A stretch of 64,000 nt of DNA, taken from the NCBI RefSeq assembly GCF_009769735.1, contig NZ_WSRO01000002.1, positions 6,336,001 through 6,400,000 on the forward strand, given 5' to 3'. This document shows, piece after piece, positions 1 through 64,000 of this stretch (within the stretch, counting starts at the first letter, position 1; every line of letters starts with the position of its first letter). The notes under the pieces are model-generated. The model searched no databases. It was not told the origin of the DNA and worked only from the letters and a program-made list of their open reading frames with translations. The DNA is from Streptomyces sp. BA2 (lineage in GTDB: Bacteria > Actinomycetota > Actinomycetes > Streptomycetales > Streptomycetaceae). The position numbers were made by a program, and so were the translations under genes.

Positions 1-391
1 GGTCGACGAAGTGCTGGCGGACCGAGGCCACGTGGTGCGGGGCGACCCGCTGCATGGTCTCCATGCCCTCGTCCGTGAGGACGGTGTAGAGCCCGCGCCG
101 GTCGGACTCGCAGTTCTCCCGGCGGACCAGGCCCGCGTTCTCCATGCGGGTGATCTGGTGGGACAGGCGGCTCTTGGACTGCAGTGTGGCGGCCGCGAGA
201 TCGCTCATACGCATCCGCTTCTCCTCCGATTCGGAGAGATGCACGAGGATGTCGTAGTCGTTCATGGTCAGGTTGAACGGCTGGAGGTCCTTCTCGAGCT
301 GATATGTCAGCATCCTGTTGACCTCCACGTGGGTGCGCCAGGCGCACTGTTCCTCGTTGGTCAGCCACTGCGGGGCCGTCTCGGTCTCCAT
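1..391 (-). CDS. MarR-family transcriptional regulator (3' end cut by window edge)
   Basis: DNA-binding repressor or activator of the MarR winged-helix family. About 130 residues are visible, reading leftwards from an ATG. The sequence contains a typical MarR core: an N-terminal dimerisation helix, then MNDYDILVHLSE, the recognition region TLQSKSRLSHQITRMENAGL, and the wing residues around CESDRRGLYTVLTDEG. The C-terminal dimerisation helix is beyond the window. The effector and targets are unknown. The short region in front of the start holds an imperfect ACCT...AGGT inverted repeat that could be an autoregulatory site. The call to family is secure; the function is not known. Confidence 0.9.
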   Translation of the reverse strand, partial: METETAPQWLTNEEQCAWRTHVEVNRMLTYQLEKDLQPFNLTMNDYDILVHLSESEEKRMRMSDLAAATLQSKSRLSHQITRMENAGLVRRENCESDRRGLYTVLTDEGMETMQRVAPHHVASVRQHFVD

Positions 392-403
392 GGAATCGAT
401 TCT

Positions 404-422
404 ACCTAAGAAGTTGAAAGGT
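404..422. promoter_or_regulatory. candidate MarR operator upstream of the partial MarR gene
   Basis: A 19-base, AT-richer element (ACCTAAGAAGTTGAAAGGT) sits about 13 bases before the MarR start, with ACCT/AGGT outer arms. A TAGAAT hexamer, on the gene's strand and about 8 bases from the ATG, could be the -10 box. MarR proteins commonly bind their own promoter. The symmetry is imperfect, so this is tentative. Confidence 0.3.
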
Positions 423-511
423 GAACGAATGTCGGTGTGTGACACGCGCCTCTCACCCCCCGGGTGACGGAGGGGCACAGACGTTCGCCGTCACACTCCG
501 CAGACTACCGC

Positions 512-1330
512 TCACAGGCCGAAGCGACGCTGGAGGTCCCCCAGTTGTCCGGGAAGGCGCGGTTGCCCCGGCTGCTGTCCGTGTTGACTGCGTTGGCCCG
601 GTGCGGCCTGGCCGCCCTGGCCGCCCGGCACGCCGGCCTGCTGCGGCACCGCGCCCGTCGCCTGCTCGGCCATGAGCGCCTCCGAGGACTGCAGGAGCAC
701 CGTCCCCGCCCCCACGAACTCGAACTGGTGCTCCTCGCCTGAGGTTCCGCCGATCCCGGTCAGTGCCCGTACGCCGCCGATGACTCCGGTCAGATATCCA
801 TGGTCGTAGTGATGGCAGGGCGAAGGGCAGTCGGCCCAGCCCACCAGGGCCTGTGGATCGACCCGGATCGGCGGCTCCATGAACACCACGGGGCCGTTCG
901 ACGCGGCCACGAACTTTCCGGTTCCGATCAGGGTCAGAAAGCCCGGAACGATGGATTGCTTCAGCGCGAGAGTTGGCTGAAAAGCGAGGAGGTTGCCCGA
1001 GCGAATGGTCAGGTTGCCGTCTTCGAGGTCGTACGAATTCACGTCGAAGGCCCGGTCGGCGAGGAGCATCTTGCCCTGGCCGTCGGCCACCACCCAGTCG
1101 CTCGCGTGCAGGGGCGAATGAAAACTCGTGCGCACCAGGCGGTCCAGACGGCCGTGTCCGATGCCGTTGAACTCGATCGTCCCGTAGTAGGCGATCATCT
1201 TCCCCTTCTGCAGGAACCACTGGCTCCCCTTGAGCTCCACGCAGAAGGTGTACGCGTTCACGCTGTCGTCGCTCGGCAGCGTCATCGGGTCGAGGGGCGC
1301 GGGCGCTCCCGCGGGCATTGAGGGGTTCAC
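512..1330 (-). CDS. AIM24 family protein, third of three
   Basis: AIM24/DUF124 (TRAP-like beta-sandwich) protein of 272 residues. The family is named after a yeast mitochondrial protein; no biochemical role is settled for the bacterial members. Visible family features are the YTFCVELKGSQWFLQKGKMIAYYG opening strands and a long beta-rich core. Unlike its two neighbours it ends in a Gly/Gln/Pro-rich, probably disordered tail from about residue 230. The GTG start overlaps the stop of the preceding AIM24 gene (GTGA), indicating translational coupling. An alternative ATG lies four codons downstream (position 1318). Confidence 0.85.
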   Translation of the reverse strand: MNPSMPAGAPAPLDPMTLPSDDSVNAYTFCVELKGSQWFLQKGKMIAYYGTIEFNGIGHGRLDRLVRTSFHSPLHASDWVVADGQGKMLLADRAFDVNSYDLEDGNLTIRSGNLLAFQPTLALKQSIVPGFLTLIGTGKFVAASNGPVVFMEPPIRVDPQALVGWADCPSPCHHYDHGYLTGVIGGVRALTGIGGTSGEEHQFEFVGAGTVLLQSSEALMAEQATGAVPQQAGVPGGQGGQAAPGQRSQHGQQPGQPRLPGQLGDLQRRFGL

Positions 1331-1977
1331 AGCTTCTCCTCCGACGCCTGGACGTACACCGCACCGCTACCGGACAGCTCCAGCTGGAACGCCTCGCCCG
1401 AGCCCCGCCCCACCATGTCGCGCCAGCCGAGCGCCGTGGAGAGCTTGTTGCGTACGTCGCCGTGGTGCGCCACATACGCCTGCGGGTCGACATGGACCGG
1501 GCGCTGCGGGGTGATCGGCACTTCGATGACCCCGCCATGCGCCATGACGGCGACCGCGCCCTGCCCCTTGAGGGTGGTCGTGAAGAGGCCCTGCCCTGTG
1601 ACCTGTCCGCGGACCATGCCCATGACGCCGCCCTGCGAGCCCATGAACATCGTGCCCTGCTGGAGCGTCCCGTCGAAGGCGAGCAGCCGGTCCGCCTCCA
1701 CGTAGAGGGTGTCTCCGGTGAGGCTGATCACCTGGATGTGGTGGCCGCCGTGCCCGAAGAGGACGGTGCCGCTGCCCTCCACCGTCATCAGGGGCGTCGC
1801 CTCGTTGGCCACCCGGCGCCCGATCATGGAGGCCAGGCCGCCCTGTCCGCCCTGGATGTTGGGGGTGAAGGCGACATCTCCCTTGTAGGCGAGCATGGCG
1901 CCGCGCTGACTGAACAGCCGCTGGCCCGGCAGGACGGTCGCCTCGACCATCTTCGAGTTGATCTCTCGGAAGGGCAT
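1327..1977 (-). CDS. AIM24 family protein, second of three
   Basis: AIM24/DUF124 protein of 216 residues starting MPFREINSKMVEATVLPGQR. The core repeats the family pattern: a basic SQRGAMLAYKGDVAF strand, glycine-rich turns (QGGQGGLASMIGRR), a GTVLFGHGGHHIQVISL segment and a conserved VDPQAYVAHHGDV motif near the C-terminus. The ATG lies one base after the stop of the first AIM24 gene, and its own stop overlaps the start of the third, so the three are one coupled operon. The ORF is open further upstream, but that extension overlaps the first gene and is Arg/Ser-rich out-of-frame sequence. No function is known. Confidence 0.87.
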   Translation of the reverse strand: MPFREINSKMVEATVLPGQRLFSQRGAMLAYKGDVAFTPNIQGGQGGLASMIGRRVANEATPLMTVEGSGTVLFGHGGHHIQVISLTGDTLYVEADRLLAFDGTLQQGTMFMGSQGGVMGMVRGQVTGQGLFTTTLKGQGAVAVMAHGGVIEVPITPQRPVHVDPQAYVAHHGDVRNKLSTALGWRDMVGRGSGEAFQLELSGSGAVYVQASEEKL

Positions 1978-1978
1978 G

Positions 1979-2617
1979 TCAGACGTCCCCCGCGATCGTG
2001 TTCCGCTCACTGGGCTGGACGTACACGAGTCCGTCGCCCTCGAAGCGGATCTGGAAGGCCTCGCCGCCGCCCTCGCCGAGCAACGTACGGAAAGTGACGC
2101 CCGACTGGAGGTTCTGGCGGAGGTCTCCCTGATGCGCGACATACGCCCCCGGGTCCACCGTGAGCGGATACTGCCGGCTCACGCGCAGCACCACCGCGGG
2201 GCCGTCGGACATGATCGCCGCCTGGCCCGAGCCCTCGACGGTCGTGGTGAACAGGCCGTTGCCCTGCGAGGCACCGCGGACGCCGGTGAAATGAGTTCCG
2301 GTGCGCAGGCCGCCGTCCGTGCACAGGAGATTGCCGGCCTCGACGAAGAGCTTCTCGCCGCGCAGCTGCACGAGGTTGATCTCGGTGGCGCGGTCGGCGA
2401 ACCAGCACGTGCCGTGCCCCTTCACCTCCATCACCGTCATCTGCTCGCCGGTGACGCGGCGGGTCACCATGCCCCGTATGCCCTCGCCGCCGCCGGTCAT
2501 CTTCTTGAAGGCCATCTGGCCGTCGTACGCGACCATCGAGCCGTTCTTCGCCTTGACGGCGTCGCCGGACATGTCCACGGCGAGCACCCTGCTGCCTTGC
2601 AGTCGGAACGTTGCCAC
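1979..2617 (-). CDS. AIM24 family protein, first of three
   Basis: AIM24/DUF124 protein of about 212 residues, first gene of the three-gene operon. It carries the same landmarks as its neighbour: KNGSMVAYDGQMAFKK, a GGGEGIRGMVTRRVTGE turn, GHGTCWFADRATEINLVQL, and VDPGAYVAHQGDL. The GTG start (VATFRLQGSRVLAVD) was chosen because homology-like sequence begins there; the frame is open 36 codons further. No good Shine-Dalgarno is seen, and a TACCGT hexamer lies a few bases before the GTG, so a leaderless transcript is possible. Three adjacent paralogues suggest a hetero-oligomer, which is inference. Confidence 0.83.
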   Translation of the reverse strand: MATFRLQGSRVLAVDMSGDAVKAKNGSMVAYDGQMAFKKMTGGGEGIRGMVTRRVTGEQMTVMEVKGHGTCWFADRATEINLVQLRGEKLFVEAGNLLCTDGGLRTGTHFTGVRGASQGNGLFTTTVEGSGQAAIMSDGPAVVLRVSRQYPLTVDPGAYVAHQGDLRQNLQSGVTFRTLLGEGGGEAFQIRFEGDGLVYVQPSERNTIAGDV

Positions 2618-2797
2618 GTATCGACGGTAGCCGTCGGATATGGGGCCGGAACAGGGCAACGGCCCCTGAGCGAACCCGGAGAACACCCCGATGTCACAAT
2701 GGGGGTCGCTTGTGCGCGCATTCACAAGATCGCATTCACGAGATCGATGCCGTCGAGCGGCCCGCCCCCTCGCCCCGCCTCACACCGAAGGTGATCC

Positions 2798-3142
2798 GTG
2801 GACATCAAGACCGCTTCCGCACTCCGCCGCCTCCGTCTGGTCTCGGCCCCCGAGGCCGTCTCCTTCCTGCTCCTGATCATCTGCTCGGTGCTCAAGCGGA
2901 CCACGGACTTCAACGCCGTGCCGGTGATGGGCATGGTCCACGGCGTGCTCTTCCTCCTGTACGTGCTGTTCTGGCTCGACGCCTGGAACCGCACCAAGTG
3001 GAACGTGAAGACGGCCGCCGTCTACTTCATCCTCTCCGTCCTGCCGGCCGGCGGCTTCTTCGCCGAGCGCAAGCTGAAGCGTGAGGCCGAGGCCGCCGTG
3101 ATCGCTTCGCGCGCCCGCCGCGAAGGCGTCGTGAGCGCATGA
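2798..3142 (+). CDS. DUF3817 small membrane protein
   Basis: Integral membrane protein of 114 residues with a GTG start. Three hydrophobic segments are visible at about residues 17-34, 42-60 and 71-87, with conserved family residues [14 protein letters not shown] and the C-terminal [10 protein letters not shown], followed by a basic cytoplasmic tail. The family has no established function. The gene is divergent from the AIM24 operon and its stop overlaps the ATG of the thiamine-binding protein gene (ATGA), so the two are co-translated. A second DUF3817 gene lies at 13838. Confidence 0.88.
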
Positions 3143-3432
3143 TCGTCGCCTTCTCCGTGACCCCGCTCGGCGTCGGTGAGGACGTGGGCGAGTACGTCGC
3201 CGACGCGGTCCGCGTCGTCCGCGAGTCCGGCCTGCCCAACCGGACCGACGCGATGTTCACCTCCGTCGAGGGCGAGTGGGACGAGGTGATGGACGTCGTC
3301 AAGCGTGCCGTCGCCGCGGTCGAGGCGCGGGCGCCGCGTGTCTCCGTCGTCATGAAGGCGGACATCCGCCCCGGGGTGACGGACGGGATGACGTCGAAGG
3401 TCGAGACGGTGGAGCGGCACCTTTCCGCATAA
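3139..3432 (+). CDS. MTH1187-type thiamine-binding protein
   Basis: Small cytoplasmic protein (97 residues) of the MTH1187/YkoF-like thiamine-binding family, a ferredoxin-like fold that forms homo-oligomers. Seen: an initial [10 protein letters not shown] strand, the [22 protein letters not shown] helix, [10 protein letters not shown], and a final [11 protein letters not shown] strand. Members bind thiamine or HMP-like ligands, but a catalytic role is not established. Its ATG overlaps the stop of the DUF3817 gene. A strong hairpin follows the stop, so the two-gene unit ends here. Confidence 0.88.
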
Positions 3433-3460
3433 CCGCCGCTGCCCCCCCCGTAACTGCGAA

Positions 3461-3495
3461 GAGCCCCCGCCGACAGCCGGCGGGGGCTCCTTCTT
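3461..3495 (+). terminator. rho-independent terminator after the thiamine-binding gene
   Basis: Perfect 12-bp stem GAGCCCCCGCCG / CGGCGGGGGCTC (3461-3472 and 3478-3489) with a 5-base loop, then TCCTTCTT. It separates the DUF3817 pair from the TetR-controlled operon. Confidence 0.85.
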
Positions 3496-3505
3496 CGCCG
3501 CGAAC

Positions 3506-3554
3506 TTGAGCGACCGCTCAAAACTCCCTAAGATCTCCTTGAGCAGTCGCTCAA
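3506..3554 (+). promoter_or_regulatory. promoter with two TetR-type operators
   Basis: Two 16-base inverted repeats, TTGAGCGACCGCTCAA (3506-3521, perfect 7-bp arms) and TTGAGCAGTCGCTCAA (3539-3554, one arm mismatch), lie 33 bases apart. The first five bases of copy 1 plus one form a -35 box (TTGAGC, 3506-3511). A TAAGAT -10 box (3529-3534) follows after a 17-base spacer, between the two copies. The second copy covers the expected transcription start. This is the layout of a repressor-controlled promoter, and the obvious regulator is the TetR protein encoded by the third gene of the operon. Confidence 0.82.
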
Positions 3555-3579
3555 AACTGCACTGGCATGGGGGAACGCC

Positions 3580-4272
3580 GTGAGCCTGTACGTCGAAGCA
3601 CGCATAGACGCCGACCTCGACGAGCTCTGGGCACGCACCCAGGAGCCGTCCCAGCACCAGCGCTGGGACCTCCGCTTCGCCGAGATCGACTACTTGCCGC
3701 AAGTGCCGGGCGAGCCCCAGCGCTTCCGGTACGGCACGCGCGTACTGCCCTTCCTCACCATCGCGGGCACCGGGATCTCCGCCGGCGAGAAGCGCCGGGC
3801 GGACGGCACCAGGACATCGGCACTGCGCTTCGCCTCACCGCACCCGCTGTCGCTCCTCCAGGAGGGCTCGGGCTACTGGCGCTACGTCCCCGCCCCGGAC
3901 GGCGGCATCCGCTTCCTCACCGGCTACGACTACCGGCCTCGCTGGGGCCGCTTCGGCGCGCTCGCCGACCGGGCCGCCTTCCGCCCCCTGATGGGCTGGG
4001 CCACGGCCTGGTCCTTCGACCGGCTGCGGCTCTGGATCGAGCGGGGGATCACCCCCGAGCGCCAACTGCTGCACGCGCTGGCAGAGGTGGGGGTGCGCGT
4101 CGGGTGCGTGGTCGCGGCCGTCGTCGCCGCGCCGATGGTGGCACCGGCCGCCCTGGCGCTCGCCTTCGTTCTGCCGCCCCTGCCGACGACACCCGCGGCG
4201 CGCCGCTGCCTGCGTAATCCACCGCCACGCACGCGTGCCCCGCGCGTCCTGACGACCCTCCAGGAGCGGTGA
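3580..4272 (+). CDS. SRPBCC-like protein with C-terminal hydrophobic segment
   Basis: Protein of 230 residues. The first about 150 residues look like an SRPBCC/polyketide-cyclase helix-grip fold: start SLYVEARIDADLDELWARTQEPSQHQRWDLRFAEI, beta strands around RFRYGTRVLPFLTIAGTG and GYWRYVPAPDGGIRFLTGYDYRP. A hydrophobic stretch (about 172-200) suggests membrane association. The ligand is unknown. It is the first gene of a three-gene operon with overlapping start and stop codons, behind the TetR-operator promoter. The GTG start has GGGGGAAC as ribosome-binding site. Family assignment is by pattern only. Confidence 0.75.
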   Translation: MSLYVEARIDADLDELWARTQEPSQHQRWDLRFAEIDYLPQVPGEPQRFRYGTRVLPFLTIAGTGISAGEKRRADGTRTSALRFASPHPLSLLQEGSGYWRYVPAPDGGIRFLTGYDYRPRWGRFGALADRAAFRPLMGWATAWSFDRLRLWIERGITPERQLLHALAEVGVRVGCVVAAVVAAPMVAPAALALAFVLPPLPTTPAARRCLRNPPPRTRAPRVLTTLQER

Positions 4273-4955
4273 TGCGGGCATCGATCTTCCGTACGGTGAT
4301 GGGCTCCGACTTCGACCGCCTGCACCCCCAGCTGCAACGCCGCTTCTCCGTGGGTCTCGCGAGCGGCGAGGTGTGCACGGGCCGGGGCGTCATGGACCGC
4401 ATCTGGCACGGCAGAGGCTTCGTGAAACCGTTCCTGGCCGTGGGAGGCACCCGCCACATCCTCGTCCCGCGCGCGGGACGCCACGTCCCCTTCACCATCG
4501 AGAACGTGCCGTACGTCGACACGTTCGGCCGTGAGACGGTGAGCTTCGTGCGCACCTTCGATCTGCCAGGCCGCTCCCGCCGCTTCGACGCCCAGATGGT
4601 CCTGGGCCCCAAGGGCGACCGAATCCTCGACTACCTGGGCACTCACCAGCACCTCGCGAGCGACCTCCACCTCCGGGCCGAGCCGGACGGCTCCCTGCTG
4701 ATCCGCTCCGGGACGCACCGCTTCCGGGAGGGACCGGTGGACGTCCGTGTGCCCGGCCTGATCGGCGGCGACGCGGAGGTGCGGGAGTCCTACGACGACT
4801 CCACGGGCCGCTTCCGTATCCGGGTCAGGGTGGTGAACCGGAGCTTCGGGCCGCTCTTCGGGTACGAGGGTTCCTTCACGGCGGAGTACGAGGATGTCCG
4901 CACCTGTGGTGTGCGGCCGGGGTTGCGGCCCCTCCGTGAGGAGGCGAGGGCATGA
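4269..4955 (+). CDS. DUF4166 domain protein
   Basis: Protein of about 228 residues matching the DUF4166 pattern: the opening FRTVMGSDFDRLHPQLQRRFSV, then GRGVMDRIWHGRGFVKPFL, and a beta-rich remainder with YVDTFGRETVSFVRTFDLP and DYLGTHQHLASDLHL. The domain has no assigned biochemistry; it often accompanies SRPBCC-type or SDR proteins. The GTG start overlaps the stop of the SRPBCC gene, and its own stop overlaps the TetR start, so it belongs to the same transcript. An ATG directly follows the GTG and could equally be used. Confidence 0.83.
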   Translation: MMRASIFRTVMGSDFDRLHPQLQRRFSVGLASGEVCTGRGVMDRIWHGRGFVKPFLAVGGTRHILVPRAGRHVPFTIENVPYVDTFGRETVSFVRTFDLPGRSRRFDAQMVLGPKGDRILDYLGTHQHLASDLHLRAEPDGSLLIRSGTHRFREGPVDVRVPGLIGGDAEVRESYDDSTGRFRIRVRVVNRSFGPLFGYEGSFTAEYEDVRTCGVRPGLRPLREEARA

Positions 4956-5584
4956 GCGCCGACACGAAGCAGAAACTCCTCGAAGGGGCCCTGCGTACGC
5001 TGACGGAGCAGGGCATCGCGAAGACGTCCGCGCGGACGATCGCGGCTGCCGCCGGGGTCAATCAGGCGCTGGTCTTCTACCACTTCGGGTCGGTCGACGA
5101 GCTCCTCGCCGCTGCCTGTCGCCACGGCTCCGAGCAGCGGGTCTCGCGTTACCGGGAACGGCTGGACGCGGTGTCCTCGCTGGCCGAACTCCTCGAATTC
5201 GGCCGCGAGATGCATGAGGAGGAGCGGGCCGCGGGCCACGTCGCGGTCCTCGGCCAGCTCCTCGCGGGAGCGCAGACGCAGCCCCGTCTCGCCCCCGCGA
5301 CGGCTGCGGGCCTCGCCCTCTGGATCGAGGAGATCGAGAAGGTCCTGGTCCGGGTCTTCTCGTCGACGCCGCTGGGGGAGTTCGCGGATCCCGCGGGGCT
5401 TGCGCGGGCGGTGGCGGCGTCCTTCGTGGGGATAGAGCTGTACGAGGGGGTGGACGAGGTGGGGGCGTCCAGGGCGTTGGACTCCCTGGAGCAACTGTCC
5501 CTTCTGGTGGCGGCGGTTGAGGATCTGGGGCCGCTTGCGCAGCGTGCCATGCGGCATCGCCTACGGCGGGTTACGCGGTCCTGA
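4952..5584 (+). CDS. TetR/AcrR-family repressor, probable autoregulator of its operon
   Basis: TetR regulator of 210 residues. The N-terminal HTH is clear (KQKLLEGALRTLTEQGIAKTSARTIAAAAGVNQALVFYHF, about residues 6-45). The C-terminal ligand-binding domain is helical and rich in Ala and Leu. It is the last gene of the SRPBCC-DUF4166-TetR operon, with its ATG overlapping the preceding stop. Autogenous control through the paired TTGAGCG-type palindromes 1.4 kb upstream is inferred from the operon layout and the operator placement; no other regulator lies nearby on this strand. The inducer is unknown. Confidence 0.9.
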   Translation: MSADTKQKLLEGALRTLTEQGIAKTSARTIAAAAGVNQALVFYHFGSVDELLAAACRHGSEQRVSRYRERLDAVSSLAELLEFGREMHEEERAAGHVAVLGQLLAGAQTQPRLAPATAAGLALWIEEIEKVLVRVFSSTPLGEFADPAGLARAVAASFVGIELYEGVDEVGASRALDSLEQLSLLVAAVEDLGPLAQRAMRHRLRRVTRS

Positions 5585-5622
5585 AGCCCATTGCCCCCGG
5601 CGGTCCTGCTGAGGCGCAGACC

Positions 5623-5703
5623 TTTCCCACCCACCCGCCCGTTTACCCCGCATCCGACCCTGGACGAACGAGCTTTCCCGCCCACCCACCCGATTGCCCC
5701 GCA
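5623..5703. repeat. two copies of a dispersed CCCGCCCACCCACCCG intergenic repeat
   Basis: Two 30-base units, 5623-5652 and 5674-5703, share TTTCCCnCCCACCC(A/G)CCCGnTTnCCCCGCA. Related units occur at 21814, 21859 (inverted) and 52801. They lie in the roughly 300-base gap between the TetR gene and cslA. The rest of the gap holds an AT-richer stretch with a GGGTAT hexamer (5826-5831) that could be part of the cslA promoter; no other gene is seen. Confidence 0.7.
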
Positions 5704-5888
5704 GCCACCGAAGGACAGACCCGCACCCCGCGGCAGGTCTCGCAACCGCAGCCGAACCGTTCACCCTAAAACCGCTCGCACGGACGCATCCGGTTCGACA
5801 CGCCGGGGAAACTCCACTTTTGTGTGGGTATCGGCTTGTTCGCACCTGAACCTGCCAGAGCCAGATCACCCACCACCTGGAGGGCGCT

Positions 5889-7727
5889 GTGCGGCCGGAG
5901 GGCTACGACTACGACACCCACAGCACACTCGCCGGACCGCTCACCGAGCCGGACGGCAGCAGCGGCAGTGACAGCGGCGACGGTGGCCGCTACCGGGTGC
6001 GGTACAACAAGCTTCTCTCCCGTGAGCCCCACCGAATACGAGCCGTCATCCTGATGACGCTCGCCCCCCTCCTCACCGGCCTCCTCCTCGTCTACCTCGT
6101 GTGGCCGACCCACTGGACGGAACGCGAGGGCGCCGACCGCTGGCTCATCGGCCTCGACGTCACGATGCTCGTCGCGATCGGGCTCATCGAGCTCTTCATG
6201 CTCGTCAACGTCATATCCATCGCCCACGCGACGATGATGGCGAGAGACCCGATCCCGGTCACCCCCGAACCCGGCACCCGCGTCGCCTTCCTCACGACGT
6301 ACGTCCCGGGCAAGGAACCCCTCAGCATGGTCCGCGCCACCCTCGAGGGCGCGAAGGCGATACACCACACCGGCCCCCTCGACGTGTGGCTCCTGGACGA
6401 GGGCGACGACGAAGACGCCAAGGCGCTCTGCGCCGAACTCGGCGTACGTCACTTCACCCGCAACGGAGTGCCCGAGTGGAACCGTGAGAAGGGTGTCCAC
6501 AAGGCCCGCACCAAGCACGGCAACTACAACGCCTGGATCGCGATGCACGGCGGCGACTACGACTTCTTCGCCTCCGTGGACACCGACCACGTCCCGCTCC
6601 CCAACTTCCTGGAGCGGATGATGGGTTACTTCCGGGATGAGGATGTGGCGTTCGTCGTCGGGCCCCAGGTGTACGGGAACTACGACTCTCCCGTCACCAA
6701 GGCCGCCGAGTCCCAGCAGTTCCTCTTCCACGCCCTGATCCAGCGCGCAGGCAACCGCTACCGCGCACCCATGTTCGTCGGCACCAACAACGTCGTACGC
6801 ATCCAGGCGCTCCGCCAGGTCGGCGGCCTGTACGACTCCATCACCGAGGACATGGCCACCGGCTTCGAGCTGCACCGCCACAAGAACCCCCTCACCAGGC
6901 GCCACTGGCGGTCGGTCTACACCCCGGACGTGCTCGCCGTCGGCGAGGGGCCCGCCTCCTGGACGGACTTCTTCACCCAGCAGATGCGCTGGTCGCGCGG
7001 GACGTACGAGACGCTGTTCAAGCAGTACTGGAGGGCGCCGTTCACGATGCCGCCCGGCCGTCTCTTCTCGTACACGATGATGCTCGTCTACTACCCCATG
7101 ACGGCCGTCAACTGGCTGCTCGGCGTGCTGAGTTGTGTTCTCTTCCTCTGGTTCGGCGCTTCCGGGACCCAGGTCGCCGCCTCCGTCTGGCTGATGCTCT
7201 ACAGCGACGCCGCGGCGCTCCAGGTCGGGCTCTACCTCTGGAACCGCCGTCACAACGTCTCCCCGCACGAACCGGAGGGCTCCGGAGGCCTCGCGGGCAT
7301 GGCGATGTCCGCGCTCTCCGCGCCCATCTACGCCAAGTCGCTCGGCGCCGCCGTCCTGCGCCGCCCGAGCCGCTTCGTGGTCACGCCCAAGGGCGGCGAC
7401 GCGAGCCCCGACCGGGTGCTCACCTTCCGGATCCATCTCTGCTGGGCGGCGGTCCTCGCCAGTTCACTGGTCGCCTCGTTCGTGCTCGGCCACACCCACG
7501 CTGCGATGCGCACCTGGGCCGTCCTCGCGCTGGTCATCGCGCTCGCCCCGGTCGCGATCTGGAGCTTCTCGCTGGTCAAGGAGCGCAGGGCGGGCGCGGT
7601 GCGCGAAAAGGCCCGCGAGCGGGTTCGGCAGCGCGCCAGGAAAGACGCGGAAGGCCTCGGCGCCGCGGGCGCGGATGGCGAGCCGGAGCCGGCGTTCGCC
7701 ACCGGTACGACGACAGGAGGGAACTGA
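5889..7727 (+). CDS. cslA: CslA, cellulose-synthase-like glycosyltransferase
   Basis: Membrane-bound family 2 glycosyltransferase of 612 residues. In Streptomyces CslA makes a beta-linked surface glycan at hyphal tips, needed for normal morphology and attachment. Two N-terminal membrane segments (about 52-72 and 88-112) precede the catalytic domain. Its GT2 residues are visible: D170, the DTD at 231-233, TED at 319-321 and the QQMRW processivity motif at 364-368. Several further membrane helices follow, then a basic C-terminal tail. The start is GTG with GGAGGG upstream. It is followed after 3 bases by glxA, its usual partner. Confidence 0.93.
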   Translation: MRPEGYDYDTHSTLAGPLTEPDGSSGSDSGDGGRYRVRYNKLLSREPHRIRAVILMTLAPLLTGLLLVYLVWPTHWTEREGADRWLIGLDVTMLVAIGLIELFMLVNVISIAHATMMARDPIPVTPEPGTRVAFLTTYVPGKEPLSMVRATLEGAKAIHHTGPLDVWLLDEGDDEDAKALCAELGVRHFTRNGVPEWNREKGVHKARTKHGNYNAWIAMHGGDYDFFASVDTDHVPLPNFLERMMGYFRDEDVAFVVGPQVYGNYDSPVTKAAESQQFLFHALIQRAGNRYRAPMFVGTNNVVRIQALRQVGGLYDSITEDMATGFELHRHKNPLTRRHWRSVYTPDVLAVGEGPASWTDFFTQQMRWSRGTYETLFKQYWRAPFTMPPGRLFSYTMMLVYYPMTAVNWLLGVLSCVLFLWFGASGTQVAASVWLMLYSDAAALQVGLYLWNRRHNVSPHEPEGSGGLAGMAMSALSAPIYAKSLGAAVLRRPSRFVVTPKGGDASPDRVLTFRIHLCWAAVLASSLVASFVLGHTHAAMRTWAVLALVIALAPVAIWSFSLVKERRAGAVREKARERVRQRARKDAEGLGAAGADGEPEPAFATGTTTGGN

Positions 7728-7730
7728 CCC

Positions 7731-9695
7731 ATGGCATACCGGCCCTCTCAGCGGACGAAGAAGACACTCCTCGGAGTCGGGGCGGGCGCGCTGCTCGTCG
7801 GGCTCAACGCACCGGCGGCACTCTCCTTCGCCGAGGAGAGGTACTACGAGTACAAGATCGCCCAGCCCGGCTACAAGGCCAAGTACGGCTCCTGGAAGCA
7901 GATCGGCATCCCCGAGGAGTTCCGCACCAACGCCATCCACGCCGCGCTCCTGCACACCGGCAAGGTCCTGATCGTCGCGGGTTCCGGGAACGAGCAGAAG
8001 AAGTTCGACGCGGGGTCGTTCGACACGATCCTCTGGGACCCGAAGACGGACACCTTCAAGAAGGTCAGGACCCCGGAGGACTTCTTCTGCTCGGGCCACG
8101 CCCAACTCCCCGACGGCCGCCTCCTGGTGGCGGGCGGCACGGCGCGCTACGAACTCCTCGACGGCGAGATCAACCGCGCCGGCGGCGGCATGCGCGTCAA
8201 GAACGAGAACCCCGACAAGGCCATCGTCCTCAAGAAGGGCACCCGTTTCCGCTCGCCGTCGGGCATCGAGTACGTGAGCAAGTTCGACGTCAAGGTCCCC
8301 AAGGCCAAGCGGGACTACGAGATCACGTACTCCAAGGCCGGTGCGATGCAGCCGTGGAAGACGTCGGTCAAGGCGAGTGAGGCGCGCGTCTTCGTCGAGG
8401 CCGCCCAGGAGGGCCACGAGTTCGTCAACGAGAAGTCCGCGCAGTACGAGATCGAGGGCCTCACTGGCAAGGAGGCGGACAACGCGTACGGGATCGCCGA
8501 GAAGCTCACCATGGACAAGCAGGACTTCCAGGGGATCAAGGCGGCCTACGAGTTCGACCCGGTGGCCGAGAAGTACGTTCCCGTGGAGCCGATGGAGAAG
8601 GCCCGCTGGTACCCCACGCTCGTCGGTCTCGACGACGGCAAGGTCCTCGCGGTCTCCGGCCTCGACGACGTGGGCATGATCGACCCGGGCGACAACGAGA
8701 TCTACGACCCCAAGACGAAGAAGTGGACCAACGGCCCCAAGCGCTACTTCCCGACCTACCCGGCGCTCTTCCTCACCAAGGGCGGCAAGCTCTTCTACCC
8801 GGCGTCGAACGCGGGCTACGGGCCCGCCGACAAGGGCCGTGAGCCCGGCCTCTGGGACCTGGAGACGAACAAGTTCGAGAAGATCCCCGGCCTCGTCGAC
8901 CTCGACCAGACCGAGACGTCCGCTTCCCTCCTGCTGCCCCCGGCGCAGGACCAGAAGGTGATGATCCTGGGCGGCGGAGGCGTCGGCGAGTCCGACAAGG
9001 CGACCCGGCGCACGGCCGTCGTGGACCTCAAGGAGAAGAGCCCCGCCTTCAGGACAGGGCCCGAACTCCCGCAGGGCACCCGCTACTTGAACAGCGTGAT
9101 CCTGCCGGACGACTCGGTGTTCACGTCCAACGGCTCCAAGGACTACCGGGGGCGCGGCGGCAGCAACATCCTCAAGGCGCAGTTCTACGACCCCAAGACG
9201 AACAGCTTCCGCGAGGCGGCGTCCCCCAAGGTGGGCCGCAACTACCACTCCGAGGCCCTGCTCCTGCCCGACGGACGGGTCGTCACCTTCGGCTCGGACC
9301 CGCTCTTCGACAACCAGGAGAACACCAAGCTCGGTCACTTCGAGCAGCGCATGGAGGTCTACACGCCGCCCGCGCTGCACAAGGCCGGCAAGAACCGCCC
9401 GGTCCTCGGCGAGGGCCCGGAGGAGCTCGCGGCGGACGGCCGCGCGACGTTCCGTACGCAGAGCCCCGAGAAGATCGCCTCGGCCCGTCTGATGCGCCCC
9501 AGCGCGGTGACGCACACGACGGACGTCGAGCAGCGGTCGATCGCGCTCGGCCTCACCAAGGGCAAGGGTGAGGTGACGGTGGACGTGCCCAGGGGCGACA
9601 CCGCCCTCGTGCCGCCGGGCTGGTACATGCTGTTCGTGACGGACCAGGACGGCTCGTCGTCAGAGGCGAAGTGGATCCACGTCGGGCAGAAGTGA
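7731..9695 (+). CDS. glxA: GlxA, galactose-oxidase-like radical copper oxidase
   Basis: Membrane-anchored mononuclear copper radical oxidase of 654 residues that works with CslA in glycan deposition. One hydrophobic segment (about residues 13-33) serves as signal-anchor. The Kelch-like repeats carry the galactose-oxidase active-site set. Cys120 (EDFFCSGH) can cross-link to Tyr294 (ARWYPTL), next to Trp293. Tyr505-His506 (RNYHSEAL) and His595 (AVTHTTDVEQR) match the remaining copper ligands. A C-terminal DUF1929-type domain ends the protein. The ATG is 3 bases after the cslA stop. All key residues are intact, so it should be active. Confidence 0.93.
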   Translation: MAYRPSQRTKKTLLGVGAGALLVGLNAPAALSFAEERYYEYKIAQPGYKAKYGSWKQIGIPEEFRTNAIHAALLHTGKVLIVAGSGNEQKKFDAGSFDTILWDPKTDTFKKVRTPEDFFCSGHAQLPDGRLLVAGGTARYELLDGEINRAGGGMRVKNENPDKAIVLKKGTRFRSPSGIEYVSKFDVKVPKAKRDYEITYSKAGAMQPWKTSVKASEARVFVEAAQEGHEFVNEKSAQYEIEGLTGKEADNAYGIAEKLTMDKQDFQGIKAAYEFDPVAEKYVPVEPMEKARWYPTLVGLDDGKVLAVSGLDDVGMIDPGDNEIYDPKTKKWTNGPKRYFPTYPALFLTKGGKLFYPASNAGYGPADKGREPGLWDLETNKFEKIPGLVDLDQTETSASLLLPPAQDQKVMILGGGGVGESDKATRRTAVVDLKEKSPAFRTGPELPQGTRYLNSVILPDDSVFTSNGSKDYRGRGGSNILKAQFYDPKTNSFREAASPKVGRNYHSEALLLPDGRVVTFGSDPLFDNQENTKLGHFEQRMEVYTPPALHKAGKNRPVLGEGPEELAADGRATFRTQSPEKIASARLMRPSAVTHTTDVEQRSIALGLTKGKGEVTVDVPRGDTALVPPGWYMLFVTDQDGSSSEAKWIHVGQK

Positions 9696-9702
9696 CCGCC
9701 GG

Positions 9703-10734
9703 TCAGGTGGCCTTGGCGTTGCGCGCGAGACCGAGCGCGTAGTCGGGCCACCACTGGCCCGCCGCCGGGCCGCCCCTGCACGGTCCGTCCGAGTCGCCGG
9801 GCCGCTTGATCCACAGGACCGCGTCGAGCAGCGCGTCACCGGTCTTGTCCGTGGGCGGGGTGCCGAGACCGCGGCCCGGCGGATTGCACCAGGCGTCCTC
9901 ACGGTCACCGGCGAGCGGGCCCCTGCCGTTGCGGCTCGAGTCCATCACGAAGTGCTTGCCGCCGACGATCCCCGAGAGGCCGCGGCCGTACGCCTTGATG
10001 GTCTCGTCGCTCTGGAAGTTCGACACGTTCAGCGAGAAGCCGTCCGCCTGGGCGATCCCCGCCTGCTGGAGCGGCGCCGCGAGCTTGCCCGCCTGGTCGA
10101 TCCAGCCCGGGTTGCCCGCGTCCAGATAGACCTTCACCTGGGGCTGCCGCTTGAACCGCTGGATGGCTTCGGAGAGCAGTTGGTAGCGCTCGGCGTGGTA
10201 CTCGGCGGGGGTGCAGCCGTCCACGATGTGCGGGATCGCGTCGGGCTCCAGGATGACGACGGCCGGTGTGCCGCCGATGGTGCCGGCGAACTTGTCGATC
10301 CACTGCCGGTAGAAGTCCGAGCTGTGCGCGCCGCCGGCGGAGTGGTTGCCGCAGTCGCGGTGCGGGATGTTGTACGCGACGAGCACGGCGGTGCGGTCGT
10401 CCTGCGCGGCGCCGTCGACGGCCGCCTTGACGTCCGGGACCGGGTCGTCGCCCGCGGGCCACACGGCCATGGGCTGCTCGGAGATCCGCTTGAGCGCGGC
10501 GGCGTCCTGGGTGCGGCCCTCCTGCTCCCACTGCCTGACCTGCCGGGCGGCGGCGCTCTGCGGGTCGACCCAGAAGGCGCTCTCCGGGGCTTTCTTGGCG
10601 GCCTCGGTGGAGGGACCGGCCTCGACGGGCGTCTTCTCCTTGCCCTTGCTGCCGGATTCGGAGGAGCACCCTGCCGTGAGCCCGAGGGCCGTGAGGGCCG
10701 TGAGTGCGGTGAACGTGCGGAGCAGCCGGTACAT
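9703..10734 (-). CDS. GH6 glycoside hydrolase lipoprotein (CslZ-like)
   Basis: Secreted family 6 glycoside hydrolase (endo-beta-1,4-glucanase type) of 343 residues. An N-terminal lipobox LTAGC places the lipidated Cys at 23. Visible GH6 landmarks are YNIPHRDC (Asp127), ILEPDAIP (Asp165, the expected general acid), YLDAGNPGW, DSSRNG, and CNPPGRGLG. In the C-terminal motif WIKRPGDSDG, Asp replaces the more usual Glu while the following Asp is kept. It is convergent with glxA, 7 bases apart. In other Streptomyces a GH6 protein accompanies cslA-glxA and probably trims or releases the glycan. Confidence 0.92.
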   Translation of the reverse strand: MYRLLRTFTALTALTALGLTAGCSSESGSKGKEKTPVEAGPSTEAAKKAPESAFWVDPQSAAARQVRQWEQEGRTQDAAALKRISEQPMAVWPAGDDPVPDVKAAVDGAAQDDRTAVLVAYNIPHRDCGNHSAGGAHSSDFYRQWIDKFAGTIGGTPAVVILEPDAIPHIVDGCTPAEYHAERYQLLSEAIQRFKRQPQVKVYLDAGNPGWIDQAGKLAAPLQQAGIAQADGFSLNVSNFQSDETIKAYGRGLSGIVGGKHFVMDSSRNGRGPLAGDREDAWCNPPGRGLGTPPTDKTGDALLDAVLWIKRPGDSDGPCRGGPAAGQWWPDYALGLARNAKAT

Positions 10735-10766
10735 CCAGCCCCCTTGGGCGACGGTGACCGGGCAAT

Positions 10767-10778
10767 CGTTACATAACG
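10767..10778. promoter_or_regulatory. small palindrome upstream of the GH6 gene
   Basis: CGTTACATAACG (5-bp arms, 2-base centre) lies 33 bases before the GH6 start, in a 100-base non-coding gap. It could be an operator. No matching copy is seen before cslA, so its role is uncertain. Confidence 0.25.
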
Positions 10779-10837
10779 CCCCAATCGCCCTTGGCTACGA
10801 CACCGGGGCGGGCACCGCCAGATCCGGCGGACCCCCG

Positions 10838-11821
10838 TCAGACACCGCCGCTCGCCAGCGCGATGCCGAGCGGAGTGCGCTCGTACAGCACCTGATGTCC
10901 GTACCGCCGCGAGACCAGCAGCCCGGCGTCGCGCAGCGCGCCGAGGTGCGCGGAGACGGACGAAGGGGCGAGCCCCAGGCGATGTGCCAGGGCCGAGGTG
11001 GTCGCGGGGTCGGTGAGCGCGGCGAGGACGGTGGCCCTGCCCCGCCCAAGCAGCCGTACGAGCGCTTCGGACGTACGGTCGCTCGGCTCGGCCCAGAGTC
11101 CGGCGAGGCCGCGGGCGGGATAGACCAGAGTCGGCTGCCAGGGCGGGTCGTGGCCGCCCACCACGTCCGGCCAGGCGAAGACGCTGGGCATCAGGACCAG
11201 GCCCTGGCCCGCCAGATGCCGCACGTGGTCGTCCCGCCGCGCGACGGTCAGCGTGTCCGCGTCCCAGGCGAACCGCGGGTCCAACTCGGCGACAAGCGCG
11301 CCGAGGCCGACCTCCGCGAGCCGCCGCGAGTGGAAGGCGACGTCCGTCTCCAGGAGCGCGCGGAGCCGGGGCCAGTCCGGCTCGACGAGGGTGCGCCAGG
11401 CGGCCTCCATGACATCCGCGAGATCCCGCACCGCGCGTGCGGGATCGGCGAGCAGCGCGCGCCCCTGGGGAGACTCGGCTGCCCCCGCGGTGCAGGCGAG
11501 CGCCCGCGCGAGTTCCTCCCGCGCGGCCCCGGGGTCCGCCGCGCGCACCGCCGCGATCTCCTCGTCGAAGGTGGCGGCGGGGCCGATGGGGGGAGGGCCG
11601 ATGAAGTCCGGGGTGTACCCGCGCGGCGGCATCAGCAGCCACAGCGCCCCGAGTTCGAGCCCGGCGCCCGCCCCGCGGATCCGCCGCAGCCACTGCGGGT
11701 GATAGCCGTGCCGGTCGGGCCGCTTCAGGGTCCGCACGGCTTCCTGGGTCTCCCACAGCGGCGACACGGCGAACCGGCACCGCAGGAGATCGTCCGGGCC
11801 GAAGTGCAACCGGTTCGGCAC
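10838..11821 (-). CDS. ArsR-type winged-helix regulator with N-terminal DUF5937-like region
   Basis: Regulator of 327 residues with a large N-terminal domain (about 1-240: LHFGPDDLLRCRFAVSPLWETQEAVR... then QGLVLMPSVFAWPDVV) and a C-terminal ArsR winged helix (LAHRLGLAPSSVSAHLGALRDAGLL, RYGHQVLYERTPLG). This arrangement is common in Streptomyces beside transporters. The GTG start was chosen for its GGGGGTGAG ribosome-binding site; the frame is open another 61 codons but that sequence overlaps the divergent MFS gene. It is divergent from the MFS gene with about 70 bases between them and probably controls it. Confidence 0.85.
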   Translation of the reverse strand: MPNRLHFGPDDLLRCRFAVSPLWETQEAVRTLKRPDRHGYHPQWLRRIRGAGAGLELGALWLLMPPRGYTPDFIGPPPIGPAATFDEEIAAVRAADPGAAREELARALACTAGAAESPQGRALLADPARAVRDLADVMEAAWRTLVEPDWPRLRALLETDVAFHSRRLAEVGLGALVAELDPRFAWDADTLTVARRDDHVRHLAGQGLVLMPSVFAWPDVVGGHDPPWQPTLVYPARGLAGLWAEPSDRTSEALVRLLGRGRATVLAALTDPATTSALAHRLGLAPSSVSAHLGALRDAGLLVSRRYGHQVLYERTPLGIALASGGV

Positions 11822-11893
11822 GCGCTCACCCCCAAGATTCGCCTGGAACCGAAACTCTAGGACGCCCGGCACGCGCGCGTGCAGGGTGCGGGC

Positions 11894-13249
11894 ATGTCCG
11901 ACGAACCCGTCCCCGAGGCGCGCACCACCGAACCCGGCCCCCAACCCACCGGCTACCTCCGCCTCTTCACGATCCGCGAGTTCCGTGCCGTCTTCCTCGC
12001 CCACGCCTTCTCACTGCTCGGCGTCGTCGTCAGCGAGGTCGCCCTCACCGTGCTCGTGTACGGGCTCACCGGGTCACCGCTGCTCAGTGCGCTCACCTTC
12101 GCCCTCGGGATGCTGCCCTACCTCATCGGCGGGACCCTGCTCTCCGGGATCGCCGACCGGTACCCGGCGCGACGGGTGCTCGTGCTGTGCGACGTGGTGT
12201 GTGCCGGGTGCGCGGCGCTCATGGCCCTGCCCGCCACACCCGTCTTCGGACTGCTCGCGCTGCGGTGCGCCATCGCCCTCGTGTCACCCGTCTTCAACGG
12301 CACGCGCATGGCGACCCTCACCGACATCCTCGGGGACGGCGACCTGTTCGTCCTCGGCCGCTCCCTGCTCCGGATCGTCTCGCAGAGCTCCGTGCTCGTC
12401 GGCTTCGGGCTCGGCGGCGTTCTGCTCACCGTCGTCTCGCCGCGCGGCGCGCTCCTCATCACCGTCTGTACGTTCACCGCTTCGGCGCTGCTCCTGCGGT
12501 GCGGCACGAAACGCAGACCCGCGCGCGGGAGCGGCGGTTCCGCCCTGATGAAGTACTCGCTCAGCGGTGCCGGGCAAGCACTCGGCGACCGGCGGATCAG
12601 GGCGCTGCTCCTCCTCCTGTGGGCGCCGCCCATGTTCATGGTCGCCCCGGAAGCGCTCGCCGCTCCGTACGCCGATCAGATCGGCGTCGGCGTCGCGGGC
12701 GTCGGACTCCTGATGTGCGCGCTGCCGGTCGGCACGATCGCCGCGGAGCTGTACGCGGGATCCGCGCTCTCCGCGAGCACCCGGGCCCGCATCGCCCTGC
12801 CGCTCGCCTCCTTCACCCTCCTGCCGCTCACGGTGTACGCGGTCACGCCGGGCCTCCTGTGGGCGATGCTCGCCCTCGCGCTCGCCGGCGCCGGATCCGC
12901 GTACACGCTGGGCGTCGACCGGTGGTTCGTCGACGCCGTGCCCGAGGAGCTGCGCGGGCGGGCCATGACCGTGCACACGGCGGGGCTCATGACGATCCAG
13001 GGTGTCGGGATGGCGCTCGCCGGGCTCGCGGCGGAGTTCTTCGCGGTGAGCACCGTCGTCACGGCGTCGGGCGTGCTCGGCACGCTCTGCTGCCTCGCGC
13101 TGGCCGCAGAGGTCCGCGCCACACACCGTACGGACGCCACGCACCGTACGGACGCCTCACACCGTAAGACCGCCGGGAATCCCGCCGACGTACGGGAACA
13201 GGGGACCGAATCCCGAGACGGGGCTGACCACCATGTGACCGGCGGGTAA
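11894..13249 (+). CDS. MFS transporter
   Basis: Major facilitator protein of about 451 residues with some 12 hydrophobic segments. The N-terminal half starts LRLFTIREFRAVFLAHAFSLLG and includes the conserved GIADRYPARRVLVL cytoplasmic loop between helices 2 and 3. It resembles drug or antibiotic exporters and lacks sugar-transporter motifs. The start chosen is the ATG of MSDEPVPEARTTEPG; a GTG five codons upstream is also in frame. The C-terminal tail carries a small tandem repeat (THRTDATHRTDASHRK). It is divergent from the ArsR-type regulator. The substrate cannot be inferred. Confidence 0.88.
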   Translation: MSDEPVPEARTTEPGPQPTGYLRLFTIREFRAVFLAHAFSLLGVVVSEVALTVLVYGLTGSPLLSALTFALGMLPYLIGGTLLSGIADRYPARRVLVLCDVVCAGCAALMALPATPVFGLLALRCAIALVSPVFNGTRMATLTDILGDGDLFVLGRSLLRIVSQSSVLVGFGLGGVLLTVVSPRGALLITVCTFTASALLLRCGTKRRPARGSGGSALMKYSLSGAGQALGDRRIRALLLLLWAPPMFMVAPEALAAPYADQIGVGVAGVGLLMCALPVGTIAAELYAGSALSASTRARIALPLASFTLLPLTVYAVTPGLLWAMLALALAGAGSAYTLGVDRWFVDAVPEELRGRAMTVHTAGLMTIQGVGMALAGLAAEFFAVSTVVTASGVLGTLCCLALAAEVRATHRTDATHRTDASHRKTAGNPADVREQGTESRDGADHHVTGG

Positions 13250-13259
13250 GGTCTTTGGC

Positions 13260-13769
13260 GTGCCGAAGCCGCTCAGCCTTCCCTTCGATCCCATCGCCCG
13301 CGCCGACGAGCTCTGGAAGCAGCGCTGGGGATCCGTACCGGCCATGGGCGCGATCACCTCGATCATGCGGGCGCACCAGATCCTGCTCGGTGAGGTCGAC
13401 GCGGTCGTCAAGCCGTACGGACTGACCTTCGCGCGGTACGAGGCGCTGGTCCTTCTCACGTTCTCGCAGGCGGGCGAGTTGCCGATGTCCAAGATCGGCG
13501 AGCGGCTCATGGTCCACCCCACGTCCGTCACCAACACCGTCGACCGTCTCGTCAAGTCCGGTCTCGTCGACAAGCGCCCCAATCCGAACGACGGGCGCGG
13601 CACCCTCGCCTCCATCACGGAGAAGGGCCGCGAGGTCGTCGAGTCGGCCACCCGCGAGCTGATGGCCATGGACTTCGGGCTCGGGGTGTACGACGCCGAG
13701 GAGTGCGCGGAGATCTTCGCGATGCTGCGGCCGCTGCGGGTCGCCGCCGAGGACTTCGAGGAGCAGTAG
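13260..13769 (+). CDS. MarR-family transcriptional regulator
   Basis: MarR regulator of 169 residues with a GTG start. Seen: the N-terminal helix containing MRAHQILLGEVDAVVKPYGLTFARYEALVLL, the recognition region MVHPTSVTNTVDRLVKSGLV, the wing DKRPNPNDGRGTLASITEKG, and a long C-terminal helix. It lies 10 bases after the MFS stop and is followed by DUF3817 and icmA on the same strand. The palindrome directly before icmA is a candidate target. The ligand is unknown, though the link to icmA would fit an acyl-CoA or branched-chain signal (inference). Confidence 0.9.
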   Translation: MPKPLSLPFDPIARADELWKQRWGSVPAMGAITSIMRAHQILLGEVDAVVKPYGLTFARYEALVLLTFSQAGELPMSKIGERLMVHPTSVTNTVDRLVKSGLVDKRPNPNDGRGTLASITEKGREVVESATRELMAMDFGLGVYDAEECAEIFAMLRPLRVAAEDFEEQ

Positions 13770-13837
13770 AACCTCGGATTCCGGTCGGGCCGGGGCCGCC
13801 GGAAGATCGCGCAAAACGGGCCGATACGCTCGTAGGC

Positions 13838-14170
13838 ATGAAGCGAAGCGTGCTGACCCGTTACCGGGTGATGGCCTATGTCACCGCCGTCATGTTGCTC
13901 GTCCTGTGCACCTGCATGGTTTTCAAGTACGGCTTCGACACGGGCGAGGGCCTGACGCTGGTCGTCTCCCAGGTCCACGGCGTCCTCTACATCATCTACC
14001 TGATCTTCGCCTTCGACCTGGGCTCCAAGGCGAAGTGGCCGTTCGGCAAGCTCCTGTGGGTGCTCGTCTCCGGCACCATCCCGACGGCCGCGTTCTTCGT
14101 CGAGCGCAAGGTCGTGCGCGAGGTCGAGCCGCTGATCACCGACGGCTCCCCGGTCACCGCCAAGGCGTAA
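13838..14170 (+). CDS. DUF3817 small membrane protein, second copy
   Basis: Membrane protein of 110 residues starting MKRSVLTRYRVMAYVTAVMLL. Three hydrophobic segments (about 11-29, 42-58, 68-85) and the same family motifs as the copy at 2798: VHGVLYIIYLIFAFDL and AAFFVERKVVREVE. It lies between the MarR gene and icmA. The two copies are clearly diverged paralogues in different contexts. The function is unknown. Confidence 0.87.
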   Translation: MKRSVLTRYRVMAYVTAVMLLVLCTCMVFKYGFDTGEGLTLVVSQVHGVLYIIYLIFAFDLGSKAKWPFGKLLWVLVSGTIPTAAFFVERKVVREVEPLITDGSPVTAKA

Positions 14171-14175
14171 CCGCA

Positions 14176-14199
14176 CCGCCACGGAGAGACCCGTGGCGG
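14176..14199 (+). terminator. hairpin after the second DUF3817 gene
   Basis: Perfect 9-bp stem CCGCCACGG / CCGTGGCGG with a 6-base loop, just after the DUF3817 stop. No U-tract follows, which is usual for Streptomyces terminators. It separates MarR-DUF3817 from icmA. Confidence 0.6.
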
Positions 14200-14212
14200 C
14201 CAGCCATCGACA

Positions 14213-14234
14213 TTTACTAGGACGTCCAAGTAAA
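14213..14234 (+). promoter_or_regulatory. palindromic operator directly before icmA
   Basis: A 22-base inverted repeat with 10 of 11 pairs complementary: outer arms TTTACT / AGTAAA and inner GGAC / GTCC. It is strikingly AT-rich for this genome and ends 9 bases before the icmA ATG. Its position would overlap a promoter or the transcription start, suiting a repressor. The MarR protein at 13260 is the nearest candidate, but no copy of the site was found in front of that gene. Confidence 0.6.
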
Positions 14235-14243
14235 TTCGAGGGT

Positions 14244-15944
14244 ATGGACGCTGACGCCATCGAGGAGGGCCGCCGTCGCTGGCAGGCCCGGTACGACACC
14301 GCGAAGAAGCGCGACGCGGATTTCACCACGCTCTCCGGCGACCCGGTCGAGCCGGTCTACGGGCCACGGCCCGGGGACGCCTATGAGGGATTCGAGCGGA
14401 TCGGATGGCCCGGCGAGTACCCCTTCACCCGCGGACTCCACCCCACCGGCTACCGCGGCCGGACCTGGACCATCCGCCAGTTCGCCGGCTTCGGCAACGC
14501 CGAGCAGACGAACGAGCGCTACAAGACGATCCTGGCCAACGGCGGCGGCGGACTCTCCGTGGCCTTCGACATGCCGACCCTGATGGGCCGGGACTCCGAC
14601 GAACCCCAGTCCCTCGGCGAGGTCGGGCACTGCGGGGTCGCCATCGACTCGGCCGCCGACATGGAGGTCCTGTTCAAGGACATCCCGCTCGGTGACGTCA
14701 CGACGTCGATGACGATCTCCGGACCCGCCGTCCCCGTCTTCTGCATGTACCTGGTCGCCGCCGAGCGGCAGGGCATCGACCCGGCCGTCCTGAACGGCAC
14801 GCTCCAGACGGACATCTTCAAGGAGTACATCGCGCAGAAGGAGTGGCTCTTCCAGCCCGAGCCGCACCTGCGCCTCATCGGCGACCTGATGGAGCACTGC
14901 GCCCGCGACATCCCCGCGTACAAGCCCCTGTCGGTCTCCGGCTATCACATCCGTGAGGCCGGGGCGACGGCCGCGCAGGAGCTCGCGTACACCCTCGCGG
15001 ACGGCTTCGGGTACGTCGAGCTGGGGCTGAGCCGCGGCATGGACGTGGACGTCTTCGCGCCCGGACTGAGCTTCTTCTTCGACGCTCACCTGGACTTCTT
15101 CGAGGAGATCGCCAAGTTCCGCGCCGCGCGCCGCATCTGGGCCCGCTGGATGCGCGACGTGTACGGCGCGAAGACGGACAAGGCCCAGTGGCTGCGCTTC
15201 CACACCCAGACCGCGGGCGTCTCGCTCACCGCCCAGCAGCCCTACAACAACGTCGTACGCACCGCTGTCGAGGCCCTCTCCGCGGTCCTCGGCGGCACGA
15301 ACTCCCTGCACACGAACGCCCTCGACGAGACCCTCGCACTGCCGAGCGAGCAGGCCGCCGAGATCGCGCTGCGCACGCAGCAGGTGCTCATGGAGGAGAC
15401 GGGCGTCGCCAACGTGGCGGACCCGCTGGGCGGCTCCTGGTACGTCGAGCAGCTCACCGACCGCATCGAGGCCGACGCCGAGAAGATCTTCGAGCAGATC
15501 AAGGAGCGGGGACGCAGGGCGCACCCGGACGGGCAGCACCCCATCGGGCCCATCACCTCCGGGATCCTGCGCGGCATCGAGGACGGCTGGTTCACCGGCG
15601 AGATCGCCGAGTCGGCGTTCCAGTACCAGCAGTCCCTGGAGAAGGGCGACAAGCGGGTCGTGGGCGTCAACGTCCACCACGGGTCCGTCACCGGCGACCT
15701 GGAGATCCTGCGGGTCTCTCACGAGGTGGAGCGGGAGCAGGTCAAGGTCCTCGGCGCGCGCCGCTCGGCGCGGGGCGACGCCCGGGTGCGGGCCTCGCTG
15801 GACGCGATGCTGGCCGCCGCACGGGACGGGGCGAACATGATCCCGCCCATGCTGGAGGCGGTTCGCGCGGAGGCGACGCTGGGCGAGATTTGTGGCGCCC
15901 TGCGCGATGAATGGGGTATTTACACCGAGCCTCCTGGGTTCTAG
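14244..15944 (+). CDS. icmA: isobutyryl-CoA mutase large subunit IcmA
   Basis: Large (substrate-binding) subunit of coenzyme-B12-dependent isobutyryl-CoA mutase, which interconverts isobutyryl-CoA and n-butyryl-CoA and links valine catabolism to fatty-acid and polyketide precursors. The product is 566 residues, the length known for IcmA. It carries the TIM-barrel mutase domain only and ends without the cobalamin-binding domain found in MeaA-type fusions, so a separate IcmB is needed. Seen: [41 protein letters not shown], and [19 protein letters not shown]. The start is ATG with GAGGG upstream. Confidence 0.9.
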
Positions 15945-15976
15945 TTCGGGTGCTCCGGGCGTGTGGGGATCTGCGG

Positions 15977-16020
15977 GCCGTCGTGGCTGGTCGCGCAGTT
16001 CCCCGCGCCCCTGAAAGGCC
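15977..16020. repeat. common Streptomyces intergenic repeat
   Basis: The gap between icmA and the hydrolase gene contains GTCGCGCAGTTCCCCGCGCC preceded by TCGTGGCTG and followed by a CCTG-AAAGG turn. From memory this motif recurs between genes throughout Streptomyces genomes, often near gene ends, and may act as a transcript stabiliser or terminator. Only one copy is seen in this window. No gene is seen in the remaining 190 bases. Confidence 0.6.
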
Positions 16021-16136
16021 CCTGCGGGGCCTCCTCGGGGCCCTCTTGGAACCCGGCCGAAAATTGTGGGTGTCAGACGCAAGCAGCTGGGTAGGCGCGC
16101 GCTCGCGCCAGTCCCACCTGCCCCTGGAGTCACCCT

Positions 16137-17237
16137 GTGTCACCCGTGAGCCTGCCCGGCCCCACCCGCACCGCCGTGATAGCCATCGGAGCCGCCACGC
16201 TCACTCTTCTCGGTGCGCTGACGGTGTACGGCTCAGGTGAGGTCTCCGCGAGCCCGCCCGCTGAGCCGAAGGTGCAGGACACCTTCGACTCGCTCGGCCC
16301 CGACGTGCACGCGGCGAAGCTCTCGAACGGCCGGACGGCTCACTACTCCGACACCGGGAACAAGAAGGGCAAGCCCGTCCTGTTCATAGGCGGCACCGGC
16401 ACCAGCGCCCGCGCCGCGCACATGACCGACTTCTTCCGCTCGACCCGCGAGGACCTGGGCCTGCGCCTCATCTCCGTCGAGCGCAACGGCTTCGGTGACA
16501 CGGACTTCGACAAGAAGCTCGGCAAGGCCGACTTCGCGAAGGACACCCTCGAAGTCCTCGACCAGCTCGGCGTCGACGACGTCAGCGTGATCGCGATCTC
16601 GGGCGGAGGCCCCTACGCCGCGGAGCTCGCCGGGCGCGCCCCCGAGCGGATCTCGGCCCTGCACCTCGCGGCCGCCCTGCCGCCCTACGGCGCGAAGCCC
16701 AAGTACTGCTCGATGTCCGACGACGAGCTCGCCGCCACCGTGAAGGACTCCATCAAGGACCCGCGCAAGTGGTGGGCGTTCCCCGACGACAGCCCCGTCA
16801 AGTCGATACCGGGCTTCGCCGACACGGCGTACGAGGAAGGCGCGCGCACCTACAACCAGCGCGGCCAGCAGGCCGACCCCGCGCCGCAGGTGCACGAGCA
16901 GAAGCTGTACTGCGGACGGCCGGGCCCGGACCTGAAGAAGCTCGACGCCCCCGTCTACCTCTACGGCGGCAAGAAGGACACGACCGTGCCGCCGGCGACG
17001 CTCAAGACCTGGCAGGAGGCGCTGCCGGGCAAGGCGGAGGTGCGTACGTACGCGGACTCCGGGCACGACGTGCAGTACCGCCACTGGGACCAGATCCTGG
17101 TCGACCTGGCGGGCCATGGCGACCGCACGGTCATCTGCAAGGGCAAGCACACGCGCGTGCTGCCCGCCGACGAGGCCGACCGACTCCTCGCCAAGGACAA
17201 GGCCACGCTGGGCAGTTGCGCCTGGAAGAACAACTAG
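16137..17237 (+). CDS. secreted alpha/beta hydrolase
   Basis: Alpha/beta-hydrolase-fold protein of 366 residues. The N-terminus has an export signal: a short polar start, hydrophobic stretch about residues 12-31, then ASPP. The nucleophile elbow is AISGGGP (Ser in a G-x-S-x-G variant: I-S-G-G-G), with an oxyanion loop FIGGTGTSA before it. Asp in YGGKKDTTVPP and His in YADSGHDVQYRHW complete a plausible triad. C-terminal cysteines may form disulfides. The GTG start has no strong ribosome-binding site, and a second in-frame GTG lies three codons on. The substrate is unknown. It is convergent with the histidine kinase. Confidence 0.83.
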   Translation: MSPVSLPGPTRTAVIAIGAATLTLLGALTVYGSGEVSASPPAEPKVQDTFDSLGPDVHAAKLSNGRTAHYSDTGNKKGKPVLFIGGTGTSARAAHMTDFFRSTREDLGLRLISVERNGFGDTDFDKKLGKADFAKDTLEVLDQLGVDDVSVIAISGGGPYAAELAGRAPERISALHLAAALPPYGAKPKYCSMSDDELAATVKDSIKDPRKWWAFPDDSPVKSIPGFADTAYEEGARTYNQRGQQADPAPQVHEQKLYCGRPGPDLKKLDAPVYLYGGKKDTTVPPATLKTWQEALPGKAEVRTYADSGHDVQYRHWDQILVDLAGHGDRTVICKGKHTRVLPADEADRLLAKDKATLGSCAWKNN

Positions 17238-17251
17238 CCGGCCGCGAACGA

Positions 17252-18637
17252 TCAGCCGGGCAGCGACAGCCTGAACAACGCGCCCCCGCCGGGCGCCCCC
17301 TCCGCCGAGAGCTCCGCTCCGTGCGCGTGGGCGATCTGGCGGGCCATCGCGAGACCGAGGCCCGAACCCGGCAGCGCGCGGGCCTTCTCGGCGCGGTAGA
17401 AACGGTCGAAGACGTACGGCAGGTCCTCCTCCGCGATGCCGGGCCCGTGATCACGGACCGTCAGGGCGGCGGAGGTCAGGGAGACCTCCACGGGCGTGCC
17501 CGGCGGGCTGAACTTGGCCGCGTTGTCCAGGAGGTTGGTGACGAGCCGGGAGAGACGCGCGGGAACGCCGGGGATGCTCGCGCCGTCGGCCTCCGGCGTC
17601 ACGTGGAGCGCGAACGGAACCTGCGGCCAGTGGCCGCGCGCCGCGTCCACGACGTGCGTGACCAGAGGCGCGAGCCGCACCTCCTCCAGGAGGGGCTGCG
17701 GCTCCTCGTCACGCGCCAGCTCGATCAGGTCGTTGACCATGCCCGTGACCTCGCGCAGCTGGCGGGCAAGAGCGCCGGACGCGCGTTCGCGCTGCGCCTC
17801 GCTCAACCGGTCGGCGCGGGCCAGGAGTTCGGCGTTCGTCCGCAGCGCCGTCAGCGGCGTACGCAGCTCGTGCGAGGCATCGGCGACCAGGCGGCGGCGT
17901 GCCGTGACCGACTCCTCCAGCTCGGCCAGCATCGCGTTGAACGACGCCGCGAGGCGGGTCACCTCGTCCTCGCGGCCCGGCGGCCCCGGCGGCAGCTCGA
18001 TGCGGTGGCGGGCGTCACGGGTCGCCGCGATGCGCTCCGCCGTGGCGGTGAGGCGGGCGACCGGAGCGAGACCGGTGCGCGAGACCCAGTAGCCGCCGAG
18101 CCCCGACAGGAGCACTCCCGCGCCGCCCACCGCGGAGAGCAGCCCCGCGGCCTGGCGCACGCCGCGCTCGGCGATGTCGGCGCGCAGAGCGACCTGGACG
18201 GCGTTGCCCGTGCCGTAGTGCGTGGTGTACATCCGGGTCGGCTTCCCGTGCAGCGTGAGACTTGTGTAGTACGGGGCGGCCCGGCCGCCCGCGACCTTCC
18301 GGGTGGACTCGGTGACGGGCAGCAGATAGGGCTTCGACGGATCGTCCGCGGGGTCGGCGGGGACGATCTGTGAGCAGGCCGGGGCGCCCATGAAGCGACA
18401 CTCGCCGGTGACGACACCCGGCTCGGCGTCGTAGTTGCGCTGCTGCGCGATGAGGGTCGCCGACTGGGCGAGGTTCTGGTCGAGCTGCTGGTAGAGCTTG
18501 TAGCGGATGACGAGGAACGCGGCCACGCACACCCCGACCGCGACCAGCGCGACGGCCGCCGCCGCGGCGAGCGCGAGCCGCGTGCGCAGCGGACGCCTCC
18601 GCCGCCACCGCGCGCCGAGCCTGCGCCGGGCGCTCAC
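17252..18637 (-). CDS. HAMP-type sensor histidine kinase
   Basis: Membrane sensor kinase of 461 residues. Two membrane helices (about 21-45 and 163-185) flank a roughly 115-residue extracellular domain containing two cysteines (GECRFMGAPACSQ). A HAMP segment follows, then the HisKA box with the phosphorylated His in DASHELRTPLTALRTN. The ATPase domain shows N (LVTNLLDNAAKFS), DHGPGIAEED and GSGLGLAMARQI. The gene follows its response regulator, overlapping it by four bases, so kinase and regulator are made together. The domain order resembles MprB/CseC-type envelope sensors; the signal is unknown. Confidence 0.92.
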   Translation of the reverse strand: MSARRRLGARWRRRRPLRTRLALAAAAAVALVAVGVCVAAFLVIRYKLYQQLDQNLAQSATLIAQQRNYDAEPGVVTGECRFMGAPACSQIVPADPADDPSKPYLLPVTESTRKVAGGRAAPYYTSLTLHGKPTRMYTTHYGTGNAVQVALRADIAERGVRQAAGLLSAVGGAGVLLSGLGGYWVSRTGLAPVARLTATAERIAATRDARHRIELPPGPPGREDEVTRLAASFNAMLAELEESVTARRRLVADASHELRTPLTALRTNAELLARADRLSEAQRERASGALARQLREVTGMVNDLIELARDEEPQPLLEEVRLAPLVTHVVDAARGHWPQVPFALHVTPEADGASIPGVPARLSRLVTNLLDNAAKFSPPGTPVEVSLTSAALTVRDHGPGIAEEDLPYVFDRFYRAEKARALPGSGLGLAMARQIAHAHGAELSAEGAPGGGALFRLSLPG

Positions 18638-19374
18638 GGGCTGCCCAGCCGGTAGCCGACGCCGTGCACCGTGTGCACCAGACGTGGTTCGCCGCCCGAC
18701 TCCAGCTTGCGGCGCAGATAACCGACGTACACAGCAAGGGAGTTGGAGTCAGGCCCGAAGTCGCGCCCCCAGACCGACTCCTGGATGAGCTCACGCGGAA
18801 GCACCTGACCGGCGTTCCGCAGGAGCAGTTCGAGCAGGGCGGCCTCGGTGCGGCTGAACTCGACCGTACGGTGGCCCCGGCGGCCGGTGCGGGTCGACGG
18901 GTCGAGGACGAGATCGCCGTACGCCAAGCCGTCTCCGTCGGCGGCGGAGAGCTGCTCAGGGGCGGCGCGGCGCAGAAGCGCACGCACGCGGGCGACGAGC
19001 TCGTCCAGGGCGAAGGGCTTCACCAGATAGTCGTCCGCGCCCGCGTCGAGGCCGTCGACGCGTTCACTGACGGAGCCGAGCGCGGTGAGGACGAGGACCG
19101 GCGTGCGGTCGCCCGCGGCCCGCAGTTGGCGGCACACGGCGAGGCCGTCGAGGACCGGCATCATCACGTCGAGGACCAGCAGGTTGGGCTCCCAGCGGGC
19201 CACCGCCGAGAGCGCACGCTGCCCGTCCGGCGCGCCGCGGACCACGTGGCCCTCGATCGTGAGGGCGTCCTCCACCGCCGCGCGGACCTCGGGGTCGTCG
19301 TCGACGACCAGGATCTTGGCCGCCGGTGGGCCGCCGCCGGTCACCGGTGGGCCCGGCCTGCTCGTGAAGCTCAT
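18634..19374 (-). CDS. OmpR-family response regulator
   Basis: Response regulator of 246 residues. The receiver domain has the acidic pair DDD near residue 25, the phosphoacceptor Asp in LLVLDVMMPVLDG, Thr in LVLTALGS and Lys in DYLVKPFAL. The C-terminal winged helix includes EFSRTEAALLELLLRNAGQVLPRE and VYVGYLRRKLE followed by HTVHGVGYRL. It is co-transcribed with the downstream kinase. It is divergent from the MurG-like gene, and CTCTTA direct repeats in the 64-base gap are probable binding sites. Confidence 0.93.
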   Translation of the reverse strand: MSFTSRPGPPVTGGGPPAAKILVVDDDPEVRAAVEDALTIEGHVVRGAPDGQRALSAVARWEPNLLVLDVMMPVLDGLAVCRQLRAAGDRTPVLVLTALGSVSERVDGLDAGADDYLVKPFALDELVARVRALLRRAAPEQLSAADGDGLAYGDLVLDPSTRTGRRGHRTVEFSRTEAALLELLLRNAGQVLPRELIQESVWGRDFGPDSNSLAVYVGYLRRKLESGGEPRLVHTVHGVGYRLGSP

Positions 19375-19396
19375 GGACCCAAGGTGCCAAACGCGG

Positions 19397-19425
19397 CTCT
19401 TAAAACACTCTTAGACCTGCTCGTG
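19397..19425. promoter_or_regulatory. CTCTTA direct repeats between response regulator and MurG-like gene
   Basis: CTCTTA occurs at 19397-19402 and 19408-19413, exactly 11 bases apart, with a related CTCGTG at 19420. Direct repeats at one helical turn are the usual target of OmpR-type dimers. The site lies in the short gap between the divergent regulator and MurG-like genes, so it could control both. Confidence 0.55.
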
Positions 19426-19438
19426 ATGCTCCATTGCC

Positions 19439-20665
19439 ATGCGAACACCCGATATGCGATCTCCCGATGCGCGATCTTCCGAGGCGGGATCTTCCGAGGC
19501 AGGGGCCCGGGCCAACGGGCGCGCCCCTCTCTCCGTCGTCATCGGCGCGGGCGGCACCGGTGGACACATCTATCCCGGGCTCGCCCTCGCCGACGCCCTG
19601 CGCCGTGCCGTGCCGGGCGCGGTCGTCTCCTTCGTCGGCACGGAACGGGGCCTTGAGACCCGGCTGATACCGGAGGCCGGGTACCGCCTCCACACCGTCG
19701 ACATGATCCCCTTCGACCCCTCGCTCGGCGCCAAGCGGTTCCTGCTGCCCGCCGCCCTGGTGAAGTCCGGCGCCCAGTGCCGGGCGATCCTGCGGGCCCA
19801 GGGCGCGCAGGTCGCGGTCGGGATGGGCGGCTACCCCAGCGCCCCCGTCATCGTCGGCGCACGGATGGCGGGCCTGCCCAGCCTGATCCACGAGTCCAAC
19901 GCCGTGCCCGGCCGCGCCAACCGCTTCGCGGCCCGCCTCACCCCGAACATCGCCGTCGCCTTCGACCGCAGCCGGGAGCATCTGCCGGGCGGCGCGCGCG
20001 CGTACACCACCGGGATGCCCATCGCGGCGCCGCTCGCCGCGCTCGACCGGGCGGCGCTGCGGGCCGAGGCCCGCCGGGAGTACGGGGTTCCTGACGCGGC
20101 CCGGCTGCTGCTCTTCAACGGCGGCAGCCTCGGCGCCGCCAGGCTGACCGAGGCGGCCGTGGGGCTCGCGGCGCGCTGGCGGCACCGCGCCGACGTACAA
20201 CTCCTGATCAAGACGGGACCCGCCGCGCTCGACGAGACACGGCGGCGCCTCACGGAGGCGGGCGTGGAGGCGACCGCCCGCGCCGTTCCCTACCTCGACC
20301 GGATGGACCTCGCGTACGCGGCCGCCGATCTGGTGGTCTGCCGCGCCGGTTCGGCGACCGTCGCGGAGCTCGCCGCCACCGGGGTCCCCGCGGTCCTCGT
20401 GCCCTACCCGCACGCGCCCGGCGACCACCAGACGCACAACGCGCGGGTCCTCTCCGACGCCGGCGCGGGTCTGCTCCTTCCCGACGGCGAGACGACGGCG
20501 GCGCGGCTCGCGGAGCTCGTCGGGCCGCTCCTCGCCGATCCGGCGCGGCTCGCCGCGATGAGCGGGGCCGCCGATCCGGGCCCGCACGCGCGGGCGGCCG
20601 ACCTGCTTGCCGAGCGGGTCATCCACCTCACCCACCACCACACCCCGCACTTGGAGTACGCATGA
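19439..20665 (+). CDS. MurG-like glycosyltransferase (family 28 paralogue)
   Basis: GT28-type UDP-N-acetylglucosamine transferase of about 408 residues. Seen: the glycine loop VVIGAGGTGGHIYPGLALADAL, GMGGYPSAPVIVGARMAG, HESNAVPGRANR, FNGGSLGAARL, the UDP-binding CRAGSATVAELAATGVPAVLVPYPHA and DHQTHNARVL. These are close to MurG. However, the gene is outside any division-cell wall cluster and pairs with a dehydratase gene, so it is probably a paralogue for another lipid-linked glycan. The first about 27 residues are a low-complexity five-residue repeat (RSPDA, RSSEA, GSSEA) unlike MurG; the true start could be later, although no good alternative is seen. Confidence 0.82.
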   Translation: MRTPDMRSPDARSSEAGSSEAGARANGRAPLSVVIGAGGTGGHIYPGLALADALRRAVPGAVVSFVGTERGLETRLIPEAGYRLHTVDMIPFDPSLGAKRFLLPAALVKSGAQCRAILRAQGAQVAVGMGGYPSAPVIVGARMAGLPSLIHESNAVPGRANRFAARLTPNIAVAFDRSREHLPGGARAYTTGMPIAAPLAALDRAALRAEARREYGVPDAARLLLFNGGSLGAARLTEAAVGLAARWRHRADVQLLIKTGPAALDETRRRLTEAGVEATARAVPYLDRMDLAYAAADLVVCRAGSATVAELAATGVPAVLVPYPHAPGDHQTHNARVLSDAGAGLLLPDGETTAARLAELVGPLLADPARLAAMSGAADPGPHARAADLLAERVIHLTHHHTPHLEYA

Positions 20666-21699
20666 ACAGCAGCAACGGCACCAACAGCACCAACGGCACC
20701 TTCGAAGCCCCCTTCAGCTGGGCCGGCCGCACGGTCCTCGTCACCGGGGCGGAGGGCTTCATCGGCTCGACGCTCGTCGACCTGCTCCTCGAACAGGGCG
20801 CGAAGGTCCGCGCCTTCGTGCACTACAAGCCGTACGCGGAGAAGGGCCACCTCGCGCATCTGCTCGGGGACCCGCGGGTCGAGATGCTCGCGGGGGACGT
20901 CCGGGACGCGGGGCGCGTGATGGACGCGGTCGCGGGCTGCGACACGGTCTTCCATCTGGCCGCGCTGATCGGTATCCCGTACTCGTACGACTCCCCGGGG
21001 GCGTACGTCCAGACGAACGTCGTCGGCACGGAGAACGTGGCGGAGGCGTGCAGGCGCCACGAGGTGCGGCGGCTGGTCCACACCTCGACGAGCGAGGTGT
21101 ACGGGACGGCGCTGACGGCACCCATCAGCGAGGACCACCCCCTCCAGCCCCAATCCCCGTACTCCGCCTCGAAGATCGGCGCCGACATGATGGCGCTCTC
21201 CCACTGGCACGCCTTCGAGCTGCCGGTGACGGTGGTCCGCCCCTTCAACACCTATGGCCCACGGCAGTCGGCCCGTGCGGTGATCCCCACGATCCTTGCC
21301 CAACTGCACTCCGGCGCACGGGAGATCAAGCTGGGCTCGCTCACACCCACGCGGGACTTCACGTACGTGACGGATACGGCTCGGGGCTTCTTGGCCCTGG
21401 CGGCGTGCGAGGCAGCTGTCGGCCATGCGGTGAACCTCGGGGTGGGCCAGGAGATTTCGATCGGTGATCTGGCGGAGGCGTTGATCGAGGCGTCCGGGCG
21501 CGAGGCGAAGGTGGTCGTCGACCCGTCCCGTCTCCGCCCTTCGGGTAGCGAGGTCCTGCGGCTGCTCTCGGACAACTCCCGGGCGAGGGAGTGGGCGGGG
21601 TGGACTCCGTCGGTCTCCTTGACGGAGGGTCTGAAGCGGACGTCGTCCTGGGTGTCGGAGAATCTCCACCTCTTCGCGGCGGAGCGCTACCAGGTCTGA
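20662..21699 (+). CDS. NAD-dependent sugar-nucleotide 4,6-dehydratase (LegB-like SDR)
   Basis: Extended short-chain dehydrogenase of 345 residues. After an Asn/Ser/Thr-rich start comes the Rossmann motif VLVTGAEGFIGSTLVDLLL, then LAALIGIPYSYDSPGAYVQTNV, the catalytic TSTSEVYGTA and YSASKIGAD (Tyr-x3-Lys), and RPFNTYGPRQSARAVIP. The GIPYSY...TNV pattern is typical of LegB-type UDP-GlcNAc 4,6-dehydratases in nonulosonate and bacillosamine pathways. The ATG overlaps the MurG-like stop (ATGA), so the two enzymes are coupled. The exact substrate is an inference. Confidence 0.85.
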   Translation: MNSSNGTNSTNGTFEAPFSWAGRTVLVTGAEGFIGSTLVDLLLEQGAKVRAFVHYKPYAEKGHLAHLLGDPRVEMLAGDVRDAGRVMDAVAGCDTVFHLAALIGIPYSYDSPGAYVQTNVVGTENVAEACRRHEVRRLVHTSTSEVYGTALTAPISEDHPLQPQSPYSASKIGADMMALSHWHAFELPVTVVRPFNTYGPRQSARAVIPTILAQLHSGAREIKLGSLTPTRDFTYVTDTARGFLALAACEAAVGHAVNLGVGQEISIGDLAEALIEASGREAKVVVDPSRLRPSGSEVLRLLSDNSRAREWAGWTPSVSLTEGLKRTSSWVSENLHLFAAERYQV

Positions 21700-21795
21700 G
21701 GCGTCGCGCCTGGGGCGGCCTGCGCATTGCTCCGGGCTCGCGGCTCCGCGGCGGATGTCTCCCACCCCCACGCCTGTTCGCTGTGGGTTTCAGTT

Positions 21796-21905
21796 CGCCG
21801 CTTCGCGGCGGTCTTTCCCGCCCACCCACCCGATTACCCGGCGGTGAACGGGTGGGCCGCGGGGTGAACGGGTGGGTGGGAGGGGGAGTCCGCCGCGAAG
21901 CGGCG
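21796..21905. repeat. inverted pair of the dispersed repeat, probable terminator
   Basis: Two facing copies of the same unit: CGCCGCTTCGCGGCG followed by the CCCGCCCACCCACCCG core (21796-21832) and its inverted partner (21869-21905), separated by about 36 bases that contain a third partial copy (21841-21856). Each CGCCGC-TT-CGCGGCG block is itself a small hairpin. The whole can fold into a long stem between the dehydratase and the convergent TetR gene, so it may act as a bidirectional terminator. The 250-base gap has no gene. Confidence 0.7.
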
Positions 21906-21956
21906 GCTCTGGGTTCGCCGCAGCCGCAGGGCCCAGCCGCAGCGGCGAGCGGTCCG

Positions 21957-22607
21957 TCAGGGGCTGGTGGAGGCCCCGGGGCCAGTTGCCGCCGCGGCGA
22001 GACCGCCCAGCAGCAGCAGCGTGAAGCGGCGGGCCCAGTCCTGGTCCACCGGTTCCGCGCTCACCAGGGCCCGGTGCACCACCGCCCCGGCGATCACGTC
22101 GAAGATGAGGTCCGCGGTACGACCGGCCGCGGCGGGGTCGGGTTCCGCGGGGAGCTCCCCCCGCTCCTGCGCCCGCTTGCGCCCCGCGAGGACCAGCCGC
22201 TTCTGGCGGTCCACGATCGACGTACGGATCCGCTCCCGCAGCGGCTCGTCCGACGTCGACTCGGCCACCACCGCCATCAGCGCGGTCTTCGTCTCGGGAC
22301 GGCCGAGCAGCGCCGCGAACTGGAGCACCACACCTTCGATGTCCGCCGCCAGGCTGCCGCGGTCCGGCAGCTCCAGCTCGTCGAACAGCTCCGCCACCGC
22401 GTCCACGACCAGCTCGCTCTTGCCCGCCCAGCGCCGGTAGAGGGTCGTCTTGGCCACACCCGCACGCGTCGCGACGTCGCCCAGGGTCAGCTTGGACCAG
22501 CCCAGTTCGACCAGGGCCTGACGCGTCGACTCCAGGATCGCGGTGTCCGCCGCCGCGTTGCGGGGGCGGCCACCGGTGCGTGCGGGTGAGGGGATGCGGC
22601 TCTCCAT
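21957..22607 (-). CDS. TetR/AcrR-family regulator
   Basis: TetR regulator of 216 residues. It has a basic N-terminus (RTGGRPRNAAAD), the HTH STRQALVELGWSKLTLGDVATRAGVAKTTLYRRWAGKSELV (about 27-67), and a helical C-terminal domain of the TetR_C type found with LDELEL...VVLQFAALLGRPE. It is divergent from the thioredoxin-TPR gene with 374 bases between them. Its target is unknown; no strong palindrome is seen right before its start. Confidence 0.9.
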   Translation of the reverse strand: MESRIPSPARTGGRPRNAAADTAILESTRQALVELGWSKLTLGDVATRAGVAKTTLYRRWAGKSELVVDAVAELFDELELPDRGSLAADIEGVVLQFAALLGRPETKTALMAVVAESTSDEPLRERIRTSIVDRQKRLVLAGRKRAQERGELPAEPDPAAAGRTADLIFDVIAGAVVHRALVSAEPVDQDWARRFTLLLLGGLAAAATGPGASTSP

Positions 22608-22796
22608 CCCGCGACCATACCGGCCAGTACGGAATGGGCCGGGAACAGTGGCGAGTGAGGCAGATCACCGAAGTTCGCGCAGGCCCGCCGCCCACACGTC
22701 GGCGCCCGACAGTTACGCTACGACTCGTAGCGAAAGAGATGTGGGCGGGACGAACGGCAATTCCTCCTCGGCGCCCACGCTCGATCGCTGCGAGAG

Positions 22797-22835
22797 CGAC
22801 AACCACAGCGACAACCAATGCGACAACCACAGCGG
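22797..22835. repeat. GCGACAACCA tandem repeats in the TetR/thioredoxin gap
   Basis: The 374-base gap between the TetR and thioredoxin-TPR genes contains three imperfect 12-13 base repeats of GCGACAACCACA (22797-22835). The frame of the downstream gene stays open through the gap, but the encoded sequence is Arg/Thr-rich and unlike a protein N-terminus. Nothing else is recognised there. Confidence 0.4.
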
Positions 22836-22981
22836 CAAGCGCCGGCACGGGGTGGGGACCCCGCGCCGACAACCATCGGTCCTCCTCGGGACCTTGGCAC
22901 CACGACCGTCCGCGGCCCCGCAATCCGGCGGGGGGCCTCGGACGGGCGCGGTTCCCGCACGGCTTGGGGGAGGATGTACTC

Positions 22982-23965
22982 ATGCAGCCACGGAACATGT
23001 CCATGAGCGGAGTCGTCGACCTCGCCGCCGTGAAGGCGGCCCAGGAGGCCAAGGCGAAGGCGGAGCAGGCGCGCGCCGAAGCGGCCCGGCAGGGCGGGGG
23101 CACTGCCCCCGGCGTCTCCCCGTCGAGTCTCGTCATTGACGTCGACGAGGCCGGTTTTGAGCGCGACGTCCTGCAACGCTCCACCGAAGTGCCCGTCGTC
23201 ATCGACTTCTGGGCCGAGTGGTGCGAGCCCTGCAAGCAGCTGAGCCCGCTGCTCGAAGGCCTCGCGCGGGAGTACAACGGCCGTTTCGTCCTCGCCAAGA
23301 TCGACGTGGACGCCAATCAGATGCTGATGCAGCAGTTCGGGGTCCAGGGGATCCCGGCGGTCTTCGCGGTGGTGGCCGGGCAGGCCCTGCCGCTCTTCCA
23401 GGGCGCGGCCCCGGTGGAGCAGATCCGCCAGACCCTGGACCAGCTGATCCAGGTCGGCGAGGAGCGCTTCGGGCTCACCGGCATCGCCGTCGACCCGGAC
23501 GCCGGGGGTGACCAGCAGGAGGCGCCCGTCGCCGAGGTGCCCGCCGGTCCTTACGACGCCCTGCTCGAAGCCGCCGTCCAGGCGCTGGACGCGGGCGACT
23601 TGGGCGGCGCGGTCCAGGCGTACCGCAACGTACTGAGCGACGACCCGGGCAACACGGAGGCCAAGCTCGGCCTGGCCCAGGCCGAACTGCTGCAGCGCGT
23701 CCAGGGTCTTGACCCGCAGCAGGTCCGCAAGGACGCCGCCGACCGTCCCGCGGACGTGGCCGCGCAGATCGCCGCCGCCGACCTGGATCTGGTGGGCGGT
23801 CACGTGGAGGACGCCTTCGGGCGGCTCATCGACGCGGTCCGGCGCACGGCGGGCGAGGACCGGGACGCCGCGCGCGTGCGGCTGCTCGAACTCCTCGAGG
23901 TGGTCGGCTCGGACGACCCGCGGGTGACCGTGGCGCGTACGCAGCTCGCGCGGGTGCTCTTCTGA
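22982..23965 (+). CDS. thioredoxin-TPR protein (CnoX/YbbN-like)
   Basis: Protein of 327 residues combining an N-terminal thioredoxin fold and a C-terminal TPR-like helical region. The first 45 residues are an Ala/Lys/Glu-rich extension. The thioredoxin motif is FWAEWCEPCKQLSPLLEGLA (WCEPC), with the cis-Pro in GVQGIPAVFAV. The C-terminal part (about 195-327) has repeated helices such as LDAGDLGGAVQAYRNVLSDDPGNTEAKLGLAQAEL. The E. coli relative CnoX is a redox-regulated holdase that delivers clients to chaperonins; a similar role here is inference. The start was chosen at MQPRNMSMSGVVDL. Confidence 0.9.
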   Translation: MQPRNMSMSGVVDLAAVKAAQEAKAKAEQARAEAARQGGGTAPGVSPSSLVIDVDEAGFERDVLQRSTEVPVVIDFWAEWCEPCKQLSPLLEGLAREYNGRFVLAKIDVDANQMLMQQFGVQGIPAVFAVVAGQALPLFQGAAPVEQIRQTLDQLIQVGEERFGLTGIAVDPDAGGDQQEAPVAEVPAGPYDALLEAAVQALDAGDLGGAVQAYRNVLSDDPGNTEAKLGLAQAELLQRVQGLDPQQVRKDAADRPADVAAQIAAADLDLVGGHVEDAFGRLIDAVRRTAGEDRDAARVRLLELLEVVGSDDPRVTVARTQLARVLF

Positions 23966-24061
23966 TCCGTCCTGTCTGATCCGTCCTGCGGGCCGTTCGC
24001 TGACCAGTCCCTAAACGCTGGGGCTTGTGATGCCCGAGTGAAAATTCGCCGTCACGGCGTC

Positions 24062-24105
24062 ACAGTGGCCGCGCTTTACCAAAACTTGGTAAACGCGGCC
24101 ACTGT
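24062..24105. promoter_or_regulatory. very stable two-part hairpin
   Basis: A 12-bp GC-rich stem (24062-24073 with 24094-24105) continues, across one bulged base, into an AT-rich 8-bp stem TTTACCAA / TTGGTAAA with a 3-base loop. It lies about 100 bases after the thioredoxin-TPR stop and 465 bases before the DUF6230 gene. It may terminate the upstream transcript. The AT-rich tip, TTTACCAA-AAC-TTGGTAAA, also looks like an operator. A 5-bp inverted repeat TTACT-GGG-AGTAA follows at 24105-24117. Confidence 0.6.
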
Positions 24106-24569
24106 TACTGGGAGTAAGCCCAGGCCAGCCTTCTGTCCTGTTGTGCACTTGAACCTCCCGATCTGCTCCTCCCCATGGGTGCACCGTCCGTGGCCGACCG
24201 ATACCGGGCGGTCGTGGTTCGGTTATCGCGCCGTTACTAGCCAGTAACGAACCCCCTTGTGCGGGGGCCGAGAATGCACCACGATCGGCGACGCTCGGTC
24301 CAATAACCCGCAGCCCGAAAGCCAGTCGGGAGCGGGCTTTCTGGGTCCCCACCGAGCAGGCCGGAGACACCCCGTCACCGGTCTTGGACAGGGGGGTCTC
24401 TGCCATCCGGCAGGGCCTGTCCGGCAGGTTGTGCGTGTCGCGTGCGACCAGTGGTTGTCGCTCGGGGGTGATCTCCCGAGGACGTAGCGCTTCTCCCATC
24501 CCTGCCCGGCTGAGCCGCCCGAACGGGGCAGTCAGGGCCGGAGATGTACGTCCGAGAAGGAGGAAAGTC
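24106..24569 (+). promoter_or_regulatory. long upstream region of the DUF6230 gene with palindromes
   Basis: This 460-base stretch has no convincing gene. It holds CGTTACT-AGCC-AGTAACG (24232-24249, perfect 7-bp arms), closely related to the TTACT-GGG-AGTAA repeat at 24105. It is followed at once by a CCCCC/GGGGG hairpin (24252-24267). The last 200 bases are rich in short complementary segments and end in a strong AGAAGGAGG ribosome-binding site. I could not match it to a known riboswitch. The paired TTACT/AGTAA elements are plausible sites for one regulator. Confidence 0.45.
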
Positions 24570-25187
24570 ATGGAGTCCGTGGCTCGTGGCGGAACCAGAT
24601 GGAAGCGGTTCGCCGTAGTCATGGTGCCGAGCGTCGCGGCGACTGCCGCGATAGGCGTGGCCCTCTCGCAGGGTGCACTCGCGGCATCGTTCAGTGTGTC
24701 CGGTCAGCAGTTCAAGGTGACTGCCGACCAGCTCGACGGTACGGGTTTCGTCCAGTACGGGGCGCTCGACAGCGGCAAGTCGGGTACCCACCCGGTCGCC
24801 GTCGTCGGCCTCGACTCGGCCAAGATCACCAACCTGTGTCAGTCCGTCGTCGTTCCGGTCCCCGTCTTCGGCGATGTGTCGATGACCCTCAAGGCCGGCG
24901 CCAAGGGCGGCCCCAGGGTCGAGGCGAAGAAGCTCTACATCGACGCCGACGACCTGAAGGCCGACGCGACGTTCACCAACGTCGACATCGGCGTCTCGGT
25001 CGACCAGACCACCAAGGGCCCGGGTCCGTCGAAGGGCGACAAGTACGCCCCCGACTCGTTCGCGCAGCAGGCTGACAAGGTGCGCTTCACCGACGTCAAG
25101 CAGCGCGCGTGGGCGACCACCGCCGGCACCTTCAAGCTCTCCGGTCTGGGCATGTCGGTCAAGAAGGGCAAGCACGAGTGCTACTGA
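24570..25187 (+). CDS. DUF6230 exported protein
   Basis: Exported protein of 205 residues. A basic start (ARGGTRWKRF) leads to a hydrophobic signal segment (about 13-39) ending LAASFSVSGQQFK. The rest is beta-rich with SVSGQQFKVTADQLDGTGFVQYGAL, two cysteines (NLCQSV and a C-terminal HECY) and alternating strands. The domain matches DUF6230, common in Streptomyces and sometimes mislabelled cholesterol esterase; no catalytic motif is visible. It is the first gene of a three-gene module with DUF6114 and a coiled-coil protein. The start is fixed by the AGAAGGAGG site. Confidence 0.85.
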   Translation: MESVARGGTRWKRFAVVMVPSVAATAAIGVALSQGALAASFSVSGQQFKVTADQLDGTGFVQYGALDSGKSGTHPVAVVGLDSAKITNLCQSVVVPVPVFGDVSMTLKAGAKGGPRVEAKKLYIDADDLKADATFTNVDIGVSVDQTTKGPGPSKGDKYAPDSFAQQADKVRFTDVKQRAWATTAGTFKLSGLGMSVKKGKHECY

Positions 25188-25323
25188 GGCAACTGATGCC
25201 TTGACAGCGGTACTTGTAGCGAAGAACGGCCGGGCGCGGGGGCGCGACGGATATCGACAGCCGTCCCCGTGCCCGAATCCGCAGGACACAGAACCAACGC
25301 CATTCCCCGAGGAGCTGTACGAC

Positions 25324-25878
25324 ATGAGCGCCGAAGCGCAAGTGGGGCTGGGCGACAAGCTCGGCCGGATGCGCCGATCGTTCCGAGGGTGGCGCGGTCA
25401 GCGCCCGTTCTGGGGTGGTCTGCTGACGTTGCTCGGCGGCATCCCGATCATGTACTTCCCGTACGCGAACCTCACGCTCGGCACGATGACGATCCGGATG
25501 GCGACGACCGCCGGTGCCGGTTCGCTGATCATCGGCGTCCTGCTTGTCGTGCTCGGCCTGACCATGTGGTTCCAGCCGCACTCCCGGATCTTCGCGGGTG
25601 TCGCGGCGATTCTGCTCGCCCTGGTCTCTCTGGTGGTCTCCAACTTCGGCGGCTTCGTCATCGGCTTCCTGCTCGCTCTGATCGGCGGTGCCCTCGGCAT
25701 CTCCTGGGCGGCGGCCAAGCCGGTGAAGGAACCCGCCAAGGCGCGGACCGAAGGCTCCGACGACGGGGCGCCGGAGCCCGCGGCCGCGGGGGCCGCGAAC
25801 GGGGTGAGCGGCACTACGGACGATCTGTCAGGAACGAGCCCGGACAACGGGACGAACGGGAGGCACCGTGCCGGCTGA
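25324..25878 (+). CDS. DUF6114 membrane protein
   Basis: Membrane protein of 184 residues. A cytoplasmic basic start (RMRRSFRGWRGQRPFWGG) is followed by about four hydrophobic segments (about 29-46, 57-80, 84-105, 107-125) and a polar Gly/Ala/Asp-rich tail. It matches DUF6114, which regularly follows DUF6230. The function is unknown. The gap from the DUF6230 gene is 136 bases, and the end of the frame overlaps the next gene by 11 bases. Confidence 0.85.
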   Translation: MSAEAQVGLGDKLGRMRRSFRGWRGQRPFWGGLLTLLGGIPIMYFPYANLTLGTMTIRMATTAGAGSLIIGVLLVVLGLTMWFQPHSRIFAGVAAILLALVSLVVSNFGGFVIGFLLALIGGALGISWAAAKPVKEPAKARTEGSDDGAPEPAAAGAANGVSGTTDDLSGTSPDNGTNGRHRAG

Positions 25879-27220
25879 CGAGGTGCACCATGAGGACTCC
25901 GCGGGGGAGCCCCGCGCGAGATCCGGGCCGCGCCACGCGGCACCCAGAAAGCCGCTCCTCACCCGCCTGCACGTTCCGGCGGGCAAGGCGATAGCCATCG
26001 CGGCCATGCCGACCGCGGTCCTCATGGGCATGGGACTGACCCCCCAGCTCGCGCAGGCCAAGCCGCTGCCGAAGAACCCCTTCCAGGACGGCCCGTGCGT
26101 CACGGCGCCGGACGATGCATCCGAGGCCACCAAGGCCACCGAGGACGCCGAGAAGGAAGCCGACAAGGCCGCCGAGGAGAAGGCGGAGAAGGAGGCTGCG
26201 GAGAAGGAGAAGGCCGAGAAGGACGCGGCCAAGAAGGACGAGGCCGCCGAGCCGACGCCTTCGCCCTCCGCCGGTGACGAGGCGGGCCCGGACTCCGAAA
26301 GCTCAGACGGCTCCGGCAGCTCCGACAAGGCCGAGCCGACCCCGTCCCCTTCGGAGGACAAGGCCGACGAGCCCGCTCCGGAACCCTCCGAGACCAAGAA
26401 CCCGCTGGACCCGCTGGGTGTCGGTCCCGCGCTCAAGGACCTCTTCACGCCCGACGAGAAGGAATCCGCGAGCCCCACGCCGACCCCGTCGGCCTCCGAG
26501 GAGAGCAAGTCCTCCGAGGAAGAGGCGAAGGACACGGCGAAGGACACCGTCGACGACGTCACCAAGCCCGTCGAGGACACCCTCGACGGCGTCAAGGACG
26601 GCGTCGAGGACGGTGCGGGCAAGGCCGGGGACACGGTCGACAAGGCCAAGGAGGACGCCGAGAAGGCCGCCGAAGAGGCTGCCGACAAGGCGAAGGCCGA
26701 GGAGTCCGCGGACCCGATGGCGCCGGACGAGAACGGCAAGAAGCCGTTCCCGTGCGTGGTCGAGAAGAAGGTCGACGGAAAGGCCGAGCAGACGCCCGCG
26801 CCGATCCCGAACCAGCCGTGGCACCTGGAAGCCAGCTCGCTCACCCTCAAGGGCGCGGACTACCAGGGCGTCGTGAACCTGACGATGCCGGGCGGCAAGA
26901 CCAAGCAGGCCCTCAAGTACGTCGTCCAGAACACGGACATCGGCGACCTGCACCAGATCGTCGAGGGCCCGGCCGGGAAGAAGTACCACGTCCAGGCCGA
27001 GAAGGGCTCCACCTCCACGATCCGCGGCGGCGAGACGACCATGTACACCGAGTCGATCTCCGGCAAGCTCTTCGGGCTCATCCCCATCACGTTCGACCCC
27101 GAGCACCCGCCGCCCCTGAACATCCCGCTGATCTACTTCACGGACGTGAAGGTGCAGCAGGCGGGCCAGTTCGGCGGCAACCTGCACGTCCCCGGTCTGA
27201 GCCAGACGATCACCGACTGA
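25868..27220 (+). CDS. large exported coiled-coil envelope protein
   Basis: Exported protein of 450 residues with a GTG start overlapping the DUF6114 gene. A twin-basic N-terminus leads to a hydrophobic segment (about 40-58) ending in LAQA. Residues about 77-290 are a highly charged Lys/Glu/Asp/Ala region with Pro-Ser-rich linkers (TPSPS repeats), mostly coiled coil or disordered. The final 150 residues form a folded beta-rich domain (WHLEASSLTLKGADYQGVVNL ... LIYFTDVKVQQAGQFGG) with spacing reminiscent of DUF6230. It looks like a wall-spanning stalk carrying a surface domain; this is inference. No enzyme motif is visible. Confidence 0.8.
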   Translation: MPADEVHHEDSAGEPRARSGPRHAAPRKPLLTRLHVPAGKAIAIAAMPTAVLMGMGLTPQLAQAKPLPKNPFQDGPCVTAPDDASEATKATEDAEKEADKAAEEKAEKEAAEKEKAEKDAAKKDEAAEPTPSPSAGDEAGPDSESSDGSGSSDKAEPTPSPSEDKADEPAPEPSETKNPLDPLGVGPALKDLFTPDEKESASPTPTPSASEESKSSEEEAKDTAKDTVDDVTKPVEDTLDGVKDGVEDGAGKAGDTVDKAKEDAEKAAEEAADKAKAEESADPMAPDENGKKPFPCVVEKKVDGKAEQTPAPIPNQPWHLEASSLTLKGADYQGVVNLTMPGGKTKQALKYVVQNTDIGDLHQIVEGPAGKKYHVQAEKGSTSTIRGGETTMYTESISGKLFGLIPITFDPEHPPPLNIPLIYFTDVKVQQAGQFGGNLHVPGLSQTITD

Positions 27221-27243
27221 TCTTCACCGGGAGCCGCGAAGCG

Positions 27244-27278
27244 CTGAGGGCGCCCCCTGCGTCAGGGGGCGCCCTCAG
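27244..27278. terminator. strong bidirectional terminator
   Basis: A perfect 16-bp stem CTGAGGGCGCCCCCTG / CAGGGGGCGCCCTCAG with a 3-base loop stands between the convergent coiled-coil gene and pyk. It should stop transcripts from both sides. Confidence 0.9.
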
Positions 27279-27295
27279 TGTCGTATCAGGGTGTG

Positions 27296-28714
27296 TCAGC
27301 CGCCCAGGTGGTGCACCCGCACCATGTTGGTGGTGCCGGGGACGCCGGGAGGCGAACCAGCCGTGATGATCACCGTGTCACCGTCGTTGAAGCGGTTCAG
27401 CTTGACCAGCTCGGCGTCGACGAGCTCCACCATCGCGTCGGTGTTGTCCACGTGCGGCACGACGTACGAGTCGACGCCCCAGCTCAGGGAGAGCTGGTTG
27501 CGGGTGGCCTCGTCGGTGGTGAAGGCCAGGATCGGCTGGGCCGCGCGGTAGCGGGACAGACGGCGGGCCGTGTCACCGGACTGCGTGAAGGCGATCAGCG
27601 CCTCGCCGCCGAGGAAGTCCGCGATCTCGCACGCGGCACGGGCCACCGAACCGCCCTGCGTACGCGGCTTCTTGCCGGGCACGAGCGGCTGCAGACCCTT
27701 GGCGAGCAGCTCCTCCTCGGCCGCCACGACGATCTTCGACATCGTCTTCACGGTCTCGATCGGGTAGGCGCCCACGGACGACTCGGCGGACAGCATGACG
27801 GCGTCCGCGCCGTCCAGGATCGCGTTGGCGACGTCGGACGCCTCGGCGCGCGTGGGGCGCGAGTTGGTGATCATCGACTCCATCATCTGGGTCGCGACGA
27901 TCACCGGCTTGGCGTTGCGGCGGCACATCTCCACGAGGCGCTTCTGCACCATCGGGACCTTCTCGAGCGGATACTCGACGGCCAGGTCACCACGGGCGAC
28001 CATGACGGCGTCGAAGGCCGCGACGACGCCCTCCATGTTGGCGACGGCCTGCGGCTTCTCCACCTTGGCGATGACGGGGACCCGGCGGCCCTCCTCGTCC
28101 ATCACCTTGTGGACGTCCTTGACGTCGCCCGCGTCGCGCACGAAGGACAGGGCGACCATGTCGCAGCCCATCTTCAGGGCGAAGCGCAGGTCCTCGACGT
28201 CCTTCTCGGAGAGCGCGGGAACGTTCACGGCCGCGCCGGGCAGGTTGATGCCCTTGTGGTCGGAGATGACACCGCCCTCGACGACGATCGTCTTCACCTG
28301 CGGGCCGCTCACCTCGACGACGCGCAGCTCGACGTTGCCGTCGTTGATCAGGACCTGGTCACCCTTGGAGACGTCACCGGGCAGACCCTTGTAGGTGGTG
28401 CCACAGATGGACTTGTCGCCGGGGACGTCCTCGGTGGTGATGGTGAACTCGTCACCGCGCACCAGCTCGACGGGGCCCTCGGCGAAGGTCTCCAGACGGA
28501 TCTTCGGACCCTGCAGGTCGGCGAGGACGCCGACGGCACGGCCGGTCTTGTCGGCAGCCGCACGGACGCGGTCGTACCGCCCCTGGTGCTCGGCGTGCGT
28601 GCCGTGGCTGAAGTTGAAGCGGGCCACATTCATGCCGGCCTCGATCAGCGAGACGAGCTGCTCTTCGGAGTCGACGGCGGGGCCCAGCGTGCAGACGATT
28701 TTGGAACGGCGCAT
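27296..28714 (-). CDS. pyk: pyruvate kinase
   Basis: Pyruvate kinase of 472 residues, converting phosphoenolpyruvate and ADP to pyruvate and ATP. Seen: the N-terminal RRSKIVCTLGPA, NFSHGTH, LADLQGPKIR, the active-site signature around IAKVEKPQAV and MVARGDLAVE, and the TQMMESMITNSRPTRAEASDVANAILDGADAVMLSAESSVG block. The C-terminal allosteric domain is complete. It is last in the run pta, ackA, pyk on this strand, 87 bases after ackA. That gap contains a perfect palindrome, so pyk may have its own control. Streptomyces usually has two pyk genes; this position matches the second, pyk2, from memory. Confidence 0.96.
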   Translation of the reverse strand: MRRSKIVCTLGPAVDSEEQLVSLIEAGMNVARFNFSHGTHAEHQGRYDRVRAAADKTGRAVGVLADLQGPKIRLETFAEGPVELVRGDEFTITTEDVPGDKSICGTTYKGLPGDVSKGDQVLINDGNVELRVVEVSGPQVKTIVVEGGVISDHKGINLPGAAVNVPALSEKDVEDLRFALKMGCDMVALSFVRDAGDVKDVHKVMDEEGRRVPVIAKVEKPQAVANMEGVVAAFDAVMVARGDLAVEYPLEKVPMVQKRLVEMCRRNAKPVIVATQMMESMITNSRPTRAEASDVANAILDGADAVMLSAESSVGAYPIETVKTMSKIVVAAEEELLAKGLQPLVPGKKPRTQGGSVARAACEIADFLGGEALIAFTQSGDTARRLSRYRAAQPILAFTTDEATRNQLSLSWGVDSYVVPHVDNTDAMVELVDAELVKLNRFNDGDTVIITAGSPPGVPGTTNMVRVHHLGG

Positions 28715-28742
28715 GGGGGCGATCCTATCGGTTTGTTTCGCT

Positions 28743-28756
28743 ACGGAATATTCCGT
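28743..28756. promoter_or_regulatory. perfect palindrome before pyk
   Basis: ACGGAATATTCCGT, a perfect 14-base palindrome, lies 29 bases upstream of the pyk start in an AT-rich 87-base gap after ackA. Its position fits an operator for a separate pyk promoter. The cognate regulator is not evident from the window. Confidence 0.5.
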
Positions 28757-28801
28757 CTGGTGGAATCTACAAATGGGCGGAAGTGCGCTCAGGCGTTGCG
28801 G

Positions 28802-30022
28802 TCACGACGGGTCACCGAACCTCGCGACCAGTGCGTAGGTCTGCTGCGCGATCTCCAGCTCCTCGTCGGTCGGGACGACGGCGACCGCGACCCGCGCGTA
28901 CTCCGGTGAGATCAGCCGGGCCTCGTCGGAACGTACAGCGTTGAGCTCCCCGTCGACCGCGAGCCCCAACTCCTCCAGACCCGCGACGGCAGCCTCCCGC
29001 ACCGGCGCCGCGTTCTCACCGACCCCCGCCGTGAACGCCACGGCATCCACCCGGCCGAGCACCGCGTAGTAGGCACCGATGTACTTCTTCAGACGGTGGA
29101 TGTAGATGTCGAACGCGAGCGAGGCCGCCTCATCACCCTCATCGACACGACGCCGGATCTCCCGCATGTCGTTGTCGCCGCAGAGACCGACCAGACCGCT
29201 CTTCTTGTTGAGCAGGGTGTCGACCTCATCGACCGACATCCCGCCGACGCGTGCCAGGTGGAAGACGACCGCCGGGTCCACGTCACCGGAACGAGTACCC
29301 ATCACGAGCCCCTCAAGCGGCGTGAGCCCCATCGAAGTCTCCACGCACCTGCCACCCCGCACAGCACTCGCCGACGCGCCGTTGCCCAGGTGCAGCACGA
29401 TGACGTTCACGTCCTCCGGGGCCTTGCCGAGCAGCTTGGCGGTCTCGCGCGACACGTACGCGTGCGACGTCCCGTGGAAGCCGTAACGCCGCACGCGGTG
29501 CTCATCGGCGGTGGCCACGTCGATCGCGTAACGCGCCGCCGACTCAGGCATCGTCGTGTGGAACGCCGTGTCGAAGACGGCGACCTGCGGAAGATCCGGG
29601 CGCAGCGCCTGGGCCGTGCGGATACCGGTGATGTTGGCAGGATTGTGCAGCGGCGCCACCGGGACGAGCCGCTGGATCTCCGCGAGCACCTCGTCCGTGA
29701 CGACCGTCGGCGCGGTGAACTTCAGGCCGCCGTGCACCACGCGGTGGCCGATCGCGGCAAGATCGGGAGAATCGAGGCCGAGCCCGTCGGCGGTCAGCTC
29801 GGCGGAAACCGCCTTCAGGGCGGCCTCGTGGTCGGCGATCGGTTCGTTGAGCTCGCGCTCCTCGCCGCCGCCGGTCAGCGGGGTGTGCTTGAGCCGCGAG
29901 GTCTCCTCGCCGATGCGCTCGACCAGGCCGACCGCGAGGCGGGAGCTGTCCCGCATGTCGAGCAGCTGGTACTTCACCGACGAGGAGCCGGAGTTGAGGA
30001 CGAGGACGCGGGTGGCGGTCAC
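28802..30022 (-). CDS. ackA: acetate kinase
   Basis: Acetate kinase of 406 residues, catalysing acetyl-phosphate + ADP to acetate + ATP (reversible). Family signatures are intact: VLNSGSSSVKYQLL at the start, the catalytic Arg in GHRVVHGG, DTAFHTTMP, YGFHGTSHAYVS, HLGNGASASAV and MGTRSGDVDPAV, then TAGVGENAAPVRE. The GTG start has a purine-rich ribosome-binding site. It follows pta by 79 bases, forming the usual Pta-AckA pathway pair. Confidence 0.96.
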   Translation of the reverse strand: MTATRVLVLNSGSSSVKYQLLDMRDSSRLAVGLVERIGEETSRLKHTPLTGGGEERELNEPIADHEAALKAVSAELTADGLGLDSPDLAAIGHRVVHGGLKFTAPTVVTDEVLAEIQRLVPVAPLHNPANITGIRTAQALRPDLPQVAVFDTAFHTTMPESAARYAIDVATADEHRVRRYGFHGTSHAYVSRETAKLLGKAPEDVNVIVLHLGNGASASAVRGGRCVETSMGLTPLEGLVMGTRSGDVDPAVVFHLARVGGMSVDEVDTLLNKKSGLVGLCGDNDMREIRRRVDEGDEAASLAFDIYIHRLKKYIGAYYAVLGRVDAVAFTAGVGENAAPVREAAVAGLEELGLAVDGELNAVRSDEARLISPEYARVAVAVVPTDEELEIAQQTYALVARFGDPS

Positions 30023-30101
30023 GGGGGAGGTGCTTTCTGTAGACGTTTAACGGAGTTGGGTATCTGTCATCTGTTGTCTGTCAGCGCTTGAACGCCGATC
30101 G

Positions 30102-32180
30102 CTATACGCCGGCGGAACCCTGGGCCTGGATCGCCGTGATCACAACGGTATTCACGATGTCCTGCACGAGCGCACCCCGCGACAGGTCGTTCACCGGCTT
30201 GCGCAGCCCCTGCAGCACCGGCCCCACAGCGATCGCGCCCGCCGAGCGCTGGACCGCCTTGTAGGTGTTGTTGCCGGTGTTCAGGTCCGGGAAGATCAGC
30301 ACGCTCGCCTGGCCCGCGACCTCCGAGTCCGGCAGCTTCGTCGCCGCGACCGAGGGCTCCACGGCGGCGTCGTACTGGATCGGACCCTCGATCTTCAGGT
30401 CGCCGCGGCTCTCCCGCACCAGCTCGGTCGCCTCGCGCACCTTGTCGACGTCGGCGCCCGTACCCGACGTGCCCGTCGAGTACGACAGCATCGCGATCCG
30501 CGGTTCCACGCCGAACTGCTCGGCGGTGGCGGCCGCCTGGACGGCGATGTCGGCGAGCTGCTCGGCATTCGGGTCCGGGTTCACCGCGCAGTCGCCGTAC
30601 ACGAGCACCTTGTCGGCGAGGCACATGAAGAAGACGGACGACACGATCGAAGCGTCCGGCTTCGTCTTGATGATCTCGAAGGCGGGCCGGATGGTGGCGG
30701 CGGTGGAGTGAACAGAACCCGAGACCATGCCGTCGGCGAACCCTTCCTGCACCATCAGGGTGCCGAAGTAGTTCACGTCGGCGACGACGTCGTACGCGAG
30801 CTCGACGGTGACACCCTTGTGGGCGCGCAGCTCGGCGTACTTGGCGGCGAACGCGTCCCGCAGCTCGGAGGTCTGCGGGTCGATGAGCTGCGACCCCGCG
30901 AGGTCGACGCCGAGGTCAGCGGCCTTCTTGCGGATCTGTTCGACAGGCCCGAGCAGCGTCAGGTCGCAGACGCCGCGGCGAAGCAGTACGTCGGCGGCGC
31001 GCAGGACGCGCTCCTCGGTGCCTTCGGGCAGGACGACGCGGCGCTTGTCGGAGCGTGCCTGCTCCAGGAGCTTGTGCTCGAACATCATCGGCGTGACGCG
31101 GTCGCTGCTGGGGGCCTGGACGCGGCTGAGCAGGCCCGCCGTGTCGACGTACCGCTCGAAGAGGCCGAGGGCCGTCTCCGCCTTGCGGGGCGTGGCGGCG
31201 TTCAACTTCCCTTCCAGGGCGAAGAGTTCGCCTGCGGTGGGGAAGGAGCCACCGGTGACCGCGATGACGGGGGTGCCGGGCGCGAGGCGGTCGGCGAGCT
31301 TCAGTATCGCCTCGCCGGGCTGTTCGTTGAGGGTGAGCAGGACGCCCGCGATGGGCGGCGTACCGGCGCTGTGTGCGGCGAGCGAGCCCACGACGAGGTC
31401 GGCGCGGTCGCCGGGGGTGACTACGAGGCAGCCGGGGGTCAGGGCGTTCAGGAAGTTCGGCAGCATCGCGCCGCCGAAGACGAAGTCGAGCGCGTCACGG
31501 GCCAGGCCCGCGTCGTCGCCGAGTACGACGCGGCCGCCGAGCGCGTGGGTGATCTGGGCGACGGTGGGTGCGGCGAGGGCGGGCTCGTCCGGGAGGACGT
31601 AGCTGGGCACGGGGAGGCCGGCCGCGAGGCTGTCGTGGATCTCGTCGCGGTCGGCGGGCGCCACCCGGTTGGTGACCATCGCGAGGACGTCGCAGCCGAG
31701 GCTCTCGTACGCACGGTAGGCGTTGCGCGTCTCGGAGCGGACGGATTCGGCGGTCTGGTTCTTGCCGCCGACGACGGCTATCACGGAGGCGCCGAACTCG
31801 TTGGCGAGGCGGGCGTTGAGGGACAGCTCGTCCGGGAGCTGGGTGTCGGCGAAGTCCGTGCCGAGTACGAGGACGATCTCGTAGTCCCGCGCCACCCGGT
31901 GAAAGCGGTCGACGAGCTGGGAGACCAGCTCGTCGGTGCCCTGCTCGGCCTGGATGGCGGAGGCTTCGTGGTAGTCCATGCCGTATCCGGACGCGGCGTC
32001 CTGCGCGAGCCGGTATCGGGCCCGAAGAAGGTCGAAAAGGCGGTCCGGCCCGTCGTGGACCAGCGGACGGAAGACCCCCACCCGGTCGACCTGACGGGTC
32101 AGGAGTTCCATGACTCCCAGCTCGATGACCTGGCGGCCGTCGCCCCGGTCGATCCCGGTCACGTACACGCTGCGCGTCAC
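30102..32180 (-). CDS. pta: phosphate acetyltransferase, long DRTGG-containing type
   Basis: Phosphate acetyltransferase of 692 residues, exchanging CoA for phosphate on acetyl-CoA. Three regions are visible: an N-terminal BioD-like P-loop-derived domain (about 1-210), a DRTGG domain (about 210-340), and the C-terminal PTA catalytic domain (about 370-692) with EGTEERVLRAADVLL, GMVSGSVHSTAATIRPAFEII and LPDSEVAGQASVLIFPDLNTGNNTYKAVQR. This length is typical of actinobacterial and enterobacterial Pta. The GTG start was chosen for the AGGGGAGAG site. It is divergent from pfkA. Confidence 0.95.
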   Translation of the reverse strand: MTRSVYVTGIDRGDGRQVIELGVMELLTRQVDRVGVFRPLVHDGPDRLFDLLRARYRLAQDAASGYGMDYHEASAIQAEQGTDELVSQLVDRFHRVARDYEIVLVLGTDFADTQLPDELSLNARLANEFGASVIAVVGGKNQTAESVRSETRNAYRAYESLGCDVLAMVTNRVAPADRDEIHDSLAAGLPVPSYVLPDEPALAAPTVAQITHALGGRVVLGDDAGLARDALDFVFGGAMLPNFLNALTPGCLVVTPGDRADLVVGSLAAHSAGTPPIAGVLLTLNEQPGEAILKLADRLAPGTPVIAVTGGSFPTAGELFALEGKLNAATPRKAETALGLFERYVDTAGLLSRVQAPSSDRVTPMMFEHKLLEQARSDKRRVVLPEGTEERVLRAADVLLRRGVCDLTLLGPVEQIRKKAADLGVDLAGSQLIDPQTSELRDAFAAKYAELRAHKGVTVELAYDVVADVNYFGTLMVQEGFADGMVSGSVHSTAATIRPAFEIIKTKPDASIVSSVFFMCLADKVLVYGDCAVNPDPNAEQLADIAVQAAATAEQFGVEPRIAMLSYSTGTSGTGADVDKVREATELVRESRGDLKIEGPIQYDAAVEPSVAATKLPDSEVAGQASVLIFPDLNTGNNTYKAVQRSAGAIAVGPVLQGLRKPVNDLSRGALVQDIVNTVVITAIQAQGSAGV

Positions 32181-32491
32181 GCGTGCTCTCCCCTTCTTCG
32201 CTGCGGTGTCCCTGCGTGCCCGGTGAGACCGGGCGAGGCCGGGCGAGGTCACTCAGGGACGGACAAATGACCCGATATGGTTGCCGTGCCCTCTTGACAA
32301 TACCTCTGTGGCTGGCTACGTCGCCCGCCGGACGAAAGGCCTCGTGGAGCGGGCCCAAGGGCCTTCTCCCCAGGATCGGGCGGAGCAGCCGTGCGCCGGG
32401 AGTGCTTACTGTGGGAGCAGCGGCCCCTGCGCGGTCATGGAACAATCGGACCGGCTCACAAGCATCAACAGCGAGCAGGAGACACAGCACG
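32178..32491. promoter_or_regulatory. divergent pta/pfkA promoter region
   Basis: The 311-base gap between the pta and pfkA starts holds no gene. TTGACA at 32294-32299 is a consensus -35 box towards pfkA, leaving a leader of about 165 bases. On the other strand TTGTCA (32295-32300) has a TATCGG hexamer 17 bases on, a weaker candidate for pta. The two -35 boxes overlap, so the promoters may compete. The -10 box for pfkA (TACGTC) is poor, so assignments are tentative. Confidence 0.45.
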
Positions 32492-33517
32492 ATGCGCATC
32501 GGAATTCTCACCGCAGGCGGCGATTGCCCCGGCCTCAACGCAGTGATCCGGTCGGTCGTGCACCGAGCCGTCACGCACTACGGCGACGAGGTCATCGGCT
32601 TCGAGGACGGTTACGCGGGCCTGCTCGACGGCCGCTACCGCTCCCTCGGTCTCAACGAGGTCAGCGGCATCCTGGCCCGTGGCGGAACGATTCTCGGCTC
32701 GTCGCGCCTGGAGCGCGACCGCTTCCGCGCGGCGTGCGAGGATGCGCCCGCGCTCGCCAAGGAGATCGGCTTCGACGTCCTGATCCCCATCGGCGGCGAG
32801 GGCACGCTCACGGCCGCGAAGATGCTGTCGGACGCGGGCCTGTCGGTGGTAGGGGTCCCGAAGACGATCGACAACGACATCTCCTCGACCGACCGCACCT
32901 TCGGCTTCGACACGGCGGTGGGTGTGGCGACGGAGGCGATGGACCGCCTCAAGACGACAGCCGAGTCCCACCAGCGTGTGATGGTCGTCGAGGTCATGGG
33001 CCGGCACGCGGGCTGGATCGCCCTGGAGTCCGGCATGGCGGGCGGCGCCCACGGCATCTGCCTCCCCGAGCGTGCCTTCGACCCCGCTGACCTGGTCAAA
33101 CTGGTCGAGGAGCGCTTCTCCCGCGGCAAGAAGTTCGCGGTGATCTGCGTCGCCGAGGGCGCGCACCCGGCCGAGGGCACCATGAACTACGGCAAGGGCG
33201 CGATCGACCAGTTCGGCCACGAGCGCTTCCAGGGCATCGGTACGGCGCTCGCGTACGAGCTGGAGAGCCGCCTCGGCAAGGAGGCCAAGCCGGTCATCCT
33301 GGGCCACGTGCAGCGCGGCGGCACCCCGACGGCGTACGACCGCGTCCTCGCCACCCGCTTCGGCTGGCACGCGGTGGAGGCGGCGCACCGCGAGGACTTC
33401 GGCCGCATGACGGCGCTGCGGGGCACGGACATCACGATGGTGCCGCTCGCGGAGGCGGTCACCGAGCTGAAGACGGTGCCGAAGGACCGGATGGACGAGG
33501 CGGAGTCGGTGTTCTAG
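32492..33517 (+). CDS. pfkA: 6-phosphofructokinase
   Basis: ATP-type phosphofructokinase of 341 residues for fructose-6-phosphate phosphorylation. Seen: MRIGILTAGGDCPGLNAVIR, ARGGTILGSSR, PIGGEGTLTAAKML, the catalytic PKTIDNDISSTDRTFGFDTA, and EVMGRHAGWIALESG. GGEGT in place of GGDGS in the nucleotide loop marks the group that includes actinobacterial and PPi-related enzymes. Streptomyces pfkA products of this type are ATP-dependent. It is divergent from pta and lies alongside pyk, so lower glycolysis and acetate metabolism cluster here. Confidence 0.95.
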   Translation: MRIGILTAGGDCPGLNAVIRSVVHRAVTHYGDEVIGFEDGYAGLLDGRYRSLGLNEVSGILARGGTILGSSRLERDRFRAACEDAPALAKEIGFDVLIPIGGEGTLTAAKMLSDAGLSVVGVPKTIDNDISSTDRTFGFDTAVGVATEAMDRLKTTAESHQRVMVVEVMGRHAGWIALESGMAGGAHGICLPERAFDPADLVKLVEERFSRGKKFAVICVAEGAHPAEGTMNYGKGAIDQFGHERFQGIGTALAYELESRLGKEAKPVILGHVQRGGTPTAYDRVLATRFGWHAVEAAHREDFGRMTALRGTDITMVPLAEAVTELKTVPKDRMDEAESVF

Positions 33518-33541
33518 GGGCTGGTCCCCTGGCAGGGGGAG

Positions 33542-34264
33542 TCACCCCCCTGCCCCCGTCCCCCGCACCTGCGCCCAGAAGTGCTCAAGAATCTTGTCCA
33601 GGTAGTCCTGCCCGGCGCTCCCCGAGGCATCGGCTCCGGCGCCGCCGCCCCAGCTGAGCGTCCGGACCATGCGGGACTGGTAGTCGGCGTGCAGCTGCTG
33701 AAGGACGTCTTCGAGATGCCGCTTCCGTACGGGCAGCATCTTGCTGACGGGCCGCACGTACCCCTGCCAGCGGGTGGTGACGGCGCGGCGCAGCAGATCG
33801 GCGAGGTCGTCGGCGCGCCCGGTGACGTTGATGAAGTCGGGCAGCGGGAGTTGCAGCACCTCGGCGAGGGCGGCGGACTGCCGCTCGTTGCCGCGCCAGG
33901 TGTTGGTCTCCTCCATGTGCAGATAGGCCTGGATCTCGACGCCGGCCCCCCGCGCCACGTCCTCGGGGGCGAGCCCGCGCGCGAGCCGGTGCTCGCGCAG
34001 GGTGGTGGCGGCGCCCATGAGCTCCCCAGGCGAGCACCACAACGTCCCCGCGAGGGCGGTGAGCTCGGCGGAGGTGGGCGCGGCGAGCCCGCGCTCCCAG
34101 GCGGCGATGGTCTCCGGGGTGATGTAGGTGAGCCCGTAACTCGCCCGCATCCCGTAGGCGACATGCCCATGAGCCATCCCCAGAGCCTCACGGAGGCGCC
34201 GGGCGGCGGGGAAGTTGAACGGGGGCGTCGGCTGGTGCGGCTGCTGGCTCGGTTGCACGGGCAC
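33542..34264 (-). CDS. XRE-type helix-turn-helix regulator
   Basis: DNA-binding protein of about 240 residues. A Gln/Pro-rich start (VPVQPSQQPHQPTPPFNFP) leads to two HTH-like segments: ARRLREALGMAHGHVAYGMRASYGLTYITPETIAAWERGLAAPTSAELTALAGTL, then a second LREHRLARGLAPEDVARGAGVEIQAYLHMEETNTW. The C-terminal part is helical. The GTG start is a judgement: the upstream frame is open but has unlikely content. It is the last of three same-strand genes after the Rhs toxin and immunity candidate. An inverted repeat before it may be its operator. It may belong to the core genome rather than the toxin cassette. Confidence 0.75.
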   Translation of the reverse strand: MPVQPSQQPHQPTPPFNFPAARRLREALGMAHGHVAYGMRASYGLTYITPETIAAWERGLAAPTSAELTALAGTLWCSPGELMGAATTLREHRLARGLAPEDVARGAGVEIQAYLHMEETNTWRGNERQSAALAEVLQLPLPDFINVTGRADDLADLLRRAVTTRWQGYVRPVSKMLPVRKRHLEDVLQQLHADYQSRMVRTLSWGGGAGADASGSAGQDYLDKILEHFWAQVRGTGAGG

Positions 34265-34300
34265 ACGGTATGGGTGCGAGGGGCTGGCGACTACGGTGCG

Positions 34301-34328
34301 TTCATACGAGGTTGCGGATTGGTACGAA
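34301..34328. promoter_or_regulatory. inverted repeat before the HTH gene
   Basis: TTCATACGA (34301-34309) and TGGTACGAA (34320-34328) form 9-base arms with seven matches around a 10-base centre. It fills the 65-base gap between the immunity candidate and the HTH gene. Autoregulation is possible but unproven. Confidence 0.35.
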
Positions 34329-34329
34329 G

Positions 34330-35001
34330 CTACGGGGTGCTGGGCGCACCCAGCAACTGCTCCAGCGCGTGCCCGTACTCCCGGAAGAGCACCCGGGCGT
34401 CGGGCCGCGCAGGCGAACTGGGGAGCAGCAGATCGGCGAGGAAGGTGACGCGCCACATCCGGAAGACGGCACTGGCGCCGCGCGCGGAGTCGGGGTCCTC
34501 ATCCATCGCCCCACCGGCCAGTCCGACGGCGATCCGCAAGGCTTCGGCGATCAGTGGAGCCCCTCGCGTGACGCCGGGCCCCCGGGCGATCGCGGCGTTG
34601 ACGAGGGCCTGGAGGAATCGCGTCAGCTGCAGATCCGCGCCCATGCGGCTCATTCGCCGCACCGCGTCGGGCTCTTCGAGCCTGGGAGATACTTCCTCGT
34701 AGACGGAGGACCACATCAGCATGGACGGGGCGCCCACAGGGTGCTCGCGCAGGTAGCCGAGACCGTCGAAGATCTCCATGGTCGCTTCCTCGAAGTCGCC
34801 GACCTCTTGGACCACCGCGAGAAGCCGCACCACGTCGTTCTGCCGCGCTGACCCGAAGGCGCTCACGGACGCGTCCTGCAGCGACCACGCCCCCGTCGCG
34901 GCGACCGCGCCGATCTCCACGATCCCGCCGAGCGGTGCGAAGGCTGCCCGACCAAGGACATCTTCCGGGGTGTTCCATTCCGGCATGCTCAAATAGTCCA
35001 T
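34330..35001 (-). CDS. probable immunity protein for the Rhs toxin
   Basis: Protein of 223 residues with no recognised motif. It is predicted cytoplasmic, without signal or membrane segment, and mostly alpha-helical (for example LLAVVQEVGDFEEATMEIFDGLGYLREHP and LTRFLQALVNAAIARG). It begins 5 bases after the stop of the Rhs/YD-repeat toxin on the same strand. In polymorphic toxin systems the gene immediately downstream of the toxin tail normally encodes its cognate immunity protein. The function is therefore inferred from position only. Base composition is somewhat less GC-rich than its neighbours, as is the toxin tail. Confidence 0.7.
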   Translation of the reverse strand: MDYLSMPEWNTPEDVLGRAAFAPLGGIVEIGAVAATGAWSLQDASVSAFGSARQNDVVRLLAVVQEVGDFEEATMEIFDGLGYLREHPVGAPSMLMWSSVYEEVSPRLEEPDAVRRMSRMGADLQLTRFLQALVNAAIARGPGVTRGAPLIAEALRIAVGLAGGAMDEDPDSARGASAVFRMWRVTFLADLLLPSSPARPDARVLFREYGHALEQLLGAPSTP

Positions 35002-35006
35002 ATCTC

Positions 35007-38000
35007 CTAGAAGTTCCCGGCTACGTTCTGCATGAATGCCTCGTTGAACGGCAGCACTCGTGGTGACCCGGCGTTCAGAATGTCGACGTCATCAGCCGTG
35101 TTCACGAAGTACTCCGGCTGGTTACCGGCAGGCCCTTCGTGCTGGCGCAGCCAACGCTGGGCGTCAGCCCGGGGGACTTCCGTACGCACGATGTGGCCGC
35201 CGGGCCCAGCGTACTGGTTGGCCGCCCGCATGAAATCGTCCGTCAGATAGACACCCGCGTCTGGTGTGTATTGCCGCACGTCCCGGACCGCCGTCGGCAG
35301 CGAGAAGGCATCGCCGTGCCAGTTCTGTGAGCCGTGGTAGAGGGTAACGGTGTCGTAGCCGGAGAGTCCGTAGGGGTCGATCTGCCGGAAGGGGTTGATG
35401 ACGTACCCGTAGGGATCGGGTGCCGGGTCCAGGCCCAGCGGGTCGAGCGTCGTGTAGCGGGCCGACTCTGGGTCGTAGTGACGCTGAAAGTTGTAGTGCA
35501 GCCCCGTTTCCGGGTCGTGGTACTGGCCGGGGAAGCGCAGGGGCGTGTACGCGGCGCTGCGCGTGGGCCAGGTGGTCAGGCCCCAGACGGTGCGCCGGGA
35601 ACGCCAGGCGACGTCACCGTCTTCCCCGATGAGTTCGGTGGGCGTGCCGACGAGGTCCGTGACGATGGCGAAGAACCGGGAATCGATGTTCTCCTGGGTG
35701 GCCTCATCGACGAGGCGCTCCGTCTGCGTGATAGCGCGCAGGCCGTCGTAATCCCAGGTGAGCGTCACGGCATGGGGCAAGTCCGGGGACCTGGTGGTCT
35801 GTTCGGCGAGTAGAGGACCGTCCCAGGTGAAGTCGGTCCGCTCCATTACCGTGGCACCGTCGGCCGCCATGCGCAGCTTGGCGGTCCGCCGTCCCAGCGG
35901 ATCGTACAGATATCGCCAGACGGTCCCGTCCGGCGTAGTCACGCACGTCAGTCGGTCCTCGCCGTCCCAGGCGTACCGCCAGATGTCTGGTTTCCGGGAG
36001 AGCCGCGTCTTCCGCCGTACGACGACACGGCCCGCCGCGTCGTACTCGTAGTGCACGGCCCCCGCGCGAGCCAGCTGGATTCCGTTGAACTCCCGGTCCC
36101 CCCGTGCCTCCTGTCCCGGATGCCGCTCGGGCCACTCGGCGGCCGTCAGTTGCCCGGCCTCGTCGTAGGCGTAGCGTTCAGTCCAGTCGTGCCCGCTGAC
36201 CCCGGTGATCCGTCCTGTCGGGTCGAGCCCCATGGTGATCTCGCCGAGCAGCGGGTCGTCGATTCTGGAGACGAAGCTGTCGGGACGGTAGTCGTAGGCC
36301 CGGCGCTGGACAGCCTCGCCCCCGGCCGTCGTCGTCTGCTCGATCGGGCGCCCTGCCGCGTCCCAGGTCTGCGTGAGCGCGAGGGAGCTGCCCACGAACC
36401 GCTCGATCTCTTGGCCGCCCGCGTCGTAGACGAAGGACAGCGCGTGCCCCGAAGTGTCCAGGTGGATCGCCCGCCCCACCGCGTCGTAGGCGTGGCGGGC
36501 CAGGGCGCCCGTCGGGGTGGTGCGCTGCACGCGTCGGCCCATGGCGTCGTAGGTGCAGGTCAGACTTCGCCCGTCCGTCCGTTCGGTGAGCACCCGGCCG
36601 CGCGGGTCGCGCTCCCAAGTCAGGGTGGCGTCCGGACCAGTGGCGCGCACCAGTCGGCCCGCGCGGTCGTACGTGAACGTCGTCTGCCGCCCGTCGACTT
36701 CCTTGGTGACGGGCCGCCCTACGGCGTCATAGGTGAAGTGGACTGTCTGTCCCTGCGGGTTCGTGCGCTCCAGGAGGCGCCCCACGGCATCGCGCGTATA
36801 GCAGGTGTGCCGACCGTCGAAGTCGGACTCGGCCACCAGGTGTCCTGCGGCGTCGTACGCGTAATTCCAGCTCAGGCCGTGGGGGTTGGTGACGTGTGTG
36901 AGCCTCAGTGAGGCGTCGTGGCCGAACTCGTGGCGGGCGCCGTCCGGGCCCGTGCGCGCGCGGACCAGGTCGAAATGGGTGTACTCGTACATGGTGGAGG
37001 CGCCGGCCGCGTTCGTGTGCTGGACGCAGTTGCCCTCGCCGTCGTACTCCCACGTCTCCTCGGCCCCGTCCGCCCTGAGCAGCCGAGCGATCCTGCCCTC
37101 AACGGTCCACCAAATTCGTGTAGTCGCACCGACCGGGTCGGTGACCTTGATGAGCCGTCCGAACGCGTCGTAGGAGCGAGTAGCCCGCTCGCCGAGCGCA
37201 CTGACGATCTCGACGGGCAGGCCCGCAGCGTTGCACCGCACTCGTGTGGAGGCGCCCAGTGGGTCAGTGACCGTCAGCGGTCGTCCCGCAGCGTCATAGG
37301 TGAACCGGGTCGTCACACCGTCCGGTCCGATGAGCGCGGTGCGGTTGCCTCGCTCGTCGTAGTTGTGTTCCCACACGGCGCCGTCTGTCGTCATCACCCG
37401 TAGGGGCAGGCCGAGTTCGTTGTACTCGGTGCTCGCCTCGGTGCCGTCGGGGCGGCTGACAGTGATGGGCTGGCCGTACGCGTTGTTGGTGAACTCCGTG
37501 GTGTACCCGAACGCGTCGGTCCACGACACGAGGTGGTGATGGACGTCGTATGCGCTCCGCGTAACCGAGCCGTTCGGGTCGATCTCCGCGATGACCTGGC
37601 ACTGCTCGTTGATGACGAAGCGGGACGACACCCCTTCGGCGGTGGTGAGGGTGGTGACTTGGCACTCGGGCCAGGCGGCGTCCGTCCCGTCGTAGTCGAG
37701 GGTGAGGGCGAGATGCCCGGCCTCTCCGCCCTCGGCGATACACCGGTCCTGATCGTCGTAGCTGTAGTTGTAGCGGCTGTGGTTGGAGTCCGTCCAGGAT
37801 GTGACCCTCAGCCGCTCGTCGTAGGCGAACTTCAGGGGGAGCCCGGAGGAGTTGATGGTCTGAGTGAGGTTGCCGTCGGTGTAGCCGTACTCCTTGATCG
37901 TGATGTCCGAGCCGTCCTCGGCACCTCCTGCCAGGCACAGTCTGGTGACTCGGTCCTCCTCAACACTGAACTTGAGGTGGTAGCCGCCAGAGTGGCGGAT

Positions 38001-39503
38001 CGCGAGCGGGGTGCCCTCCGCGTCGTAGTCGAAGTTGATCGTGTTGCCGTTGCGGTCGGATATGCGATCCAACAGCGCCAGGCCCTCGTCGGGGAGGCCG
38101 AAGTAGCGGCTCTGGCCTGTGAGGGGATCGTCGATGCGATAGCTGCCGTTGTCCAGACGGACCAGGGGCCAGTGGGGGCCGACCTCCGGCAGCGTGGCCG
38201 TCCCGGGCCCGTCGGCGTGGGGGTAGGCAAGGAGCAGACCGTCCTCGGTGACGAAGACGACTCCCTCTTCGTCGATTTCAAGGCGCTGGTCGACGGTGGA
38301 GGACCAAGTGGGACCGAACCACCAGCCAGTCCGGTAGTCCGAGGCGACACGACGGCTGAACACCAGTGGCAGTGTGCCGGGCAGGGTGATGTCGCTCTGC
38401 GGCAGGAACATCTGCCCAGTGGCAAGGTCGACAGGGTCGGTCAACTTCTTCCAGACCGCCTTGGCGCTGCGCCCGAACGCGTCCTTGCCCCGGCCGAGCA
38501 TGCTGCGTGCACTCTTCAGACCCTTGAGTCCGCCCTTGAGGCCCTTCATGCCCTTGGCGAGGCCGCGGAGGGAGGTCAGGCCCTTCATACCGGGTATGCA
38601 GTCGAGGGCGGCGAAGGCAACGTCGAGGAGCCCGGCTTCCCCGTTGGCGTATTTGTTGAGGGTGTCGGCGAGGACGACGAGGGCGGCGATGAGGACGATG
38701 GCGCCGAGGATCGGGCCGCCGATGATCATGGCGATGATGCCGAGTACGGCGACGACGACCTTGCAGACGGCGACGATGGTGTCCCAGTTGTCGGTGACCC
38801 AGTCACCGACCTCCTCCCACCACTTGCGGTTCTGGATGCCCGCGTCCGAGGCCTCTTCGAGCTTCTTCTTCGCCGTGCCCGCGGCGTCCTCGCGCATCTT
38901 GCGGGCATCCTCGGCCATCTTCTTCGCGGCATCTAGGTTGGACTTCGCGGAGGAGACATCCGACTTGGCGGCGGTCTGGGCCTTCTCGGCGGAGTTGGCG
39001 TTGCGCGTGGCGGCTTTGACCTTGTCCGGGTCGGGCTTGGGGACGTCCTTGCCGGAGTCTTTGTCGTCCTTGTACTTGTCGGCTTCCTTGCCCGCCTTGT
39101 CCATCCAGGAGTCGGCGGACGTCAACCGCGTCTGGGCGGCGGACAGGTCGCCTTGCGCTTCACGGCCCTTGACCAGGGCCTTGTCGGCGAGGGCCTGGGC
39201 GCGCTCCAGTTCCGGCCAGTACGTGGACAGCGCGTCGCCGGCCATCTCGTAGCTCTTCTTGAGCTTCTTCAGCTTGCCCGGCGCGTCCTCGAACTCCGCC
39301 GTGAACGACTCCGCCGTCTTGCCCGCCCAGGTCAGGATCGCGTCCTCGCCCGCCATCCCCTTGATGTCGCGCAGGACCTTGGAGACGTCATCGGCGAAAT
39401 CGTGCAGATTCTTGGCGAGGTTCCGCACCCGGTCCGGATCTCCCGGCGTCGGGTCCTTGTCCAGGTCCAGGACATGCCAATCCGCCGGCCGATTCCCCGC
39501 CAT
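35007..39503 (-). CDS. Rhs/YD-repeat polymorphic toxin with ADP-ribosyltransferase-like C-terminus
   Basis: Giant protein of 1498 residues. Residues 20-105 resemble a WXG100 helical hairpin (W59-A-G). A charged coiled coil reaches about 220, with a strongly hydrophobic segment at 243-280. A DUF6531-type entry (DPVDLATGQMFLPQSDITLP) starts near 356, then many YD repeats form the shell, closing with the Rhs signature ending DPYGL at 1376-1380. The last 118 residues are the variable tail: TLYHGS, DAGVYLTDDFMRAANQYA and QPEYFVN fit the H-Y-E triad of ADP-ribosyltransferase folds. No signal peptide is present; the WXG100-like start suggests type VII-linked export. An immunity candidate follows. 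Confidence 0.88.
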   Translation of the reverse strand: MAGNRPADWHVLDLDKDPTPGDPDRVRNLAKNLHDFADDVSKVLRDIKGMAGEDAILTWAGKTAESFTAEFEDAPGKLKKLKKSYEMAGDALSTYWPELERAQALADKALVKGREAQGDLSAAQTRLTSADSWMDKAGKEADKYKDDKDSGKDVPKPDPDKVKAATRNANSAEKAQTAAKSDVSSAKSNLDAAKKMAEDARKMREDAAGTAKKKLEEASDAGIQNRKWWEEVGDWVTDNWDTIVAVCKVVVAVLGIIAMIIGGPILGAIVLIAALVVLADTLNKYANGEAGLLDVAFAALDCIPGMKGLTSLRGLAKGMKGLKGGLKGLKSARSMLGRGKDAFGRSAKAVWKKLTDPVDLATGQMFLPQSDITLPGTLPLVFSRRVASDYRTGWWFGPTWSSTVDQRLEIDEEGVVFVTEDGLLLAYPHADGPGTATLPEVGPHWPLVRLDNGSYRIDDPLTGQSRYFGLPDEGLALLDRISDRNGNTINFDYDAEGTPLAIRHSGGYHLKFSVEEDRVTRLCLAGGAEDGSDITIKEYGYTDGNLTQTINSSGLPLKFAYDERLRVTSWTDSNHSRYNYSYDDQDRCIAEGGEAGHLALTLDYDGTDAAWPECQVTTLTTAEGVSSRFVINEQCQVIAEIDPNGSVTRSAYDVHHHLVSWTDAFGYTTEFTNNAYGQPITVSRPDGTEASTEYNELGLPLRVMTTDGAVWEHNYDERGNRTALIGPDGVTTRFTYDAAGRPLTVTDPLGASTRVRCNAAGLPVEIVSALGERATRSYDAFGRLIKVTDPVGATTRIWWTVEGRIARLLRADGAEETWEYDGEGNCVQHTNAAGASTMYEYTHFDLVRARTGPDGARHEFGHDASLRLTHVTNPHGLSWNYAYDAAGHLVAESDFDGRHTCYTRDAVGRLLERTNPQGQTVHFTYDAVGRPVTKEVDGRQTTFTYDRAGRLVRATGPDATLTWERDPRGRVLTERTDGRSLTCTYDAMGRRVQRTTPTGALARHAYDAVGRAIHLDTSGHALSFVYDAGGQEIERFVGSSLALTQTWDAAGRPIEQTTTAGGEAVQRRAYDYRPDSFVSRIDDPLLGEITMGLDPTGRITGVSGHDWTERYAYDEAGQLTAAEWPERHPGQEARGDREFNGIQLARAGAVHYEYDAAGRVVVRRKTRLSRKPDIWRYAWDGEDRLTCVTTPDGTVWRYLYDPLGRRTAKLRMAADGATVMERTDFTWDGPLLAEQTTRSPDLPHAVTLTWDYDGLRAITQTERLVDEATQENIDSRFFAIVTDLVGTPTELIGEDGDVAWRSRRTVWGLTTWPTRSAAYTPLRFPGQYHDPETGLHYNFQRHYDPESARYTTLDPLGLDPAPDPYGYVINPFRQIDPYGLSGYDTVTLYHGSQNWHGDAFSLPTAVRDVRQYTPDAGVYLTDDFMRAANQYAGPGGHIVRTEVPRADAQRWLRQHEGPAGNQPEYFVNTADDVDILNAGSPRVLPFNEAFMQNVAGNF

Positions 39504-39687
39504 CCCGCAACCCCCGTCACGTTCTCCACCCCAACTACCGTACGCAGATGCGAATTTACATGAGACGGAGCGCTTGCGTCATGCGCGGTCCTTCGTCTGG
39601 TTGCGCACCAGCAACGGTCTTTTCCGCTGCCCTGAGCCGCGATGAGTCGGGGGCCAGGTCGGATTACTCAGTGGTGTCGCGCCTCGG

Positions 39688-40150
39688 TTACCGGTTGATC
39701 GACTGGATCTCCTCGACCACCACGTCCTGGCCCGCGCCGAACTCCCCGTCAGGGAGCTTTTGAGGTTCGTTGACCCCCGTGCCGGGCCAGCGGATCTCTC
39801 ACGTGACCGTCGCCTTGAGCGGATACGAGCCGTCGCCGTCTTGATGACCTTGCTGTAGCCCTTGCTCTCATCACCGCAATAGGTGAGTGACGCGGCGGTT
39901 TTGGACTTCACGGTCACCTGGCGGTTGAAGTACTGCACGGTCCCTGTGACCGTCCAGCCCGCGTTTTGAACGCCTTCACCCAGCTCTGCGATGACGCCGC
40001 CGCCTCGCCCTCGGTGAAGAACTCCAGCGCCGGGAGTCGTGGATCGCCGGCCACGATCGCCGCGTTGAGCGCGCGGATGAAGTCCGAGTTGTCACGGAGG
40101 ATCGCGTCGCCCGCTGAAATCTGGCGATGAATAGGGCGTGAGCGGGGCAT
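39688..40150 (-). pseudogene. decayed gene with two frameshifts and a nonsense codon
   Basis: Reading leftwards, one protein is recoverable only by changing frame. Segment 1 (40150 to about 39967) reads ISAGDAILRDNSDFIRALNA ... QSWVKAFK. A one-base deletion in an A-run (T-run 39964-39967 on the plus strand) shifts to NAGWTVTGTVQYFNRQVTV ... CGDESKGYSKVIKT. A second one-base loss near 39835-39845 shifts to GDGSYPLKATVT, an in-frame TGA (39799-39801, probably from TGG), then EIRWPGTGVNEPQKLPDGEF and EEIQSINR before a TAA. The 5' end is unclear and the family is not recognised. It fills the 650-base gap between the Rhs toxin and HIT genes. Confidence 0.75.
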
Positions 40151-40154
40151 CCCG

Positions 40155-40691
40155 GTGAATCCGGGCGGTCCTTCAATTCCGGGGCTCCTGCAGCGGTTTG
40201 CGTTTCCACCATGCCCCCAGGCCCGCCTCGGGTCGTGTCGCCGTACGCGTAGCGGGCCCTGTTTCATCTGTGCGTTTCTTGCCGGGGAGCCCGGCTTCGC
40301 GCATCACACCGTGTACGAGGACGACGACCACGTCGCGTTTCTCGATCGGTATCCCACTCTTCCCGGCAAGGTTCTCGTCGCGCCGAAAGCCCACGTCGAG
40401 CACGTCATTCGTGATCTGGACGAGGCGGCGTACGTGCGGATCATGCTCGTCGTGCGGAAGGTCGCCCTCGCCCTCGAGAGGGTTCTCGACGCCGAGCGGA
40501 CCTATCTCTACTCCCTCGGAAGCCAGGAGGGGAACAGTCATCTCCACTGGCACATCGCTGCCCTGCCGCCTGGAGTCCCTTACGACGAACAGCAGTTCCA
40601 CGTCCTGATGGCCGAGAACGGTGTGCTGGACATTCCGCCGGAGGCGATGGCTGACCTCGGTGCGCGGCTTCGGGCCGCCGTCGAGTCCTAG
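40155..40691 (+). CDS. HIT-family nucleotide-binding protein
   Basis: Histidine-triad protein (nucleotidyl hydrolase/transferase superfamily). The HIT domain is complete: CFICAFLAGEPGFAHHTVYEDDDHVAFLDRYPTLPGKVLVAPKAHVEHV, and the active-site triad NSHLHWHIAALPPG (H-x-H-x-H). The upstream 40 residues (GGPSIPGLLQRFAFPPCPQ...) look non-native. The GTG at 40155 is the only normal start in frame, so the original 5' end may have been altered by the same decay that affects the adjacent pseudogene. The substrate is unknown. It is convergent with the kinase gene. Confidence 0.82.
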   Translation: MNPGGPSIPGLLQRFAFPPCPQARLGSCRRTRSGPCFICAFLAGEPGFAHHTVYEDDDHVAFLDRYPTLPGKVLVAPKAHVEHVIRDLDEAAYVRIMLVVRKVALALERVLDAERTYLYSLGSQEGNSHLHWHIAALPPGVPYDEQQFHVLMAENGVLDIPPEAMADLGARLRAAVES

Positions 40692-40698
40692 CGGCCCC

Positions 40699-42897
40699 CT
40701 ACCGCTTCGTCGGCCGGTACTTCTTGTCCGTCTTGCCGATTTCGGACCAGGTGTTGTTCTCCCGGCGGTCGAACCACACCGGGCGCTCCCGTGCCGAGCG
40801 GCGCTTCTCGAAGGAGACCTCGTCGAGAACGCCGTTCACCGAGACGTTCTGGATCTCGCGGTCCAGGGTGCGTCGGAGGGAGGTGGCCGAGCCCTCGGCG
40901 GGGAGTTTCTTGAGTGCCGTCGCCAGGGCCAGGGCGCCGTCGTACAGCTCCTGGTTCCCGCGTGCGGGGAGGTTGTCGTCGGGCTCGCCCGAGTAGTTGC
41001 GGGTGCGCAGGACTCCCTCGGGGACCGTCTTGTCCCACTTCTCGGCTGTGGCTCGTTCCTCCGAGTCCTCGCAGACGCTGTCGGGATCGCTCTGGGTGAG
41101 GATGGGGCCGGCGAAGCCATCGGCCCTGAGCTTCGTGGCCCAGACGGTGACGTCCGCCCCGGTGGGCACCACCACCGCGTCCGCCCGCGCCCCGGCCACC
41201 AGCGCCGGGATCTGTGACGTCTTCACCTCGTCAGGTCTGACGTCCAGCGCCTCGGCTGTCACGCCGGACCTGCGCAGCGCGGTGCCTATACCGTCCTCAC
41301 GGTCCGCCCAGGTCTTGTCCTCCGCCACCAGTGCCCGGCGTGCCTTCGTCCGCGTCAGGAGGTACTCCGCCATCGCCTCGCCCTGCCGCGCCTCGTCGGC
41401 CGGGATCGCGAACGCGCCCCCGGCATGGGCAACTTCGTGGCACGTGCTGATCTCCGGCAGGAATGCCTCGTCCGTGTCGTGCACCCAGGAGAAGTCGACT
41501 GTGTCACCGATGACGGTGAGCATCCTGGGGTGCTTGGCGAGCATTTCGCGGGACGTCGTGTCCGGGTTGGCGGACACGGGCACGATGCGGAAGCGGTTGG
41601 CACTCTTCGTGCCTAGCGTCTCGGTCAAGGCCGACTTGACTGTGCGCAGCTGCTGCGTCGTGAACTGCTTGTACTCCGACTTCTCGTACGCGTCGGTGGC
41701 TTCCCCCGCGCCTGCGTGGGTGTAGCTGTGGGCCACGCCGATCTCGTACACGGCCGGGGCGTTCCCGGCGCCCGACGCGGACGCGGACTCCGTGTCGGGC
41801 GCTGCCAGGGAGCGTATGCCCAGGCCCGTCGGGACGCTGACCGCCAGGACCAGGGCGGCCGGGACCAGAAGACGTCGTCCGCGCGCCCCTCGCCCCGGGG
41901 CCGTGGACTCCTTGCGGACCGCCGATGACTGGGTGCGCGGGCGGGCGGCCGGTCCCGCCTCGGCCGGGACGGCGTCGGCGATGGCGTCCTGTGCGCCCGG
42001 AGCGGGCGTCTTTGGCTTCGCCGAGGGGTCCTCTACATCCTGCTGCGGCGAATCCTCCGCCGCCAGAATCCGCTCTAGCGTCGCCCCGGCGTTCGCCGGA
42101 CGGTCCGCGGGGTCCTTGGCCAGGAGGTCCAGGACCAGGCGCTCCACCGGTCGCGTCACCTCGGCCCGTGCCCGCGAAGGCGGCAGCGGGGCGTCGTTGA
42201 CGTGGTTGTACATGACGCCGGCCGCGGTTCCGGTGAACGGCGGTCTGCCGACGAGGAGTTCGTAGAGCACGCAGCCGAGCGCGTACAGGTCGGTGCGTCC
42301 GTCGCCCGCCTCCTGGCGGAACCGCTCCGGCGCCAGATACGGCACGCTGCCGAACGGCAGCTGCCCGGTCCGCGTGAGGCGGGAGTCGCCCGCCGCGCGC
42401 TCCATGAACGTCGCGATGCCGAAGTCGACGACCTTGGCGGAGCCGTCCTGCGTGATCATGACGTTGCCGGGTTTGATGTCGCGGTGCACGACCCCCGCCG
42501 AGTGGGCGGTGTCCAGGGCGCGGCAGATGTCCGCCGCCCAGCGCAGCGCGTCCGCCACGGGTACGCGGACGCTTTCGCGCAGCACTTGGTCGAGCGAGCG
42601 CCCCTGCACCAGGGCCATCACGAGGTACGAGGTGCCGTCGTCCGTGCCGTGGTCGTGGACGGCCACGATGTACGGGCTGTCCAGCGAGGCCGCGGCGCGG
42701 GCCTCCTGCCGGAAGCGGGCCAGGAGCTCATCCTGGTCGTCCGCGTCCCTCGCACCCGCCAAGCCCGCCGGCACGAAGACCTTGACCGCCACCTTGCGGC
42801 CCAGGCTCTCGTCCCGCGCCCGCCACACCTCTCCCATGCCGCCCGCGCCGAGCCGCTCAAGCAGCTCGTACCGGCCGTTCAGCAAACGCCCCCGCAT
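40699..42897 (-). CDS. receptor-like Ser/Thr kinase with periplasmic-binding-type sensor domain
   Basis: Transmembrane Hanks-type kinase of 732 residues. The kinase domain (10-280) is intact: glycine loop G17-AGGMG, Lys39, HRD at 138-140 with Lys142 and Asn145, and DFG at 158-160. An acidic Pro/Ala linker leads to a single membrane helix (about 343-361). The roughly 365-residue outside part resembles a type 1 periplasmic-binding (Leu/Ile/Val or ANF receptor) domain: IGVAHSYTHAGAGEATDAYEKSEYKQF, MLTVIGDTVDFSWVHDTDEAFLPEIST, RQGEAMAEYLLTRTKARRALV and NQELYDGALALATALKKL. It probably phosphorylates proteins in response to an extracellular small ligand. Confidence 0.92.
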   Translation of the reverse strand: MRGRLLNGRYELLERLGAGGMGEVWRARDESLGRKVAVKVFVPAGLAGARDADDQDELLARFRQEARAAASLDSPYIVAVHDHGTDDGTSYLVMALVQGRSLDQVLRESVRVPVADALRWAADICRALDTAHSAGVVHRDIKPGNVMITQDGSAKVVDFGIATFMERAAGDSRLTRTGQLPFGSVPYLAPERFRQEAGDGRTDLYALGCVLYELLVGRPPFTGTAAGVMYNHVNDAPLPPSRARAEVTRPVERLVLDLLAKDPADRPANAGATLERILAAEDSPQQDVEDPSAKPKTPAPGAQDAIADAVPAEAGPAARPRTQSSAVRKESTAPGRGARGRRLLVPAALVLAVSVPTGLGIRSLAAPDTESASASGAGNAPAVYEIGVAHSYTHAGAGEATDAYEKSEYKQFTTQQLRTVKSALTETLGTKSANRFRIVPVSANPDTTSREMLAKHPRMLTVIGDTVDFSWVHDTDEAFLPEISTCHEVAHAGGAFAIPADEARQGEAMAEYLLTRTKARRALVAEDKTWADREDGIGTALRRSGVTAEALDVRPDEVKTSQIPALVAGARADAVVVPTGADVTVWATKLRADGFAGPILTQSDPDSVCEDSEERATAEKWDKTVPEGVLRTRNYSGEPDDNLPARGNQELYDGALALATALKKLPAEGSATSLRRTLDREIQNVSVNGVLDEVSFEKRRSARERPVWFDRRENNTWSEIGKTDKKYRPTKR

Positions 42898-42957
42898 GTG
42901 CCCTCCCTCAGACCCGGTGATCCTAGCCAGCGGGCCGGGCGGCCGGAGCGGGGCCGG

Positions 42958-43824
42958 TCATCCCTTCACCGCACCTCCCAGGGCGAAGCCGCCGCCGAGC
43001 CGCCGCGAGATCAGTACGTAAAGCAGAATCACCGGCGTCGAGTAGATGATCGAGAACGCCGCCAACTGGCCATAGATCACCGTGCCCTTGTTGCCGAAGA
43101 AGTCATTGATGCTCACCGACGCGGGCATCTGCTCCGGCGTGAGCAGGAGCATGAACGGGACGAAGAAATTGCCCCACATCATCACGAAGGAGAAGACCGT
43201 CACCACCGCCACCCCCGGGCCCATCAGGGGGAGCACGATCCGCAGCAGAGACTGGAACGACGACGCGCCGTCCGTCCACGCCGCCTCCTCCAGTTCCTTC
43301 GGGACGCCGTCCATGAAGTTCTTCATCAGCCAGATGGCGAAGGGGAGTTGGGACGCGGCGAAGAAGAAGATCGTGCCCTGCATCGTGTCGATCAGGTCGA
43401 CCTGGACGAAGAGCGCGTACACCGGGACCATGATCGCCGTGATGGGCAGGCTCGTCGCGAAGAGGATCGTCAGCATGAAGGGGCGGTTCAAGCGGGACTT
43501 GAAGCGCGACAGGGGATACGCCGCCAGTGCCGCGCAGACCACCGTCAGGAGCGTGCCGCCGCCGCACAGCAGCAGGCTGTTGAGGAGGGGCGTGAAGGTG
43601 ATCTCTGGGGTCAGGACCGCGTCGTAGTTGTCCAGGGTGATGCCGTCGGGGACCTTCACCTTGAGGTCGGCTTTGGTGTCGAGCGAGGACAGGATCACCC
43701 AGGCCAGCGGCAGGACGAACGCCGCCGCGACCACGAGCAGCCCCGCGTCCGCCGCGAGACGTCGGCTGGTCCGGCGTGAACCGAGGCTCCTGGCAGGCGA
43801 CTTGACCGTATTGACGGACGACAC
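42958..43824 (-). CDS. carbohydrate ABC transporter permease (MalG type)
   Basis: Inner-membrane permease of 288 residues with six hydrophobic segments, of the MalG/CUT1 class. The EAA loop is EEAAWTDGASSFQSLLRIVLPLMGPG, where the nucleotide-binding subunit docks. It is the last gene of a three-gene operon (binding protein, MalF-type permease, MalG-type permease). No ATPase gene is present; in Streptomyces CUT1 systems usually share the MsiK ATPase encoded elsewhere. The stop of the preceding permease is adjacent to its start. Confidence 0.92.
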   Translation of the reverse strand: MSSVNTVKSPARSLGSRRTSRRLAADAGLLVVAAAFVLPLAWVILSSLDTKADLKVKVPDGITLDNYDAVLTPEITFTPLLNSLLLCGGGTLLTVVCAALAAYPLSRFKSRLNRPFMLTILFATSLPITAIMVPVYALFVQVDLIDTMQGTIFFFAASQLPFAIWLMKNFMDGVPKELEEAAWTDGASSFQSLLRIVLPLMGPGVAVVTVFSFVMMWGNFFVPFMLLLTPEQMPASVSINDFFGNKGTVIYGQLAAFSIIYSTPVILLYVLISRRLGGGFALGGAVKG

Positions 43825-44772
43825 TCAGACCTCCGTGCGGAGCAGGCGCATATAGACGAGGGAGAAGAGTGAGCCGACGACCAGGAGCAGGAGCGCCACC
43901 GCCGTGCCGTAACCGATCATGCTCTTCTGGAAGGCCTGTTCGTACATGAACAGGGGGAGGGTCTGGCTGCGGTTTCCCGGGCCGCCTCGCGTCATCACCC
44001 AGATCAGACCGAAGACGGAGAGGGTCTGGAGGGTGTTCAGCATCAGGTTCGTGCCGATGGAGCGGCGGATCATCGGGAGCGTGATGTGCCACATGCGGCG
44101 CCAGCCGCCCGCGCCGTCCACCTCGGCCGCCTCGGTGATCTCCTTGGGGATCTCGTTCAGGGCCGCCGAGTAGACCAGCATCGAGAACGCCGTCCCGCGC
44201 CATACGTTGGCGAACGACACCGCCAGGATCGGCAGCGTGTACATCCAGTTCTGGGACGGCAGGTTGAGGAAGCCCAGGACCGCGTTCAGCGTGCCCTCGC
44301 GGCGGAAGAACGCGTACAGGAGGAAGGCCGCCACCACCTCCGGCAGCACCCACGCCGTGATCACGATCGCGCCGGTGACGGTGCGGACCGGCTTGGACGC
44401 CCGCTGCATCAGGGACGCGAGCGCGAGGCCGATGGTGTTCTGGCCGATCAGGGACGACAGGACCGTGAAGACGAGCGTCAGCCACACCGCGTTGAGGAAC
44501 GCCTCGTCGCCGAAGGCCTTACGGAAGTTGTCGAACCCGACGAAGCTCGACTCCGCCTGGCCGGTGAGCTGGAGGTCGGTGAAGGCGATGTAGGCGCAGT
44601 AGCCGATGGGTCCCGCGAGGAAGAGGAGCAGGAGGATCACGGCGGGGGAGACGGGCAGGGCGCGGGTCAGCGCCCTGCCCGTCTTCCCGCGGCGGGACAG
44701 GGGGCGCGATGCGCCCTGGCCCGGCGCCGTCTTGACGATGTCGCCGGGCCCGGCGGGGGGTGCGGCGGTCAC
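43825..44772 (-). CDS. sugar ABC transporter permease (MalF type)
   Basis: Membrane permease of about 315 residues, CUT1 class. The N-terminal cytoplasmic stretch (to about residue 35) is followed by six hydrophobic segments starting SPAVILLLLFLAGPIGYCAYI, and the EAA loop is ITEAAEVDGAGGWRRMWHITLPMIRR. The GTG start overlaps the stop of the solute-binding gene by four bases, showing translational coupling. The frame runs open further upstream but that part lies inside the binding-protein gene. The substrate is set by the partner lipoprotein. Confidence 0.92.
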   Translation of the reverse strand: MTAAPPAGPGDIVKTAPGQGASRPLSRRGKTGRALTRALPVSPAVILLLLFLAGPIGYCAYIAFTDLQLTGQAESSFVGFDNFRKAFGDEAFLNAVWLTLVFTVLSSLIGQNTIGLALASLMQRASKPVRTVTGAIVITAWVLPEVVAAFLLYAFFRREGTLNAVLGFLNLPSQNWMYTLPILAVSFANVWRGTAFSMLVYSAALNEIPKEITEAAEVDGAGGWRRMWHITLPMIRRSIGTNLMLNTLQTLSVFGLIWVMTRGGPGNRSQTLPLFMYEQAFQKSMIGYGTAVALLLLVVGSLFSLVYMRLLRTEV

Positions 44773-46130
44773 TTCTTGATGACCTCGCCGTCCGTCGCCG
44801 CCTTGACCTCGTCGTCGTATCCGCTCGCCGCCTCGTCCACGGAGGCGTCGCCCGTCGTGACCTTCTCCATGGCCTCCTGCACCGCGGTGGAGACCTTCGG
44901 GTATGCCGGGTACGCCGGGCGGTAGTGCGTCGACGACACCAGGTCGGTGAAGAACTTCAGGCCGGGCTGCGCCTTGAGGTAGGCGGGGTCGGCGGCGACG
45001 TCCTTGCGGACCGCGATGCCCGAGTTCGCCACGTACCACTTCTGGGCGTTGGCCTTGGTCTGCATCTGCTCGATGAACTTGAAGGCCAGGTCGGGGTTGG
45101 ATGCCTTGGTCGGGATCGCCCAGGTCCAGCCGCCGGACATGCTCACCTTGCCGGGCGCCTCGCCGTTCTGGGTCGGCATGTGGGCGAGGCCCAGCTTCTT
45201 CGACCACTGAGGCCACTCGTGGCCCGCGCCCTTGCCCCAGTCCTGCGGCAGCCAGGAGCCGTCGAGGTTGATGCCGAGCTTGTCCTCGGGGAGGAGTTCA
45301 CCGCGGACCCGGGTGGCGAAGTTCGGGTCGAGGGCGTCGGAGACGTCGGGGCCGAGCTTCTCCTTGTAGACCGTCTCGACGAACTCCAGGGAATCCTTGA
45401 AGCCCTGACTGCCCGTCACCCACTTCTTCGACTGCGGGTCGTACATCGGGTCCTTGCCCGTGCCGTACAGGAGCATCTCCATGCCCTGCATGGTGGCCGC
45501 CTCGCCCGCGGGCTTGCCCGTGTAGACGTTCAGGGGGGTGACGCCGGGGACCTTCTTCTTGATGGTCCGCGCCGTCTCCAGGATGTCGTCCCATGACTTC
45601 GGCTGCCAGTCTGCGGGCAGCCCGGCCTTCTTGAAGATGCTCTTGCTGAACCAGAGGCCGCGGGTGTCGGTGCCGTCCGGTACGCCGTAGGTCTTGCCGT
45701 CCGCCGCCTTCGCCGCCGTCTTGGACGTGTCGATGAACTGGTCCCAGTCCTTCCACTTGTCCAGGTAGGTGTCGAGCGGCTTCAAGTACCCGCTGGTGAT
45801 GTCCGAGTTGATGAGGAAGGTGTCCTCGTAGACGAGGTCGGGCGCGGTCTTCGGGGAGCGCATCATCTGCTGCAGCTTGGTGTAGTACTCGGAGTCCGGC
45901 GCCTTGATCGGCACCAGCTTCACCTTCTTGCCGGGGTTCTCCTTCTCGAACTGCTTCTTGACGTCGGCCAGGAAGGTGTCCATGACCTTGACCTGGTTGT
46001 CCGTGGACTGTTTGAAGGAGACCTTCACGGTGTCCGGATCGTCGCCGGAGTCCCCGCCGCATGCGGTGAGGGTGCCGGCGGCGACCAGGGCTGTGGCGAG
46101 GAGCAGAGGGGTGGTGGGACGCACGGGCAC
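44769..46130 (-). CDS. ABC transporter sugar-binding lipoprotein
   Basis: Extracellular solute-binding protein family 1 of 453 residues. The signal peptide ends in the lipobox LTAC (Cys24), anchoring it outside the membrane. The mature domain has family features: VKVSFKQSTDNQVKVMDTFLADVKKQFEKENPGKKV, APDLVYEDTFLINSD, YGVPDGTDTRGLWFSKSIFKKAGLP and MSGGWTWAIPTKASNPD. It is first in the operon with two permeases. The GTG start has a strong GGAGG site. The sugar is not predictable; a short palindrome lies about 125 bases upstream. Confidence 0.92.
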   Translation of the reverse strand: MPVRPTTPLLLATALVAAGTLTACGGDSGDDPDTVKVSFKQSTDNQVKVMDTFLADVKKQFEKENPGKKVKLVPIKAPDSEYYTKLQQMMRSPKTAPDLVYEDTFLINSDITSGYLKPLDTYLDKWKDWDQFIDTSKTAAKAADGKTYGVPDGTDTRGLWFSKSIFKKAGLPADWQPKSWDDILETARTIKKKVPGVTPLNVYTGKPAGEAATMQGMEMLLYGTGKDPMYDPQSKKWVTGSQGFKDSLEFVETVYKEKLGPDVSDALDPNFATRVRGELLPEDKLGINLDGSWLPQDWGKGAGHEWPQWSKKLGLAHMPTQNGEAPGKVSMSGGWTWAIPTKASNPDLAFKFIEQMQTKANAQKWYVANSGIAVRKDVAADPAYLKAQPGLKFFTDLVSSTHYRPAYPAYPKVSTAVQEAMEKVTTGDASVDEAASGYDDEVKAATDGEVIKK

Positions 46131-46253
46131 GACCTCCTACTGGCCGACGCGGCCGGGTTACCACGCGGGGCGCAACGCGGGGCTGCCCGGTGAACGTAAG
46201 GGCGGGTTCGGAGCAAGGTCAATGCCCGTGCGTCGCCCCTTGTCATCAACGTG

Positions 46254-46263
46254 ACAACGTTGT
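46254..46263. promoter_or_regulatory. ACAACGTTGT palindrome upstream of the sugar ABC operon
   Basis: A 10-base perfect palindrome with the CG centre typical of LacI-family operators, in an AT-rich stretch of the 177-base gap between the response regulator gene and the sugar ABC operon. No LacI gene lies nearby, so assignment is tentative. The gap has no gene. Confidence 0.35.
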
Positions 46264-46307
46264 TATTGGAGGCGGCAACAGCTGTACGGAGGGAGGGACT
46301 TGGGGCC

Positions 46308-46994
46308 TCAGGTGTTCGATGTCAGCCAGCGGTACGCGTACTCGGGGCGGCCCACGTGGCCGTACTGCGGGGTGCGGGCGGCGCAACCCGTGGTGACCAG
46401 GTGCTCCAGGTAACGGCGCGCGGTGATGCGGGAGATGCCCACGGTCTCGGCGGCGGCAGCGGCGGTGACGCCCTCGGGGGGCGCGTCCCGCAGGGTGCGG
46501 GTCACCCTCTCCAGGGTGGGGCCGCTGAGCCCTTTCGGCAGGGCGGCGGGGCCGGGCGCGCGCAGGGTGGCCAGGGCGCGGTCCACCTCGTCCTGGCCGG
46601 TGGCCTCGCCCGCGGCGGTGCGGAACTCGGCGTAGCGGGTGAGGCGGTCGCGGAGGGTGGCGAAGGTGAAGGGCTTCAGTACGTACTGGACCACGCCGAG
46701 CGAGACGCCCTCGCGTACGACTGCGAGATCGCGGGCCGATGTGACGGCGATGACGTCCGTGCGGTGGCCCGCGGCGCGCAGGGTGCGGGCCAGCTGGAGG
46801 CCGTGGCCGTCCGGGAGATGCAGGTCCAGGAGGAGGAGGTCCACCTCGGTTCGGTCCAGGGCGCGTTTCGCCTCGGCGGCGCTGTGCGCCTTGCCTACGG
46901 CGTTGAAGCCGGGGATGCGGTTCACGTAGAGGACGTGGGCGTCGGCGGCCACGGGGTCGTCTTCCACGACCAAGACGCGGATGGGCTCGGTCAC
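46308..46994 (-). CDS. CitB/DcuR-type response regulator
   Basis: Response regulator of 228 residues. The receiver domain carries VLVVEDDPVAADAH, phosphoacceptor Asp in LLLLDLHLPDGHG, VIAVTSARD and the Lys in QYVLKPFTF. The C-terminal HTH is of the CitB type: VTAAAAAETVGISRITARRYLEHLVTTGCAARTPQYGHVGRPEYAYRW. The GTG start overlaps the kinase stop (GTGA), so both are translated from one message. The neighbouring divergent dctA and 22-base direct repeats mark the likely target. The function inferred is dicarboxylate-responsive control. Confidence 0.92.
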   Translation of the reverse strand: MTEPIRVLVVEDDPVAADAHVLYVNRIPGFNAVGKAHSAAEAKRALDRTEVDLLLLDLHLPDGHGLQLARTLRAAGHRTDVIAVTSARDLAVVREGVSLGVVQYVLKPFTFATLRDRLTRYAEFRTAAGEATGQDEVDRALATLRAPGPAALPKGLSGPTLERVTRTLRDAPPEGVTAAAAAETVGISRITARRYLEHLVTTGCAARTPQYGHVGRPEYAYRWLTSNT

Positions 46995-48652
46995 TTGGTG
47001 CCTCCGTTTGCTGCGGCCGGGGAACCGCACGCCTCGTCATCCGCACCCGGCAGCGAGGCCGTCGTCCGCAGGCGCACCTCGAACTCCGCCCCACCCCCCT
47101 CCGCCTCCCGCACCGTAAGCGACCCCTCATGCTTCGTCACCGTCTGGTGGACCAAGGCCAGGCCGAGGCCGCGGCCTGCTGTGGCCTTCGTCGACCAGCC
47201 GCGCTGGAAGACCGCCTCCGTGTGGGCCGGGTCGACGCCGGGGCCCGTGTCGGACACCCGCAGGGTCAGTCCCGCCTCGTCCGCGTGTGCCGTCACCGTG
47301 ACGCGGGCCGCGGGTGATCCCTGGGCCGCGTCCACCGCGTTGTCGATCAGATTGCCGAGGACCGTCACCAGGTCGCGCGCCGGCAGGTCAGCGGGCAGCA
47401 TGCCGTCGTCGATGCTGCTGTCGGGGGAGACGACGAGCTCCACGCCGTGTTCGTTCGCCTGGGCGGCCTTGCCCAGGAGCAGGGCCGCGAGTACCGGTTC
47501 GCTCACGGCCGCGACCACCTGGTCCGTCAGCGTCTGGGCCAGCTCAAGCTCGGCCGTGGCGAAGTCGACGGCGTCGTCCGCGCGGCCCAGTTCGATGAGG
47601 GAGACCACCGTGTGGAGACGGTTCGCCGCCTCGTGGGCCTGCGAGCGCAGCGCCCGCGTGAAGCCGCGCTCCGAGTCCAACTCGCCGGTCAGCGCCTGGA
47701 GTTCGGTGTGGTCGCGCAAGGTGACGACCGTGCCCCTGCGCTCACCGCTCGACACGGGCGACGTGTTCACCACGACCACCCGGTCCGCCGTCAGATGCAG
47801 CTCGTCCACCCGCGGCTCGGTCGCGAGCAGCGCGCCCGTCAGCGGCGCGGGCAGGCCGAGCTCGGCGACGTTCTTGCCGACCAGGTCGCCCGACACGCCG
47901 AGCAGTTCGCGCCCTCCGTCGTTGATGAGGGCGATGCGCCGCTGCCCGTCCAGCATCAGGAGCCCCTCGCGCACCGCGTGCAGCGCGGCCTCGTGGTAGT
48001 CGTGCATGCGGCTCAGTTCGGCGGCGTTCATGCCGTGGGTGTGGCGGCGCAGGCGGGCGTTGATGACGTACGTACCGAGTCCGCCGAGCGCGAGCGCGCC
48101 CGCCGCGACACCGAGCAGGGCGAGCAGCTGGCCGCGCGCCTTCTCGCTGATCTCCTCGATGGTGATGCCCGCGCTGACCAGGCCGGTGATGCGGTCCGTG
48201 CCGTCGTCGGCACGGATCGGTGTGACCACGCGGACCGAGGGGCCGAGCGTGCCCGTGTACGTCTCGGTGAAGGTCCTGCCCCGCAGGGCTTCCGCACGGT
48301 GGCCGAGGAAGCGCTCGCCGATCTGCTCCTCGTCGGGGTGCGTCCAGCGGATGCCGTCCGGGTCCATGATCGTGACGAAGTCGACCCCGGTGTGCCGGCG
48401 TACGTCGCTCGCGTACGGCTGGAGGGTCTGCGTCGGATTCCGGCCACGCACGGCCTCACGTACCGAAGGGGAGTCCGCGACCGCCCGCGCCGCGGCCGTC
48501 GCCTGGCGGCGCGCGCCCTCCTCCGCCTGCTGCCGGTCGCTCAGGAACGTGAAGAGCGCGCATCCGGCCACCACGACGGTGACCAGCACGATCTGCATCG
48601 CGAAGAGCTGCCCGGCGAGGCTGCGCGGCCGGGGCGGGCGGGCGAGGGACAT
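46991..48652 (-). CDS. CitA/DcuS-type sensor histidine kinase
   Basis: Membrane kinase of 553 residues. Two membrane helices (about 13-35 and 170-192) bracket an extracellular PAS-like (Cache) domain with the family sequence RRHTGVDFVTIMDPDGIRWTHPDEEQIGERF, as in CitA and DcuS that bind citrate or C4-dicarboxylates. A cytoplasmic PAS domain follows (ALINDGGRELLGVSGDLVGKNVAELGL). The SpoOB-like dimerisation helix is RSQAHEAANRLHTVVSLIELG (phospho-His in QAHEAAN), and the ATPase has NLIDNAVDAAQG, DTGPGVDP and GRGLGLALV. The ATG was chosen at MSLARPPRPRSLAGQLF. Confidence 0.93.
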   Translation of the reverse strand: MSLARPPRPRSLAGQLFAMQIVLVTVVVAGCALFTFLSDRQQAEEGARRQATAAARAVADSPSVREAVRGRNPTQTLQPYASDVRRHTGVDFVTIMDPDGIRWTHPDEEQIGERFLGHRAEALRGRTFTETYTGTLGPSVRVVTPIRADDGTDRITGLVSAGITIEEISEKARGQLLALLGVAAGALALGGLGTYVINARLRRHTHGMNAAELSRMHDYHEAALHAVREGLLMLDGQRRIALINDGGRELLGVSGDLVGKNVAELGLPAPLTGALLATEPRVDELHLTADRVVVVNTSPVSSGERRGTVVTLRDHTELQALTGELDSERGFTRALRSQAHEAANRLHTVVSLIELGRADDAVDFATAELELAQTLTDQVVAAVSEPVLAALLLGKAAQANEHGVELVVSPDSSIDDGMLPADLPARDLVTVLGNLIDNAVDAAQGSPAARVTVTAHADEAGLTLRVSDTGPGVDPAHTEAVFQRGWSTKATAGRGLGLALVHQTVTKHEGSLTVREAEGGGAEFEVRLRTTASLPGADDEACGSPAAANGGTK

Positions 48653-48746
48653 GGTGCAAGTCTGCCTCGCCGCGTAAGTGCGAACTAAATGACCGTAAGG
48701 GTGACCGCCCTCACAGGGCGAGAGATAGTCACCGGGATCCGCCTGC

Positions 48747-48797
48747 CCAGGACGTGAGCCGCACGCACGGGCGAACCAGGACGTGAGCCGCACGCAC
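48747..48797 (+). promoter_or_regulatory. two perfect 22-bp direct repeats upstream of dctA
   Basis: The same 22-base sequence, beginning CCAGGACGTGAGCC and ending GCACGCAC, occurs at 48747-48768 and 48776-48797, a 29-base period. It lies in the 185-base gap between the divergent kinase and dctA genes, 41 bases before dctA. This is the expected place for CitB-type regulator binding. A recent duplication is the alternative explanation. Confidence 0.6.
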
Positions 48798-48837
48798 TGG
48801 CCGAAAACGCCGACGTAGTCGTTCAAGGAGGGCCCTC

Positions 48838-50250
48838 GTGGCCGACACCACCGACAGCCAGGTGGCACCGGCGCCCGCTGCCAAGCGGGACCGGACCCAC
48901 TATCTGTACATCGCCGTCATCATCGCCGTGGTTCTCGGTATCGGTGTCGGCCTGCTCGTGCCCGACTTCGCCAAGGAGCTCAAGCCGGTCGGTACCGGCT
49001 TCGTGAACCTGATCAAGATGATGATCTCGCCCATCATCTTCTGCACGATCGTCCTCGGCGTCGGCTCCGTCCGTAAGGCCGCCAAGGTCGGCAAGGTCGG
49101 CGGCCTCGCACTCGCCTACTTCGTCGCGATGTCGGTCGTCGCGCTCGCCATCGGCCTGATCGTCGGCAACATCCTGCACCCGGGCTCGGGCATGGACATC
49201 TCCGACTCCGAGAAGGGCGCGGGTCACGACGCGGCCGATGAGGCGAACAAGGGTCTCGTCGACTTCGCGCTCGGCATCATCCCGAAGACGCTCGTCTCCG
49301 CCTTCACCCAGGGCGAGGTGCTGCAGACGCTGCTCGTCGCGCTGCTCGTGGGCTTCGCGCTGCAGGCGATGGGCCGCTCCGGGGAGCCGATCCTGCGCGG
49401 CATCGGGCACATCCAGCGGCTGGTCTTCCGCGTGCTCGGCATGATCATGTGGGCCGCTCCCGTCGGCGCGTTCGGCGCGATGGCCGCGGTGGTCGGCGAG
49501 ACCGGCACGGACGCCCTGAAGGCCCTTGCCACGATCATGGTCGGGTTCTACGTCACCTGCGCGCTGTTCATCCTGATCGTGCTCGGCACGCTGCTGCGCC
49601 TGGTGACCGGCGTCAATCTCTTCAAGCTTCTGAAGTACCTGGGCCGCGAGTTCCTGCTGATCCTGTCCACCTCCTCGTCCGAGTCCGCGCTCCCGCGGCT
49701 CATCGCGAAGATGGAGCACCTGGGCGTCAGCCGCCCGGTCGTCGGCATCACGGTCCCCACGGGCTACTCGTTCAACCTCGACGGCACGATGATCTACCTG
49801 ACCATGTCGTCGCTCTTCATCGCCGAGGCGATGGACCAGCCGCTCGGCATCGGCGAGCAGATCTCCCTGCTGCTGTTCATGATGATCGCATCCAAGGGCG
49901 CCGCGGGTGTCTCGGGCTCCGGCATCGCGGTCCTCGCCAGTGGTCTGCAGTCGCACAAGCCGGGCCTGGTGGACGGCGTCGGCCTGATCATCGGCGTCGA
50001 CCGCTTCATGAGCGAGGCCCGCGCGCTGACCAACTTCGCCGGCAACGCGGTGGCGACGCTCCTGATCGGCACGTGGACCAAGGAGGTCGACCGCGAGCGG
50101 GTCGAGCTCGTGCTCGACGGGAAGCTGCCGTTCGACGAGAAGACGCTGCTCGACGACGGTGCTCCCGAGCAGGAGGACGTGGACCCGGACGCGGTGGACG
50201 CCGTTCCTTCGCAGCCGGAAGGCGTCGAGAAGAAGTCCCTGACGGCTTAG
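48838..50250 (+). CDS. dctA: C4-dicarboxylate/cation symporter DctA
   Basis: Dicarboxylate:cation symporter (DAACS family) of 470 residues for uptake of succinate, fumarate and malate. About eight hydrophobic segments and two re-entrant loops are expected. The signature serine-rich loop is LILSTSSSESALPRLIAKME, the second motif VPTGYSFNLDGTMIYLTM, and the C-terminal one VDRFMSEARALTNFAGNAVATLLIG. The last 45 residues are acidic and cytoplasmic. GTG start with GGAGGG. It is divergent from the CitA/CitB-type system that presumably induces it. Its stop overlaps the stop of the convergent TetR gene. Confidence 0.95.
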   Translation: MADTTDSQVAPAPAAKRDRTHYLYIAVIIAVVLGIGVGLLVPDFAKELKPVGTGFVNLIKMMISPIIFCTIVLGVGSVRKAAKVGKVGGLALAYFVAMSVVALAIGLIVGNILHPGSGMDISDSEKGAGHDAADEANKGLVDFALGIIPKTLVSAFTQGEVLQTLLVALLVGFALQAMGRSGEPILRGIGHIQRLVFRVLGMIMWAAPVGAFGAMAAVVGETGTDALKALATIMVGFYVTCALFILIVLGTLLRLVTGVNLFKLLKYLGREFLLILSTSSSESALPRLIAKMEHLGVSRPVVGITVPTGYSFNLDGTMIYLTMSSLFIAEAMDQPLGIGEQISLLLFMMIASKGAAGVSGSGIAVLASGLQSHKPGLVDGVGLIIGVDRFMSEARALTNFAGNAVATLLIGTWTKEVDRERVELVLDGKLPFDEKTLLDDGAPEQEDVDPDAVDAVPSQPEGVEKKSLTA

Positions 50251-50885
50251 CCGTCGGTGGTCGCCGCCCTGCGGTCGGCGACCCTCGTCACCAGCTCGGT
50301 GGCTTGTGAGGCGGGCAGGCCCGCCGCGGTCAGAAACGTGATCGCGGTGGACCTGCCCGCCTTTTCCGCTGGTACGACACCGTCGTTGACGGCCTCCATC
50401 ACGGCGAACAGGATCCCTTCGAGTACGTAGCCGAGCGCCCGTGTCGGCAGCGGCGAGACGAACGTGCCGTCGTCCAGGCCGCGCCGGAACATCTCCATGC
50501 CGGACTCGTGGACGCAGCCGAGCCGTTCGCGGATGCCGCTCAGCGTCATGCTCCGCTGGGCGAGGGACAGCAGCAGGCGGTAGCGGTCGGCGACCTCCCA
50601 CACGGCGAGCAGTGAGCTGGCCACCGCCTCCGCCGGGTCGTCGATGCCCTCGCGGCCCGCCGCGTGCGCGGTCTCGACCGCCTCGACGGCCCGCTCCACG
50701 ATCGCTTCGATCAGGGCGTCACGGCTGGGGAAGTGCCCGTACACCGTCCGTCGCACGACGCCCGCGGCGCGCGCGATCTGGTCCATGGACGCGTCGGGGT
50801 CGCGCAGCAGCTCCGCGACAGCGACGTCAAGGATGCGGCGGCGGTTGGCGTCGGCTCTGACGCTGCTCGCTGGGCGGGGGCTCAT
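50247..50885 (-). CDS. TetR-family regulator of the adjacent efflux gene
   Basis: TetR regulator of 212 residues. The HTH is RRRILDVAVAELLRDPDASMDQIARAAGVVRRTVYGHFPSRDALIEAI (about residues 15-63); the ligand-binding part is helical. The start MSPRPASSVRADANRRR was chosen; the open frame upstream crosses the operators. It is divergent from the MFS gene with an array of TTGCACA/TGTGCAA elements between them, the usual arrangement for a repressor of a drug pump. The last bases overlap the dctA stop tail to tail. Confidence 0.92.
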   Translation of the reverse strand: MSPRPASSVRADANRRRILDVAVAELLRDPDASMDQIARAAGVVRRTVYGHFPSRDALIEAIVERAVEAVETAHAAGREGIDDPAEAVASSLLAVWEVADRYRLLLSLAQRSMTLSGIRERLGCVHESGMEMFRRGLDDGTFVSPLPTRALGYVLEGILFAVMEAVNDGVVPAEKAGRSTAITFLTAAGLPASQATELVTRVADRRAATTDG

Positions 50886-50927
50886 GGCCCCATTCTGCCC
50901 ACTCCGCGGCGCCCTCGCGCACCCCAC

Positions 50928-51003
50928 TTGCACATAGCTGTGCAACATCGGGTATCTTGCACATCAGTGTGTAGTTGCACAGGGTTGTGCAATATCTGTG
51001 CAA
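50928..51003. promoter_or_regulatory. multi-operator array between tetR and MFS genes
   Basis: TTGCACA-N4-TGTGCAA occurs perfectly at 50928-50945 and 50975-50992. A degenerate copy is at 50957-50974, and one more TGTGCAA half-site at 50997-51003. Within each group half-sites are 11 bases apart, so repressors could bind on one helical face. The last site ends 22 bases before the MFS start. The TetR protein next door is the evident ligand. Confidence 0.85.
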
Positions 51004-51024
51004 GAAACGGGATGGTGGAATCCA

Positions 51025-52737
51025 ATGCCTCTGCTGATCAAGGAACCGGTCGAACGGATGGACCGTCCGTACGCCCGCCGCTGGTGGGCCCTGGGTGTCC
51101 TGTGTCTGAGTCTGCTGATCGCCGTGATGGCGAACACCGCGCTGACGGTGGCCGCACCCGACATGACCATGGACCTCGGCCTGTCCAGCTCCGACCTGCA
51201 GTGGGTCATCGACGCCTACACCGTCCCGTACGCCGCGCTGATGCTGCTGCTCGGCGCGATCGGCGACAAGTGCAGCCGCAGGGGCGCGCTGGTGCTCGGC
51301 CTGGTGATCATGTCCGTCGGCGCGGGGGCGGGCGCGATGGTCGACAGCTCGACGGCGGTCATCGTGGTCCGCGCGGTGATGGGTGTGGGCGCGGCGCTGA
51401 TCATGCCCGCGACGCTCTCGCTCCTCGCCTCGACCTTCCCGCGGGCGGAGCGGGCCAAGGCGATCACCATCTGGGCGGCCACGTCAGGCATCGCGATCGC
51501 CGCGGGTCCGCTGATCGCGGGCGCGCTGCTCCGTGACAACGGCTGGCACTCGACGTTCCTGATCAACATCCCGGTGGCGGTGCTCGCGATCGTCGGCGCG
51601 TTCGTCCTCGTACCGCCGTCGAAGGCCGCGCAGCACGGCCGGATCGACTACGTGGGCGGCCTGCTCTCGGTCGTCTGGGTGGGCTCCCTGATCTTCATGA
51701 TCATCGACGGGCCGCACTTCGGGTGGGGCGTGCGGGCGATCTCCGCCGCGGTGGTGGCGGGCGTCGGCCTGATCGCCTTCATCATCTGGGAGCTGAAGCA
51801 CCCGCGCCCGGTCCTGGACGTACGCAAGTTCACGCAGCGCGGCTTCGCGGGCTCGAACCTCGCCGTGGCGCTCTTCTTCCTCGCGGTGTTCGGCGCCTTC
51901 TACTACCTGACCCAGCACCTCCAGTTCGTCCTGGCCTACGACCCGCTGGAGACCGGCGTACGCATGCTGCCGCTGGCCGGAGCGGTGTTCGTGGGCTCGG
52001 CCGTCACCGGGATCCTCGCGCCGCGCATCGGCGGCAAGATCATGGTGGTGGCGGGCATGGTGGGCGGCACGGTGGCCCTCGCCCTCCTGACGCAGATCGA
52101 GGCGGGCTCCACGTACGGGGACTTCGTGGCGCCGCTGGTTATCCTCGGCCTGTCCCTCGGCTTCGCGGTATCGCCCTGCACGGACGTCATCATGGGCGCG
52201 TTCCCCGAGTCGGAGCTCGGCGTGGGCGGCGCGGTGAACGACACCTCGCTGGAGCTGGGCGGCTCGCTCGGGATCGCGGTGCTCGGCTCGGTCCTCGCGG
52301 GCTCGTACTCGTCGAAGCTGGCCGACGAGACAGCGGGCAGCAAGCTTCCCGCCTCCGCGCTCGACACGGCACAGGACTCGGTGGGCGCGGGCAACGGCGT
52401 CGCGCAGGGCATCGCCGACCAGGCGCGAGCGCTCTCGGAGAAGGCGGCGGGGGCTTCCTCGCCCGAGGAGGCGGCGCGGCTCAAGGCGCAGGCGCAGGAA
52501 CTGGCCGGGGGCGCGCACCAGATGGCCGATGCGGTGGGCTCGGCGTTTTCTGGCGCGGTGGCCCACACCAGTCTGATCGGTGCGGTGATTCTGGGGGTGG
52601 GGACTGTTGTGGTCGCTGTGCTGCTGCCGGGGCGCCGGAAGGGCGCGGCCGTGGCGGTGACCGAGGCTTTGGAGCCCTCGGACGCTCCGGAGGCCGCGGA
52701 GGCCGCGGAGGCCGCGGAGGCCGCGGGGCGGCGGTAG
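51025..52737 (+). CDS. MFS drug exporter, 14-helix DHA2 type
   Basis: Proton-driven multidrug transporter of about 570 residues. Fourteen hydrophobic segments are expected for its type (QacA/LfrA-like). Visible motifs: WWALGVLCLSLLIAVMANTALTVAAPDM, LQWVIDAYTVPYAALMLLLGAIGDKCSRRGALVLG (motif A), and GPLIAGALLRDNGWHSTFLINIPV. The C-terminal part has an Ala/Gln-rich outside loop and ends in EAAEAAEAA repeats from a 9-base tandem DNA repeat. The ATG was preferred to a GTG in the operator. It is probably induced when a toxic ligand binds the divergent TetR. Confidence 0.93.
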   Translation: MPLLIKEPVERMDRPYARRWWALGVLCLSLLIAVMANTALTVAAPDMTMDLGLSSSDLQWVIDAYTVPYAALMLLLGAIGDKCSRRGALVLGLVIMSVGAGAGAMVDSSTAVIVVRAVMGVGAALIMPATLSLLASTFPRAERAKAITIWAATSGIAIAAGPLIAGALLRDNGWHSTFLINIPVAVLAIVGAFVLVPPSKAAQHGRIDYVGGLLSVVWVGSLIFMIIDGPHFGWGVRAISAAVVAGVGLIAFIIWELKHPRPVLDVRKFTQRGFAGSNLAVALFFLAVFGAFYYLTQHLQFVLAYDPLETGVRMLPLAGAVFVGSAVTGILAPRIGGKIMVVAGMVGGTVALALLTQIEAGSTYGDFVAPLVILGLSLGFAVSPCTDVIMGAFPESELGVGGAVNDTSLELGGSLGIAVLGSVLAGSYSSKLADETAGSKLPASALDTAQDSVGAGNGVAQGIADQARALSEKAAGASSPEEAARLKAQAQELAGGAHQMADAVGSAFSGAVAHTSLIGAVILGVGTVVVAVLLPGRRKGAAVAVTEALEPSDAPEAAEAAEAAEAAGRR

Positions 52738-52783
52738 CCGAGGGGCGGGGCCTCTTCGGGTGCGGCGCCGTATCTGCCTGTGC

Positions 52784-52832
52784 CGCCGCTTCGCGGCGGA
52801 TTTCTCCCGCCCACCCACCCGTTCACCCCGCA
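52784..52832. repeat. dispersed repeat unit, third locus
   Basis: CGCCGCTTCGCGGCG (52784-52798) followed by TTTCTCCCGCCCACCCACCC and GTTCACCCCGCA (to 52832). It is nearly identical to the left half of the inverted pair at 21796. It lies in the 211-base gap after the MFS gene, with no gene there. Confidence 0.75.
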
Positions 52833-52948
52833 GCGCGTGTCAGACGTAGGGGATAGGGGCAACTACGCCTGCCCCCTGGGGGGCAGGGGTGGCGGGACGT
52901 TGGGGGATAATCTCTAGGTCGGAACTACGGGGATCGGGGGCGGAGTTC

Positions 52949-53434
52949 ATGGAGTCCGAGTCGCCGGGGGAGAGACCCGACTGCCTGGCCTGCGGGCTGG
53001 CCGCAGGCACCGTCCCGCTGCTCGGCGGCACCCTGCTGCGCTCCCCGCACTGGACCGTCGAGCACTGCGTCGGCCCCCTCGGTGTCGGCACCCTCATCGT
53101 CAAACCGCTGCGGCACATCACGGGCGTACACGAGCTCGGCGTCGAGGAAGGCGCCGAGCTCGGCCCGTTGCTCACACGGGTAACCACCGCCGTGCGCACG
53201 GCGGTTGGCGACGAGTGCGAGCAGGTGTACGTCTGCCTCTGGTCACATGCCGGGCGCGTGCCCGGTCACATCCACTTCGTGGTGCAGCCTGCCCGCACGT
53301 CCGACATCGATCGCCATGGCGGCGCGTACGGGCCCGGCCTCCAGGGAGCGCTGTTCGCCGAGGGCGCTGAGCCGGAAACCGCTGCCGTGGAGGAGTTCTG
53401 CGGGCGGGTGCGGCGTGCGCTGGGTGCGGGTTGA
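52949..53434 (+). CDS. HIT-like protein
   Basis: HIT-superfamily protein of 161 residues. It begins MESESPGERPDCLACGLAAGTVPLLGGTLLRS, with a CxxC pair, followed by WTVEHCVGPLGVGTLIVKPLRHITGVHEL and the motif VPGHIHFVVQP. Only two of the three triad histidines are evident (G-H-I-H-F), so it may be a diverged, GalT-like or inactive member. ATG start with GGGGCGGAG upstream. It stands alone between two intergenic regions. The function is unknown. Confidence 0.78.
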   Translation: MESESPGERPDCLACGLAAGTVPLLGGTLLRSPHWTVEHCVGPLGVGTLIVKPLRHITGVHELGVEEGAELGPLLTRVTTAVRTAVGDECEQVYVCLWSHAGRVPGHIHFVVQPARTSDIDRHGGAYGPGLQGALFAEGAEPETAAVEEFCGRVRRALGAG

Positions 53435-53463
53435 GCCAACCAGGTGGACGCGTGTGCAAACTG

Positions 53464-53493
53464 TTGACTCTTGTTCAAACCTGCCAGTAACTT
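53464..53493 (+). promoter_or_regulatory. promoter of the GDSL esterase gene
   Basis: TTGACT (53464-53469) and TAACTT (53488-53493) with an 18-base spacer make a good vegetative-type promoter in an AT-richer stretch. Transcription would start near 53500, leaving a leader of about 130 bases. Confidence 0.6.
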
Positions 53494-53629
53494 CAGCGTT
53501 GCACCACCGAGACCCGCCAAAAGCCGCTGGAGCCTGCCCAAATCCCTTGCACAGTACGGCTGTTGGCGCCCGCGGCGTGCCTGCTCCTCCCCGGGACTGA
53601 CCCCCCATCGGATTCAAAGGAGACTCCAG

Positions 53630-54508
53630 ATGGTGATCCGCGCACGCGCCCTGCGCCTGGCAGCCGCCCTCGCCGCCGCCGGAACCGCGACCCTCGGCCT
53701 GGCCGCCCCCGCCCAGGCGACCGGCGGCGAACCGCTCGACTACGTAGCCCTCGGCGACAGCTTCAGCGCCGGATCCGGCGTCCTCCCTCTCGACCCGACC
53801 GCGCCCCTCCTCTGCGCGCGCTCGACGGCCAACTACCCGCACGTCGTGGCCCAGCGCACGGGCGCCCGGCTCACCGACGTGACCTGCGGCGGAGCCCAGA
53901 CCAAGGACTTCGCCGGGTCGCAGTACCCCGGCGTGGCCCCGCAGCTCGACGCGGTCGACGCCGACACCGATGTGGTGACACTGACCATCGGCGGCAACGA
54001 CAACAACACCTTCATCAGCGCGATCCTCGCCTGCGGCTCCGCCGGAGTGCTCTCCGGAGGCAAGGGCAGCCCCTGCAAGGACGCCAACGGAGACAAGTTC
54101 ACCAAGGCGATCGACGCCAGTACGTACCCCGCTCTGAAGACCGCCCTGCGAGCGGTCAAGGCCAAGGCCCCGCACGCGCGCATCGGCGTACTGGGCTATC
54201 CGTGGATCGTCCCGGCCAAGTCGGACCCCACCTGCTTCGCCAAGATGCCGGTGGCCGAGGGCGACGTGCCCTACCTGCGGGAACTGCAGGCCCACTTGAA
54301 CAAGACCGTGCAGCGCGCCGCCTCCGAGACGGGTGCCACGTTCGTGGACATGGCCGCCGCATCGGAGGGGCACGACGCCTGCAAGCCGCTGGGCACCCGG
54401 TGGATCGAGCCCGTGCTGTTCGGCACCAACTTCGTCCCGGTGCACCCGAACGCCCTCGGCGAGAAGGGGATGGCCGATCAGGCCATCGGCGTGCTGAGCC
54501 TCAAGTGA
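53630..54508 (+). CDS. secreted SGNH/GDSL lipase-esterase
   Basis: Secreted SGNH hydrolase of 292 residues. The signal peptide (MVIRARALRLAAALAAAGTATLGLAAPAQA) is clear. The four blocks are present: YVALGDSFSAGSG (catalytic Ser), the Gly of TCGGAQTKDF, TIGGNDNN (Asn) and PVHPNALGEKGMA (catalytic His). Six cysteines probably make three disulfides, as in known Streptomyces secreted lipases of this family. The ATG has AAAGGAGA before it. It is convergent with the GH16 gene. Likely substrates are acyl esters outside the cell. Confidence 0.93.
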   Translation: MVIRARALRLAAALAAAGTATLGLAAPAQATGGEPLDYVALGDSFSAGSGVLPLDPTAPLLCARSTANYPHVVAQRTGARLTDVTCGGAQTKDFAGSQYPGVAPQLDAVDADTDVVTLTIGGNDNNTFISAILACGSAGVLSGGKGSPCKDANGDKFTKAIDASTYPALKTALRAVKAKAPHARIGVLGYPWIVPAKSDPTCFAKMPVAEGDVPYLRELQAHLNKTVQRAASETGATFVDMAAASEGHDACKPLGTRWIEPVLFGTNFVPVHPNALGEKGMADQAIGVLSLK

Positions 54509-54518
54509 CCGCCACCGG

Positions 54519-55496
54519 TCACGGCCGCTTCGTCCACACCGCCACGTAGTCCACCGCCATCGCCTTCCCCGGCTCCGTCCGCGCGACCGGTGTCGCCCTG
54601 CCGGCGACGCCGTCGGGGAAGGCGCCGCCCATCGCGACGTTCAGCAGGATGAAGTAGCCCGCGTGGTTTGTCATGTTGGACCACGCGGCCGCGGAGAAGC
54701 GGTCCTGGGAGAGGGTGTGGAACTGCTCCCCGTCCACATACCAGCGCAACTGGTTCGGGGTCGTCGAGCGGTCCCATTCGAAGCGGTACGTGTGGAACGC
54801 CGACTGGCAACTCGCGCCGGGACAGGCCCGGTTGGCGCCGAGGCCCTGCGTCTCGTTGCAGTCGCCGCCCGGGTTCACGCCGCAGTGCAGCACGCCCCAG
54901 ACCGAGTTGATGCCGTTCACGTTCTCCATCACGTCGAACTCGCCGATCGACGGCCAGTTCTGGTAGTTGCCGCGGTAGGGCGCGCCGAGAGCCCAGAAAG
55001 CGGGCCAGTAGCCGAGCGCGCTCTCGCCGGTGACGTTCGGCATCTGGATGCGGCCCTCGATGGCGAGCGTGCCGCCCTCCGGTGCTTTGAAGTCGCTGCG
55101 TTTCGTCTCGATGCGGGCCGAGGTCCAGTTCCCCGCGCCGTCTCTGCGCGGAGTGATCCGGAGGCTGCCGTTTCCGTCCAGGGCGAGGTTCTCGGGGGAG
55201 TCCGTGTACGACTGGATCTCGCCCGTGCCCCAATTGGCGGGCCCGCCAGGGTAGTTGTGCCCGAGGTCGATCTGCCAGTTGTCTGCGGAGGGCCGGGAGC
55301 CCGCGGCGCCGTTGAAGTCGTCGCTCCACTCCAGCGACCAGCCGGGCGCCGGCGGCGGGACGTCGCCGCGTGCCGTGCCGGGCGTCATCAGGGCGCCGAG
55401 CAGGCCGACGGCGGCCAGAGCGGCCAGGACGGGAGCGGTGCGGGGGGACTTGGTGAAGCGACCGATGCGAGAAGTGCGAGTGGTGCTCATGCGCAT
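54519..55496 (-). CDS. secreted GH16 beta-glucanase
   Basis: Family 16 glycoside hydrolase of 325 residues, probably an endo-beta-1,3- or 1,3-1,4-glucanase. The signal peptide includes a twin-Arg-like basic start and the hydrophobic core APVLAALAAVGLLGALM, cut near TARGDV. The jelly-roll domain carries the catalytic signature IGEFDVMENV (E-x-D-x-x-E) and WPAFWALG. Cysteine pairs lie in HCGVNPGGDCNE and RACPGASC. The ATG at 55496 has GGAGGTG upstream; a second ATG lies two codons on. A CebR-like palindrome just before the gene suggests control by a LacI-type sugar sensor. Confidence 0.93.
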   Translation of the reverse strand: MRMSTTRTSRIGRFTKSPRTAPVLAALAAVGLLGALMTPGTARGDVPPPAPGWSLEWSDDFNGAAGSRPSADNWQIDLGHNYPGGPANWGTGEIQSYTDSPENLALDGNGSLRITPRRDGAGNWTSARIETKRSDFKAPEGGTLAIEGRIQMPNVTGESALGYWPAFWALGAPYRGNYQNWPSIGEFDVMENVNGINSVWGVLHCGVNPGGDCNETQGLGANRACPGASCQSAFHTYRFEWDRSTTPNQLRWYVDGEQFHTLSQDRFSAAAWSNMTNHAGYFILLNVAMGGAFPDGVAGRATPVARTEPGKAMAVDYVAVWTKRP

Positions 55497-55529
55497 GGAA
55501 CACCTCCGTGGGGGGAGTGTGCGTACCGG

Positions 55530-55543
55530 TGAGAGCGCTCTCA
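55530..55543. promoter_or_regulatory. LacI-type operator before the GH16 gene
   Basis: TGAGAGCGCTCTCA is a perfect 14-base palindrome, 34 bases before the GH16 start. It resembles the cellobiose repressor CebR box (TGGGAGCGCTCCCA), differing at one base in each arm. A partial copy (AACGCTCTCC) follows directly. A LacI-family glucan sensor is the likely regulator. Confidence 0.65.
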
Positions 55544-55629
55544 GAACGCTCTCCGGGTTTTGTAGTTGCAGACATGCCGGACGTCAATGGGTCCGGAACC
55601 TCAACTTCTCGAAGGCGTACGGTAGTTGG

Positions 55630-56235
55630 ATGGGTACCCCGCAGCACGTCGACTTCTGGTTCGACCCCGTCTGCCCCTACACCTGGCTCACCTCCCGGTG
55701 GATCCGTGAGGTCGAGCGGGTGCGGGACGTCACCGTGCGGTGGCGGGTGATGAGCCTCTCGGTCCTGAACGAAGACCTCGATGTCGACCCCGAGGACCCC
55801 GAGGGCCAGTGGGGCGACTACATGCGGGGTCCGGGCCGGGTCTGCGCCGCCGTGGCCGCGCGGCATGGGAGCGAGGCGCTGGGCAGGTACCTCGACGCGC
55901 TCGGGGTGCGGCTGCACGAGCGGGGCGAATGGGACGGCGCCGAGCGCGCACTCGCCGACGCCGGACTGGCCACGGAGCTCGCCGCGGTGGCCTGGACGCA
56001 GGAGTACGACGCTGCCGTGCGGGCCTCGCACGAGCAGGGCGTCGAGCTGGTCGGCCACGACGTCGGGACGCCGGTGCTCTCCGTCCAGGGGGTGGGCGCG
56101 GTCTTCGGTCCGGTCGTCTCGCCCGCGCCGAAGGGGGAGGCGGCGGGGCGGCTGTGGGACGGGGTGGTGCTGATGGCGGGAGTCCAGGGCTTCTGCGAAC
56201 TGAAGCGGGCGTACGGCGAACTCGACTTCGGCTGA
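55630..56235 (+). CDS. DsbA-family protein (mycothiol-dependent nitroreductase Rv2466c-like)
   Basis: Thioredoxin-fold DsbA-superfamily protein of 201 residues. It starts MGTPQHVDFWFDPVCPYTW. The active-site segment CPYTW has a single cysteine where Rv2466c has CPWC, as in many actinobacterial relatives. A helical insertion follows, and the cis-Pro region is HDVGTPVLSVQG. Rv2466c uses mycothiol to reduce nitro compounds; a similar redox role is possible. Sixteen bases spanning its stop codon are duplicated just after the gene. The open frame upstream was not used because it crosses the GH16 promoter. Confidence 0.82.
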   Translation: MGTPQHVDFWFDPVCPYTWLTSRWIREVERVRDVTVRWRVMSLSVLNEDLDVDPEDPEGQWGDYMRGPGRVCAAVAARHGSEALGRYLDALGVRLHERGEWDGAERALADAGLATELAAVAWTQEYDAAVRASHEQGVELVGHDVGTPVLSVQGVGAVFGPVVSPAPKGEAAGRLWDGVVLMAGVQGFCELKRAYGELDFG

Positions 56236-56271
56236 CCATCGAGCCGCCTTCGACTTCGACTTCGGCTGACC
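56222..56271. repeat. 16-bp direct duplication at the gene end
   Basis: TCGACTTCGGCTGACC occurs at 56222-56237, spanning the stop of the DsbA-like gene, and again at 56256-56271. It looks like a slippage duplication of the gene's last codons. Confidence 0.6.
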
Positions 56272-56330
56272 CCTGACCCCTGATCCCGCCCGCCGCCGGG
56301 CCCAAGTGCCCCCGCATGCTTACCTCTTCG

Positions 56331-56348
56331 TAAGTACCTGACTAATTA
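56331..56348 (+). promoter_or_regulatory. left half of a palindrome split by the IS element
   Basis: AAGTACCTGACTAATTA stands directly left of the IS, and TTAGTCGGTACTT directly right of it (57215-57227). With the IS and one TTA copy removed, the two form a 27-base near-perfect palindrome with a single extra T. It was probably the operator/promoter of the downstream oxidoreductase gene. Confidence 0.65.
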
Positions 56349-56357
56349 GACGTTGTC

Positions 56358-56829
56358 CTATGTGGTGAGGCGGAGTAGTCGCTTGTAACAGCACAGGGCC
56401 GCTGCCAGGGCGAGAAAGGCCAGGTAGTTGGAGGGGTGGCGTTCGTAGCGGGGGCTGAGGCGGCGGTAGCCGGTCAGCCAGGACAAGGTCCGCTCGATCA
56501 CCCACCTGCGACGCCCCAGTCGTTCGCTGGATTCGATGCCCTTGCGCGCGACACGGACGCCGATGTGTTTGCCCCAGAGCCATCGCCGCAGGACGGGGAC
56601 GTCGTAAGCCTTGTCCGCGTGGAGGCGTTGGGGCTTGAAGTAGCGGCCGCGATACGGGTCGTGTTGCGTTTGGAGTCCCGCCACCATCGGCTTCAGTCCT
56701 TGGCTGTCGTGGATGTTCGCCGCGGAGATCCCGACGACCAGGGGCAGCCCGTTCGCGTCCGACAGGATGTGCATCTTGGTACCCGGCTTGCGCCGGTCCA
56801 CGGGGCTGGGACCTGTGTGTTCGCCCCCC
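56358..56829 (-). CDS. IS5-family transposase, second frame (orfB)
   Basis: C-terminal part of the transposase, read in the -1 frame relative to orfA; a stand-alone reading starts at a GTG at 56801. It contains the rest of the DDE core: KMHILSDANGLPLVVGISAANIHDSQ, ADKAYD (second Asp) and RRRWVIERTLSWLTGYRRLSPRYERHPSNY (Glu). It ends just inside the left terminal repeat. It is expected to be made only as a fusion with orfA. Confidence 0.88.
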
Positions 56830-57175
56830 TTTTAGCGCGGACGTGGGCGGTGTCGAGCACGACGCGGGTGACGTCGATGAGGCCGGCGTCATCGAGTTGG
56901 TGGAGCACGGCCTCGTGCAGCCGGCCCCAGACGCCGGCTCTGGACCAGATCAGGAACCGGCGATGAGCAGTCGACTTCGAGATCCCAAAGCAGGGCGGCA
57001 GATGCCGCCAGGCGCATCCGCTGACCAGCACATAGATGATGGCGGCGAACAGCGTCTCATCAGGCGTATCCGGTGTCCCGCCGCCCTGCGGACGCACTCT
57101 CGGCGGCGGGATCAACGGCTTCGCGATCTCCCACAATCCGTCCGGAACAATCCAACTCCACGTCCCCTGACCCAT
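56693..57175 (-). CDS. IS5-family transposase, first frame (orfA) with frameshift site
   Basis: N-terminal part: MGQGTWSWIVPDGLWEIAKPLIPPP, the DUF4096-type region SGCAWRHLPPCFGISKSTAHRRF, and the first catalytic Asp in VVLDTAHVRAK. The true reading should leave this frame at A4G6 (plus-strand 56824-56833) by a -1 slip, giving HVRAKRGGEHTGPSPVDRRK and a fused transposase of about 270 residues. After that point the listed frame is non-native (GANTQVPAP...). A4G6 is a classic slippery run, so the shift is likely programmed rather than a mutation. Confidence 0.87.
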   Translation of the reverse strand: MGQGTWSWIVPDGLWEIAKPLIPPPRVRPQGGGTPDTPDETLFAAIIYVLVSGCAWRHLPPCFGISKSTAHRRFLIWSRAGVWGRLHEAVLHQLDDAGLIDVTRVVLDTAHVRAKRGANTQVPAPWTGASRVPRCTSCRTRTGCPWSSGSPRRTSTTAKD

Positions 57176-57261
57176 GTTGCAGTACTACTCCGCCTCACCA
57201 CATAGGACAACGTCTTAGTCGGTACTTGTGGGAGTGCGGGCGCGCGCCAAGCATGGTCGTC

Positions 57262-58158
57262 ATGGCAAATCAGCAGCCCGACACCCCCGTAACCGTCCTC
57301 GGCCTCGGTGCCATGGGCCAGGCCCTCGCCGGTGCCTTCCTCAAGGCCGGTCACCCCACCACCGTCTGGAACCGCACGCCCGGCAAGGGTGATGACCTCG
57401 TGGCCAGAGGCGCCGTGCGCACCGCCACCGCGGCCGAGGCGGTCGGCGCCTCGGACCTGGTGGTCGTCTGCCTCTCCGACTACGAGGTCTCGCAGGCCGT
57501 GCTCGGCCCGATCGCCGCGGAGCTGTCGGGGCGCGCCCTGGTCAACCTCACATCGGACACCCCGGAGCGGTCCCGCGAGGCCGCCGCCTGGGCCGCCGGG
57601 CACGGCATCGACTACCTGGACGGCGCCATCCTGGTGCCCGTGACGGTGATCGGCACCCCTGACGCCCTGCTCTTCCACAGCGGCCCCAAGTCCGTGTACG
57701 AGCGGCACGAGGGCACCCTCAAGGCGCTCGGCGGCAATACCGTGTACCTCGGCGAGGACCACGGCCTCGCGGCCCTCTACGACAACGCTCTGCTCGACTT
57801 CTTCTGGACCAGCATGTCCGGCCTCGTGCACGCCTTCGCGCTGGCCGGGGCGGACGGAGTGAAGGGCGCGGAGCTGGCCCCGTACATGAGCGCCCTGCTC
57901 TCCATCCTCCCGCCGATCATCGAGGAGATGGGGAGCGAGGTCGACTCCGGCGATTACCCGGGCGAGCAGGCCCCGCTCGTCACGGAGGCCGTCAACGTCG
58001 ATCACATCATCCACGCCTCCGCGCACCGGGGCCTCGACGTGGGCGCCCTGACCGGCATCAAGGCAGTCCTGGACCGGGCCATCGCCAAGGGGCACGGCGC
58101 GGACGGCTGGACGGCCACGATCGAGGCCGTCCGCACGCCGGAGCAGCGGGCCCACTGA
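57262..58158 (+). CDS. NAD(P)-binding oxidoreductase, imine-reductase/6PGDH-like
   Basis: Beta-hydroxyacid-dehydrogenase/imine-reductase family protein of about 298 residues. The Rossmann motif is VTVLGLGAMGQALAGAFLKAGHPTTVWNRTPGK, followed by VNLTSDTPERSREAAAWAAGHGIDYLDGAILVP and a helical C-terminal domain with LYDNALLDFFWTSMSGLVHAFALAGADG. The LTSDTP motif is typical of imine reductases. An in-frame ATG three codons earlier (57253) is possible. Only 47 bases separate it from the IS end, so its original promoter was probably split by the insertion. Confidence 0.88.
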   Translation: MANQQPDTPVTVLGLGAMGQALAGAFLKAGHPTTVWNRTPGKGDDLVARGAVRTATAAEAVGASDLVVVCLSDYEVSQAVLGPIAAELSGRALVNLTSDTPERSREAAAWAAGHGIDYLDGAILVPVTVIGTPDALLFHSGPKSVYERHEGTLKALGGNTVYLGEDHGLAALYDNALLDFFWTSMSGLVHAFALAGADGVKGAELAPYMSALLSILPPIIEEMGSEVDSGDYPGEQAPLVTEAVNVDHIIHASAHRGLDVGALTGIKAVLDRAIAKGHGADGWTATIEAVRTPEQRAH

Positions 58159-58228
58159 CCGGCAGGCGCGCCCCGCCCTTCACGGCGTACGGTGAAAGTG
58201 ACTGCCGTCACAGAGCAGGAGCCGTGCG

Positions 58229-58591
58229 ATGACTGGTGAACCGAGCTTCTTCGAGATCGGTGTCGAGGACCCGGAGCGGGGGCGGGCCTTCTACGGGGAG
58301 CTGCTCGGCTGGTCCTTCGAGCCGGGGCCGTCGGGGCAGGGGTATGTGATCGACACCCCGGGGGTTTCCGGTGGCATGCACGGGGGCGACGCGGGGGCCG
58401 CGCCGTACCTCTTCTTCAAGGTCGACGACATGGAGGCCGCGCTGGCCCGCGTCATCAAGCTGGGCGGCACCGTCGAGGCGCCCATCGGTGGCGAGAGCGA
58501 GGAGTCCGACGCCGCGTTCGGCCGGTTCCGGCTCTGCAAGGACGACCAGGGGTCGACGTTCGGCCTGCATCAGCCGCCGAAGGCTCTCTGA
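58229..58591 (+). CDS. VOC-superfamily (glyoxalase-like) protein
   Basis: Small vicinal-oxygen-chelate protein of 120 residues with paired beta-alpha-beta modules: FFEIGVEDPERGRAFYGELLGWSFEPGPSGQGYVI and LFFKVDDMEAALARVIKLGGTVEAPIGG, ending FRLCKDDQGSTFGLHQPP. Metal-binding residues are not clearly conserved. It may be a binding or resistance protein; the substrate is unknown. It stands 70 bases after the oxidoreductase gene and may be co-transcribed. Confidence 0.87.
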   Translation: MTGEPSFFEIGVEDPERGRAFYGELLGWSFEPGPSGQGYVIDTPGVSGGMHGGDAGAAPYLFFKVDDMEAALARVIKLGGTVEAPIGGESEESDAAFGRFRLCKDDQGSTFGLHQPPKAL

Positions 58592-58598
58592 GCGCTGG

Positions 58599-58618
58599 CC
58601 TTGACGCCCACGTCAAGG
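58599..58618 (+). promoter_or_regulatory. MerR-type operator/promoter
   Basis: CCTTGACG-CCCA-CGTCAAGG is a perfect 8-bp-arm palindrome containing a TTGACG -35 box, 15 bases before the MerR ATG. MerR proteins bind such palindromes between -35 and -10. The -10 box is not obvious; a leaderless transcript is possible. Confidence 0.55.
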
Positions 58619-58633
58619 ATTACCGTCGTACGC

Positions 58634-59026
58634 ATGCGCATCGGCGAACTTGCGGATCGGGCCGGCACCACCACGCGGACGCTTCGGTACTACGAGTCAC
58701 GGGGGCTGCTGCCCGCCCGTCGCAGCGGCAACGGCTACCGCACCTACGGCGAGGACGACGTGCGTCTCCTTGAGCAGATCAGGACCTTGCAGGATTTCGG
58801 GTTCGACCTGGAGGAGACGCGGCCGTTCGTGGAGTGTCTGCGGTCGGGGCATCCGGCGGGCGACTCCTGCCCGGCCTCGCTCGACGTCTACCGCCGCAAG
58901 ATCGGTGAACTCGACGCGCTGATCAGTGAGTTGAGCGCGGTGCGCGAGCAGGTGGGCGCGCAGCTGCTGCGCGCCGAGGCGGCGGTTCCGGGCGGCCCGG
59001 ACCCGAGTTGCGAACTGACGGGCTGA
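58634..59026 (+). CDS. MerR-family regulator
   Basis: MerR regulator of 130 residues: RIGELADRAGTTTRTLRYYESRGLLPARRSGNGYRTYGEDDVRLLEQIRTLQDFGFDLEE, then a coiled-coil dimerisation helix. One mid-protein Cys (GDSCPASLDVYRRK) and a C-terminal one (PSCELTG) could sense metal or redox state. It precedes a thioredoxin gene by 18 bases, suggesting that it controls a redox response together with itself. The start follows the palindromic promoter. Confidence 0.9.
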   Translation: MRIGELADRAGTTTRTLRYYESRGLLPARRSGNGYRTYGEDDVRLLEQIRTLQDFGFDLEETRPFVECLRSGHPAGDSCPASLDVYRRKIGELDALISELSAVREQVGAQLLRAEAAVPGGPDPSCELTG

Positions 59027-59044
59027 GGGAGAGGGAGCGGAAGC

Positions 59045-59389
59045 ATGGGGATGGTCAAGGCGGACGGCGTGGCCGAGGTGACGGACGCGGACTTCGAGGG
59101 GGAGGTGCTCAAGTCGGAACTGCCCGTGCTCGTGGAGTTCGGGGCTCAGTGGTGCGGCCCGTGCCGGCAGCTCGCCCCGGTGCTCAGCGAGATCGCACGC
59201 GAGGAGGAGGACAGGCTGAAGATCGTGCAGCTCGACGTGGACCACAATCCGCAGACGGCGATCGCGTACGGGATTCTGTCCGTGCCGTCCCTCCTGGTGT
59301 TCCGGAGCGGTGAGCCGGTGAAGTCCATGGTGGGCGCGCGCCCCAAGCGCAAGCTGCTCGCCGATCTCGCCGAGGCCGAGGTGCTCTGA
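59045..59389 (+). CDS. thioredoxin
   Basis: Thioredoxin of 114 residues. The active site is FGAQWCGPCRQLAPVLSEIA (WCGPC), the cis-Pro lies in ILSVPSLLVFRSG, and the fold is complete. It reduces protein disulfides, using electrons from thioredoxin reductase. It follows the MerR gene, probably in one operon, and is followed by a strong terminator. Streptomyces has several thioredoxins; this is an accessory one next to a MerR regulator. Confidence 0.94.
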   Translation: MGMVKADGVAEVTDADFEGEVLKSELPVLVEFGAQWCGPCRQLAPVLSEIAREEEDRLKIVQLDVDHNPQTAIAYGILSVPSLLVFRSGEPVKSMVGARPKRKLLADLAEAEVL

Positions 59390-59415
59390 CCTACGCGGTA
59401 CGTGAACAGAAAGAG

Positions 59416-59449
59416 AAAAGCCCCGGACGAATTGACGTCCGGGGCTTTT
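59416..59449. terminator. rho-independent terminator after thioredoxin
   Basis: Perfect 14-bp stem with AAAAGCCCCGGACG and CGTCCGGGGCTTTT around a 6-base loop. The A-run and U-run make it bidirectional in principle, but here it ends the MerR-thioredoxin unit. Confidence 0.92.
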
Positions 59450-59547
59450 CCTGGCGTATATTGGATCCTTTCGCGACCCCTGGCTCATTAAGCGCACAGG
59501 AATAGCGAGAATCTGTATAAGAGCACTGTAACTGGCGAGGGGCTGAA

Positions 59548-61788
59548 TTGTCAACCGAGGAATTGCGGGAAGAGCAGCAATTCGTCTCCGGGCTGTACGC
59601 GCGCCTCGACGCGCTGCGCGAGGAGGCACAAGCCGCCGTGCGGGCGTCGTTGACGCAGGTCGGCAACGGTCTGCAGGCCAGGCTTGAGCGCGACGTCCTG
59701 GTGGCCGAGCGGTCGGGACTGCTGGCCGCCTTCAACGCGGGAGAGAACGGCCTCTGCTTCGGGAGGCTCGAATTCCGCGACGGCCGTGATCACCACATCG
59801 GGCGCATCGGAATCCGTGCGTCCGACATCGAACGCACCCCACTCGTGATCGATTGGCGTGCGGAAGTCGCGCGCCCCTTCTATCTCGCGACCGGTCATAC
59901 GCCGATGGGGCTCCGCCGGCGCAGGCACATCACCACGGAGGGCCGCGACGTGACGGCCCTGCACGACGAGATCCTCGATCTCGGTGACACCACCCGCACC
60001 GGACACGAGGGCGCGAACGCCGACGAGGTGCTGCTCGCCGCCCTCGACTCGGCTCGCACCGGACGCATGCACGACATCGTGCAGACCATCCAGGCCGAGC
60101 AGGACCGCATCATCCGGGCCCCGCACCACGGCGTCCTCGTCGTCGAGGGCGGCCCCGGCACCGGCAAGACGGTTGTGGCGCTGCACCGTGCCGCGTTCCT
60201 CCTCTACGCCCACCGCCAGCTGCTCGCCAAGCGCGCGGTCCTGATCGTCGGCCCGAACCCCGCCTTCCTCGGCTACATCAGCGAGGTCCTGCCCGCGCTC
60301 GGCGAGACAGGCGTCCTCCTCTCCACGGTCGGCGAGCTGTTCCCCGGCGTGAGTGCCACCGGCACCGAAACCCCCGAGGCCACTGAGGTGAAGGGACGCG
60401 CGGAGATGGCGGACGTGCTCGCCGCCGCCCTGCGCGACCGGCAGCAGACCCCCGAGCCCGGCGCCCCGCTGATCATCGAGCACGACGACGGTGACCTCGT
60501 CCTGGACTGGACGATCGCCCACGAAGCACGCGAGGCGGCCCGCGAGGCGGACGTCCCGCACAACCTCGGCCGCCCGCACTTCGCCTTCCGCATCATCGAC
60601 ATGCTTACCGAGCAGCTCGCCGAGCGGCTCGGAGCCGACCCGTACGGCGGGCCCAACTTCCTCGGCCCCGACGACATCGCCCAGCTCGGCAAGGCCATCG
60701 CGGCCAGCCCCGAAGTGCACGCCGCCATCGAGGAGTTGTGGCCCCAGCTCACCCCGGAAGGCTTCCTCGCCGACTTCCTGGAGGAGCCGACGCCGCACCT
60801 GCCGGAGGCGGACGCCGAGATCGTGCGGCGCCCGCGCGGTGCCGCATGGACGGCTGCCGACGTCCCGCTGCTCGACGAGGCCGCCGAGCTGCTCGGCAGC
60901 GACGACAGCGCGGCGCGTGCGATGGCCGAGGCCGAGCGTGCCAAGCAGATCGCCTACGCACAGGGCGTGTTGGACGTCTCGTACGCGTCCCGTACGTATG
61001 AGTTCGAGGACAAGGACGACGAGGAATCCGAGGTCCTGCTCGCGCACGACATCATCGACGCCGAGCGGATGGCCGAGCGCCAGGAGGAGGCCGACCACCG
61101 CAGCGCCGCCGAGCGCGCCGCGGCGGACCGTACGTGGGCCTTCGGGCACATCATCGTGGACGAGGCGCAGGAACTCTCCGCCATGGCCTGGCGGTTGCTC
61201 ATGCGGCGCTGTCCGACCCGCTCGATGACGCTGGTCGGCGACCCCGCCCAGACGGCGGAGGCCGGCGGCTGCGGCTCCTGGGACACGATCCTGTCCCCGT
61301 ACGTCGAGGACCGCTGGGAGTACACACGCCTCGGCGTCAACTACCGCACGCCCGTGGAGATCATGGACGTGGCCGCCGAGGTGCCGCGCGTCGAGTACCC
61401 CGACTTCCAGCCGCCGAGTTCGGTGCGGTCCACGGGCGTGCTCCCCTGGGCGCGCCGCACCGACGACCTCGCCGCGGCCGTGGCCGACGCGGTGGCGGAC
61501 GAGGCACGGGACGAGGGCCGCCTGGCGGTGATCGCCCCGCGCGAGCTCCATGCCGAGCTCGCCGGAAAGCTCCCCGGAGTGACGGCCGGGGAGGCCCCGG
61601 ACCTGACGCGGCCGGTCGTCCTGATCGACCCGCGTCAGGCGAAGGGCCTGGAGTTCGACACGGTCCTGGTGGTGGAGCCGGGCCGCTACGGCACGAGTGA
61701 CCTGTACGTGGCCCTGACCCGGGCCACGCAGCGGCTCGGCATCCTGCACGCCGAGGAACTGCCGGTGGCGCTCAAGCAGTTCGACTAG
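59548..61788 (+). CDS. HelD/HelR-like RNA polymerase recycling ATPase
   Basis: Superfamily 1 UvrD/Rep-like ATPase of 746 residues, similar to actinobacterial HelD/HelR, which remove stalled RNA polymerase from DNA and can give rifamycin tolerance. The N-terminal coiled-coil arm (STEELREEQQFVSGLYARLDALREEAQAAV) is present. Walker A is VEGGPGTGKTVVALHRAAFL, and Walker B is HIIVDEAQELSAMAWRLL. Later motifs include LVGDPAQTAEAGG, GVNYRTPVEIM and AKGLEFDTVLVVEP, then YVALTRATQRL. The start is the rare codon TTG with GAGGGG before it. A TATAAG hexamer at 59516 may be the -10 box. Confidence 0.9.
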   Translation: MSTEELREEQQFVSGLYARLDALREEAQAAVRASLTQVGNGLQARLERDVLVAERSGLLAAFNAGENGLCFGRLEFRDGRDHHIGRIGIRASDIERTPLVIDWRAEVARPFYLATGHTPMGLRRRRHITTEGRDVTALHDEILDLGDTTRTGHEGANADEVLLAALDSARTGRMHDIVQTIQAEQDRIIRAPHHGVLVVEGGPGTGKTVVALHRAAFLLYAHRQLLAKRAVLIVGPNPAFLGYISEVLPALGETGVLLSTVGELFPGVSATGTETPEATEVKGRAEMADVLAAALRDRQQTPEPGAPLIIEHDDGDLVLDWTIAHEAREAAREADVPHNLGRPHFAFRIIDMLTEQLAERLGADPYGGPNFLGPDDIAQLGKAIAASPEVHAAIEELWPQLTPEGFLADFLEEPTPHLPEADAEIVRRPRGAAWTAADVPLLDEAAELLGSDDSAARAMAEAERAKQIAYAQGVLDVSYASRTYEFEDKDDEESEVLLAHDIIDAERMAERQEEADHRSAAERAAADRTWAFGHIIVDEAQELSAMAWRLLMRRCPTRSMTLVGDPAQTAEAGGCGSWDTILSPYVEDRWEYTRLGVNYRTPVEIMDVAAEVPRVEYPDFQPPSSVRSTGVLPWARRTDDLAAAVADAVADEARDEGRLAVIAPRELHAELAGKLPGVTAGEAPDLTRPVVLIDPRQAKGLEFDTVLVVEPGRYGTSDLYVALTRATQRLGILHAEELPVALKQFD

Positions 61789-61804
61789 TTCACCGTCGGC
61801 TGGT

Positions 61805-64000
<2,196 letters not shown>

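Follow-up and report, generated by a model that had tools for sequence, protein, structure and literature searches.

A T7SS-Type Rhs Protein of Streptomyces With a Predicted ADP-Ribosyltransferase Tail and a Putative All-Alpha Immunity Partner

Introduction

Polymorphic toxin-immunity pairs are a well-known kind of system (Zhang et al., 2012, PMC3482391; this and the other papers with PMC numbers are cited for excerpts of their text). Two adjacent genes of Streptomyces sp. BA2 raise the question of whether they form such a pair and, if so, how the toxin might leave the cell, what its tail might do and how the producer might be protected. They lie in a stretch of 64,000 nucleotides (the window), to which coordinates refer unless another locus is named. 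Probably, the locus encodes a Streptomyces polymorphic toxin-immunity pair composed of an Rhs protein routed to a type VII secretion system (T7SS), an H-Y-E ADP-ribosyltransferase (ART) tail and an all-alpha immunity protein.

Architecture and Predicted Delivery of the Rhs Protein

The features of the locus are as follows.

35007..39503, minus strand: Rhs polymorphic toxin P0001, 1498 aa, intact ORF with Pfam/NCBIfam domains
38814..39503, minus strand: N-terminal T7SS-type trafficking region, residues 1-230, with PF21725 at residues 21-220
38652..38789, minus strand: hydrophobic segment, about residues 239-284, from Kyte-Doolittle means
38415..38435, minus strand: PVDLATG, residues 357-363, pattern PVxxx[TS]G, resembling the N-terminal cleavage signature of other Rhs shells
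35364..35444, minus strand: DPLGL-X17-DPYGL, residues 1354-1380, predicted C-terminal autoproteolysis motif
35010..35363, minus strand: tail, residues 1381-1498, predicted divergent H-Y-E ADP-ribosyltransferase domain
34330..35001, minus strand: putative immunity protein P0002, 223 aa, all-alpha model, R-x-W-R (R181-W183-R184)

A preliminary description of this DNA had proposed ORFs of 1498 and 223 residues, and both are intact on the minus strand, with coordinates, lengths and layout unchanged. It had called the start of the toxin WXG100-like, which is a fair wording: the Pfam model T7SS_signal (PF21725) scores above its cut-off (40.6 vs 27 bits), whereas WXG100 stays below (23.2 vs 27.3 bits; Pfam/NCBIfam). 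The hydrophobic segment that it mentioned is found at about residues 239-284, with Kyte-Doolittle 19-residue means above 1.8 for windows 239 to 266 and a maximum of 3.00 at 243. The YD-repeat shell closed by DPYGL is likewise recovered, as DUF6531, 17 RHS repeats and an Rhs_assc_core that ends at residue 1380 (Pfam/NCBIfam); the Rhs-associated core TIGR03696 scores 66.5 vs 32.5 bits, as expected of the YD-repeat shell of Rhs toxins. For Rhs shells, cleavage signatures on the N- and C-terminal sides have been described (PMC13285283); PVDLATG and DPLGL-X17-DPYGL of P0001 resemble them, which makes them candidate cleavage sites. Among 20 ART-tailed Rhs proteins, PVxxx[TS]G is found in 18 and DPLGL-X17-DPYGL in 19. 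Because the latter motif spans residues 1354-1380, we take residues 1381-1498 as the tail; the tail numbering used below (P0003) starts at residue 1380 of P0001.

P0001 is probably secreted, judging from its signal domain and the gene content of the genome. The same genome encodes EccC (TIGR03924, 866 vs 509 bits, above cut-off), and thus T7SS signal domain and T7SS occur together; the EccC locus further encodes a subtilase, two WXG100 proteins and one more Rhs protein with a T7SS_signal domain. In Listeria, a link between an Rhs toxin and a T7SS has been reported (PMC10327511). A search of the assembly returned four other full-length Rhs cores besides P0001. Three further sister Rhs proteins are 95-96% identical to P0001 over residues 1-230 and 48-57% over the core and carry unrelated tails, which is the tail exchange behind a conserved N-terminus characteristic of Rhs polymorphic toxins. 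In one sister locus (L102, 1955-7524) the tail looks by eye like a deaminase (HSKCGE, PPCDSC) and precedes a SUKH-3 immunity gene. The Rhs protein of the T7SS locus (L099, 5467-10206) has a tail in which Cys, His and Asp recall, again by eye, a papain-like or transglutaminase-like domain. Elsewhere in the window, at 24385-24477 on the plus strand, lies an Rfam che1 RNA (RF02935; 90.9 bits vs a gathering score of 54.1).

The Tail as a Predicted Divergent ADP-Ribosyltransferase

The motifs LYHGS, AGVYLTDD...NQYA and PEYFVN, which had been read as an H-Y-E triad, are present in the tail in this order. All 17 rows of alignment A2 share the corresponding residues, H11, Y40, and E85 in P0003 numbering; hence, the motifs are more than a chance resemblance. 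The triad reading also holds when the alignment is extended to 54 distinct sequences out of 56 collected, including some near-identical rows and short fragments: of the 49 rows reaching its column, 47 have the His; the Tyr occurs in 50/54 (the exceptions being three His and one Val) and the Glu in all 53 rows with a residue at the column. All three are conserved across both Rhs and HINT carriers of the tail.

The suggestion of an ART-like tail was followed up by structure prediction, which agrees with it. The AF2 model of residues 1381-1498 (pLDDT 85.5) has ART-type folds as its top structural neighbours, all at modest scores. On the profile level, the Pfam family ART-PolyVal is matched by 14 of 14 tails in alignment A1, all below cut-off (E up to 1), and the tail profile matches a DUF3990-type Rhs tail (E 1.7e-4, probability 49%). 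No Pfam ART model matches the tail above its cut-off. Given the neighbours of the AF2 model, the uniform ART-PolyVal matches, the DUF3990-type match and the conserved H, Y, and E, the tail is, by predicted fold and conserved residues, a divergent H-Y-E ART domain with putative transferase activity.

The ART fold alone does not separate a transferase from an NAD(P) glycohydrolase, which would kill by draining NAD instead of modifying a target and would fit the same toxin-immunity layout. RES-type folds, which are NAD-degrading, occur among the structural neighbours of the tail. Moreover, the Rhs-Pg toxin Tne5 has an ART-like model and depletes NAD(P) with no detectable protein labelling, as described in the excerpt of PMC13285283. 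Nevertheless, the acidic residue of Tne5 is nearly dispensable according to the same excerpt, whereas the tail Glu is invariant and the His and Tyr are nearly so, as in H-Y-E transferases, and we regard a glycohydrolase as unlikely. The modest structural scores and the Pfam ART models that fall short of their cut-offs might alternatively point to an inactive or non-enzymatic ART-like domain. Conservation of the triad in both Rhs and HINT carriers and maintenance of the neighbouring gene argue against this, making it very improbable. We thus continue with the tail as a predicted H-Y-E transferase.

Linkage of the Tail to the Putative Immunity Gene

The stop codon of P0001 (ending at 35007) and the ATG of P0002 (35001) are separated by the 5 bases 35002-35006, the distance given in the preliminary description. 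The start of P0002 is ambiguous (window 34986-35001): only 2 bases separate an AGGAG from the ATG, and five codons (15 bases) further on there is another in-frame ATG.

GTDB representative genomes were scanned for tail peptides, which yielded 14 confirmed loci on 13 records, one of them labelled Amycolatopsis and located on a contig that is short and of low coverage. In 14/14 loci, the ART tail is immediately followed by a P0002 homologue, the match starting between 110 bases before and 9 after the Rhs stop, with some BLAST matches running over. Three of these loci (L068, L070, L079) are probably from the same genomes as hits in a genus sample of 295 genomes (G283, G178, G120). The tail search in this sample gave 6 hits, of which 4 are genuine, and the P0002 homologue is adjacent in all 4; two weak hits (G247 and G056, E 4-6e-4) were left out, and no frame open across their matches on either strand contains LYHG or YHG[STA]. 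In its own genome, P0001 is the only one of five full-length Rhs cores with such a tail, and the one P0002 relative found adjoins it. The adjacency in every tail locus and the position of this single relative argue for the proposed toxin-immunity pairing, and P0002 is very probably the cognate immunity protein that would neutralise the tail. In a comparison of 15 loci, the distances between tails correlate with those between immunity proteins (Pearson 0.90; Mantel p 2e-4, the minimum for 5000 shuffles); with the core taken into account, the partial correlation is 0.65. Beyond common descent this tells little, since the tail-core (0.83) and immunity-core (0.84) values are nearly as high; the Spearman values are 0.50, 0.58, and 0.55.

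The preliminary description recognised no family for the neighbour, and the searches agree: P0002 matches none in Pfam or NCBIfam at E up to 1 and none in PADLOC or PHROGs at E up to 0.1. Among 45 relatives of P0002, no Pfam family matches more than one, and PF03747 (ADP-ribosylglycohydrolase, an enzymatic immunity) gives no row at E up to 10. The AF2 model is all-alpha (pLDDT 91.4); it has no confident PDB match by structure comparison, and the immunity profile matches no PDB chain except one sub-significant enzyme. The family comprises 113 listed proteins, one of which, P0023 (99% identical), probably represents the cluster of the window itself. Alignment A3 (45 sequences) has ten invariant columns, including R181, W183, and R184, and R-x-W-R is present in 109 of 114 immunity family sequences. 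The immunity family has no Pfam name and is the more novel half of the pair.

Relatives of the Putative Immunity Gene Apart From the Tail

The immunity search is positive in 28 of the 295 genus genomes, and 24 of these 28 are without the tail (E up to 1e-3). We examined the loci of the other 27 genus genomes positive in the immunity search, in stretches of 5-11 kb; one of the genus loci (L063) has a weak partial match only. In three loci the ART tail lies directly upstream of the match; in eight, 533-3119 bp separate the match start from an upstream Rhs end with a different tail; in four, a T7SS-Rhs N-terminus lies within 1.3 kb downstream; and in 12/27 no ART tail, Rhs end or T7SS-Rhs N-terminus is found within the stretch. 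Five stretches (L044, L045, L048, L050, and L053) hold tufA in the same 10 kb as the immunity relative, and in L045, L048, and L053 a T7SS-Rhs N-terminus follows.

In genome G626 (L103, 6267-7506), a whole-length immunity ORF sits next to a decayed piece of Rhs with fragments of the tail, and G081 (L062, 2121-2675) contains a fragmented P0002 relative in a stretch with no Rhs gene. By eye, the G081 stretch looks like the site of the window, with the C-terminus of a kinase-type protein, a helix-turn-helix-like protein and a phosphofructokinase. Given the whole-length ORF in G626 and the fragmented copy in G081, the orphan copies fit immunity genes kept after toxin loss.

The frequent absence of the tail would also suit a broader protective or accessory role of P0002, either as a general ART immunity factor or as a helper of Rhs folding or release. 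Some relatives are indeed found downstream of an Rhs gene that carries a different tail, and broader protection is conceivable where these are ART-type: a DUF3990 tail above cut-off in L058, with the P0002-relative match starting 541 bp downstream, and a Tox-ART-HYD1 tail just below cut-off in L046, with the match starting 1227 bp downstream. However, beside other tails the match is at least 533 bp from the Rhs stop in 8/8 loci, whereas it abuts the ART tail in 14/14, and strings of non-identical immunity genes are described at firmicute T7SS loci (PMC9484751). A broader role of P0002 therefore seems decidedly unlikely. It is quite unlikely, too, that the locus represents both a new branch of ART toxins and a new all-alpha immunity superfamily with its R-x-W-R helix in the NAD pocket, whose stand-alone protective copies have spread through Streptomyces Rhs islands and may cover several ART tails (the present one, DUF3990, and HYD1). 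We retain P0002 as the putative cognate immunity protein.

Comparison With Known Systems

The first entry in the structure list of the tail is TreTu, the C-terminal ART of Salmonella Rhs1, which is paired with the immunity protein TriTu (PDB 7zhm/7zhl). TreTu and the tail share 12-13% identity, tied with other ARTs, and the T7SS-type appearance of P0001 differs from the T6SS setting of TreTu. The Pfam model of TriTu (PF24689) has 91 positions, and P0002 itself does not match it. We considered a link between the two immunity families and rejected it: one of 45 immunity relatives hits PF24689 with E 0.0092, which is unremarkable for 45 scans, a laxer repeat returned the same single member, and none of 11 PF24689 places in 291 genus genomes coincides with a place of a P0002 relative. 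The own genome has a PF24689 match below cut-off (25 vs 27 bits) away from the window (L108, C2:461932-462123).

ART-PolyVal (PF18760), the family matched by all A1 tails, is also the precomputed label of the relative P0138. Its gathering score of 31.2 bits is missed by the tail (13.5) and by P0138 (26.2, the best of ten further relatives). The family is named for polyvalent proteins, which we take to be proteins of phages and conjugative elements, not Rhs tails. The Pfam model PARP (PF00644) gives no row for the tails at E up to 1.

RhsF-RhsFi of Chromobacterium violaceum and RhsP2-RhsI2 of Pseudomonas aeruginosa are likewise Rhs ART tails with a partner protein. RhsF and RhsP2 are described with R-Y-E triads and T6SS delivery, whereas the tail here has H-Y-E. 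RhsFi covers the RhsF active site through an Arg-Trp pair; in the crystal structure, Arg and Trp of an immunity helix enter the ART pocket, with the Arg directed to the catalytic Glu (PMC13324451). The RhsP2 tail is neutralised by a partner protein positioned over the active site (PMC11833690). Tne5 of Pluralibacter gergoviae, an ART-like Rhs tail neutralised by the product of a downstream gene, differs in being an NAD(P) glycohydrolase with a Lys/Glu pocket in place of an H-Y-E triad (PMC13285283). The classes Tox-ART-PARP, Tox-ART-HYE1, and Tox-ART-HYD1 of Zhang et al. (2012, PMC3482391) are likewise polymorphic-toxin tails predicted to be ARTs. For Tox-ART-PARP, the excerpt of that survey gives HG[ST], Y, K, and E in actinobacteria and PVC export, whereas the tail here has no invariant Lys in A2; for Tox-ART-HYD1 it gives Imm-My6CBD, an alpha+beta protein, in contrast to the all-alpha immunity model here. 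Searches of open-licence papers, at the level of titles and abstract openings, returned nothing on the tail or the immunity family. With no named immunity family either, the earlier suggestion that both may be new still stands: the design is known, and the toxin-immunity pair looks new.

Proposed Mechanism

Based on its Pfam match and the gene content of the genome, the N-terminal module would direct P0001 to the type VII (ESX) secretion system. The YD-repeat shell would enclose the tail and might free it by cleavage at DPLGL-X17-DPYGL. The released tail would act as a diphtheria-toxin/PARP-type H-Y-E ADP-ribosyltransferase, in which His and Tyr would hold NAD+ and Glu would drive the transfer. 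Its target in a competitor might be a molecule essential to bacteria; a protein or RNA involved in translation is most likely, as for other Rhs ARTs. In the producer, P0002 would bind the tail and cover the NAD pocket. RhsFi inserts an Arg-Trp pair into the active site of RhsF; by analogy, the conserved R-x-W-R helix of P0002 suggests itself as a candidate plug of the ART pocket.

Significance

The experimentally studied Rhs ART tails RhsP2, RhsF, and Tne5 are T6SS effectors, according to the excerpts cited above. In Streptomyces, a Gram-positive soil genus, an ART pair of the T7SS type would offer a compact case that can be tested. More than 100 sequences are listed for the immunity family, which has no Pfam name and is usually found without the toxin tail in the genus sample (24/28 genomes); hence, the role of an orphan immunity gene in Streptomyces would be directly testable.
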